Shown here piece after piece: positions 1-38,315 of a stretch of 38,315 nucleotides of DNA. Where the stretch lies: contig JANXAC010000015.1 of the NCBI GenBank assembly GCA_025061835.1, positions 1-38,315 of the forward strand. The letters run 5' to 3'. The notes under the pieces were generated by a model. It was not told the origin of the DNA. It did no database searches and worked only from the letters and a program-made list of their open reading frames with translations. Source of the DNA: Spirochaetota bacterium. Lineage in GTDB: Bacteria > Spirochaetota > Brevinematia > DTOW01. Made by a program: the position numbers and the translations under genes. Position 1 is the first letter of the stretch. Each line of letters begins with the position of its first letter.

Positions 1-199
1 CCTTGTATTGGATCGCCTTGTTTATACCAACTTGTATGCTCTTAACAGCTCTTGACGGAGACTTTCCATCATTTCCATCACTACCACTAGTAGAAACATA
101 TACTGTGCTTACTCTCTCATCCTCAGGAGATGGACTACAACTCTGGTAAAACAGAATGAGAAGAGCAAAAAGCAATGGTATGATAAAAAATCTCTTCAT
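1..199 (-). CDS. Exported lipoprotein with beta-helix-type start (partial, C-terminus outside window)
   Basis: Only the first 66 codons are present; the gene runs off the left edge. The start ATG is at 199, with an AGGAGG site 4 bases upstream. The product begins with a basic hydrophobic signal peptide (MKRFFIIPLLFALLI...) ending in a lipobox-like YQSC, so it is probably a lipoprotein. The mature part contains VYVSTSGSDGNDGKSPS, which resembles the usual opening of right-handed parallel beta-helix (pectate-lyase-like or DUF1565) proteins. The family is inferred from that motif alone; substrate and function cannot be read from this fragment. Confidence 0.75.
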   Translation of the reverse strand, partial: MKRFFIIPLLFALLILFYQSCSPSPEDERVSTVYVSTSGSDGNDGKSPSRAVKSIQVGINKAIQYK

Positions 200-218
200 A
201 AAATCCTCCTATTCAAGT

Positions 219-246
219 ATAATAATATATATAATCTGTGCTTCAA
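219..246 (-). promoter_or_regulatory. Sigma-70-type promoter for the beta-helix lipoprotein
   Basis: On the minus strand TTGAAG, 16 bases, then TATTAT, about 20 bases before the start codon and upstream of its AGGAGG. The sequence matches the TTGAA-type -35 boxes elsewhere in this window. Confidence 0.4.
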
Positions 247-391
247 AAAAGCAAAGTTATAATCTAAACTACAATAAAGTCTAAAATTTTTTTGTGAACT
301 TGATAGACACTAAAAGCATTAACTATACCCAAATAACTCTCAATTTTTGGAATTTATTGAAATTGTAAAAAGTATAATCCTCTTTTTCTTT

Positions 392-421
392 TTGAAAAAG
401 TGTTTAAACTTCATTGATAAT
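392..421 (+). promoter_or_regulatory. Promoter for the DAHP synthase gene
   Basis: TTGAAA (392-397), 18 bases, GATAAT (416-421). The predicted transcript starts just before the AGGAGG at 429-434. An alternative upstream pair is TTGATA (300-305) with TATACC (324-329). Confidence 0.45.
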
Positions 422-440
422 TTCGTTTAGGAGGTTTAAG

Positions 441-1466
441 ATGATAATAGTTTTAAAGAAAGAAGCATCAGAACAGGACATTGAGAAGATCGTTAGCAAA
501 GTTAGAGAACATGGATTAGAGGCTCATATATCAAGAGGTGTTGAAAAGATAGTTATAGGAGTAGTTGGAGATGACAACAAACTCATAAATGTTCCGATTG
601 AAAGTCTAAATAATGTTGAACAGGTGATAAGGATTACAAAACCATATAAACTGGCTAGTAGAGATTTTCATCCTCACAATACTGTGATAGATTTAGGAAC
701 TGTCAAGATAGGAGGAGATGAGATAGCAGTCATAGCTGGTCCTTGTAGCGTTGAAACAAAAGAACAAATTACTCATATAGCCAAAGAGGTAAAAAAATTT
801 GGTGCTAACCTACTAAGAGGCGGTGCTTTTAAGCCAAGAACATCTCCTTATTCCTTTCAGGGGCTAGGTAGAGAGGGATTAGAATTACTCAAACTTGCCA
901 AGGAGATAACAGGACTTCCAATAGTTACTGAGGTTTTAGATACAAGAGACATAGATATGGTCGCAGAGTATGCTGATGTTCTACAAGTTGGTGCTAGAAA
1001 TGCTCAAAACTTTCCATTACTCAGAGAGCTTGGTAAAATAAGAAAACCTGTGTTGCTGAAGAGAGGTCTTTCAATGAAAGCCGATGAATGGGTTATGTCT
1101 GCAGAGTATATTATGTCAGGTGGTAATTATAATGTCATACTATGTGAGAGAGGTATAAGAACATTTGAAACTGCTACAAGAAATACACTTGATATAAACA
1201 TAATCCCTGTTATGAAAGAAAAAACGCATCTACCGGTAATCATAGACCCAAGTCACGCAACAGGAAAAGCCAAGTATGTTCCAGATATGGCACTTGCGTC
1301 AATAGCGGCAGGAGCGGATGGGATTATGGTTGAGGTCCACAACGACCCAGAGAATGCTTGGTCGGATGGAGACCAATCAATCACTCCAGAACAGTTTGGT
1401 AAAATGATGGAGAAGATCAAACTCATAGCACAAGCAGTCGGTAGAAAAATACCAGCAGTGGTATAA
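441..1466 (+). CDS. aroF: 3-deoxy-7-phosphoheptulonate (DAHP) synthase, type I-beta with N-terminal regulatory domain
   Basis: Condenses phosphoenolpyruvate and erythrose 4-phosphate to DAHP, the first step of the shikimate pathway, in the cytoplasm. The 341-residue product has a ferredoxin-like/ACT-like regulatory domain (about 1-70) followed by the TIM barrel, as in Thermotoga DAHP synthase. Visible motifs are AGPCSVET with the metal-binding Cys at 102, [31 protein letters not shown] and [10 protein letters not shown]. The ATG at 441 is chosen because AGGAGG lies at 429-434; an in-frame ATG at 414 has no ribosome site. The N-terminal domain suggests feedback inhibition by an aromatic amino acid, though the effector cannot be read. 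The next gene begins two bases after the stop. Shikimate kinase and PabB-PabC lie nearby, so the region is rich in chorismate metabolism. Confidence 0.96.
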
Positions 1467-1467
1467 T

Positions 1468-1683
1468 ATGGAAGATACCATTCTAATACTCATATCAACA
1501 GTTGGGTTCATACTATCTTTACTGAATAACTTAACACTCGTCTTGATAGGAATATCAATAGGTGTCATATCTATAATCTTACTGATAATTATCAAAACAA
1601 TTACTATTGTAGCCAGAGTATCGGTATTTATAGTATCTACTATGACTATCAGTTTAGGTATTTTGTGGTTAATAGGAATATGA
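1468..1683 (+). CDS. Small hydrophobic membrane protein of unknown function
   Basis: A 71-residue product made almost entirely of two hydrophobic segments (about 5-37 and 42-70), consistent with a two-helix inner-membrane protein. The ATG is at 1468, one base after the aroF stop (1464-1466), so it is probably translationally coupled; no separate ribosome site is evident. The stop lies 3 bases from the convergent end of the ddl gene, so the frame exactly fills the space between two certain genes. I do not recognise the family. It could be a chance open frame, but the tight packing and consistent membrane pattern favour a real gene. Confidence 0.5.
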   Translation: MEDTILILISTVGFILSLLNNLTLVLIGISIGVISIILLIIIKTITIVARVSVFIVSTMTISLGILWLIGI

Positions 1684-1686
1684 AAT

Positions 1687-2655
1687 CTACCATTCTACAT
1701 ACTCAAGTATCTTAAGAACAACTTCTTCAAAAGACATTCCTGCGGCCTTTGCCATAGCAGGTATATCACTTGTTTCCGTCATACCGGGTATGGTGTTAAC
1801 TTCTAGGAAGTATGGTATATTATCTTCTCTTGAAACAACAGCGTCAAACCTGACAACCCCCCTACAGTTGAGTGATTTAAAAGCCATCTTGGTATATTCT
1901 ATAACCTTTTCCTCTACCTCTTTTGGTATGTCTGCCGGTATGATAAAATCTGTCATTCCCTTTGTATATTTTGCTTCATAGTCATAGAACTCCTTTCTAG
2001 GTCTTAACTCCATAGTAGGTAATACGGTTATATCACCTCCTTTTCCTATAACACCTACTGTTACCTCAGTTCCGTTTATGAACTTCTCTGCGAACGATTC
2101 AGGGTATCTTCTCAAATAACTTCTTATCTTTCCGGATAGTTGGTCCTCGTCTTTAACAATCTCAACCCCTACACTAGAACCTTCACTTATCGGTTTTAGA
2201 ACAACAGGAAGCCCCAATCTCATAATGTCTTCATAAGATTTATCAGGATTACCTGGGGTCATCTTGACATACTGTGGTGTAGGAATACCATTTACTTTAA
2301 GGATCTCTTTTGTAAATATCTTATTCATTCCTATAGCACTTGTTAGAACATCACAACCTGTATAAGGTATTCCCATAAGTTCAAGAACACCTTGTATAAC
2401 TCCATCCTCTCCATACTTACCGTGAAGCATTATAACTGCTACATCAACATTATCCTTTACAAGCCTTCTTGCGATGTTGGCATCTACATCCATCTTGACA
2501 ACTTTAAAACCAAGTTTAACCAAAGCGTTATAAACATTCTCTCCAGACCTTATTGAAACCTCTCTTTCAGAAGACAAGCCCCCCATCAGAACAGCAATAT
2601 TCTTTGTTTTATAAAACTCTATAAGATCCCTGTACTTATGCTTCAAATCACTCAT
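1687..2655 (-). CDS. ddl: D-alanine--D-alanine ligase
   Basis: ATP-grasp ligase making the D-Ala-D-Ala dipeptide for peptidoglycan in the cytoplasm. Motifs in order: MGGLSSEREVS near the N-terminus, HGKYGEDGVIQG, KPISEGSSVG (ATP-binding lid) and EVNTIPGMT (Mg/ATP-binding end). The length of 322 residues is normal for the family. The frame stays open upstream to a TTG at 2703, but the ATG at 2655 (MSDLKHKYRD) gives a standard N-terminus. It has no clear ribosome site; a GATAAT lies 9 bases upstream, so the transcript may be leaderless or nearly so. Convergent with the small membrane protein and divergent from aroK. Confidence 0.95.
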   Translation of the reverse strand: MSDLKHKYRDLIEFYKTKNIAVLMGGLSSEREVSIRSGENVYNALVKLGFKVVKMDVDANIARRLVKDNVDVAVIMLHGKYGEDGVIQGVLELMGIPYTGCDVLTSAIGMNKIFTKEILKVNGIPTPQYVKMTPGNPDKSYEDIMRLGLPVVLKPISEGSSVGVEIVKDEDQLSGKIRSYLRRYPESFAEKFINGTEVTVGVIGKGGDITVLPTMELRPRKEFYDYEAKYTKGMTDFIIPADIPKEVEEKVIEYTKMAFKSLNCRGVVRFDAVVSREDNIPYFLEVNTIPGMTETSDIPAMAKAAGMSFEEVVLKILEYVEW

Positions 2656-2664
2656 ACAGATTTT

Positions 2665-2694
2665 ATTATCAATTAGAATACAAAACATAAGCAA
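2665..2694 (-). promoter_or_regulatory. Candidate promoter for ddl
   Basis: Minus strand TTGCTT (2694-2689), 18 bases, GATAAT (2670-2665), then 9 bases to the ATG at 2655. The predicted start of transcription falls within a few bases of the start codon. Confidence 0.3.
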
Positions 2695-2954
2695 ATAAAC
2701 CAACCCATAACCTCTGTTTTAACAGACCATAATTTCCACCAGGCTAGTAAGCAGAGTTCTAGATTTCCTACTTAATAAACTTCGTTTGAATATTTTATTC
2801 GCCAGTCTCTAGAGATTGCTTTATACTAGCCCATAAGTACTTGTTAAGAAGAGTGTTTAGTCAGCATCTACAAAGATTGCAACTGTTCTGAATTGTGAAT
2901 TTTAGACTTCATTATCTTACCTTCGTTTAATTTCTCTTTTAAATTCGCATTATT

Positions 2955-2960
2955 TAGAAT
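2955..2960 (+). promoter_or_regulatory. -10 box giving a predicted leaderless aroK mRNA
   Basis: TAGAAT ends 6 bases before the aroK ATG at 2967. No Shine-Dalgarno-like sequence lies between. The -35 region is weak. Confidence 0.45.
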
Positions 2961-2966
2961 TGTTTT

Positions 2967-3479
2967 ATGAAGAAACAGATATTCCTTATCGGTTATAGAG
3001 CAACAGGTAAAACTACAGTTGGAAAGGAAATCTCTAAAATAATAGGATGGAATTTTGTTGACATAGACTCTGAGATAGAGAGAATAACATCCAAAAAGAT
3101 ATCGGATATTTTTAAAAACGATGGAGAAGACAAATTCAGAGAAATTGAGAGTGAGGTTCTAAAAACTCTATCCACTCTTGATAACACTGTTTTTTCTACT
3201 GGGGGCGGAATAATACTACTTGAGAAAAATAGAGAAATCATAAAAGAAGGTTTTGTTGTACTACTTGAGGCGAGCATTCAAACAATTATGAAAAGGATGA
3301 TGAATGATAACTCAAGACCACCCCTAACAAACCTTACTCTTGAGGAAGAGATACAAAAAACTCTATCCCAAAGACAACCCATCTACAATCAGGTGTATCA
3401 TGTTAAGATCGTGAATGAGAATATTTCAGTCCAAACCATCGCAAATCTTATAGCAAATATCATTCCCTTTAAAGGATGA
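2967..3479 (+). CDS. aroK: Shikimate kinase
   Basis: Phosphorylates shikimate at the 3-hydroxyl with ATP in the cytoplasm. The 170-residue length is typical. Visible motifs: Walker A GYRATGKTTVG (residues 9-19), the DIDSEIE shikimate/Mg motif, FREIESE, the GGG triplet in STGGGII and RPPL in the lid. The ATG at 2967 has no ribosome site but a TAGAAT 6 bases upstream, the leaderless arrangement seen at several genes here. It is followed after 229 bases by pabBC in the same direction. Confidence 0.95.
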   Translation: MKKQIFLIGYRATGKTTVGKEISKIIGWNFVDIDSEIERITSKKISDIFKNDGEDKFREIESEVLKTLSTLDNTVFSTGGGIILLEKNREIIKEGFVVLLEASIQTIMKRMMNDNSRPPLTNLTLEEEIQKTLSQRQPIYNQVYHVKIVNENISVQTIANLIANIIPFKG

Positions 3480-3695
3480 ACTTATCAAATTACTTCTCCT
3501 ATCGGAGGTATAATCTGAACAAGAGTTTTTTGAGAGTAGTTCATGACTTTTGTCTCTGTTAGAGTATCACTATTGCTTCTGTTTTAGTTGATAAACACAT
3601 GGTTTTACCTACACAAACTAGATTTATGTTTAGTAAAGGAACTGTAGTAAAATCACTTGACTTAATCTAGTTTTATTGGTCATAGCCGAGATGAA

Positions 3696-3701
3696 TATAA
3701 T
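3696..3701 (+). promoter_or_regulatory. -10 box giving a predicted leaderless pabBC mRNA
   Basis: A perfect TATAAT ends 7 bases before the ATG at 3709; a weak -35-like TTATTG lies at 3673-3678. A TTGACT at 3657-3662 is too far upstream for this -10. This box is the main reason for choosing the start at 3709. Confidence 0.5.
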
Positions 3702-3708
3702 TAGTAGT

Positions 3709-5439
3709 ATGACCTTTGACAAAGACATAGTATTTGTCATAGATAAACAGGACTATCTACTCGTTTTTGAAAAACCTATTTTTGAGGTTTCCGCAGAGCA
3801 AATAGAAGATGTTGAAGAAAATCTCAAGTTTGTAGATGATCTCATAAGGGAAGGTTTTTACATCTGTGGCTTTATGACATATGAAGCAGGCTACCCAATA
3901 CTTAAATTATCTACTAGGTCTGTTGATAATAGAATACCTATCATCTGGTTCGGTGCATTCACAAAACCTAAACTTGTTGAAGTTCCTAACAACAGGAGGG
4001 AATATTCTATTTCAAACATCCACCCATCTATGACACTAGAGGAATACCTAAAGAAAGTAGAAGAATTGAAGTTTTACATTAAAAATGGCTATACTTACCA
4101 AGTTAATTTTACATTTAAACTACTATTTGACTTTGAAGGAGATGTTTTGAGTTTTTTCCTAGACTTAAGAAGTAAGCAGAAAGTCAAATACGCAAGATTC
4201 GTAAAATACCACGATACATACATCCTTTCAGTTTCACCAGAACTCTTTTTTTTGACAAAAGGTAATAGGATAATCTCAAAGCCGATGAAAGGAACGATAA
4301 GAAGAGGTAGATTTCCAGAGGAAGATCTGGAACTTATGAAAAAACTCTATACAAGCGAGAAAAACAGGGCAGAGAACCTTATGATTACAGACCTAATAAG
4401 AAATGACCTAGGCTCAATATCAAAGTTTGGGAGCATAAAGGTAAAAAGGATATTTGAGATTGAGAAGTATGAAACAGTGTTTCAGATGACTTCAACGGTA
4501 GAAGGAATCCTCAACAAGGAGGTAAGGTTTAGTGAAATTATTTCAAACATCTTCCCAGGAGGATCAATAACCGGAGCACCTAAGAAAAAAACAGTTGAGA
4601 TAATAAGCAAGTTAGAAACACTACCAAGAGGTATATATACTGGAACAATAGGATACATATCACCTAAAGGTTTTTCAGAATTCAACATAGCAATTAGAAC
4701 ACCTTTGATTCACAAGAATAAATGTGAAATGGGAGTAGGCAGTGGGATAACTTGGTATTCTGAAGCAGAGGAAGAGTACAGTGAGTGTATCCTTAAGTCA
4801 CATTTCTTAACATCAAAACCGTATCCAAAGTTTAAACTAATAGAAACATTCCTTTTAAAGAACCATAAATTATACCTTCTTGACTACCATCTAAAGCGTC
4901 TCAAAATGTCAGCAAAATTTTTCTCTTTCAGATACAACCGAAGAATCATCCTTGAGAAACTTAAAGAAATAGTCAAACTTGATGGAAAATTTAGATTAAG
5001 ACTACTACTGGAGCAAAACGGAGATGTAACCTTGGAAGTAAGAGAATTTGAAGAACCTAGAAAAAGAGGTTATGTAAAAGTATCAAAAGACAGAGTTGAT
5101 AGCAATGATAAGTTTATTTATCACAAAACAACAAATAGGGAGATGTATGATTATTACACTAGAAAAGCACGAGACGAGGAACTCGTTGATTATATCTTCT
5201 TGAATGAAAAAGGTTATGTAACAGAAGGAACAGTCAATAACCTAATTATAGTTAGGAACGGGAAACTAATAACACCTATCAGAACATCTGGACTTTTGAG
5301 AGGAACTATGCTAGAATACCTATCAAGAAAATACAAGATTACTGAAGAGTTTATAACTCTGTCAGACCTGATGGCTTCAGAAAGAGTCTTTCTATGTAAT
5401 TCTGTCAGCGGTCTAAAGGAAGTAAAGATAATTACTTAA
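3709..5439 (+). CDS. pabBC: Fused aminodeoxychorismate synthase component I and 4-amino-4-deoxychorismate lyase (PabB-PabC)
   Basis: Makes p-aminobenzoate for folate from chorismate. The first two-thirds is a chorismate-binding PabB domain: SPELFF, SKPMKGTIRRG (the ADC-synthase PIKGT motif with its lysine), ENLMITDLIRNDLG, GGSITGAPKK and GVGSGITWYS. The last third is a PLP-fold-IV lyase: FKLIETFLL, the lysine of YHKTTN, and YVTEGTVNNLI. Both active sites look intact. No glutaminase (PabA) is in view. The frame opens at a TTG (3676) and has an ATG at 3691, but the ATG at 3709 sits 7 bases after TATAAT and gives 576 residues. The stop overlaps the convergent P83/100-like gene by 8 bases. Confidence 0.93.
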   Translation: MTFDKDIVFVIDKQDYLLVFEKPIFEVSAEQIEDVEENLKFVDDLIREGFYICGFMTYEAGYPILKLSTRSVDNRIPIIWFGAFTKPKLVEVPNNRREYSISNIHPSMTLEEYLKKVEELKFYIKNGYTYQVNFTFKLLFDFEGDVLSFFLDLRSKQKVKYARFVKYHDTYILSVSPELFFLTKGNRIISKPMKGTIRRGRFPEEDLELMKKLYTSEKNRAENLMITDLIRNDLGSISKFGSIKVKRIFEIEKYETVFQMTSTVEGILNKEVRFSEIISNIFPGGSITGAPKKKTVEIISKLETLPRGIYTGTIGYISPKGFSEFNIAIRTPLIHKNKCEMGVGSGITWYSEAEEEYSECILKSHFLTSKPYPKFKLIETFLLKNHKLYLLDYHLKRLKMSAKFFSFRYNRRIILEKLKEIVKLDGKFRLRLLLEQNGDVTLEVREFEEPRKRGYVKVSKDRVDSNDKFIYHKTTNREMYDYYTRKARDEELVDYIFLNEKGYVTEGTVNNLIIVRNGKLITPIRTSGLLRGTMLEYLSRKYKITEEFITLSDLMASERVFLCNSVSGLKEVKIIT

Positions 5440-7012
5440 CTTGATCTACCTTCTTCAATGTCGTTTCATCTAATGCTACTATGTTTTTGTCTTTATCGTT
5501 TATGAATATTTTACCCTTATAGAAGGTTATGAATGTATCAGGATAAACCTCAATATCAGATAAACCAACTCTGTTGAGTTTCTTGTCAAATTTACCTAGA
5601 TAATACTTTCTATTCACTATGGTTATCGCATAGAGAAAGTCGTTGTTGAATTCAATAAAACTTCTCCAGAATATATCGTCTTTACCAATTACCAGTGGTT
5701 CTATTGTATTAACATCAAGTAGCACCAGAAAGTGTTTATCAGAGTGAGAGCCAGTGTTTCCTATCACCACTACTCCTTCTCCATACACATAGTATTTGAA
5801 ACCACATATGTTCGCAAAACTGCTTTGTTTTACTATTTTCATATTGTTTATGTCTATTAGAAACATTCTGTTGTCGTAATGCCCTTCCGGTTTAAAACCT
5901 AGCTTCTTAAGGTAATACATTTTATCTCCTACTATTATCCTGTTGCCAGTCTCTTGAGATGCTATCTCCTGTTCCTTCTTCTTAAGTTCTTCTTCTTTTT
6001 TCTTTAGTTCCTCTTCTTTTTTCGCTAGGTCATCCTTTCGCTCCAGCATCTCTTCATCTTTCTTTATCCTCTCCTCTTCCTTCTTTATTTCTTCTTCCTC
6101 CTTTTTAGTCTCTTCCTTTGCTTTCTCTAGCCTCTTTTCTTCCTCTTCCAACTTCTTCTCTTCCTTCGCTAGTTTTTTTCTCTCCTCTTCAACCTTAGAT
6201 AGTTCTTCCTTGGAAGTATCTTCTTTTGCCTTTAACTCTTCCTCCTTTTTAGATAATTCCTCTTTTCTTTTTTCAAGTTCCTCTCTTTTCTCTTGTAGTT
6301 CTTTTTCTTTCTTCTCTATCTCCTTCTTCTCTTCCTCAAGTTCCTTCTTTCTTATATCAACCATCTCTTTTCTTTCATCAAGCCCCAGATCATCCTGTTT
6401 CTTAAGTTCTCTTATTACATCTTCCTTACCAATTTCACCAAGACTAGGTTTTTCACCTAGAACAGAAACTCTTGTAGGTATGATAAGTTCAGTTTTACCA
6501 GCCCATTCGTAGTATCTTGTTGATATACCAATCTTTTCAGTAGTGAATGAGAATAGATCACTGACATACCTCTTGCCAAAGTAGTCAAGGTCTCCTCTGT
6601 GTATAGCATTATAGTAAGTTGTAAAAACTGCTAGTGTGTATGCTTGTCCGTATTTGTACCCAAATTTTTGAGAGAGGTATCCTGCTAATATAAACCTTAT
6701 TGCGTTTATGTGTCTTATTCTTGACTCTTTGGATATATATATTATGTCTGCACCGAAAAGTTCTTCCTTAGGCAACACTCTAACGACTGAATACTGAAGG
6801 TAGTTCTTCACCTTGCTTTCGTCTGATATACTCGCAAGACTGCGGCCTGCTTCTATAAGTTGTCTTACGCTAACCCCCTTAACACCACCTTTGTAGTTTT
6901 CAAAAACTATTCTTTTTGATTTTTTTATCTCATCCTCTGCAACATAAACGCCAAAAACAGCACTAAAAGAGAATACTACCATTATCAATCCTAGTATATA
7001 TCTCATAGCCAT
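5432..7012 (-). CDS. P83/100-family envelope protein with long charged coiled coil
   Basis: Resembles the spirochaetal P83/100 antigen family (Borrelia_P83 type): a signal peptide (MAMRYILGLIMVVFSFSAVFG), an N-terminal globular part with VSVRQLIEAGRSLA, a K/E-rich coiled coil (about residues 207-349), then a C-terminal domain of repeated beta-strand pairs such as NRMFLIDINNMKIVKQ. The role in the family is poorly defined; it is periplasmic or envelope-associated and antigenic in Borrelia. The ATG at 7012 is preceded by GAGAGAG and starts the signal peptide directly; the frame extends further upstream to 7129 without support. Length is 526 residues. This is the strongest taxonomic marker in the window. 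It is tail-to-tail with pabBC, with overlapping ends. Confidence 0.8.
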   Translation of the reverse strand: MAMRYILGLIMVVFSFSAVFGVYVAEDEIKKSKRIVFENYKGGVKGVSVRQLIEAGRSLASISDESKVKNYLQYSVVRVLPKEELFGADIIYISKESRIRHINAIRFILAGYLSQKFGYKYGQAYTLAVFTTYYNAIHRGDLDYFGKRYVSDLFSFTTEKIGISTRYYEWAGKTELIIPTRVSVLGEKPSLGEIGKEDVIRELKKQDDLGLDERKEMVDIRKKELEEEKKEIEKKEKELQEKREELEKRKEELSKKEEELKAKEDTSKEELSKVEEERKKLAKEEKKLEEEEKRLEKAKEETKKEEEEIKKEEERIKKDEEMLERKDDLAKKEEELKKKEEELKKKEQEIASQETGNRIIVGDKMYYLKKLGFKPEGHYDNRMFLIDINNMKIVKQSSFANICGFKYYVYGEGVVVIGNTGSHSDKHFLVLLDVNTIEPLVIGKDDIFWRSFIEFNNDFLYAITIVNRKYYLGKFDKKLNRVGLSDIEVYPDTFITFYKGKIFINDKDKNIVALDETTLKKVDQVK

Positions 7013-7142
7013 ACAATCTCTCTCACTTACATTATTATAAAGCAACATTCTTAAATTTGTAATTAGATTGAAATAACTAATAAGAATCTTCGTCTTCAAT
7101 TGTTTGACTATTTTATTCCGAAGAACCAAAGAGTTCTACCTA

Positions 7143-7170
7143 TTTATACAACTTTTGAAAAAATTTACAA
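7143..7170 (-). promoter_or_regulatory. Possible promoter for the P83/100-like gene
   Basis: Minus strand TTGTAA, 16 bases, TATAAA, about 130 bases before the start codon. An AT-rich region, so chance is possible. Confidence 0.3.
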
Positions 7171-7245
7171 ACTCTACTCTTTTGATAGATATTTCAAACC
7201 AAATTTATGAATGAACCTGTTTTTCTATAACTCCAAATAACACAT

Positions 7246-8961
7246 CTACTTTTTCTGTTGCGTTGGTTGTGAGAATAGCATTACTATTACTTCTCTTGGT
7301 TTGATTTTTATCTCGGTTTTCTTGTCTTTTGCTATAGTTTCACCAATTTGTTTGACATCACTACCTAATGAACTCAAACCATCAACATAACTTATTCCTG
7401 TTGGTAGTCCGTTAAGTTCTAGGCTTACTGTGTTCTCGTCTCTTTTGCTAAGGTTGTATATCACGATAGCATAGTCATTCTCATATTTTCTAGCGTAAGC
7501 CATTATAACATCTTTTGATACCGAGAGTGGTGTATAGTCTGCGAATGAGGAGAGAGCCTTGGTTTTTGTCTTTTTAAGCGTTATTAGAGACTTCGTAAAG
7601 TTTAGGATAGAATTTGGGTTTTGTTCCTGAACCTTTACGGAATAGTTTGTTTCTATTGCGTTATACCTTGCGTGCCAGATTCTAGGACCTGTCGTGAAAC
7701 CACCGAATTTCGTATCATCCCAGAGCATTATACTTCTCCTATCAGCATCTCCTATCAGAACTTTCGTGTCATCAGGTAGCCCTATCTCATCGCCATAGTA
7801 TAGGAATGGTAGTCCTCCAGGAGTTGTAAGTAGCATAGCAAGTGCCATCTTTATCGCATCGTCGTTCCTTATCTTACTACCGAACCTCCCAGTATCATGG
7901 TTTGATAGGAATGGTGAGAAGAAGTGTATAGGTATTTGTTTATTGTTATACCATCCGTTAAAGGTATTCATTGCTGTTCTTGACTTTGATGCAACGAGTG
8001 GTGGTAGTGCGAAAGATGTAGCAAACTCAAAGTTAAAAGCATTGTCAAACGTTTTACCACCTTGATAGTATTTCTCAACGATTGAAGGACCTGCAAATAC
8101 CTCTGACACAACATATATATCTGGTTTTATCTTCTTAAGGTATCCCATAAAGTCTTTCCAAAACTCAATTGTCTCTGGAGTATCGGCTTGTTTATCAGGT
8201 CCCTTTGCGATAGCAAACCTTGCAGCGTCTAATCTAAATCCTTCAACTCCTTTATCAATCCAGAATTTAGCAATCTTCTTAAGTTCAGCTACAACATTAG
8301 TGTTCTCAAGGTTCAGGTCGGGTATGTTGAAGTTAAAAGCAGAGTAAAAATACCACCCATACCTGTATGCGTTCGTTATGAAGTCGTACCTGTTCCAAAC
8401 ATTCTGTTTTGATTGACCTGTTGGATTAGGCCAGTCTCCAAGTGGTTGATCTTTGCTCCACACATACCAGTCTCTGTATTTGGATTTTTCATTTGTAGCG
8501 GAGTCTACAAACCAAGGATGATGCCTTGAAGTATGGTTATACACGAAATCCAGTATTATCTTTATTCCTCTTTTTTTAGCCTCCTTTACTAGATTATCAA
8601 AGTCTTCCATCGTTCCAAATTGCGGGTTAACATCATAGTAATCTATCACATCGTAGCCGTGATATTCTTTAGAAGGATGAATAGGCATAAGCCATATATA
8701 ATCAACTCCAAGAGACTTAAGATAGTCAAGTTTCTGAATTATTCCTTTGAAATCTCCTATCCCATCTCCATTGCTATCATAAAAACTTCTCACAAATATC
8801 TCGTATCCAACTGCATTGTGCCATACGGGTAATTTATCCACTTTGTAAGGAGTAGTCCACCACTTAGTGTCGTTCTCAAGAACCTTTATCACTTCTGCTT
8901 CTTGAGCGTTCAAAGCAGCAGAAATGAGCATCATTCCCAAAATCAGAGTAAATACTCTCAT
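7246..8961 (-). CDS. Secreted alpha-amylase-type glycoside hydrolase, family GH13
   Basis: Cleaves or rearranges alpha-glucans outside the cytoplasm. Residues 1-19 form a signal peptide with an LNA-Q cleavage site and no lipobox. The (beta/alpha)8 barrel shows all catalytic regions: DFVYNH (138-143), nucleophile D245 in GFRLDAARF, acid/base E287 in VVSE, and D356 in SNHD. A calcium-type loop DSNGDGIGD is at 62-70. The sequence style resembles GH13_36 amylases (between neopullulanase and oligo-1,6-glucosidase), but subfamily and bond preference are inference. A C-terminal beta domain ends the 571 residues. AGGAGG precedes the ATG. It is divergent from a GH57-type lipoprotein gene, suggesting joint use or control in alpha-glucan breakdown. 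Confidence 0.93.
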   Translation of the reverse strand: MRVFTLILGMMLISAALNAQEAEVIKVLENDTKWWTTPYKVDKLPVWHNAVGYEIFVRSFYDSNGDGIGDFKGIIQKLDYLKSLGVDYIWLMPIHPSKEYHGYDVIDYYDVNPQFGTMEDFDNLVKEAKKRGIKIILDFVYNHTSRHHPWFVDSATNEKSKYRDWYVWSKDQPLGDWPNPTGQSKQNVWNRYDFITNAYRYGWYFYSAFNFNIPDLNLENTNVVAELKKIAKFWIDKGVEGFRLDAARFAIAKGPDKQADTPETIEFWKDFMGYLKKIKPDIYVVSEVFAGPSIVEKYYQGGKTFDNAFNFEFATSFALPPLVASKSRTAMNTFNGWYNNKQIPIHFFSPFLSNHDTGRFGSKIRNDDAIKMALAMLLTTPGGLPFLYYGDEIGLPDDTKVLIGDADRRSIMLWDDTKFGGFTTGPRIWHARYNAIETNYSVKVQEQNPNSILNFTKSLITLKKTKTKALSSFADYTPLSVSKDVIMAYARKYENDYAIVIYNLSKRDENTVSLELNGLPTGISYVDGLSSLGSDVKQIGETIAKDKKTEIKIKPREVIVMLFSQPTQQKK

Positions 8962-8985
8962 CTTATCCTCCTATTTAGTTTAATT

Positions 8986-9014
8986 ATTTTAAAAAATGTG
9001 ATATGGATATTCAA
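8986..9014 (-). promoter_or_regulatory. Promoter for the GH13 amylase gene
   Basis: Minus strand TTGAAT (9014-9009), exactly 17 bases, TAAAAT (8991-8986), ending 24 bases before the ATG with AGGAGG in the leader. Confidence 0.55.
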
Positions 9015-9257
9015 TAAAGAAAAACCTGAAGTTCGTAGAAGAGTTTGGTAAAAATCAATGTTAAATAACTTCCCCTTGCCTTGCAGAATAAATGCAAAAG
9101 TATGAACATATCACCAACAAAAAACTATGAATCACTTTTTCAAAAACTTTCTACGAGGAGGCTTGAAAATTGATTGGATAAGCTATGAACAAAGGTATTT
9201 AGGATATTCTTCAACAAAAAATACCAATACTCTTGACTAAACTTCAGTTAGGAATTA

Positions 9258-9286
9258 TTGAAAGAATCTTTAGTTTATTTTACAAT
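9258..9286 (+). promoter_or_regulatory. Promoter for the GH57-type lipoprotein gene
   Basis: TTGAAA (9258-9263), 17 bases, TACAAT (9281-9286), leaving a leader of about 50 bases with AGGAGG at 9331-9336. Confidence 0.5.
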
Positions 9287-9344
9287 AAAACTTGAAGGTA
9301 AATAGTATGACCAATGATAACTTTCATTCAAGGAGGATTGTAAG

Positions 9345-12113
9345 ATGAATATTAGATTAATTTTAGGTATTGCTACCATAACTATGATGATCATTTTTGG
9401 AGGTTGCGGTGGTGGAGGTGTAAAAAAAATAGAACAACTAGGGCTTGAAGCACAAATCCTACAAAACGGTGATATTGTGTTGAAAACACCTCTGATAAAG
9501 TATGTTGTTTCACCGAGCATGGGTGGAAGAGTGATGTCAGTCATTGACTTAAGAACTGGCCAAGAGATGATAGAGACTTACAACGAAACCGACCCTAAAA
9601 TGGGAGGAGCCTTCTATGATATCCTTGATTTTATATGGCCAGGAACGGCTGAGAGGAAATATGTATTGGAAGACTGGGGAGTGTCTAGTGATAAAAGAAT
9701 AGTGTTTGTAAGGATGTCCTATACAGTTCAACCTCAGGACTCGGATAAGGCCAGAGGTCTAAAGGTTACTAAATACTTATACTCTGATAATACCGACCCT
9801 CTTATAAGGGGCGAAATAACTGTTGAGAACGTAAGTGGAGAAGATAAAAAATTTACCTATTGGCATCAAACTAGGCCTATTCTAGGTGATCCTACAAACA
9901 CTGATAAGACAATATACTTAGATATTCAGGGTGAAGCTAGCGAATTAAGGTTTGAGCCTGGATCTGGAGGTAGAGGAGATATATTAACTGAAGGGAATTA
10001 TTTTGCCCTTTCGTCTCCAAAAGCATCAAATACTCTACTGATAGTTGTTGACAAAGGTAGGGTTAGTAAATTCTGGAGTTGGCATGATGTTAAATTACCT
10101 ACATTTGATATACTCTTCAAAGAGGTATCTCTAAAGCCTGGAGAGAAAGCAACTTATAACATAGAATGGGCTATACTTCCTAATGTCCCCGATGTAAGTT
10201 ATGCCGATAGAAGCAGCGGTGTTGTAATTGGTTATGAATTACCAAACACAACCTCACCTAATTCAACGATAAAACTACCCGTGTTCCTGACATCATACAA
10301 AAGCGACCAAATCAGTAAAGTCAATAAGGTAATAGTTGTATTTAAACTAGAGGATAGCCTTGGAAGAGAAATAGCAAAACTAACTTCTTCAAACTTATTT
10401 GACACTGTACCTGGAGTAGTTGACAGCAAAACTATAAATATGTCCTTGCCAAATGTAAGAGGAGGTTATTACTATGTCACTGCAGATGTCTTTGGATTGG
10501 ATGGTCAAAAATTGTTCTCAACTAGAAAGGCTACTAAGATTGGTGAGATAAGTATTCCAAACTTTGAAAGAAAGTTAAGAGTTGTATTTATTTGGACATT
10601 ACACCAGCCACTATATAATGACCCTAAACTCGTTAAACAAAACCTATCAAGTTTTCTACCTGTTTATTCATCCATAATAAAGCTATATTCTCAAAGAAAT
10701 ACCCCTGTAAGCATAAGTATAACAGGAAGTTTGCTATATCAATTGGCTTACTATTATCCCAAAATACTGGAAGACTTTAGAAAATTAGCATCAAGGAAGA
10801 ACGTTGAGATGATGGTAACATCATTCTCCTATTCTCTGTTGCCATTTCTTGATGAGGCTGAAGTATACAGGTCCTTACTCCTTGACAAAGAGTTCAAAGA
10901 TAACTATCTAGGAACATCCAACATAAAAGGTGCATGGCTACCAGAGATGGCCTTCTCTGAAAAGTTGGTATTTCCTATCCTGCAGGTCGGAGTGAATTGG
11001 ATACCTATATCAGACCTAGCTGTTGACACAGGGTTTGCAGGATGGGGACTTAATTACCATATACCTTATAGGCTTACTTCTAAGGCATTAGCAATAAACA
11101 CAGTAATAGTTGACACTAAAGCATCAAGAATCATATATAAGAAAACAGATAGGTCTATTGATGAGTTCATACAATATCTCATTCAACTGAATGAAAAGAA
11201 CAGGGATGGTAATATGGTTCTTGCGATTGCGGACAATGGTGAATCAATAGGAGATGGTGTGTTTATGAATAATCTCTTCGATAGACTTGAGAAAATACCA
11301 TGGGTCAGGATTGTTAAAGGCGAGGACATATTCAAAGAAACACCACCTGTTAAAGATCTGTTAGCCGAGAAAATAAGTGGTGGTTGGTATTATGACCCAG
11401 AAGAGAAAAAGACTTCCTTTAGATTGTGGTTTGATACTAAGATGAAAAGAGATATTTGGGATCTCTGTAATAACACTGCAAAAGACATAATCAAAGTAAC
11501 CGAGAACTTTAAGCAAGCGGAAGAGATTGGAGTTGATGTATCATATCCTACTTATCTCTATGACAATGCTTGGAAGAACCTTATAATCGCAAGAGATTCT
11601 GGTTGGTTATGGATGGGCTCTGAACTAGGCATGAATATAGTAAAGCATCATATAGAAAAATCAAGATTTTTCCTAAAGGATATATACACATCATTACTTG
11701 AAGCTATAAGAGGTAAGATAATGGCAAGCGCTGAAACATTAGAACAAAACGCAGGTAGTCTATCCGCAACAGAATTTGATGAGATATCTTCAGTAGCAAA
11801 AGATAAGGTTTTAACTGTCAGTTCTTTCGTAGCTAAACCAAACACACTAACCACTTCATCATACATATCCGTCAGAGTTTTGGTTGAAAGCGTTAACGAA
11901 TTCCTAGACTTTAGCAAGGCTAAAGCAATATATAGAATAAACAACCAAGGCAATTATTACTATAAACCAGTAGTATTGGATTATAATGGCGAGATAGTTA
12001 CATATTTAGGAAGAGCAAAGGATAATAGTATTGTTGATGTGTATTTTCTGTTTGAGAGTTTTAGTCGCAAAAAGCAGTTAGTTGGTCCATTCACTTTCAA
12101 AGTGGGTCTGTAA
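9345..12113 (+). CDS. Large lipoprotein with GH57-like glycoside hydrolase domain
   Basis: A 922-residue product with a lipoprotein signal peptide (lipobox IFGGC), so probably membrane-anchored outside the cytoplasm. Residues about 30-300 look like a beta-sandwich related to mutarotase or DUF1926 domains. From about 410 a GH57-like barrel follows: WTLHQPLY (419-421 HQP), GAWLPEMAF near 528 with the expected nucleophile Glu, and ADNGESIGDG near 630, where the family usually has DDGEKFG. If that alignment holds, the acid/base Asp is replaced by Asn. DSGWLWMGSELG corresponds to the usual SDWFWWYG motif. A C-terminal beta domain (about 800-922) could bind glucan. It is divergently paired with the GH13 amylase. 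Substrate and activity are uncertain. Confidence 0.75.
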   Translation: MNIRLILGIATITMMIIFGGCGGGGVKKIEQLGLEAQILQNGDIVLKTPLIKYVVSPSMGGRVMSVIDLRTGQEMIETYNETDPKMGGAFYDILDFIWPGTAERKYVLEDWGVSSDKRIVFVRMSYTVQPQDSDKARGLKVTKYLYSDNTDPLIRGEITVENVSGEDKKFTYWHQTRPILGDPTNTDKTIYLDIQGEASELRFEPGSGGRGDILTEGNYFALSSPKASNTLLIVVDKGRVSKFWSWHDVKLPTFDILFKEVSLKPGEKATYNIEWAILPNVPDVSYADRSSGVVIGYELPNTTSPNSTIKLPVFLTSYKSDQISKVNKVIVVFKLEDSLGREIAKLTSSNLFDTVPGVVDSKTINMSLPNVRGGYYYVTADVFGLDGQKLFSTRKATKIGEISIPNFERKLRVVFIWTLHQPLYNDPKLVKQNLSSFLPVYSSIIKLYSQRNTPVSISITGSLLYQLAYYYPKILEDFRKLASRKNVEMMVTSFSYSLLPFLDEAEVYRSLLLDKEFKDNYLGTSNIKGAWLPEMAFSEKLVFPILQVGVNWIPISDLAVDTGFAGWGLNYHIPYRLTSKALAINTVIVDTKASRIIYKKTDRSIDEFIQYLIQLNEKNRDGNMVLAIADNGESIGDGVFMNNLFDRLEKIPWVRIVKGEDIFKETPPVKDLLAEKISGGWYYDPEEKKTSFRLWFDTKMKRDIWDLCNNTAKDIIKVTENFKQAEEIGVDVSYPTYLYDNAWKNLIIARDSGWLWMGSELGMNIVKHHIEKSRFFLKDIYTSLLEAIRGKIMASAETLEQNAGSLSATEFDEISSVAKDKVLTVSSFVAKPNTLTTSSYISVRVLVESVNEFLDFSKAKAIYRINNQGNYYYKPVVLDYNGEIVTYLGRAKDNSIVDVYFLFESFSRKKQLVGPFTFKVGL

Positions 12114-12257
12114 AACTGGAAAGTATTAGCATAGTTTGGGAAGATAACATAAACCTAAATTATTCGCTAACTTTAAAACAAGAATGAAGCTCCTAATACA
12201 TACTGTCTTTACTATAAACTTCAGACAACACAATATTCACTACATAACCAGTATAAG

Positions 12258-13247
12258 CTACTTTTGGAATAATTTCTTATACTCACCATAGCCTTCCTTT
12301 TCAAGATCCTCTAATGGTATGAACCTTAAAGAAGCAGAGTTTATACAATATCTAAGCCCCGTTGGATAGGGTCCATCATCAAAAACATGACCTAGGTGTG
12401 AGTTACCGTGCTTACTCCTAACTTCAACTCTCACCATATTGTGAGTAGTATCAATATGATATGTTATATTGTCTTCCTCAAGTGGCTTATAGAAACTTGG
12501 CCATCCTGTCCCTGAATCAAACTTGTGTATAGAAGCAAAAAGAGGCTCACCAGAAACTACATCAACATATATCCCTTCTTTCTTATTATCCCAATACTTA
12601 TTTCTAAACGGAGTTTCTGTCCAACATTCCTGTGTAACCATATACTCTTCGTTGTTCAACTTGGATATATCTTTCTTGAGATACTTTGGGTTTAATTTGA
12701 TAGGGGGCTTTTTGAATAATCTTGCATATTCCCAGTGTCTTTTAATAAAAGTTTCTCTACCAGAAAAGTACTTATAGACGCAATATCTTATTGGATTACT
12801 TCTTGAAAACCTTTGATGGTAATCCTCAGCAGGATAGAAATTTTTAAAAGGTAGTATTTCAGTAACAATAGGTTTTTTAAATATGCCTGAATCTTCTATT
12901 AACTTTCTTGTCCTGATAGCTAGTTCCTTTTGCTCTTCTGAATGATAGTATATTGCAGCTCTATATTGTTCACCTTTGTCAGCAAACTGTCCTTCACTAT
13001 CAGTAGGGTTTATGTTAGTCCAGAAAACCCCTAAAAGTTCTTCGTATGAAACAATCTCATTATCAAAGACTACCTGAACTGCCTCACGGTGTCCCGTTCT
13101 ACCATCGCAGACTTGTTCGTATGTTGGGTATTCCACCCATCCACCAGAGTATCCAGAGACAACATTCTCAACACCAAGAATATCCCTAAACGCATCTTCA
13201 ATACACCAGAAGCATCCTCCAGCAAATGTTGCTAATTCTCTCGGCAT
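12258..13247 (-). CDS. msrAB: Fused peptide methionine sulfoxide reductase MsrA-MsrB
   Basis: Repairs both S- and R-methionine sulfoxide. The MsrA half has GGCFWC with catalytic Cys12, [13 protein letters not shown] and EDYHQ. The MsrB half (from about residue 190) has [40 protein letters not shown] and the catalytic Cys301 in RYCINS. The zinc CxxC pairs are absent, as in many fused MsrB domains. The common Cys of SGCGWPSF is Thr here, while a Cys occurs in QECWTE. The ATG at 13247 follows GGAGG; the upstream extension to 13316 lacks a ribosome site. No signal peptide is visible from that start, so it is probably cytoplasmic. Length is 329 residues. Confidence 0.95.
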
Positions 13248-13574
13248 AAAACCTCCGTAAGTAAAAAGATAATTACATATACTAAAATAATCAAATAACT
13301 TTAAGACATAATCCAAGCACAGACATTCCTAGTAATATAACACCACAGACTAGTTCCAACTTCCGTTATGTAACTAGATAAGATACTGTATCTTTCCACT
13401 CACTTACCGCTTTGGTTCTGTATGGCATTTGTTGTCTACAAAATTTCATACTATACTAATCCCTCTCTAGCACTTGTTAGTAGAGACAGAGTATTTACTT
13501 AGTTTTGATACAGGCGATAAGAAGAATACACATACAATGTCAATTTTAGACTTTAATGGTAATATCAAAAGTAA
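13248..13574. other. Intergenic region upstream of msrAB
   Basis: Holds the msrAB leader and promoter candidate (13266-13294). The rest is AT-rich with no open frame, repeat or hairpin I can support. Confidence 0.4.
13266..13294 (-). promoter_or_regulatory. Promoter candidate for msrAB
   Basis: Minus strand TTGATT (13294-13289), 17 bases, TATCTT (13271-13266), just upstream of the GGAGG and the ATG at 13247. Confidence 0.4.
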
Positions 13575-14021
13575 CTAGTTTTTACTAACTATTCTATTTG
13601 CGATCCTCTCAATCATTGATTTGACTTTAGGATAGGGTATAAATCCTGTCTTGTATTCCCTGACAATACCTTCCTTGTCTATGATAACGATCGTTGGAGC
13701 ACTTATGACATTAAATTTTTCTGCTTCTTTCCTATCATTTACCATGTTAATTTTTATAACATTACCAAACTCTTCATCTACTATCTTCATAACATTACCC
13801 ATTCTATTTCTTCCCTTTTCAGTTAGGGGAGAGTAAAAGTATAGAACTAGAACATCTTTATCATTCAACATCTTTTGATACCTAGGAGATAAAGGAACTT
13901 TGAGGTTTTTTATACTCCTTGCCCTTAAACTAACTGCAAGAAAACTTATGAACTTAAAAACAATCCATACAGACAAGATCACAATTAGTATTGCCAGAAG
14001 AGTATTAGTTATATCTAGCAT
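13575..14021 (-). CDS. Membrane-anchored thioredoxin-fold protein lacking the CxxC motif
   Basis: A 148-residue protein with one N-terminal membrane helix (about 6-33) and a thioredoxin-like domain. Signs of the fold are VLVLYFYSPLTEKGR at the strand and helix that normally carry WCxxC, VIKINMVNDRKEAEKFNV, and the cis-proline motif SAPTIVIIDKEG. No cysteine occurs anywhere, so it cannot be a dithiol oxidoreductase and may be a chaperone or scaffold. The ATG at 14021 has no ribosome site; a TATAAT lies 7 bases upstream. It lies upstream of msrAB on the same strand, but 327 bases separate them, so a shared role in redox repair is only suggestive. Confidence 0.75.
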   Translation of the reverse strand: MLDITNTLLAILIVILSVWIVFKFISFLAVSLRARSIKNLKVPLSPRYQKMLNDKDVLVLYFYSPLTEKGRNRMGNVMKIVDEEFGNVIKINMVNDRKEAEKFNVISAPTIVIIDKEGIVREYKTGFIPYPKVKSMIERIANRIVSKN

Positions 14022-14028
14022 AATTTAA

Positions 14029-14058
14029 ATTATACCACAATCACTTTTTCATCTTCAA
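14029..14058 (-). promoter_or_regulatory. Promoter giving a predicted leaderless thioredoxin-like mRNA
   Basis: Minus strand TTGAAG (14058-14053), 18 bases, TATAAT (14034-14029) with an extended TG element, then 7 bases to the ATG. Confidence 0.55.
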
Positions 14059-14129
14059 AAACTAACTGACACAAAACTTCAGAGTATTAGTTGTGATCTA
14101 ACTTCAAAAAGTCTTTGTTCTGAATTAAT

Positions 14130-14157
14130 TTGAATTGATAAATGTGCGTGATATAAT
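14130..14157 (+). promoter_or_regulatory. Promoter for the DapL-like aminotransferase gene
   Basis: TTGAAT, 16 bases, TATAAT (14152-14157) with an extended TG element. It leaves a leader of about 22 bases that includes GGAGG. Confidence 0.6.
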
Positions 14158-14185
14158 ATGATATGTTGTCTTTGGAGGCTTTAAG

Positions 14186-15376
14186 ATGAATACATCTCTT
14201 GATGTAAGAAGCAAGTTATCCAGTAATTTATCTAAACTACCAAAATATCTGTTCGCAGAGATAGACGAACTTAAAAGAGAAGTAATTGAGAAAGGAGTTG
14301 ATGTAATAGACTTAAGTATAGGAGACCCTGATATGCCTACTCCTGAACCTATAGTTGAAGCACTCTATGAGGCATCAAAAAATCCATCCAACCAGAAATA
14401 CCCATCTTATGCAGGTATGATTGAGTTTAGAAAAGCAGTATCGGAATGGTTTTATCGTAGGTTCGGTGTTGAGTTTGACCCCAAAAATGAGATAATAGCA
14501 CTTATCGGTTCAAAGGAAGGCATAGCACATATACACTGGGCATTTCTAGAGAAAGGAGATGTATCTCTTGTTCCAGACCCTGGCTATCCTGTTTATAACT
14601 CTGCCACCATACTAGCAGGAGCTACTCCTTACAAGATGCCACTCAAGGAAGAAAATAAATTCTTTCCGAAGTTTGAGGATATACCAGGTGTAGTATTGTC
14701 AAAGGCTAAAATGGTCTTCATCAACTATCCAAACAATCCTACATCGTCTACAGTAGGTTACGAAGAGTTTGAAAAAGCTGTGTGGTTTGCAAAAAAGAAT
14801 GATATAATACTTTGCTCAGACCTAGCATACTCCGAGATATACGAAGGAGACAACAAACCAATAAGCATCTTCAATGTCAAGGGAGCAAAAGATGTCGCTA
14901 TAGAATTTCACTCTCTATCCAAGACATTCAACATGACGGGATGGAGAGTCGGTTTTGCTGTCGGTAATCCAGAGATAATTAAGGGGCTTCTGTCTATAAA
15001 GTCAAATGTTGACTCCGGTGTCTTCAACGCAATCCAGATAGCAAGTATAAGAGCACTCCAACCAGATATGGACAAATATATACAGCAGAACAGAGATATC
15101 ATATCAAGAAGAAAGAAAAAAATGATTAGCATGTTAAGGAACGCAGGTTTCAATGTTTATTCTTCTAACGCAACATTCTATTTATGGATTAAGAACCCGA
15201 AATCTTTAACATCAAAGGAAGTATCAATGCTGTTTTTGAAAGAAGCAGGTATAGTTGTTACTCCAGGGAACGGTTTCGGAGAATACGGTGAAGGATACTT
15301 TAGAATTTCACTCACAGCACCAGATGAAAGAATTGACGAAGCAGTAGAGAGAATAAAAAAATTAAACCTTATATGA
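14186..15376 (+). CDS. PLP-dependent class I/II aminotransferase, LL-diaminopimelate aminotransferase-like
   Basis: A fold-type I aminotransferase of 396 residues. Landmarks: DLSIGDPDMPTP near the N-terminus, GSKEGIAH (cofactor phosphate region), PDPGYPVY, NYPNNPTSS, DLAYSEIYEG and the PLP-binding Lys246 in SLSKTFNMTGWRVG, then FRISLTAP. GSKEGI, DPGYPVY and SKTFNMTGWR are typical of the DapL group, which makes LL-diaminopimelate for lysine and peptidoglycan; an alanine or aspartate aminotransferase remains possible. GGAGG precedes the ATG and a good promoter is close upstream. The stop overlaps the next ATG (ATGA at 15373-15376), so the downstream lipoprotein is translationally coupled. Confidence 0.85.
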   Translation: MNTSLDVRSKLSSNLSKLPKYLFAEIDELKREVIEKGVDVIDLSIGDPDMPTPEPIVEALYEASKNPSNQKYPSYAGMIEFRKAVSEWFYRRFGVEFDPKNEIIALIGSKEGIAHIHWAFLEKGDVSLVPDPGYPVYNSATILAGATPYKMPLKEENKFFPKFEDIPGVVLSKAKMVFINYPNNPTSSTVGYEEFEKAVWFAKKNDIILCSDLAYSEIYEGDNKPISIFNVKGAKDVAIEFHSLSKTFNMTGWRVGFAVGNPEIIKGLLSIKSNVDSGVFNAIQIASIRALQPDMDKYIQQNRDIISRRKKKMISMLRNAGFNVYSSNATFYLWIKNPKSLTSKEVSMLFLKEAGIVVTPGNGFGEYGEGYFRISLTAPDERIDEAVERIKKLNLI

Positions 15377-16014
15377 GAAAACTTTTAGGAATGATTTCAA
15401 TCCTTTTGATACCTTTTTTACTATCTTGCGTAAGATTTGCAGTTGTAAGTCCTACAACCAAGGCTTCATCAACATCTATAAGCGAGATTTCAGTTGATGC
15501 AGGAATTTATGCAAGGTATTTCCAACTACAAACGAGAAAAGGTTTATATAGAGACAGATTTCTTGGAACTGAAATAGGTCTATTCCTATCCTATGCGATA
15601 CAAGATGAATACTTTGGTAGCATAAGTTCAATGATAGATGGTAAGATATCTTTATTCGAGTCAAGCAAATCTAAGTTCGCAACAGGTCTAGGTTTGAGTT
15701 ATCTAAACATATACGAGAAAATGAACAATACAAACTTCCAGATGGATTGTTTATACCTAGTTTTCCCGATATATATGGAATCATCCCTTACAGAATGGTT
15801 TAGGTTCATAGTGAATTTTAGGTTTTTCAACAATATTTACAACGCAACCAATGTAATACATCCCATTTCAAACTACGGAACAAACTTCCTAACAGTGAAT
15901 GTTGGCATAGAACTTTTCAATATATTCACAATCAACGGATACATTGTTAGTGGTAATCAATTAGCCTCATTTCCTCTCCCCGGCTTCAGTCTAGGATATA
16001 CTTTTGGTTTTTAA
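15373..16014 (+). CDS. Lipoprotein with small outer-membrane-barrel-like body, unknown function
   Basis: A 213-residue protein with a lipoprotein signal peptide (lipobox LLSC at residues 16-19). The remainder alternates aromatic and polar residues in short strands (GLGLSYLNIYEK, FRFIVNFRFFNNIY) and ends in GFSLGYTFGF, with a terminal Phe as in many outer-membrane barrels. It could be a small barrel or a beta-sandwich on the inner face of the outer membrane. Its ATG overlaps the aminotransferase stop. It ends 10 bases from the convergent chemoreceptor-like gene. I do not recognise a named family. Confidence 0.75.
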   Translation: MRKLLGMISILLIPFLLSCVRFAVVSPTTKASSTSISEISVDAGIYARYFQLQTRKGLYRDRFLGTEIGLFLSYAIQDEYFGSISSMIDGKISLFESSKSKFATGLGLSYLNIYEKMNNTNFQMDCLYLVFPIYMESSLTEWFRFIVNFRFFNNIYNATNVIHPISNYGTNFLTVNVGIELFNIFTINGYIVSGNQLASFPLPGFSLGYTFGF

Positions 16015-16024
16015 ATTCTAACAA

Positions 16025-17746
16025 CTAGATCTTCTCTAACTCCTTTGCAGTATTTTTGATACCTTCTATAAGATGACTTAAAGATTTCAAGGAGATAGCA
16101 AAAGATTCTATTATTCCCACAGACTTGATTGAACTCTCAATAATCATATACATTTGCTTAAAAGTCTGTTCAATTCTGTAAAACGATGAGGACAATTCCT
16201 TACTTCTCTCTTCTAGTTTTGAAAAAACTTCCATAACATCAGATATAATTTTATATGCATTCTCAATATTTTTTGACACATTATCTCTATCAGACGATAA
16301 AGTTTTAAGTGTTAAAAATATATCTTTTAAATCTTTTTCAATCTGAGATGATGAATTTATGAACGATAATATTTTGTTGGAACTATTCTTAAGTTCAAGT
16401 TCAAAATTCTCTATACTAGCACTCGCACTACCGAAAATACTACTTATATCTTTTGAAAGATCAACTATCTTTGACGATAAACCTGTTAAAGTTTCTCCAG
16501 AAGGTATCTTTGAGAACTCAACACTTGCATTTATTCCTAGACTTCTTAAGTTCATTGAGACTCTTTTCATCTCTGATAACAGTGAATTTATTCTCTCCTC
16601 TTCTCTCTTAAAGGAGATTTGTATTGTATTCACGAAGTCCCCTGTCTCCGAAATGTATCTAAAGAATATTTCATTTATCAGCGAAAACTGCTGTAAGGTG
16701 CTGGATAATATATCATATATTGAAGACACAGGTTCAAATATATTTAGAGAAAGACTCCTTAGATTTTCAGCATCTCTGGAAGCTGATTTCAGTGATGCAT
16801 CAATCACTGAAAATATGTTCATAAACTGACTCCACGATTTATCCAACTCAGATATTTCTAGCGATCCTATTGAGTCTCTGAATGTAATAACACTCTGTAT
16901 ATTGGATGAAAGACTCTCAAGTTCTGTTTCTAGTTTTTTAGTAATATGAACAATTCTTTCCATAACGTCATCCCTAGCAGATTGTATTGCTTTAAATTTT
17001 TCAGACACAATATTTACAGCATCCTGCAACACTATACACTCACTAGATGGGTCTATTATATCAAGCTTTTCAAAACTTCTTCCTTTAAGTATCAAGTTTA
17101 TTTTTGAGGTAGTCAAATCTATTATTTGGTTTATACTGTTAAAACTTCTTAGAGTAAAGAATGATAAAAGTGATATTATCGAACCAATTAACAGTGAAAC
17201 TAGAAAAACTGATGGGTAAATAAGACTGTTCATAGTAGAGTAAAAACTTGAATGAAATTCTTCAACATCCTTCAACACTCTATTGATATCAACATTCTTG
17301 TTTTCTCCTACTATGTCAAAATTATTCTTTAACACATTTGCTTTATCCTTTATATAATCCATTATTGGTAAATTACGCATTATTCTAGTTCCTGAAACAA
17401 CTACCCATATTTCATCTCTACTCATACCAAAGTCAGACCATATCCTCTCTATCTCTCTATAGGGTCTATCTTTAAAGAAGAGTATATCGTAGAAAACATA
17501 AAATCCTTCTATCTTTGTAAGTATTTCGCTCGCTTTCTCAACATCAAAGAGTTTGGGGTCATACTTATAAAAAAGATACTCTTCAGTATACTTTATGAGT
17601 AAAGATGCCCCTTTAGTGTAAGAGACCAATACGTTCAACATAAACATGAATATAGAAGCCCAGATAAAAACAGAACCCACTGAAAATAAGACAAACAAGA
17701 TTATAGTAGTTCTTGATTTTCTTAACGAGAATTTAATTCTTTTCAT
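16025..17746 (-). CDS. Degenerate methyl-accepting chemotaxis protein-like membrane protein
   Basis: 573 residues: a basic N-terminus, membrane helix about 14-40, an extracytoplasmic region of about 130 residues, a second helix about 176-200, then a long cytoplasmic coiled coil. Near residues 400-430, SLGINASVEFSKIPSGETL followed by SSKIVDLSKDISS resembles the chemoreceptor hairpin tip (LALNAAIEAARAGE...VRKLAE), but most CheA/CheW-contact residues differ. It looks like a receptor that has lost or altered kinase coupling. No clear HAMP signature is seen. It lies 37 bases downstream of the secreted AsnB-like gene on the same strand. There is no ribosome site; TTGAAA-N18-CATAAC ends 6 bases before the ATG. 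Confidence 0.65.
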   Translation of the reverse strand: MKRIKFSLRKSRTTIILFVLFSVGSVFIWASIFMFMLNVLVSYTKGASLLIKYTEEYLFYKYDPKLFDVEKASEILTKIEGFYVFYDILFFKDRPYREIERIWSDFGMSRDEIWVVVSGTRIMRNLPIMDYIKDKANVLKNNFDIVGENKNVDINRVLKDVEEFHSSFYSTMNSLIYPSVFLVSLLIGSIISLLSFFTLRSFNSINQIIDLTTSKINLILKGRSFEKLDIIDPSSECIVLQDAVNIVSEKFKAIQSARDDVMERIVHITKKLETELESLSSNIQSVITFRDSIGSLEISELDKSWSQFMNIFSVIDASLKSASRDAENLRSLSLNIFEPVSSIYDILSSTLQQFSLINEIFFRYISETGDFVNTIQISFKREEERINSLLSEMKRVSMNLRSLGINASVEFSKIPSGETLTGLSSKIVDLSKDISSIFGSASASIENFELELKNSSNKILSFINSSSQIEKDLKDIFLTLKTLSSDRDNVSKNIENAYKIISDVMEVFSKLEERSKELSSSFYRIEQTFKQMYMIIESSIKSVGIIESFAISLKSLSHLIEGIKNTAKELEKI

Positions 17747-17783
17747 ACAGAAGTTATGAAAAACCTTAAGAAGTCATTTCAAG

Positions 17784-19061
17784 TTAAGTTTTTCGCTTTT
17801 TCTTTTCTGAAGCGGGAAACAAGACATTATTGAGTATCAGTCTATATCCCGGCGAATTAGGTGAAAGTGATATATCCGTTGGTGGGTCGCCTATGTAGTG
17901 TGCGAAATCTTCGGGGTCATGTCCCCCTAAAAAACAGAAAGCACCTTTACCATACTCACCTCTTATATACTTTGCATACCCTAGTAGTTTGGTATCTTGA
18001 TACTCACCTAGTATCACAATGTTTTCTTTGAGTTTTGACTTATTGAAAGAGGTCGTTTGTCCTAGAAACTCCTTAACCTCTAGTGTATGGTTCTGAACCA
18101 GCATAGTGCTAACAGGATCATATCTTGCTGAAAACTCTCTTAGATAAAAGTATTCAGGATGTTCAAACTGATTTATCTTAAAGTTCGGGTAGTCTATATC
18201 TGAATATTCATACACATACGGGTCTGTTATTAGTGAAAAATCCTTGAACGCAAGGGTTTGTGAGAAATCTAGTTTTGAAGTATAGTCTGGATCAACAGGT
18301 GTTCCATCAAATAATTCTGGAACTATATCCGTATTCATACTTGCTAGTGCTATATCCAGTGTATCTGTTCCAGCACACATTCCAAACAAAAAGCCACCAT
18401 CGTTTATATACATCCTTATTTTGTAAGCAACCGCCTTCTTCATATCAGCAACACTTTTAAATCCCTTCCTCCTAGCCATTGACAGAAGATACTCATTCAT
18501 CCTAATATACCAAGGTTCTCTACTGTACCCGAACCAAAACTTTCCAAATTGTCCTGTGAAATCTTCATGGTCAAAGTGCAGCCAATCTATCTCAAGCGTC
18601 TTAAGCTTGTCATCTAGTATATCCTCATCTGTTATCTCTGTATATGGTATGTTTGCGTATTTCAACGCTATCTCAACAGCATCATCGTAAGGCAATTCTA
18701 TCTTGAGCCTGTAAAGACCAATCTTTGGTGCTTTAGTGAGCCTTATAATATTGATGTTTTCAGTATTCGTAAGGTCTGTTATACTCTTCCAAGCACTTGG
18801 AGTTATAACTTGGTATAAAACTTTACTGTTTTTTATCAGGTTGAGTGAAAAATCGTTGTATGGTATAACAAAACTGCCACCACGATAATTTAAAACCCAG
18901 AATGCTTCAATACCATAAGACAGAGTGTTATACACGATACCATAAGGCTTGAGGTGATCTGTCTGCTTAAAATCCATCGGAATAAGGATGTAGTTTGAGA
19001 AAGAATGTGAGGATAAGAAAAGTGTTATAAATGTTATTATAACAACAAATACTCCTCTCAT
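17784..19061 (-). CDS. Secreted protein of the family often annotated 'asparagine synthetase B', amidotransferase-like fold
   Basis: Residues 1-22 are a signal peptide, then NYILIPMDFKQTDHLKPYG and WVLNYRGGSF, phrases I associate with a family of exported bacterial proteins named asparagine synthetase B in databases but lacking its catalytic domains. GGFLFGMCAGTDTLD near residue 225 resembles the nucleophile elbow of class I glutamine amidotransferases, and FCFLGGHDPED near the end fits a related fold. The activity is unknown and the database name should not be taken literally. The frame reaches a TTG at 19073, but the ATG at 19061 starts the signal peptide. Length is 425 residues. It heads a minus-strand unit with the chemoreceptor-like gene. 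Confidence 0.65.
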   Translation of the reverse strand: MRGVFVVIITFITLFLSSHSFSNYILIPMDFKQTDHLKPYGIVYNTLSYGIEAFWVLNYRGGSFVIPYNDFSLNLIKNSKVLYQVITPSAWKSITDLTNTENINIIRLTKAPKIGLYRLKIELPYDDAVEIALKYANIPYTEITDEDILDDKLKTLEIDWLHFDHEDFTGQFGKFWFGYSREPWYIRMNEYLLSMARRKGFKSVADMKKAVAYKIRMYINDGGFLFGMCAGTDTLDIALASMNTDIVPELFDGTPVDPDYTSKLDFSQTLAFKDFSLITDPYVYEYSDIDYPNFKINQFEHPEYFYLREFSARYDPVSTMLVQNHTLEVKEFLGQTTSFNKSKLKENIVILGEYQDTKLLGYAKYIRGEYGKGAFCFLGGHDPEDFAHYIGDPPTDISLSPNSPGYRLILNNVLFPASEKKKRKT

Positions 19062-19472
19062 CAGATACCACAAAAACTTTCAAGAAATAATTATGCTAAT
19101 TTTTAGATGCTTTTTCAAGAAAAATTTTATTTGAGCAATACCATTGACAGAATGCTCTAGCATCAGTCATATACGAATGATTGTTAGGACAAGTAGGAAT
19201 TTTGAATTATGAAAAGATTCATCTTCTTCTGACAGTGCTATTTATCAATTCTATGCTACACATATTACCCTAATCCTAATCCCAAGGTTAAGTAAGGTGA
19301 TAAGTAAGATAAATAACCTGAAATTCAGTCAATATTTCACTATACTTTCAGGCTACCTTATAACCTAATAGTCTATCAAAAGTTAGTTTTTTCAAAATTT
19401 TTCTGATTTGTTTTCAAAAAATTTACAAACCTTTTTTAGACTTTAGTCAAACAAATTAAGGAGGTTTAAAGT
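19062..19472. other. Divergent intergenic region before the porin-like gene
   Basis: Contains the promoter of the AsnB-like gene (19090-19118) and a plus-strand TTGACA-N17-TCATAT (19144-19172) that has no intact gene after it. At 19209 an ATG starts an eight-codon frame which, if shifted by one base, continues as a signal-peptide-like LLTVLFINS; this may be a decayed gene or chance. No strong promoter for the porin gene is evident. Confidence 0.35.
19090..19118 (-). promoter_or_regulatory. Promoter for the AsnB-like / chemoreceptor-like unit
   Basis: Minus strand TTGAAA (19118-19113), 17 bases, CATAAT (19095-19090), about 29 bases before the ATG at 19061. Confidence 0.5.
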
Positions 19473-20633
19473 ATGAAAAGACTTATGATATTAATGCTAG
19501 CGATATTATTCGCTGGTGCTGGGTTTGCCCAAACCGCTGACACAAACGTTCAGCAACCTGCTCCTGCACCTGAAGTAAAACAGGAGGTCAAGGAAGAGAA
19601 GAAGGAGAAGAAAGAGGACAAAAAAGACGATAAACCCGAAATCAAACAGGGTTTCACAATATTCGCTGGATACTTATGGAACCCTTCAACCATACAGGGT
19701 AACGCAACAAACTTCAACTCCTTCACCCTTTCAAGAGCCTTTATTGACTTCAACGTTGATTTCAAGAATGGTATGACCCTTAGAGTAACACCTGATATAA
19801 ACTTAACAACATCAGGATGGATCTTGAGGTTGAGGAATGCAGCACTAAACTGGAAGTTACTAGATGAACTAACACTATCTTTCGGTCTAATTCCAACAGA
19901 ATGGATACCATTCGCTGACGACATAGCAGGAATAAGGTATATAACCCCGAGCGCTCCAGATAGACTAGGTTTGAGGAGTTCAGTTGATATAGGATTATCC
20001 TTAACCGTTAGACCTATAAAAGGAATAGAAGGGTTTGTTGGAGTGTTTGATGGAAACGGTTTCGGTAGAGGTTCTGATTCTATACAGACCAACCTAGGGT
20101 TCATAAATGTTACAAAAGAGGTTGGTGGAAGACTCTTGGTTGCTCCTTTATTCCTACTAACAGGTGATACAAACTACCAGAACATTTACATAGGATTACA
20201 TACTTACAACACCATAATTCCTACTCCTGACATGACGAATGCTAGTGGGACTGAGATATATGGTGTAGGATTAGGAGTAAATTTCAGTCCAATAAGGTTG
20301 TTTGTTAATTACTCTCTAGTTAATTTTGTGAGAGCATATGTTTCCACAATTAATGCTAACTACTTTACCGTTGCTGGTAAAATCAACTTCGGATTTGTAG
20401 GGCTAAAAGAACTATCAATCATTGGTGGCTTCTACACCTACGATCCAAATATTAACGTATCTGACAAAGAACAGAACTTCTATCTCGGAGGACTTGAATT
20501 TGTCTTTAACAAATACCTAACAGTATCAGGTAACGTTAAGATAGACCAAAGAAAGGATGAATATAAAGCATTTAATAACAGTACATCAGATTATCAAACA
20601 ATACTCGGCATTGATACTCTAATAAGACTATAA
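19473..20633 (+). CDS. Outer-membrane porin-like beta-barrel protein with charged N-terminal linker
   Basis: 386 residues: signal peptide 1-19 (GAGFA-QT cleavage), a linker rich in P, E and K (about 24-58), then a barrel with alternating strands such as NFNSFTLSRAFIDFNVDFKNG and short periplasmic turns. The order of strands, with LRNAALNWKLLDELTLSFGLIPTEW early in the barrel, resembles phosphate-selective porin O/P-type proteins. The C-terminus is IDTLIRL. AGGAGG lies 12 bases upstream of the ATG. The K/E linker might contact peptidoglycan or a partner, which is inference. It stands alone and is followed by a strong terminator, suggesting a well-expressed single gene. Confidence 0.8.
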   Translation: MKRLMILMLAILFAGAGFAQTADTNVQQPAPAPEVKQEVKEEKKEKKEDKKDDKPEIKQGFTIFAGYLWNPSTIQGNATNFNSFTLSRAFIDFNVDFKNGMTLRVTPDINLTTSGWILRLRNAALNWKLLDELTLSFGLIPTEWIPFADDIAGIRYITPSAPDRLGLRSSVDIGLSLTVRPIKGIEGFVGVFDGNGFGRGSDSIQTNLGFINVTKEVGGRLLVAPLFLLTGDTNYQNIYIGLHTYNTIIPTPDMTNASGTEIYGVGLGVNFSPIRLFVNYSLVNFVRAYVSTINANYFTVAGKINFGFVGLKELSIIGGFYTYDPNINVSDKEQNFYLGGLEFVFNKYLTVSGNVKIDQRKDEYKAFNNSTSDYQTILGIDTLIRL

Positions 20634-20641
20634 TTCCCAAC

Positions 20642-20669
20642 GAGGGGGTATTCACTACCTCCTCTTTTT
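20642..20669 (+). terminator. Rho-independent terminator of the porin-like gene
   Basis: A 9-base-pair stem (GAGGGGGTA / TACCTCCTC, one G-U pair), 5-base loop TTCAC, then TTTTT. It starts 9 bases after the stop codon. Confidence 0.85.
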
Positions 20670-20746
20670 ACCTTATCTTCATTTTCTAACTTACTCTTCT
20701 CAAGATATGGAGTTCATCTCGTTTGGTATCAAATACGTTTTAAGGT

Positions 20747-20775
20747 TTAAATCAGTATCCTGCGTTGTGTAAAAT
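20747..20775 (+). promoter_or_regulatory. Promoter giving a predicted leaderless dxr mRNA
   Basis: TTAAAT, 17 bases, TAAAAT (20770-20775), then 6 bases to the ATG at 20782. No ribosome site is present. Confidence 0.45.
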
Positions 20776-20781
20776 TAGAGT

Positions 20782-21942
20782 ATGGTTAGGAACATAGCAG
20801 TTTTCGGATCAACAGGCTCAATAGGTAGAAAGGTTCTGGAAGTTGTAAGGTTATTCCCCAACAGATTTTCTGTGAAGATGCTAGGTGCTAGAAGAAATGT
20901 AGCAGAACTCTATAAGCAGGTTAAGGAGTTTAATACCAGATATGTGTATATTGATGAACTCGGTGAGATAGATAATTTCAGATTTAATGGAGCCGAGATT
21001 TTTACAGGTGTTGAAGGGGTTAGAAAGATTTGTAGCATTGATGAGATAGATACTATTTTGGTTGCTGTTGATGGGTATTTCGGTATCTACCCTACGATTG
21101 AAGGAATAATGAATGGCAAAACTGTTCTTACTGCCAACAAGGAAAGTATATTTATATGGGGCTACGAAATAATGGAGTCTGCTAAGAATAATAACACTAT
21201 CGTGATACCTCTTGATAGTGAGCACAATACGATATTTAATCTCATTTCAAAGATAGGTATGCAGAGTATAAACAAGTTCATAATAACAGCTTCTGGAGGA
21301 CCTTTCTTAAAGAAACCCCTAGAGGAACTTGAGAAAACAACATTCCAGAACGCTATGGAACATCCCAACTGGAAGATGGGTAAGATAGTTACGCTAAATA
21401 GTGCCACTATGTTTAATAAAGTTTTAGAATTCTTTGAAGCACACATATTCTTTCAAATACCTTTTGACAAAATTGAAATTGTCATACATCCAGAGTCTAG
21501 GATACATAGTATGGCAGTTCTCATAGATGGAACTACTTGGAGTATATACTATAGACCTGATATGATATTCCCCATAGCAAATGCTATGTTTTATCCTGAC
21601 ATTCCTCCACTTATTGAGCGAAGTATTCCTTTTGAGACTCCAGTAGATATTTCTCTAAACTTCTTGAAACCAGACTTATCTAAATTTCCAGTATTATCTC
21701 TCATTAAGTATTTGGATAATTCAAAAATTCAAAATCGTGTTATACTCAATACTTCAAACGAAGTGTGTATCTATCTTTTTGAGAGGGGTATAATAAAGTT
21801 CAACCAAATACCGCTAATACTAGAGAAATGTCTTAAAGAATTCAAAACTGACTTCAAATTTGAAATTTCAGATAAGCTTGTTGAGGAGATGAATAATGTT
21901 AGAAAAAGCATAGAAGAATTTATCCTGAGCAAGTTAGTTTAA
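20782..21942 (+). CDS. dxr: 1-deoxy-D-xylulose 5-phosphate reductoisomerase
   Basis: Second enzyme of the non-mevalonate isoprenoid pathway, converting DXP to MEP with NADPH in the cytoplasm. The 386-residue product has FGSTGSIG (nucleotide-binding, 9-15), TANKES, PLDSEHNTIF (metal-binding Asp and Glu), TASGGPF, HPNWKMGKIVTLNSATMFNK and HPESRIHSM. All hallmark motifs are present, with some conservative changes (for example LNSAT for the usual VDSAT). The start has no ribosome site but lies 6 bases after TAAAAT. It is convergent with the PilZ gene, their stop codons sharing bases. Confidence 0.95.
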   Translation: MVRNIAVFGSTGSIGRKVLEVVRLFPNRFSVKMLGARRNVAELYKQVKEFNTRYVYIDELGEIDNFRFNGAEIFTGVEGVRKICSIDEIDTILVAVDGYFGIYPTIEGIMNGKTVLTANKESIFIWGYEIMESAKNNNTIVIPLDSEHNTIFNLISKIGMQSINKFIITASGGPFLKKPLEELEKTTFQNAMEHPNWKMGKIVTLNSATMFNKVLEFFEAHIFFQIPFDKIEIVIHPESRIHSMAVLIDGTTWSIYYRPDMIFPIANAMFYPDIPPLIERSIPFETPVDISLNFLKPDLSKFPVLSLIKYLDNSKIQNRVILNTSNEVCIYLFERGIIKFNQIPLILEKCLKEFKTDFKFEISDKLVEEMNNVRKSIEEFILSKLV

Positions 21943-22295
21943 TATGGTTCATACTTGCTCTTTCCGTGCCTTAGAAGCAATTGCTCAACATAACTAATTA
22001 GTTTTCTTTTGTTCTCGTTTGATAACTCATCGTATTCAACACCTATTTCGTTACCACTACTATTTCTAACTATGCACCATGCCTCTATGTTAAGTGGTAT
22101 TTTATCATAAATTATAGGAAAAGTAACTTTTATTACATCTCCGGGTAATAGTATCTGTCTAACCTCTAGTCTCATACCTGTTTCTGATATGTCTATTATT
22201 GTGCATCTATCCTTAAACCCCCTAAACTCATAGACTGCTTCTATACTAACAGGTATTCTTGAAGCTCTTATTTTATTTTGCTGTTTATTTTCCAT
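21939..22295 (-). CDS. PilZ-domain protein, probable c-di-GMP receptor
   Basis: 118 residues that are essentially one PilZ domain: a basic start with RASRIPV, then TIIDISETGMRLEV (the D/NxSxxG motif), and NEIGVEYDEL at the end of the barrel. The first motif is RxxR rather than the usual RxxxR, so ligand binding is likely but should not be assumed. There is no output domain, so it would act by binding a partner. Its start is 7 bases after the purF stop with GGAGG overlapping the purF end, so it is co-transcribed with purF. The degenerate GGDEF protein upstream hints at local cyclic-dinucleotide themes. Confidence 0.85.
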   Translation of the reverse strand: MENKQQNKIRASRIPVSIEAVYEFRGFKDRCTIIDISETGMRLEVRQILLPGDVIKVTFPIIYDKIPLNIEAWCIVRNSSGNEIGVEYDELSNENKRKLISYVEQLLLRHGKSKYEPY

Positions 22296-22302
22296 ACCTG
22301 AT

Positions 22303-23712
22303 CTACCTCCTTACCTCAAAGATATACTTTCCTAGAGAAGAAGAAACTGATTGTTTATAAGCACCAGTAAAACAAGCACTACAAAAGTTATTCTTATTCT
22401 TAACTATACTTATCATATCTTCGTAATTTAGATACTTAATACTATCAACATTAAGGTAATCTTTTATTTCAATTATGTTTTTCTGATTTGCTATAAGTTC
22501 GGTAGGGGATGGGAAGTCTATTCCGAAGTAACAAGGGAATTTAACTGGGGGCGATGCAATTCTGAGATGTACTTCTCTAGCACCGTTTTTTCTGAGTAGT
22601 TCAACTATTGTTCTCATAGTAGTTCCTCTTACGATAGAGTCATCAATAAGAACGATTTTTTTGTTCTTAACAACCTCTGTAGGGACAAAAAATTTAGTCT
22701 TGACCATTCCATCCCTCTTACTTTGGCTAGGTTGTATAAAAGATCTTCCCGTGAAGTGACTCCTTATAAGCCCCATAACTATAGGGATATTCTTCTCGTC
22801 TGAGTATCCAATACCAGAAATCAACCCAGAGTCCGGTATAGGAACAACACCATCAAACTCCTCATCTTTGTCATACATTGCTAACTTTCTACCACAGTTG
22901 TATCTGAAGTTATAGACACTTTCGCTGAAAATATTACTTGAAGGCTTAGCAAAATAAACGAGTTCAAATATACATTGTGATAGATTTGAATTTTCTATAA
23001 CTTTTTCCCTATACAATCCCCTGTCACCAACAACCACAATTTCACCAGGCAACACTTCATCAAAATCAAATATATCTATCGTTTTCAAAGCACTATCTTC
23101 AGACGCAAAGAACCAAGAACCATCAATTTTACCAAACACTAAAGGCCTAAAACCATACTTATCCCTGAACGCTATTATAATATCCTCAAAAAGTAAAAGT
23201 ATTGAGAAGGATCCTTCAAACAATCTCATTGCGCTCTCAACCGAATAAATAATATCAAGTGTCTTGTTATATTCCTTAACTATGTGATGAAGCATAACCT
23301 CACTGTCAGTAGTAGTCAGAAAGGTATGTCCTTCCTTCATAAGTTTATTTCTTATCTCTAGAGCGTTGGTAATATTGCCGTTGTGTGCCAAAGCAATAGT
23401 TTTTCCATCAATAGTTTTTGAAACGAACGGTTGCAAGTTTGAAATATCATCTGATCCCGTTGTTGAGTATCTTATGTGTCCTATAATAGCATCAGATTTT
23501 TCTAGTTGCTTAATCTCTTCTTTTTGGAAAAGGTCTCTTACAAGCCCCTGTGTTACAATCCTCTGAAAACCACTCTCGTGATGAAACGCTACCCCAGCCC
23601 CCTCCTGTCCTCTATGTTGTAAAGCATTCATAATATTGAACAGTTTCTCAACTACTCCTTCTATCCTTCCGTATACTCCAGCTATACCACATTTCTCTTT
23701 CAATCCAATCAT
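22303..23712 (-). CDS. purF: Amidophosphoribosyltransferase
   Basis: First committed step of purine synthesis: PRPP and glutamine to phosphoribosylamine. A short propeptide MIGLKEK precedes the N-terminal nucleophile Cys8 in CGIAGVYG, then QHRGQEGAG and the glutaminase domain; the PRTase domain has the PRPP loop KIVLIDDSIVRGTT. Cysteines at the positions of the 4Fe-4S ligands in Bacillus-type PurF are present (SQCIFE, KFPCYFG, FCSAC), so an iron-sulfur form that requires propeptide processing is expected. The ATG at 23712 has no ribosome site but TATAAT lies 6 bases upstream. PilZ follows in the same unit. Confidence 0.96.
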   Translation of the reverse strand: MIGLKEKCGIAGVYGRIEGVVEKLFNIMNALQHRGQEGAGVAFHHESGFQRIVTQGLVRDLFQKEEIKQLEKSDAIIGHIRYSTTGSDDISNLQPFVSKTIDGKTIALAHNGNITNALEIRNKLMKEGHTFLTTTDSEVMLHHIVKEYNKTLDIIYSVESAMRLFEGSFSILLLFEDIIIAFRDKYGFRPLVFGKIDGSWFFASEDSALKTIDIFDFDEVLPGEIVVVGDRGLYREKVIENSNLSQCIFELVYFAKPSSNIFSESVYNFRYNCGRKLAMYDKDEEFDGVVPIPDSGLISGIGYSDEKNIPIVMGLIRSHFTGRSFIQPSQSKRDGMVKTKFFVPTEVVKNKKIVLIDDSIVRGTTMRTIVELLRKNGAREVHLRIASPPVKFPCYFGIDFPSPTELIANQKNIIEIKDYLNVDSIKYLNYEDMISIVKNKNNFCSACFTGAYKQSVSSSLGKYIFEVRR

Positions 23713-23718
23713 ACATAA

Positions 23719-23724
23719 ATTATA
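23719..23724 (-). promoter_or_regulatory. -10 box giving a predicted leaderless purF mRNA
   Basis: A perfect TATAAT on the minus strand ends 6 bases before the purF ATG. The -35 region is weak. Confidence 0.5.
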
Positions 23725-23857
23725 CTAAACAAGTCCCCTAAACATAAAATTTGATCATAACTAAATCAAACTATCCTTTAAAACAAAATAATCTCTTAAA
23801 TCATTACAAATTCTCAAAATTCACAGCAAAGTAAATGGTTTAAGTATAAAGTTAAAA

Positions 23858-24154
23858 CTAGATTATAATTCTTCCTTCTTTAAATAGATCTTTTATCTTA
23901 TCTTTGTCTGAAGCCACAACGAAAACTTCCTGTACCATAGTACCTTTCTTGAGTAGAAGTTTCAAACCTGTCTTAGTCTCATATTGTAGTTCAACTATGT
24001 TTTCACCAGATGACGATTTAGAACCCTTCGTAGATATTCTACCAGGAATGATACTTTGAGCAAGACCATCGGATGTAAAACTTTCCAAGAACTTTACAAA
24101 ATCTTTTAGAACAGTATGCTGTCTTTTTACACCTTTCTTCCTATATCTTGACAT
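23858..24154 (-). CDS. Small basic protein of unknown function
   Basis: 98 residues, starting with a basic stretch (MSRYRKKGVKRQH), then helix-like LKDFVKFLESF, SIIPGRISTKG and beta-like segments GLKLLLKKGTMVQEVFVV. IIPGRI with a preceding His slightly recalls DUF2103 proteins, but I cannot confirm that. Its ATG is 2 bases after the stop of the GGDEF-like gene, so the two form an operon. No ribosome site is evident, so translation probably depends on coupling. Probably a cytoplasmic nucleic-acid- or nucleotide-binding protein by charge only. Confidence 0.65.
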   Translation of the reverse strand: MSRYRKKGVKRQHTVLKDFVKFLESFTSDGLAQSIIPGRISTKGSKSSSGENIVELQYETKTGLKLLLKKGTMVQEVFVVASDKDKIKDLFKEGRIII

Positions 24155-24156
24155 AA

Positions 24157-25029
24157 TTAAATTTCATATACAATTTTGTTATGCCCCGATACTTTTGACT
24201 TGTATAGTGCTTTTGCAGAGTTTGACAAGATCGTTTCAGCAGTATCACCATCTTGAGGAAAGGATTGAATACCAATACTCACAGATAGTCCGAATATCAG
24301 ACCAGATGTAGAGAGAATAGATGTGTTAATTTCATTTAGTAATCTTTTTGCAAACAGTACTGCACCTTTTTTATCTGTCTGTGGAAGAATAATACCAAAT
24401 TTACCCGTGCTAAGCTTAAAAGGTATATCTTCAGCACGCTTTACTTGTCTTATTATTATGCTAATCTCTACAAGCAGCTTTGTAGCTACTGAAACGTTAC
24501 CAGATATATACACATTCTCAAGACCATCTACTTGCATAAGAAGTATAGAAAAATCATGGCCATGTCTTTTCGATCTATTAAGTTCTACATGTATGAAGTT
24601 TTCAAACAACGATCCCTTGTAAAGACCCGTAACAAAATCTTGAATAGCACTGTTCTTTATCTTCTCTGTCAGAACGAGGTCAACAACAGACGGATTTTTC
24701 ATATAGTTCTTGACCCTAAACATATAATCTACTACAACAGCACTAATGTGAATACTCCTACCTAGCAACGATACCATGTCCTTGTAGTATCTTTCTATCT
24801 CTTCCCATATATTCTCAGCTATATCTTCCTCAAAATTGATGCCTGTAAGTAAAAAAATCAACTTCTGAAAAAACTTATGATCTTTGGTTCTTTTTCTTAG
24901 GCTATGGATTTCTCTGATTTGATCCTTAGAACCAAAAACGATCTTGTATAGTTCCATAATTGTTTTATCATCTGTTTCGGAGACTAGTGGTGAAGTGTAA
25001 TAGTTGGGATTACTCACAAAAACCTTCAT
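24157..25029 (-). CDS. Protein with degenerate GGDEF domain
   Basis: 290 residues. The first 125 are helical and unrecognised. From about 130 a diguanylate-cyclase fold follows: DFVTGLYKGSLFENFIHVEL (the DxLTGLxNR start), SILLMQVDGL (metal-binding region, first Asp kept as Gln-Val-Asp), and at the active loop STGKF in place of GGDEF, followed by GIILPQ. SVSIGIQSFPQDGDTAETIL matches the family's C-terminal part. Without GGDEF it is unlikely to make c-di-GMP and may act as a GTP sensor or structural protein. GAGG lies 8 bases before the ATG. It forms a two-gene unit with the small basic protein. Confidence 0.85.
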   Translation of the reverse strand: MKVFVSNPNYYTSPLVSETDDKTIMELYKIVFGSKDQIREIHSLRKRTKDHKFFQKLIFLLTGINFEEDIAENIWEEIERYYKDMVSLLGRSIHISAVVVDYMFRVKNYMKNPSVVDLVLTEKIKNSAIQDFVTGLYKGSLFENFIHVELNRSKRHGHDFSILLMQVDGLENVYISGNVSVATKLLVEISIIIRQVKRAEDIPFKLSTGKFGIILPQTDKKGAVLFAKRLLNEINTSILSTSGLIFGLSVSIGIQSFPQDGDTAETILSNSAKALYKSKVSGHNKIVYEI

Positions 25030-25059
25030 AAAATTTACCTCAAGTTTTACCTAAATAAA

Positions 25060-25088
25060 TTATTAATAATGTAACTAATTTATTTCAA
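25060..25088 (-). promoter_or_regulatory. Promoter candidate for the GGDEF-like operon
   Basis: Minus strand TTGAAA (25088-25083), 17 bases, TAATAA (25065-25060), about 30 bases before the ATG. Confidence 0.4.
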
Positions 25089-25179
25089 CTGACGAACTAC
25101 AGTTTATTCAGTAGAAATGCTAAGCAAAAAGTTTTCAATGAAAGTATCAAAAAATTTTGAACCTTACCATTCTTGACTT

Positions 25180-25208
25180 TTGAAATTTGAAAATCTAGAG
25201 TATATATT
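25180..25208 (+). promoter_or_regulatory. Promoter for the EF-hand lipoprotein and barrel operon
   Basis: TTGAAA (25180-25185), 17 bases, TATATT (25203-25208), then a short leader with AGGAGG at 25226-25231. Confidence 0.5.
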
Positions 25209-25236
25209 ATTTATACTCACATCTCAGGAGGTATAT

Positions 25237-26010
25237 ATGAGATTTCAAATAATAGTATTGAGTGCATTCGCGATAATATTTGCTACATCTTGTGGTGTAA
25301 ATATATTTTCACCACTCTCATCTAAAGACTACGAAGAAGCAAACCTTTACCAGTCTAGGAATCTCCTAGACCAAGGTAGGTATGCAGAACTTCTTAGTAA
25401 TGCTCAAAAGTATCCACCACAAGACCATGTAGCGGCAGCACTAGGTATAATGGGCTTTGATATAAAGATACTAACTAATATTGTAGGGAACAATAGTAAT
25501 ACCGCTAATTTATTACTAGGTTGGATTGATAAAAATGATTTACCATATGTGTTGGATCTTGCATGGGGACTGAAAAGGTTGAAAAGTAATCTGGGAGATA
25601 GTTTAACAAAATCAATAACTCTTACTTTAGCAGGAGCAGGTCTTTCTATGTTAGGACTCTTTATACTAGCAGATAAGGCAAACACAAATGCTATAAACAC
25701 ACAAGACGGGTTTTCGGAGGATGAAATTAATGTCTTATCGCACTGGTTATCTAACCCATCACAGAATATAACAAATCTTTTCATAAACGTGGGCACAGAC
25801 AGGGAAGGCAACAGTTATACTATAGCAAAACTCATAGGAACAGGGGCTATTTCATTTCTTCAAGGAATGTCATTATTTAACGTAAGCGATGTCTCAAACT
25901 TATCATCTACTTTCGGTTCTCTAGACGGTAATAACGATGGAATAGTTGATGATACTGAAGTATCAAACTTTATACAATCATTCTTAAGCAATCTCTTAAC
26001 TAATATATAA
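25237..26010 (+). CDS. Lipoprotein with C-terminal EF-hand-like calcium loop
   Basis: 257 residues with a lipoprotein signal peptide (lipobox ATSC). The body is mostly helical, beginning with KDYEEANLYQSRNLLDQGRYAELL, which reads like a TPR-type start, and includes a hydrophobic helix LAGAGLSMLGLFILA. Near the C-terminus DGNNDGIVDDTE is a complete 12-residue EF-hand loop (acidic or Asn at 1, 3, 5, 9 and Glu at 12). The ATG at 25237 follows AGGAGG; the frame opens earlier at 25180 without support. A barrel gene starts 10 bases later, so the pair may work together at the outer membrane. Family unknown. Confidence 0.8.
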   Translation: MRFQIIVLSAFAIIFATSCGVNIFSPLSSKDYEEANLYQSRNLLDQGRYAELLSNAQKYPPQDHVAAALGIMGFDIKILTNIVGNNSNTANLLLGWIDKNDLPYVLDLAWGLKRLKSNLGDSLTKSITLTLAGAGLSMLGLFILADKANTNAINTQDGFSEDEINVLSHWLSNPSQNITNLFINVGTDREGNSYTIAKLIGTGAISFLQGMSLFNVSDVSNLSSTFGSLDGNNDGIVDDTEVSNFIQSFLSNLLTNI

Positions 26011-26020
26011 GGAGGATTTT

Positions 26021-27208
26021 ATGTTAAAGAAAATTTCACTCGTAGGGCTGTTATTAGCAGTATGTATAAGTGGCTTCTCTGTCATAAATAACTACGAACA
26101 CTTATACCTCTATCCATACCCATACTCTTATGGCATCGGGAAGGCTATTAACTCAATAGATGCACTAGATATTGAAGGATTTCTATTTAATCCAGGTCTA
26201 GCGAGTTCAAAGTTCTCAATAAAAGTAACATCAGTATCCTTAATGTTAAATACTACAGGAATAAACACCTTAAGTGATCTATCAAGTGTATTAGGTGCTG
26301 ATACAACAAAAGTAGTAAGTTATGCTTTTGATCTGATAGGCAAACCTATCAATCTAGGTGCATATCTTGGCGTAGTGTCACTTAATATACCTATAAGTGA
26401 TTTCAATCTAGCTTTAGGTATATTAAACCTAAATCTTACTCCATTCATTGAGTTTCATAATCCTCTCTCATCCGCCGGTTTTTTAGATACAAGACTTTCA
26501 AGCATATTCAGTGGTTACATTGGATTAAATTACTCTTTTAAAAATATACTTACGGGAGACAAGGATCTTGACAAGTATCTAAGTCAATTGTCCGTAGGAT
26601 TAAACTTGAAGATATACCTAGCAGGAGGTATTGAGAAAAACTTCGGTATAGATGAACTCATACAGGGTAATGTCAATATATCAGGTGAGTCATTACTATC
26701 AAACCTACTGACTCCTCGGATTGCTCCTGACTTTGGAATACTATACAAGATACCTACCGATGGACAGAACGGAGAAAAACAAAGAGTAAACATAGGTATA
26801 TCCGCTAAAGATATAGGTGGAATCATTCTCAACAACAAAGTACTAATTCCTACAACATTCAACTTAGGCGCTTCTTACTTCATAGACTTATCTGAGATGA
26901 TAGGGAGTTCTCTCGTATTTAAAAAGAATTATATAGCACTGGATCTACACGACATATTCTTTCAAAGAAGAGATAAAGACTTCTTCAAAAGAGTTCATAT
27001 AGGGATACACAGCGAAATATTGAATTTCAATGACCTTATAAACTTTAGACTAGGATTAGGTATCAATCAGGGTTATCCTTCCTTCGGATTTGGCTTAAAA
27101 ATTGTAGCCCTTGACATATCATTCTCTGGATACACAGAAGAATTAGGCGTTTATGCAGGACAAGACCCCGACACAAGATATGTTCTATCTGTATCTTTAG
27201 GATACTAA
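26021..27208 (+). CDS. Outer-membrane beta-barrel protein, FadL/TraF-like
   Basis: 395 residues with a signal peptide (MLKKISLVGLLLAVCISGFS). The N-terminal IEGFLFNPGLASS resembles the 'NPA' segment of FadL/PorV/TraF-type barrels. Many alternating strands follow (FKKNYIALDLHDIFFQ, INFRLGLGINQGYPSFGFGLKIV), and the protein ends in LSVSLGY with a terminal aromatic. A GGAGG-type site precedes the ATG. It is the second gene of a unit with the EF-hand lipoprotein and is followed by a hairpin. It may transport hydrophobic molecules or assist surface export; this is inference from the fold. Confidence 0.8.
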   Translation: MLKKISLVGLLLAVCISGFSVINNYEHLYLYPYPYSYGIGKAINSIDALDIEGFLFNPGLASSKFSIKVTSVSLMLNTTGINTLSDLSSVLGADTTKVVSYAFDLIGKPINLGAYLGVVSLNIPISDFNLALGILNLNLTPFIEFHNPLSSAGFLDTRLSSIFSGYIGLNYSFKNILTGDKDLDKYLSQLSVGLNLKIYLAGGIEKNFGIDELIQGNVNISGESLLSNLLTPRIAPDFGILYKIPTDGQNGEKQRVNIGISAKDIGGIILNNKVLIPTTFNLGASYFIDLSEMIGSSLVFKKNYIALDLHDIFFQRRDKDFFKRVHIGIHSEILNFNDLINFRLGLGINQGYPSFGFGLKIVALDISFSGYTEELGVYAGQDPDTRYVLSVSLGY

Positions 27209-27214
27209 TTTCGA

Positions 27215-27232
27215 AAGGGGCTCTTGCCCCTT
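27215..27232 (+). terminator. Hairpin terminator after the barrel gene
   Basis: Perfect 7-base-pair stem AAGGGGC / GCCCCTT with loop TCTT, 6 bases after the stop codon. The T tract after it is weak (ATCTATCT). Confidence 0.6.
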
Positions 27233-27322
27233 ATCTATCTTCCTTAAACTTAATCAAAAATCCTAAACCTTAATTAGAAGACTTTATTCGGAACCTTATT
27301 AAGTCCATACCTAAAAACGTAT

Positions 27323-28174
27323 CTATCTAGTGTATGAAATGATCATTCTTACCAATTCAAGTATTGCAGTAGGATTCAGGTTCTCAACTCTTGATTTTAT
27401 ATCTAGTTCCACACTGTTAATCATATCTACTATTATGTGTTTATCCAAACCTGTTGATAGACAAATAGAGTTTAATATATTCTTTCTTCTACTAGAAAAT
27501 AGTTTTTTTATCAAATCAACTATTCTCTTGTCAACTATATTTTCTTTCTTCCTAAGATGTATAAAAACAGAGTCAACAGAAGGCACAGGAAAGAAGAAGT
27601 TTCTACTAACATCAAATACTTTTCTGATAAAACTATAATTTAATTGGGATACTACTGATAAAAAGGAATAATTCTTCTCACCTTCTCTTGCAATGAGTCT
27701 TTCAAAAAACTCCTTCTGAACCATAACAAACAAATCCTTAATATTATATTCGTATGTTACCACCCTGATTATCTCACCACCCAAACTATAAGGCAGATTT
27801 GATACGAAAACTGCCTCTTCACCCTCTCCCACTAAATCACTAGGTTTGATCTTCAAAAAGTCTGCATTAACCGTATTCACCCTACTTCCTAACTGGTAGT
27901 AGTCAATAACATCATTTAGACAAGCAAAAACACCTCTATCTATCTCAATTGAGATTACATTATTGAACCTTCTTGCTAGTGGAACTGTTAGACTTCCAAT
28001 ACCACTACCAACTTCTATAACCTTTACGTTGTAATCTACATTTGACAAGACGAATTCTGATATTGTCTCGGCTATACTTTTATCAATCAAATAATTCTGA
28101 CCTCTTGATGATGTTAGGAAAAGATTATACTTTTTGAGAATATGCCTTAATCCATTACGAGAATATATATCCAT
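27323..28174 (-). CDS. rsmA: 16S rRNA (adenine1518-N6/adenine1519-N6)-dimethyltransferase
   Basis: Dimethylates two adjacent adenines near the 3' end of 16S rRNA late in small-subunit assembly, using SAM. The 283-residue product has RGQNYLID (25-31), VIEVGSGIGSLT (SAM motif I), SIEIDR, the catalytic SNLPYSLGG, VQKEFFERL and PVPSVDSVFI. Length is typical. The ATG at 28174 has neither a clear ribosome site nor a close -10 box. It is the last gene of a minus-strand unit with the tRNA and yggS, separated from yggS by 111 bases that hold a strong hairpin. Confidence 0.95.
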   Translation of the reverse strand: MDIYSRNGLRHILKKYNLFLTSSRGQNYLIDKSIAETISEFVLSNVDYNVKVIEVGSGIGSLTVPLARRFNNVISIEIDRGVFACLNDVIDYYQLGSRVNTVNADFLKIKPSDLVGEGEEAVFVSNLPYSLGGEIIRVVTYEYNIKDLFVMVQKEFFERLIAREGEKNYSFLSVVSQLNYSFIRKVFDVSRNFFFPVPSVDSVFIHLRKKENIVDKRIVDLIKKLFSSRRKNILNSICLSTGLDKHIIVDMINSVELDIKSRVENLNPTAILELVRMIISYTR

Positions 28175-28199
28175 ACTTTAGAAGTGATTCTTGGATACC

Positions 28200-28282
28200 G
28201 ATAATACTAGAGCCGAGGTTTTGGGCACAAGTTCCCCTCCCATTCCTCAAAGCCCTGGGGTGGTATCAACCGCCTCAGGGTT
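28200..28282 (-). ncRNA. GC-rich structured element between yggS and rsmA
   Basis: On the minus strand an 11-base-pair hairpin (CCCTGAGGCGG, loop TTGATA, CCACCCCAGGG; 28253-28280) starts 5 bases after the yggS stop. Downstream, GAGG...CCTC and GGG...CCC could form a second, nested stem ending near 28212. The stretch is much more GC-rich than its surroundings. No T tract follows, so it is not a normal terminator. It could be an attenuator, a processing signal or part of the rsmA leader. It does not match any riboswitch consensus I know. Confidence 0.4.
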
Positions 28283-28285
28283 ACA

Positions 28286-28960
28286 TTATCTATTGAAAAT
28301 TAAACTACCTATTCTCAACATATTACTCCCTTCCTTGATAGCAATCTTGTAGTCATTTGTCATACCCATTGATAGGTATTTTAATACTAATCCAAAGCTT
28401 CTTTCTATCTTTTCCTTCAACTCTCTTAGTGTTGAAAAGGACTTACTTATTTCTGACTCATCATCAGTAAAAGGAGCTATCGTCATGAGTCCAGAAGGAC
28501 TTATACCTTTTTCTACTAAGATACTAAAGAAATCCTCTACTCTATCAACTTCTATACCATGTTTCGTATTCTCATAACTTGTCTTAACTTCTACCAATAC
28601 CTCTCCTGAAAAATTACGCTTAACTAACGCTTCTAGTTCAGATAAATCCTCAACAGATTGAACAAAATCAAAAAGTTTAACGATCTTCGGGATTTTATTA
28701 CTCTGAATAGGACCTAACATATGCTTTTTAACTCCTTTAAGAAGGTTCAAATTAGAAAGATACGAAAACTTTCTATCAGCTTCTTGAACTCTATTCTCTC
28801 CTATATGCTTAACTGGAGCATTTTCTAGAAGGTCTACAATCTGACTTTCCTGTGCGTATTTTGTAACAACAACTACCTCAATATCATAGGTTATCCCGTT
28901 GAGTGCTTTTAACTTTTCCAACTCCTCAAGCAGAGAGAGGTATCTTTGGTGGGGTTTCAT
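28286..28960 (-). CDS. yggS: YggS-type PLP homeostasis protein
   Basis: A fold-type III PLP-binding protein without known catalysis, involved in vitamin B6 homeostasis (PLPBP/YggS family). The 224-residue product has VVVVTKYAQ with the PLP Lys34, HIGENRVQEA, MLGPIQSNKIPKIV, GLMTIAPF, LSMGMTNDYKIAI and EGSNMLRIGSLIF. The ATG at 28960 is chosen because the frame upstream runs into the tRNA (28964-29036). That places the start codon 3 bases after the tRNA 3' end. No ribosome site is visible, so translation may be leaderless once the tRNA is cut off. Confidence 0.95.
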   Translation of the reverse strand: MKPHQRYLSLLEELEKLKALNGITYDIEVVVVTKYAQESQIVDLLENAPVKHIGENRVQEADRKFSYLSNLNLLKGVKKHMLGPIQSNKIPKIVKLFDFVQSVEDLSELEALVKRNFSGEVLVEVKTSYENTKHGIEVDRVEDFFSILVEKGISPSGLMTIAPFTDDESEISKSFSTLRELKEKIERSFGLVLKYLSMGMTNDYKIAIKEGSNMLRIGSLIFNR

Positions 28961-28963
28961 CTC

Positions 28964-29036
28964 TGGCGATGCTGGGATTCGAACCCAGGACACAGGGCTT
29001 ATGAAACCCCTGCTCTGACCACTGAGCTACATCGCC
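28964..29036 (-). tRNA. tRNA with CAT anticodon (elongator Met or Ile2)
   Basis: A complete 73-base cloverleaf: acceptor GGCGATG/CATCGCC, D stem GCTC/GAGC, anticodon stem GGGGT/GCCCT (two G-U pairs) with loop TTCATAA, and T arm CTGGG TTCGAAT CCCAG. The CCA end is not encoded. The 1:72 pair is G:C, so it is not an initiator. Met versus Ile2 (lysidine-modified) cannot be decided from this sequence alone. The gene lies directly before yggS on the same strand, and a TATAAT ends 5 bases before its first base. Confidence 0.95.
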
Positions 29037-29041
29037 TCTCA

Positions 29042-29047
29042 ATTATA
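29042..29047 (-). promoter_or_regulatory. -10 box of the tRNA-yggS unit
   Basis: A perfect TATAAT 5 bases upstream of the tRNA 5' end, which predicts a transcript starting at or next to the mature tRNA end. No good -35 box is seen at the normal distance. Confidence 0.45.
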
Positions 29048-29113
29048 ATTTTGTATATACATCAGAATTCTTTTCAACAAGAACTAAAAGAATTTTGAAA
29101 TAATTATGAAACT

Positions 29114-29142
29114 TTCAAACAGATCTCTCTAAGACTTATAAT
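29114..29142 (+). promoter_or_regulatory. Promoter giving a predicted leaderless rmlA mRNA
   Basis: TTCAAA, 17 bases, TATAAT (29137-29142), then 6 bases to the ATG at 29149. No ribosome site is present. Confidence 0.55.
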
Positions 29143-29148
29143 TGCTTT

Positions 29149-30021
29149 ATGAGAAAAGGCATAATACTTGCAGGTGGCAGTGGGACTAGACTATATCCTA
29201 TAACAAAGGCTATAAGCAAACAACTTCTACCCGTCTATGATAAACCTATGATATACTACCCCTTCTCTACTCTATTACTCTCTAACATAAGAGATATCCT
29301 CATAATCTCAAATCCAGAGTTCATAGACCTATACAAGAGGCTATTTGAAGATGGTAGTTTCATAGGTGTTAGAGTTGAATACAAAATTCAAAAAGAACCA
29401 AGAGGAATAGCAGAAGCCTTCATCATAGGAGAAGAATTCATAGGAAATGACAGTGTATGTTTAGTTCTCGGAGATAACATATTCTTCGGACAGGGATTTT
29501 CTGCGATGCTAGAGAGAGCAAACCAAACAAAAGGTGCTTCTATATTCGGATATTATGTCAAAGATCCAAGTGCCTACGGCGTAATTGAAGTTGACAAAAA
29601 TTCAAAACCAATATCAATAGAAGAAAAGCCTACTAACCCTAAATCTCACTACGCTATACCAGGGCTATACTTCTATGATAACGATGTTGTAAGTATAGCA
29701 AAATCGCTAAAGCCCTCACAAAGAGGAGAACTTGAGATAACGGATGTTAATAGATACTATCTAGAAGAAGGTAGATTAAATGTAATACTTCTTGGAAGAG
29801 GGTTTGCGTGGTTTGACGCTGGAACTTATGATGGACTGTTAGAAGCTTCAAACTTTATTGAAACGATACAAAAAAGACAGTCAATGTATATAGGTTGTAT
29901 AGAAGAAATAGCCTTTAGAAAAGGTTTTATCAATAGAGAACAACTACTAAAACTAGGTAAATCACTAGAAAAGACTGATTATGGGAAATACTTGATTGAA
30001 CTTGCGGAAGGTAAAATTTAA
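29149..30021 (+). CDS. rmlA: Glucose-1-phosphate thymidylyltransferase
   Basis: Makes dTDP-glucose from dTTP and glucose 1-phosphate, the entry to dTDP-rhamnose and related sugars for surface polysaccharide. The 290-residue product has the nucleotide loop [74 protein letters not shown] and [10 protein letters not shown], all hallmarks of RmlA/RfbA. No other dTDP-sugar gene is adjacent. The start has no ribosome site but a -10 box 6 bases upstream. A hairpin follows the stop. Confidence 0.96.
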
Positions 30022-30023
30022 AC

Positions 30024-30056
30024 GCGAGGGAATTACATTCCCCCGCTTAACAAGTT
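30024..30056. terminator. Hairpin terminator between rmlA and the PorV-like gene
   Basis: Stem GCGAGGGAA / TTCCCCCGC (8 of 9 pairs), loop TTACA, starting 2 bases after the rmlA stop and followed by TTAACAAG and then TTTTT. It lies between convergent genes and might serve both, though the T-rich tail fits the plus strand better. Confidence 0.6.
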
Positions 30057-30089
30057 TTTGGGAAGGGAACCACAACAAACTAAAAACTA

Positions 30090-31400
30090 CTACTTGCCCT
30101 TCTGTTTGGTATCCTTCTTCTTATCCTTATCTTTGTCCTTTTGTTCTTCCTTTGGCTGTTCTACCGTTGTCTGCTGAGGTTTCAACTCTTCTACCTGTTG
30201 TGTTTGTTGCTCTTTCGGTTGGGTATCACTACTTTGAGTTTGGGTATCAACACCTAGTTCTTTCATCTGTTTCTTTCTCTTCTCAAGCTCTTCCATAAAC
30301 TGTAGTTCTCTTATCTTCTCCTCAGTGTAAGCAAATGCACTCCTTGGCAGCCTATACCTGTAAACCAAACTAAATGAATGCGATAGGTCACCCAATCCTG
30401 CTAGCATATTAGGCATAACTCCAACTGAATAATCCATATTGACCTCGTGCTCGTCCGCAAATACATATCCAAATGTTAGCCCAAAGCTCACATTAGCAAA
30501 CTGGTAAAGCCCAAACTCATAACCTAGTCTAAATCCTATTATCTTATTCAAGAACCACGTCTCTGAACCTAGGTGGTATGTCAAGTCCAACTCTCTGTTG
30601 TCACCCGGCTCTCTCTCTGTCTGTGTTACTCCAGCACCTATCATCACATCTTCAAAAACATCAAAGAAGCTACCTACTATCCAGTTAGCACCAAATTTTA
30701 TTTTTCTCGGAAGTGTGGATTCATTACCTTCAATTATCGCAGTATTTGGCTTGATAAGGTTCTGAATAGCAAAACCTAGTCTTATGGTATAACTAAAGTC
30801 ATAGGTAACACCTACATCCAAACCAAAACCCCAAGCACTCAATCTATCACCTAAATATGGATTAACTTGAGTATCTGGGTTAGGAACTAGTCCTAGATTG
30901 TAAACATTCAGTTTAATACCCGCTGATATCCTTGCACCCTTTGATATGAAATCATCAAGATTTTTACCATAACTAAAGCTAATAGCCTGCTCATAATACA
31001 AATCTAAAACATTGAACCTTGAATACGAAAAACCAATAGCACCATCTCTAAAGAAATATGGGACATTGCCACCCATTACAAGACCTGCTAGATAGTCCAT
31101 TCCCGCATACCCTCTATTACTGAAAGGTATCACTCCAAAGATACTAAACATATTCATACTGGTATCGTCTAGATAGCCTATCGGAAGCCCAAAATTCACC
31201 CTACCTTCTATATTTTTAGTATTCGCTATCAAAGCAGGATTATATTCCATTCCATTAATACCATCAAATATTCCAAACATAGCATTACCGAAACCCTTTG
31301 CCCTAACGCTAGTGCCTCTGTCAAGGTATTCAAAAGCAGCCTCAGCGTATATAGAGATAAGAAACACAAACAAAATGATCCCAAAAGCTAATCTCTTCAT
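30090..31400 (-). CDS. PorV/FadL-like (UPF0164-type) outer-membrane barrel protein with charged tail
   Basis: 436 residues: signal peptide (MKRLAFGIILFVFLISIYAEA), then RAKGFGNAMFGIFDGINGMEYNPALIA, the hatch-like segment with the 'NPA' motif shared by FadL, PorV and treponemal UPF0164 proteins. A barrel follows (about residues 60-355), then a coiled segment and a C-terminal tail of about 60 residues rich in Q, E, K and D (KDKDKDKKKDTKQKGK). PorV proteins in other phyla help surface export of proteins with C-terminal sorting domains. Its ATG lies 12 bases after the giant FlgD-Ig protein gene, with GGAGG in the gap, so the two are one unit. Confidence 0.8.
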   Translation of the reverse strand: MKRLAFGIILFVFLISIYAEAAFEYLDRGTSVRAKGFGNAMFGIFDGINGMEYNPALIANTKNIEGRVNFGLPIGYLDDTSMNMFSIFGVIPFSNRGYAGMDYLAGLVMGGNVPYFFRDGAIGFSYSRFNVLDLYYEQAISFSYGKNLDDFISKGARISAGIKLNVYNLGLVPNPDTQVNPYLGDRLSAWGFGLDVGVTYDFSYTIRLGFAIQNLIKPNTAIIEGNESTLPRKIKFGANWIVGSFFDVFEDVMIGAGVTQTEREPGDNRELDLTYHLGSETWFLNKIIGFRLGYEFGLYQFANVSFGLTFGYVFADEHEVNMDYSVGVMPNMLAGLGDLSHSFSLVYRYRLPRSAFAYTEEKIRELQFMEELEKRKKQMKELGVDTQTQSSDTQPKEQQTQQVEELKPQQTTVEQPKEEQKDKDKDKKKDTKQKGK

Positions 31401-31412
31401 ACAATACCTCCA

Positions 31413-34400
31413 CTACTTAACGAGGATAACAGTCCCTCTATACCCAACTGTATCCCCTGCTACAACTACAAATATATAAACACCATTCCTGACATATACT
31501 CCATCATGATCCTTACCATCCCAATAGACCTCTCCTTGTCCGAAGCTACCATCACCTTCTAGTTCTCTGACCAACTTACCACCCATATCATATATCCTTA
31601 CCTTATACTTATCGTAAGACTTATCTAACTCAAAGGTAATTTTCAAAACTCCATACCTACTATCAACATTCGCATTTTTCACATTAGGAGTAAATGGATT
31701 TGGTGAAGCTTTTACATTTCTTACAATTCCTTCCGTTTTAACACTACCTCCATCACCCATAACTGTATAGACTCTGTGTAGATATCTAGTCTTTATATAC
31801 ACAAAGTTTTTGTCCTTATCAACTTTACCACCTATTCTCACCCACTCCTTAGTAGTATCTTTCCAGTACCATACGCTCAATTTATCCTCACTCCAACCTT
31901 GGGAAGATATATAATTCTCATCGTAGTAGAACTTGAGTATAATATCACTCTTGAGAGGATTTTCAAATATATAATCACCGGGTATAGTTCTCATAACCAA
32001 CTCATAAACCTTCATAGAGTTTATGTCATTGAACCTACCGGCATTTTTGGTATCTATCGCTCCTTTCTGTTCTTCTGCGGTAGCATTTCTAACTATGATG
32101 TCAACAGAGAAGTCATTAAGTAATGCTCCTGGTGGAACTATTATTTCAGTTCTACCATCATCCAAACTAGAAACCTTCTGTTCTTCTCTAGCCTCTGTGC
32201 TAAACGGTGCATTGCTCATAACGATCATGCTGATATTACTAATCCTATTAGGAGATACAACAATAGGACCGACTCTTTGAGACCTGTACTTGCTCCCAGT
32301 AACAAGAATATCGTACTCTCCTGGTGGGACGAAGTCTAACCTGTACCTACCAATACTGACCTGATTTGTAATTCCTGCTAGAGAAGTAGAACTGACTATA
32401 TCAGCACCAAAAATGTTAGTAGCAACCACATCCGTTCCTCTGTATAGCAATCTAACACTTAGATCCTGATGATACGGCTTTATGGTACCAAAGAGTCTAC
32501 CAAAGTTAGCATAAAGGATCTTAAACTTAGAGGTTTCCGTTGTGGAAACGTTAACACTTTCGTAATCCTCTGCACCATCAAAGTATACCTCAGCTCTCAG
32601 GTCATTGGTAGTATTTATTATGTTAGGATTGGCAGAAGAATCATAAGCTATATCAATGAGTAATATTTCGAATCTTCTCGTTGGTATTAAAGTCGACAGA
32701 TACAAACTACCATTAGAGATTACCCAAGAACTCACATAACCGTTTGAACTTCGAATACCAACAACGGTGTAGTTAGAGCTATGGTAAGGCATTCTTATAT
32801 TGAGAATGGGATAGCTGTAGGAGTTATTGAGGATCCTTATAGCAATAGTATGGTTAGTGTCTATGCTATACGCAACATCAGTTGGTTTTATGATGTAGTA
32901 GTCCGGCGGCGTCTCTGGGAAATCAAATGCTAACGTCAATGTTTGACCCATCGGCGGGTCTATGAACTGCTCAACACCTAAGCCGTTATCGTAGTAAACT
33001 TTTAACCTAACGTTAGTCTTGAAGTTGTAGTAGTTCTCAAACACAAACCACCCTATATCGCTCTGCCCCGACTGAATACCATCATTGGTGTAGTGTATGA
33101 ACACAACATTACTTGCGTTAGAGATGACAGTATAGCCTAAGTTATTACTTAGGACCACAAAGTTGGTTATACCCTCAGGCATTACAACTCTTACATATCT
33201 AACATTATTCATCAGATCACCAGTATTGGTAAATGATATCCTAACAGTATTTGTAGAAGGAACACCAAAAGTCGTGGAAAGTAATACATACTTGTTTATC
33301 AAACTAGCATATCCTTGTGCTGGAGGCATAATAAACGATATATTACTCTCAACAACGGAAGGAGTCACATATCCAACTCCCTCACTAACCTTAAACAAAA
33401 CTGAAGTATTCGTAACTCCCAAGTTAAATACATCCTGTGCCTCTACAGTAACCAGATCGTAATCACCCCTAGAGATCCCACTAGTATACGTCACATAAAC
33501 ATTCGTAACATTACTTACGCTAGTTATTGCATCTGGTTTAGAACTGCTCACAGAAACAACATTAGTAAATGGCCATCTAAGAGATATGCTAAAGTGCCTA
33601 ACCTTCGCATCACCGCTTGTGTTGTTCTCAATCTTGAATACAATCGTGTTCGTTCTAAGGAACGTACTTATTACCCTACTAATTACCTCAACAGTAGGTA
33701 GTGACACAAACCTTAGATTCATATCAAAAATTCCTGTAGGTATGATACCTGAATTGGTTATACCATTATACGCAGTTCCAGTTATATCAAAAGAGCTACC
33801 TGCAGAGTTCGTGTTAGAAACCTTTATCGAGATATAATCTACAAAACCAGATGGCAGATTGTTGTATAGTAGCGTAAGAACTCCCGAAGAGTAAGATATA
33901 TTAGTAGCGTACTCGCTAGAAACGTTAGCAACATCAAATCCTAGCCTCAAAGCTAACGGAATATTCAAATCTAGTCTAGTTATCCTATTATCACCACTAC
34001 CTCCATTTGACAAAACGACAACCACAGTTGGATTAGGGTTAGAGTAATATATATCTCTATACAGCAGCCTAGTGTAGGCATATGGAGGGCTCGAAACATA
34101 GTAAACAACGTTCGTACCACCAACAACTCTACCTCTCACGAACTTTCCACCACTAGTATTAAACATAGCAAGTAGGTTAAAGCTAGCATTGGTATCACCT
34201 ATCACCCATGTATCCCTAGCATGTATGTAGATAATATCACTACTACCATAGGGTAGTCCTGAAGAATTGGTATACTTAATAACAATCCTATTGGTTATTA
34301 TCTGAATAATACTATTTCCAAACGTGTTACTTACTACCATATCATTCGTTATCAACACAAATGGATAAGATATGACCAAATTAGTTGCGTTATGACCCGT

Positions 34401-37400
34401 ATTACCAGCATTGTCTACAAAAATCCTATAAGTCACAAAATCTGTCTCAAACGCAGAAACAACATTTGGCTCCACTCTATAATTAACCCTGTATGGTGGA
34501 TTCGCTATAGCATACCTAAGATCACCACTGACTAATTCGCTAGCATTCGTGTAGTAAATGTTACTTGGGTAGTTAGCAACCTGAACAACAAGATTAGTAG
34601 AGTAAATGATGTTATTGTCAACGCTATCATAAGCCGTAAAGTAAATTACATCCCTTTGACCTCCAGGAAGGTTAGTATTACTGACAAAGTAGTTTATAAA
34701 TATCATGTTACTTGAAGAATGGTATTGTATTGAAGCAGGTATCCTGTTAGAGAGTATAACTACATTGGTAACTATATTGGGTAGATAAACCCTAACCCAA
34801 TAAACATTATTAAGCCTCTCACCATAGTTAGTAAGCTCAAGTACCATATCTACCTCATCCAGGTCAAAGTAGACATCGTTTGGAACTAGCTTTCCATACA
34901 CTCTAGACGGTGGCAACTTAACAAAGTTAGAAGTACTACCTATTACAGGATAGGCAAAGTTGTTGTTACTATACCCATCATCGTAATCAACACCAACATT
35001 CCACAAAACATTAGTCTCGCCATAATCAAAGTTATCTATAGCAGTTATCTGTATAGAGTGTATCTTTGAACCTGTAAGCCTTTCAGCGTTGAAGGAGACA
35101 ATGATCCTTCTATTATTCGTATCCACAGAGATAGTTGGTAAAGCAGAAAGAGTTGTAGGAGTAGAGTTTATAATTGATATATTACTTATGTTGAATATAC
35201 TTGGCACCCCTACAGCAATTCTTCTTATCTCTTTACTACCACTATTTAAACCATTGGTAATAGACAGCAGCAAGATATTAGTATTCATTGTCGTTGAAAT
35301 CTCAAAAGGCGTTAGTCTAACAGAAGGTCGTTCTGTTATATACAGTTTCTTATCATTCGTTGAGTATATGATATTAGTACCCTCTTCCCAGCCATCCGGT
35401 GTGTAATCTTGACCGTTACTCGCTATCACCACAAACTCTCCATTTGTTGGAGTAGAATAAGTATTTGAGAACATTACCATAACCTCATCAACATATCCCG
35501 CTGGCAAGTTAGTCCCGACATTAATGTAGTTTATCGTAAAGTTAGTAGGAGTAACAACTACACCACCGCTAGCAACTATGCTAGAACTCACTCCCAAAAT
35601 TCTATTCGTGAAGACTGGCGGTATAATAACTCTCACTCTATACAGCCTATTAGAACCAAACCCAGCGTTCGTGAGTATAAGCTTTAAATTTACATTCGTA
35701 GGAGTAGAGGATGTATACACAACCTGACTATCAAACTTTGCTCCTAAGAATGTTCTTGGCATCTTAAAGCTCATAGACCAGTTACCATTCGTTATCTGTT
35801 GGTATGCTTTCTGGTTAGAAGCAGTAACTACAAACTGTTTGTTAAGGAGAGAAGTCTCAACAAAATCAACCATATAGAACCTTATAGTATCCACTCCGCC
35901 TGGTATTAGATTGGTTCCATCATTTTGATAGTCAATGAAGATATAGTTACCAGATGAGATAAATCTAGCATACAGAGAATCATTAACAATCACATCACTA
36001 CTTACTCCAAAAACATTTGTCGAAACATCAGTAGGTATATCTATCCTAATTCTAAAGATCCTATTGCCAGAACCGGTCGAGGCACCCAGATTTGACACTT
36101 TAACAAATAGGACATTCGTTATAAGCGAAGCATCCAACTCATTCAAACCTACATAGGAGTTAGTGTTTGTATTGTATATTGAAACCCAAGCCATCAAGTT
36201 AGGCCACTCTACATACAGTAGTTGTCTTTCCTGAGTTGATTTGTCTCTCGCATTCGTCTCACCTCTATTGTTACTAACGTAAGTTTGTAGTGTTAGCACA
36301 GTAGGAGTGAAATAATTCGTGTTACTCAGAGTTATTAGTATGGCATCACCATAGGATGGATTTTCGTAAACCGATCTAAGCCCAACTCCCTCATTATCAT
36401 AATGTAGAATTATGTTATTACCACTAATTTGAATATTAGCAGTGTTATTCAACCAGCTTAATCCAGGTATTAGTGAAACATTTCTTATAACAAAACCTGT
36501 CGGTATTGATATTCTTGCCTTTCTTAGGTTGTTTCCAGGAGCACCTGTATTGAATATGAAGTTAGTGAATGAAAAACTAACTGTAGTTGTATCTATTCTG
36601 TTGGTTATTATGTACGCCTCCGCATCTGGGTCAGGGGGAGTTATAGTAACAGACCAGGAGTCAGGAGAATACTCAAACCCTTGAACCAATCCTTCCGTAT
36701 TACCATTATCAGCATAAACCACAAAATCAGCAATCACAAGTGGATCGTCATCACCTCTCCTGTGAACAGTAGTGAAATATATAGTATCGTTACTAGAAGA
36801 CCTCAAAGGCTTTGATGAGTTAGTATAATCAACAAATATACCAAACCCGCGACCTACTATGTTTGTTGTATATATTCTTGCAGGGAAATACTGCGAGTTG
36901 TTGGAGAACCCCCAAGCATGGTTGGTTATATAGTTTGTGTCAAAGAGAATAAACATTCTTATAATGTCGTTCCCAAGAGGCCCATCATTGATCACGGTGT
37001 ATGCAAATGTATTAGTTTTAACAGTGTTATTTATTTTCGGTGGATATATTGATGCTTTAGCCTGAGGAGATATAATTATAACTTCAGTTCCCTGACTGCG
37101 ATATGTTGAATTAGTATTTGTTCCCGCTAAGAAAGCAGAATTACCAAACCTATCGTATATTATAACAGGCCAGATGAAATTTGAAGTCCTTATACCTATC
37201 GGTAGGTCAGGTGTTTGTGTTATGAAAAATTCAATCCTATCTAGTCCATTTTCACCTGGCAAGAAAGTACCCGCACTTTGATAGTTTATCCTTATCCTAT
37301 TAGTTCCAGAGACATTAACTAGAGAGATAAAACCAGAAGGTACTATCAGAGAATTGAAGGCATTACTTAGGACAAACCCTTGAGGAACAACTATATCCAC

Positions 37401-38315
37401 CATCGCTATATCAGGGTTGTTTGATATTCCACTCGTTGATAGGTTGTAGAATACGTTATACAGATCACTACCTTCATACATAGGTACCGGAGAGTAGTTC
37501 AAGCCAGAGAAGATGTATGGTTTGTTGTATACCTTTACAGAAAGACCACTTCCAACCTCTCTAGCTTTCTTCCAACCTGTTGTGGCATACAGTATGTCAG
37601 TACCAGTTCCCGGAAGTTTATTGTTATCAAGGAATACCTGAAACTTGTAATTACCATAAATATCAGGAGTAGAAGGAGTAGCTAACCTAAACGAAACTCT
37701 TATTGTCCTGTTTGGCGTCGTTGAACGAATTATAGTATTATCCGATGCACTAACTTTTCTAAACCTTATAAGCAATGAATTAGGATCAGAAGGTAAAACT
37801 CTAACTAAAAACTGATTTGCAGATGGCTCGCCACTGAATATCCTATTGTTCGTATTAGCACCAGTTATAAAATGTGTCTCAACCCACACCGCATTCGTAT
37901 CCCACGCAGGAAAACCATCAGGTTTCACTATCTTTATCTCACCTACTCCACTATCGCTTGCAGTAATATCGTTTGAAATAACTATCGTAAATATGTTGGT
38001 TGTACCTACAACTGTCTCATAAGGTGTTATGTAAGCAACAGAGTTGCTAGTAACAGTTCTAATAGTAAAATCATCCCAGTATGCTTCTTGAGATTCACTT
38101 ACGAATACCAAGCTCTCATGCCCAAACTCAACAACTAAGTTAGAATACCAACCAACCGTCGTTTCACCCATCTTATACCAAGAACCAGCACTAGCATAAG
38201 GTTGAGGATTGAAGTAGAAATAAACCCTGCTACCATCGTGCACTACTTTAATACCAAAAACAGAAGTATTAGCATAAGTAGTTCCAGCATTACCCCCGTA
38301 GAAGTTCATGTTAAG
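31413..38315 (-). CDS. Giant repeat-rich surface protein with C-terminal FlgD-Ig-like domain (partial, N-terminus outside window)
   Basis: The frame is open to the right edge, so at least 2300 residues are present and the start is missing. First comes a concanavalin A-like segment ending YWDDFTIRT. About 12 diverged tandem repeats of roughly 150 residues follow, each with a unit like FINY-N-GTNLPGG-DVI-F and rich in N, T and S. Near residues 1935-2030 is a carboxypeptidase-regulatory-like domain (GRLFGTIKPY...VPPGEYDILV), then a ZU5-like part (IIVPPGAL). The last 100 residues are a FlgD-Ig/sorting-type domain: ASPNPFTPN, VRIYDMGGKLVREL, VYWDGKDHDG, NGVYIFVV. Probably exported and surface-exposed; adhesion or a surface layer is inferred. 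The PorV-like gene follows. Confidence 0.85.
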   Translation of the reverse strand, partial: LNMNFYGGNAGTTYANTSVFGIKVVHDGSRVYFYFNPQPYASAGSWYKMGETTVGWYSNLVVEFGHESLVFVSESQEAYWDDFTIRTVTSNSVAYITPYETVVGTTNIFTIVISNDITASDSGVGEIKIVKPDGFPAWDTNAVWVETHFITGANTNNRIFSGEPSANQFLVRVLPSDPNSLLIRFRKVSASDNTIIRSTTPNRTIRVSFRLATPSTPDIYGNYKFQVFLDNNKLPGTGTDILYATTGWKKAREVGSGLSVKVYNKPYIFSGLNYSPVPMYEGSDLYNVFYNLSTSGISNNPDIAMVDIVVPQGFVLSNAFNSLIVPSGFISLVNVSGTNRIRINYQSAGTFLPGENGLDRIEFFITQTPDLPIGIRTSNFIWPVIIYDRFGNSAFLAGTNTNSTYRSQGTEVIIISPQAKASIYPPKINNTVKTNTFAYTVINDGPLGNDIIRMFILFDTNYITNHAWGFSNNSQYFPARIYTTNIVGRGFGIFVDYTNSSKPLRSSSNDTIYFTTVHRRGDDDPLVIADFVVYADNGNTEGLVQGFEYSPDSWSVTITPPDPDAEAYIITNRIDTTTVSFSFTNFIFNTGAPGNNLRKARISIPTGFVIRNVSLIPGLSWLNNTANIQISGNNIILHYDNEGVGLRSVYENPSYGDAILITLSNTNYFTPTVLTLQTYVSNNRGETNARDKSTQERQLLYVEWPNLMAWVSIYNTNTNSYVGLNELDASLITNVLFVKVSNLGASTGSGNRIFRIRIDIPTDVSTNVFGVSSDVIVNDSLYARFISSGNYIFIDYQNDGTNLIPGGVDTIRFYMVDFVETSLLNKQFVVTASNQKAYQQITNGNWSMSFKMPRTFLGAKFDSQVVYTSSTPTNVNLKLILTNAGFGSNRLYRVRVIIPPVFTNRILGVSSSIVASGGVVVTPTNFTINYINVGTNLPAGYVDEVMVMFSNTYSTPTNGEFVVIASNGQDYTPDGWEEGTNIIYSTNDKKLYITERPSVRLTPFEISTTMNTNILLLSITNGLNSGSKEIRRIAVGVPSIFNISNISIINSTPTTLSALPTISVDTNNRRIIVSFNAERLTGSKIHSIQITAIDNFDYGETNVLWNVGVDYDDGYSNNNFAYPVIGSTSNFVKLPPSRVYGKLVPNDVYFDLDEVDMVLELTNYGERLNNVYWVRVYLPNIVTNVVILSNRIPASIQYHSSSNMIFINYFVSNTNLPGGQRDVIYFTAYDSVDNNIIYSTNLVVQVANYPSNIYYTNASELVSGDLRYAIANPPYRVNYRVEPNVVSAFETDFVTYRIFVDNAGNTGHNATNLVISYPFVLITNDMVVSNTFGNSIIQIITNRIVIKYTNSSGLPYGSSDIIYIHARDTWVIGDTNASFNLLAMFNTSGGKFVRGRVVGGTNVVYYVSSPPYAYTRLLYRDIYYSNPNPTVVVVLSNGGSGDNRITRLDLNIPLALRLGFDVANVSSEYATNISYSSGVLTLLYNNLPSGFVDYISIKVSNTNSAGSSFDITGTAYNGITNSGIIPTGIFDMNLRFVSLPTVEVISRVISTFLRTNTIVFKIENNTSGDAKVRHFSISLRWPFTNVVSVSSSKPDAITSVSNVTNVYVTYTSGISRGDYDLVTVEAQDVFNLGVTNTSVLFKVSEGVGYVTPSVVESNISFIMPPAQGYASLINKYVLLSTTFGVPSTNTVRISFTNTGDLMNNVRYVRVVMPEGITNFVVLSNNLGYTVISNASNVVFIHYTNDGIQSGQSDIGWFVFENYYNFKTNVRLKVYYDNGLGVEQFIDPPMGQTLTLAFDFPETPPDYYIIKPTDVAYSIDTNHTIAIRILNNSYSYPILNIRMPYHSSNYTVVGIRSSNGYVSSWVISNGSLYLSTLIPTRRFEILLIDIAYDSSANPNIINTTNDLRAEVYFDGAEDYESVNVSTTETSKFKILYANFGRLFGTIKPYHQDLSVRLLYRGTDVVATNIFGADIVSSTSLAGITNQVSIGRYRLDFVPPGEYDILVTGSKYRSQRVGPIVVSPNRISNISMIVMSNAPFSTEAREEQKVSSLDDGRTEIIVPPGALLNDFSVDIIVRNATAEEQKGAIDTKNAGRFNDINSMKVYELVMRTIPGDYIFENPLKSDIILKFYYDENYISSQGWSEDKLSVWYWKDTTKEWVRIGGKVDKDKNFVYIKTRYLHRVYTVMGDGGSVKTEGIVRNVKASPNPFTPNVKNANVDSRYGVLKITFELDKSYDKYKVRIYDMGGKLVRELEGDGSFGQGEVYWDGKDHDGVYVRNGVYIFVVVAGDTVGYRGTVILVK

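Follow-up and report, generated by a model that had tools for sequence, protein, structure and literature searches.

The locus analysed here raises the question of whether a giant repeat protein ending in a FlgD-Ig-like domain, and the PorV-like barrel encoded directly after it, belong to a protein export pathway of the type IX kind. Our reading, to which we assign a probability of roughly 0.7, is that many Spirochaetota have a type IX-like export pathway and that the giant and the barrel are one of its substrate–shuttle pairs.

The giant protein and the barrel encoded behind it

The window, that is, the whole stretch of 38,315 nucleotides that was analysed, is the entire contig JANXAC010000015.1 (C15) of genome G000, an assembly of 1.8 Mb in 55 contigs that is about 96% complete. 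Relatives of this genome in a collection of named genomes are Brevinematales/Spirochaetes MAGs and the window encodes a homologue of Borrelia P83/100, both in keeping with the spirochaete-like host that had been suspected from the DNA. The features of the pair are collected in Table 1.

Table 1 Features of the giant–barrel unit in the window
Feature	Position	Strand	Basis or remark
FadL/PorV-like 14-strand outer-membrane barrel, candidate shuttle/anchor, 436 aa	30090..31400	-	TraF_2, PorV_fam, model
Giant B-type repeat protein, 2300 aa	31413..38315	-	ORF open at contig end; 5' end missing
C-terminal FlgD-Ig / type IX-like sorting tail	31455..31643	-	Residues 2225-2287; FlgD_ig above cut-off
CarboxypepD_reg-like stretch	32229..32354	-	Residues 1988-2029; Pfam PF13620 E=4e-4, below cut-off
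Twelve diverged Ig-like repeats, ~105 aa each	32586..37499	-	Residues 273-1910; iterated profile search

Full-length giants of this type (giant B) in relatives have ~2550 aa, and the window protein is 76% identical along its length to the giant B of a genome of its own genus (G001; L039, 2545 aa), whose signal-peptide-like N-terminus lies in the region missing from the truncated window protein. A profile of a single repeat finds 12 copies in the window giant and in nearly every full-length giant of the class, the exceptions being two copies with 13 repeats in one genome. The giants, of which there are two types, A and B, hold 12 (rarely 13) diverged repeats over four families at ~30% identity, a constancy that contrasts with adhesins, where repeat number varies. 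A Foldseek search with the C-terminal 649 aa of the giant returned numerous Ig-like chains with low TM-scores, an S-layer protein ranking first.

The C-terminal tail matches FlgD_ig (PF13860) with E=3.9e-10 and 40 bits, above the gathering cut-off of 27. Once extracted, the same tail scores 25.4 against the CHU_C "Type IX secretion signal domain", just below its cut-off of 27; CHU_C is matched by 15 of 15 tails, the one tail detailed being this sub-cut-off match. When a profile of the tails was compared with the PDB, FlgD was the best solved relative and the C-terminus of PorU was also found (E=1e-4). A tail confined to the window protein had been named in the initial annotation as an outcome that would speak against the module; it is not seen, since TIGR04183 matches four G000 proteins above its cut-off, two on contig C3 and one each on C16 and C1. 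As judged by sequence, the genome therefore contains sorting-domain substrates, which are among the criteria for a type IX system. On C16 (L037:2217-4521), a 263-aa protein with a type IX-like tail is encoded immediately ahead of one of 503 aa whose N-terminus is weakly BatA-like.

The barrel ORF begins 12 bp past the stop codon of giant B. It matches TraF_2 above the cut-off (36.6 versus 25) and the PorV/PorQ family (NF033709, PorV_fam) with E=2.5e-9 and 37.2 bits, under the curated cut-off of 90, while several relatives have PorV_fam barrels above the cut-off adjoining tails. Neither the window barrel nor the SprA-like protein described below is filed in the PorV or SprA equivalog families, because both stay under the cut-offs. 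An AlphaFold model of low confidence (pLDDT 56) predicts 14 strands after an N-terminal hatch-like stretch. In a Foldseek search with this model, FadL and its relatives came first by E-value and the highest query TM-scores fell to the T9SS translocon entries 8gl6_F (0.41) and 6h3i_F (0.40); a sequence profile of the barrels found no relative among solved structures. The initial annotation, which had described a giant repeat protein with a FlgD-Ig C-terminus resembling sorting domains, paired with a FadL/PorV-like barrel, is borne out in each of these parts by the ORFs, the domain matches and the conserved order and strand of the two genes. The window also encodes a second, weakly PorV_fam-like barrel at 26021-27208 on the plus strand (E=6.7e-6, below the cut-off) and, immediately upstream of it, an ORF of 276 aa that has no annotation.

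Among relatives, the giant–barrel pair is kept in order and on the same strand. In families f3 and f4 the gene order is giant A, giant B, barrel, and the same order can be pieced together for the genus of G000, in which giant B of one genome (G001) has the end of a tail-bearing gene close upstream and the barrel gene behind it, and another genome (G002) has giants A and B side by side. In a quick tree with long branches, the A giants group together and so do the B giants, both with support of 100, so that the duplication is older than the families sampled and A and B are, by sequence, ancient paralogues. Family f2 departs from this arrangement, with the A–B pair present in two clusters within one single-contig genome and the barrel located elsewhere, away from the giants. 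One genome that is 86% complete (G015) has giants and no barrel match, and family f5 has neither giants nor barrel. A barrel occurring without the giant in most relatives had been named as the outcome that would speak against the pairing; it was not seen, and no giant-less barrel was found in the class.

Variants of the unit occur as well. Contig C3 of G000 carries a second unit (L035, G000:C3:43000-62000), in which two giants (2198 aa and 2377 aa), whose tails both exceed the TIGR04183 cut-off, precede a PorV_fam barrel of 544 aa; this barrel has a weak FlgD_ig match of its own. In the assemblies of G013 (L048) and G005 (L053), giant A is broken up into two ORFs. A genome of the same phylum from outside the class (G019, 3.6 Mb) has ~31 PorV_fam-like matches, 20 sorting-tail matches and some 15 adjacent tail/barrel pairs, the barrel lying downstream in nearly all. 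It also encodes a 4185-aa giant with 24 repeats, for which an origin by fusion of A and B is unsupported because its N- and C-terminal parts each match both A and B.

A SprA/Sov-like protein outside the window

The initial annotation had seen no type IX core gene, and for the window this holds. For the genome it does not: contig C12 (G000:C12:27476-33094; L079:5474-11158) encodes a 1894-aa SprA/Sov-like protein. Its recognition depends on the model used. Pfam SprA_N has no match in 21 relatives, a result that the later finding of the protein turned into a false negative. The NCBIfam model surface_SprA (TIGR04189) matches the C12 protein in three stretches with E=3.8e-11 and 40.9 bits, compared with a curated cut-off of 200, and reaches 1e-23 to 1e-24 on two other members from Brevinematia and 9e-42 on a member from the wider spirochaetes. 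Across 247 Spirochaetota genomes this model gives significant matches in 81, none above the curated cut-off; what is matched is mostly one ORF of about 1800-2060 aa, and the model often aligns to it in several successive segments. At the level of the family, the SprA model matched 13 of 18 members with a best E of 1e-48; the member from G006 was unmatched in hmmscan, yet a genome search found segments of it.

That these proteins form one family is supported by comparisons between its two subgroups. A profile built from six members outside Brevinematia, run against 372 ORFs and their reversed decoys, recovered all eleven Brevinematia members at E 1e-88 to 1e-127 and, besides these, only the G019 member (E<=1e-88); all remaining ORFs and all decoys stayed unmatched. 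Alignment of the Brevinematia subgroup with the rest by hhalign gave 100% probability and 6e-119 over 1635 columns, nearly the full length. When the joint profile was compared with the PDB, SprA was the sole significant molecule (E=1.4e-25), with residues 155-678 aligned to SprA 152-885 and the DDFE...W.L.S motif in register. The two subgroup profiles and the C12 protein, each used alone, did not reach SprA in the PDB, so that for G000 the link to SprA rests on the family model and on transitivity. On this sequence evidence the C12 protein is a SprA/Sov homologue and not a filed member of the equivalog, and a counterpart of the SprA/Sov translocon that a T9SS calls for is present as a homologue scoring far below the curated cut-off. 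The idea that the gene comes from a contaminating Bacteroidota contig was rejected, since genomes of the same genus carry it at 63-69% identity and every f1-f4 genome has a diverged version. In family f2 (L082, L083, L085) a protein of 927-932 aa is encoded close upstream of the SprA-like gene, and in G006 the C-terminal part of this protein matches Omp85 (E=1e-8).

Two other type IX components gave negative results in searches run without a positive-control genome: PorU-type Peptidase_C25 was not found in G000 and had two sub-cut-off matches in 21 genomes, and GldM was found in 0 of 247 Spirochaetota genomes. Because the SprA_N null proved to be a false negative, these absences may mislead.

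Distribution, gene order and alternative readings

Within the class, 14 genomes of families f1-f4 and four of f5 were compared. The SprA-like protein, the giants and TIGR04183-type tails occur in 14 of the 14 and in none of the four, the barrel in 13 of 14 and again in none of the four. With the joint profile, a SprA-like protein is found in 91 of the 247 Spirochaetota genomes at E<=1e-10; it is present in 48 of the 50 genomes with an above-cut-off PorV_fam barrel versus 43 of the 197 others (Fisher p=3e-23, the genomes being related and the counts not independent). For one of the two PorV_fam genomes that lack it, other members of the same genus have a SprA-like protein. The survey of gene order covered 21 genomes, with 75 matches to tails and 72 to barrels. 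The barrel lies directly downstream of the tail on the same strand in 25 pairs (about 14 or 15 of them from G019 alone), upstream in one and on the opposite strand in none; the window pair, whose tail was recognised by FlgD_ig, is additional to the 25.

These data bear on the possibility that the barrel simply conducts hydrophobic solutes, as an ordinary FadL-type channel would, and stands behind the giant by an accident of operon structure, while the giant reaches the surface by other means. The Foldseek ranking by E-value is what such a channel would give, many Spirochaetota have a single PorV_fam-like barrel and no SprA-like match, and in f2 the barrel is unlinked to the giants. A solute channel would not, however, be expected to follow tails at many loci with a single polarity, including those of G019, or to be missing together with the giants from f5, and we regard this explanation as unlikely. 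A second possibility is that barrel and tail suffice for export and that the SprA-like protein has another job. The failure to find PorU and GldM, in searches that had no positive control, fits such a module, whereas all class members with the module also have the SprA-like protein and the four without the module have no SprA-like protein either; moreover, no 14-strand FadL-type barrel is known to pass folded proteins, which further disfavours this alternative and makes it, in our view, quite improbable. Finally, that the giants are periplasmic or flagella-associated and that their tails reflect FlgD-like assembly in spirochaete periplasmic flagella is suggested by FlgD being the best solved relative of the tail profile, but is very improbable given that all 15 tails match CHU_C (below the cut-off in the one detailed), that tails adjoin outer-membrane barrels and that no flagellar gene is among the window proteins scanned.

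We therefore return to the type IX-related pathway, which is favoured over a module lacking the core by the SprA-like gene on C12 and by its tracking of the module across the phylum. Of the idea of a surface-export module put forward in the initial annotation, the part that joins tail and barrel stands, and the part that reads the pair as a simpler module with no type IX core gives way to the C12 gene; the system may still be simpler in the sense of having no PorU and no PorLM-type motor.

A probable type IX-like pathway in spirochaetes and its known counterparts

Sequence analysis shows the tail, the family of the barrel, a SprA-like protein, the operon-like arrangement of the genes, the joint occurrence of these parts and the downstream position of the barrel, which together suggest the following model. 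Giants A and B would cross the inner membrane by Sec; at the outer membrane, the FlgD-Ig tail would be used by the diverged SprA/Sov translocon, through which the giants would pass; the PorV-family barrel encoded just downstream would, in the manner of SprF with SprB in Flavobacterium, collect the emerging tail and might anchor the giant at the cell surface, leaving the giants to act, perhaps, as long surface fibres. We propose these steps, from Sec export by way of the SprA-like protein to the barrel, because the locus has the same anatomy as type B substrates in F. johnsoniae and a homologue of the translocon is present. By this analogy, the giant–barrel pair probably works like a type IX substrate–shuttle pair and, on the sequence evidence, spirochaetes probably also have an export route of the type IX kind.

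Type B substrates of F. johnsoniae, SprB among them, have a PorP/SprF shuttle gene directly downstream that is required for secretion (PMC12618676), and the gene order in the window and its relatives resembles this arrangement. The FadL-family shuttle is thought to receive the tail from the SprA translocon and to act as an anchor (PMC12618676, PMC9143113), and SprB has been found bound to SprF (PMC9143113). The lack of a PorU match is no contradiction to this model, since in P. gingivalis a type B complex formed independently of PorU (PMC9143113). More tentatively, and at somewhat less than even odds, the Spirochaetota may have a reduced type IX-like system comprising a diverged SprA, FlgD-Ig tails and many substrate-specific PorV-family shuttles, each encoded beside its own substrate, and dispensing with PorU and with a PorL/PorM-type motor.

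If our reading is correct, the presence of a SprA-like translocon and PorV shuttles in roughly one third of the Spirochaetota genomes sampled would widen the range of the T9SS, which PMC4793230 and further abstracts that state it limit to Bacteroidetes or its superphylum; open-licence literature, represented mostly by titles and abstract openings, yielded no report of type IX secretion in spirochaetes. It would also suggest which T9SS parts are essential and give spirochaetes a route for surface export. Family f5, which belongs to the same class and has none of the parts, offers a natural comparison.

Three known systems place the pair. With the FadL/TraF_2/PorV-PorQ superfamily the window barrel shares its 14 predicted strands and N-terminal hatch-like stretch; it differs in scoring under the NCBIfam PorV_fam cut-off, and its role as a partner of the giant is putative. 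With the T9SS (SprA/Sov, PorV, PorU, PorK-N) the spirochaetes share a SprA-like translocon, PorV-family barrels and sorting tails, whereas their SprA-like protein is highly diverged, mostly 1860-2060 aa long and not recognised by SprA_N, searches without a positive control detected neither PorU nor GldM, and spirochaetes lie outside the superphylum to which the papers mentioned above confine the system. SprB–SprF of Flavobacterium johnsoniae differs in that the spirochaete tail is of the FlgD-Ig/CHU_C kind, the barrel resembles PorV more closely than PorP/SprF, and the spirochaete pair, with its 12 diverged repeats and its putative function, belongs to another phylum. Both nevertheless comprise a giant repeat protein of surface type with a C-terminal sorting domain and a FadL-family barrel gene directly after it, and the spirochaete tail–barrel pairs share with SprB–SprF the arrangement of substrate first and barrel second.
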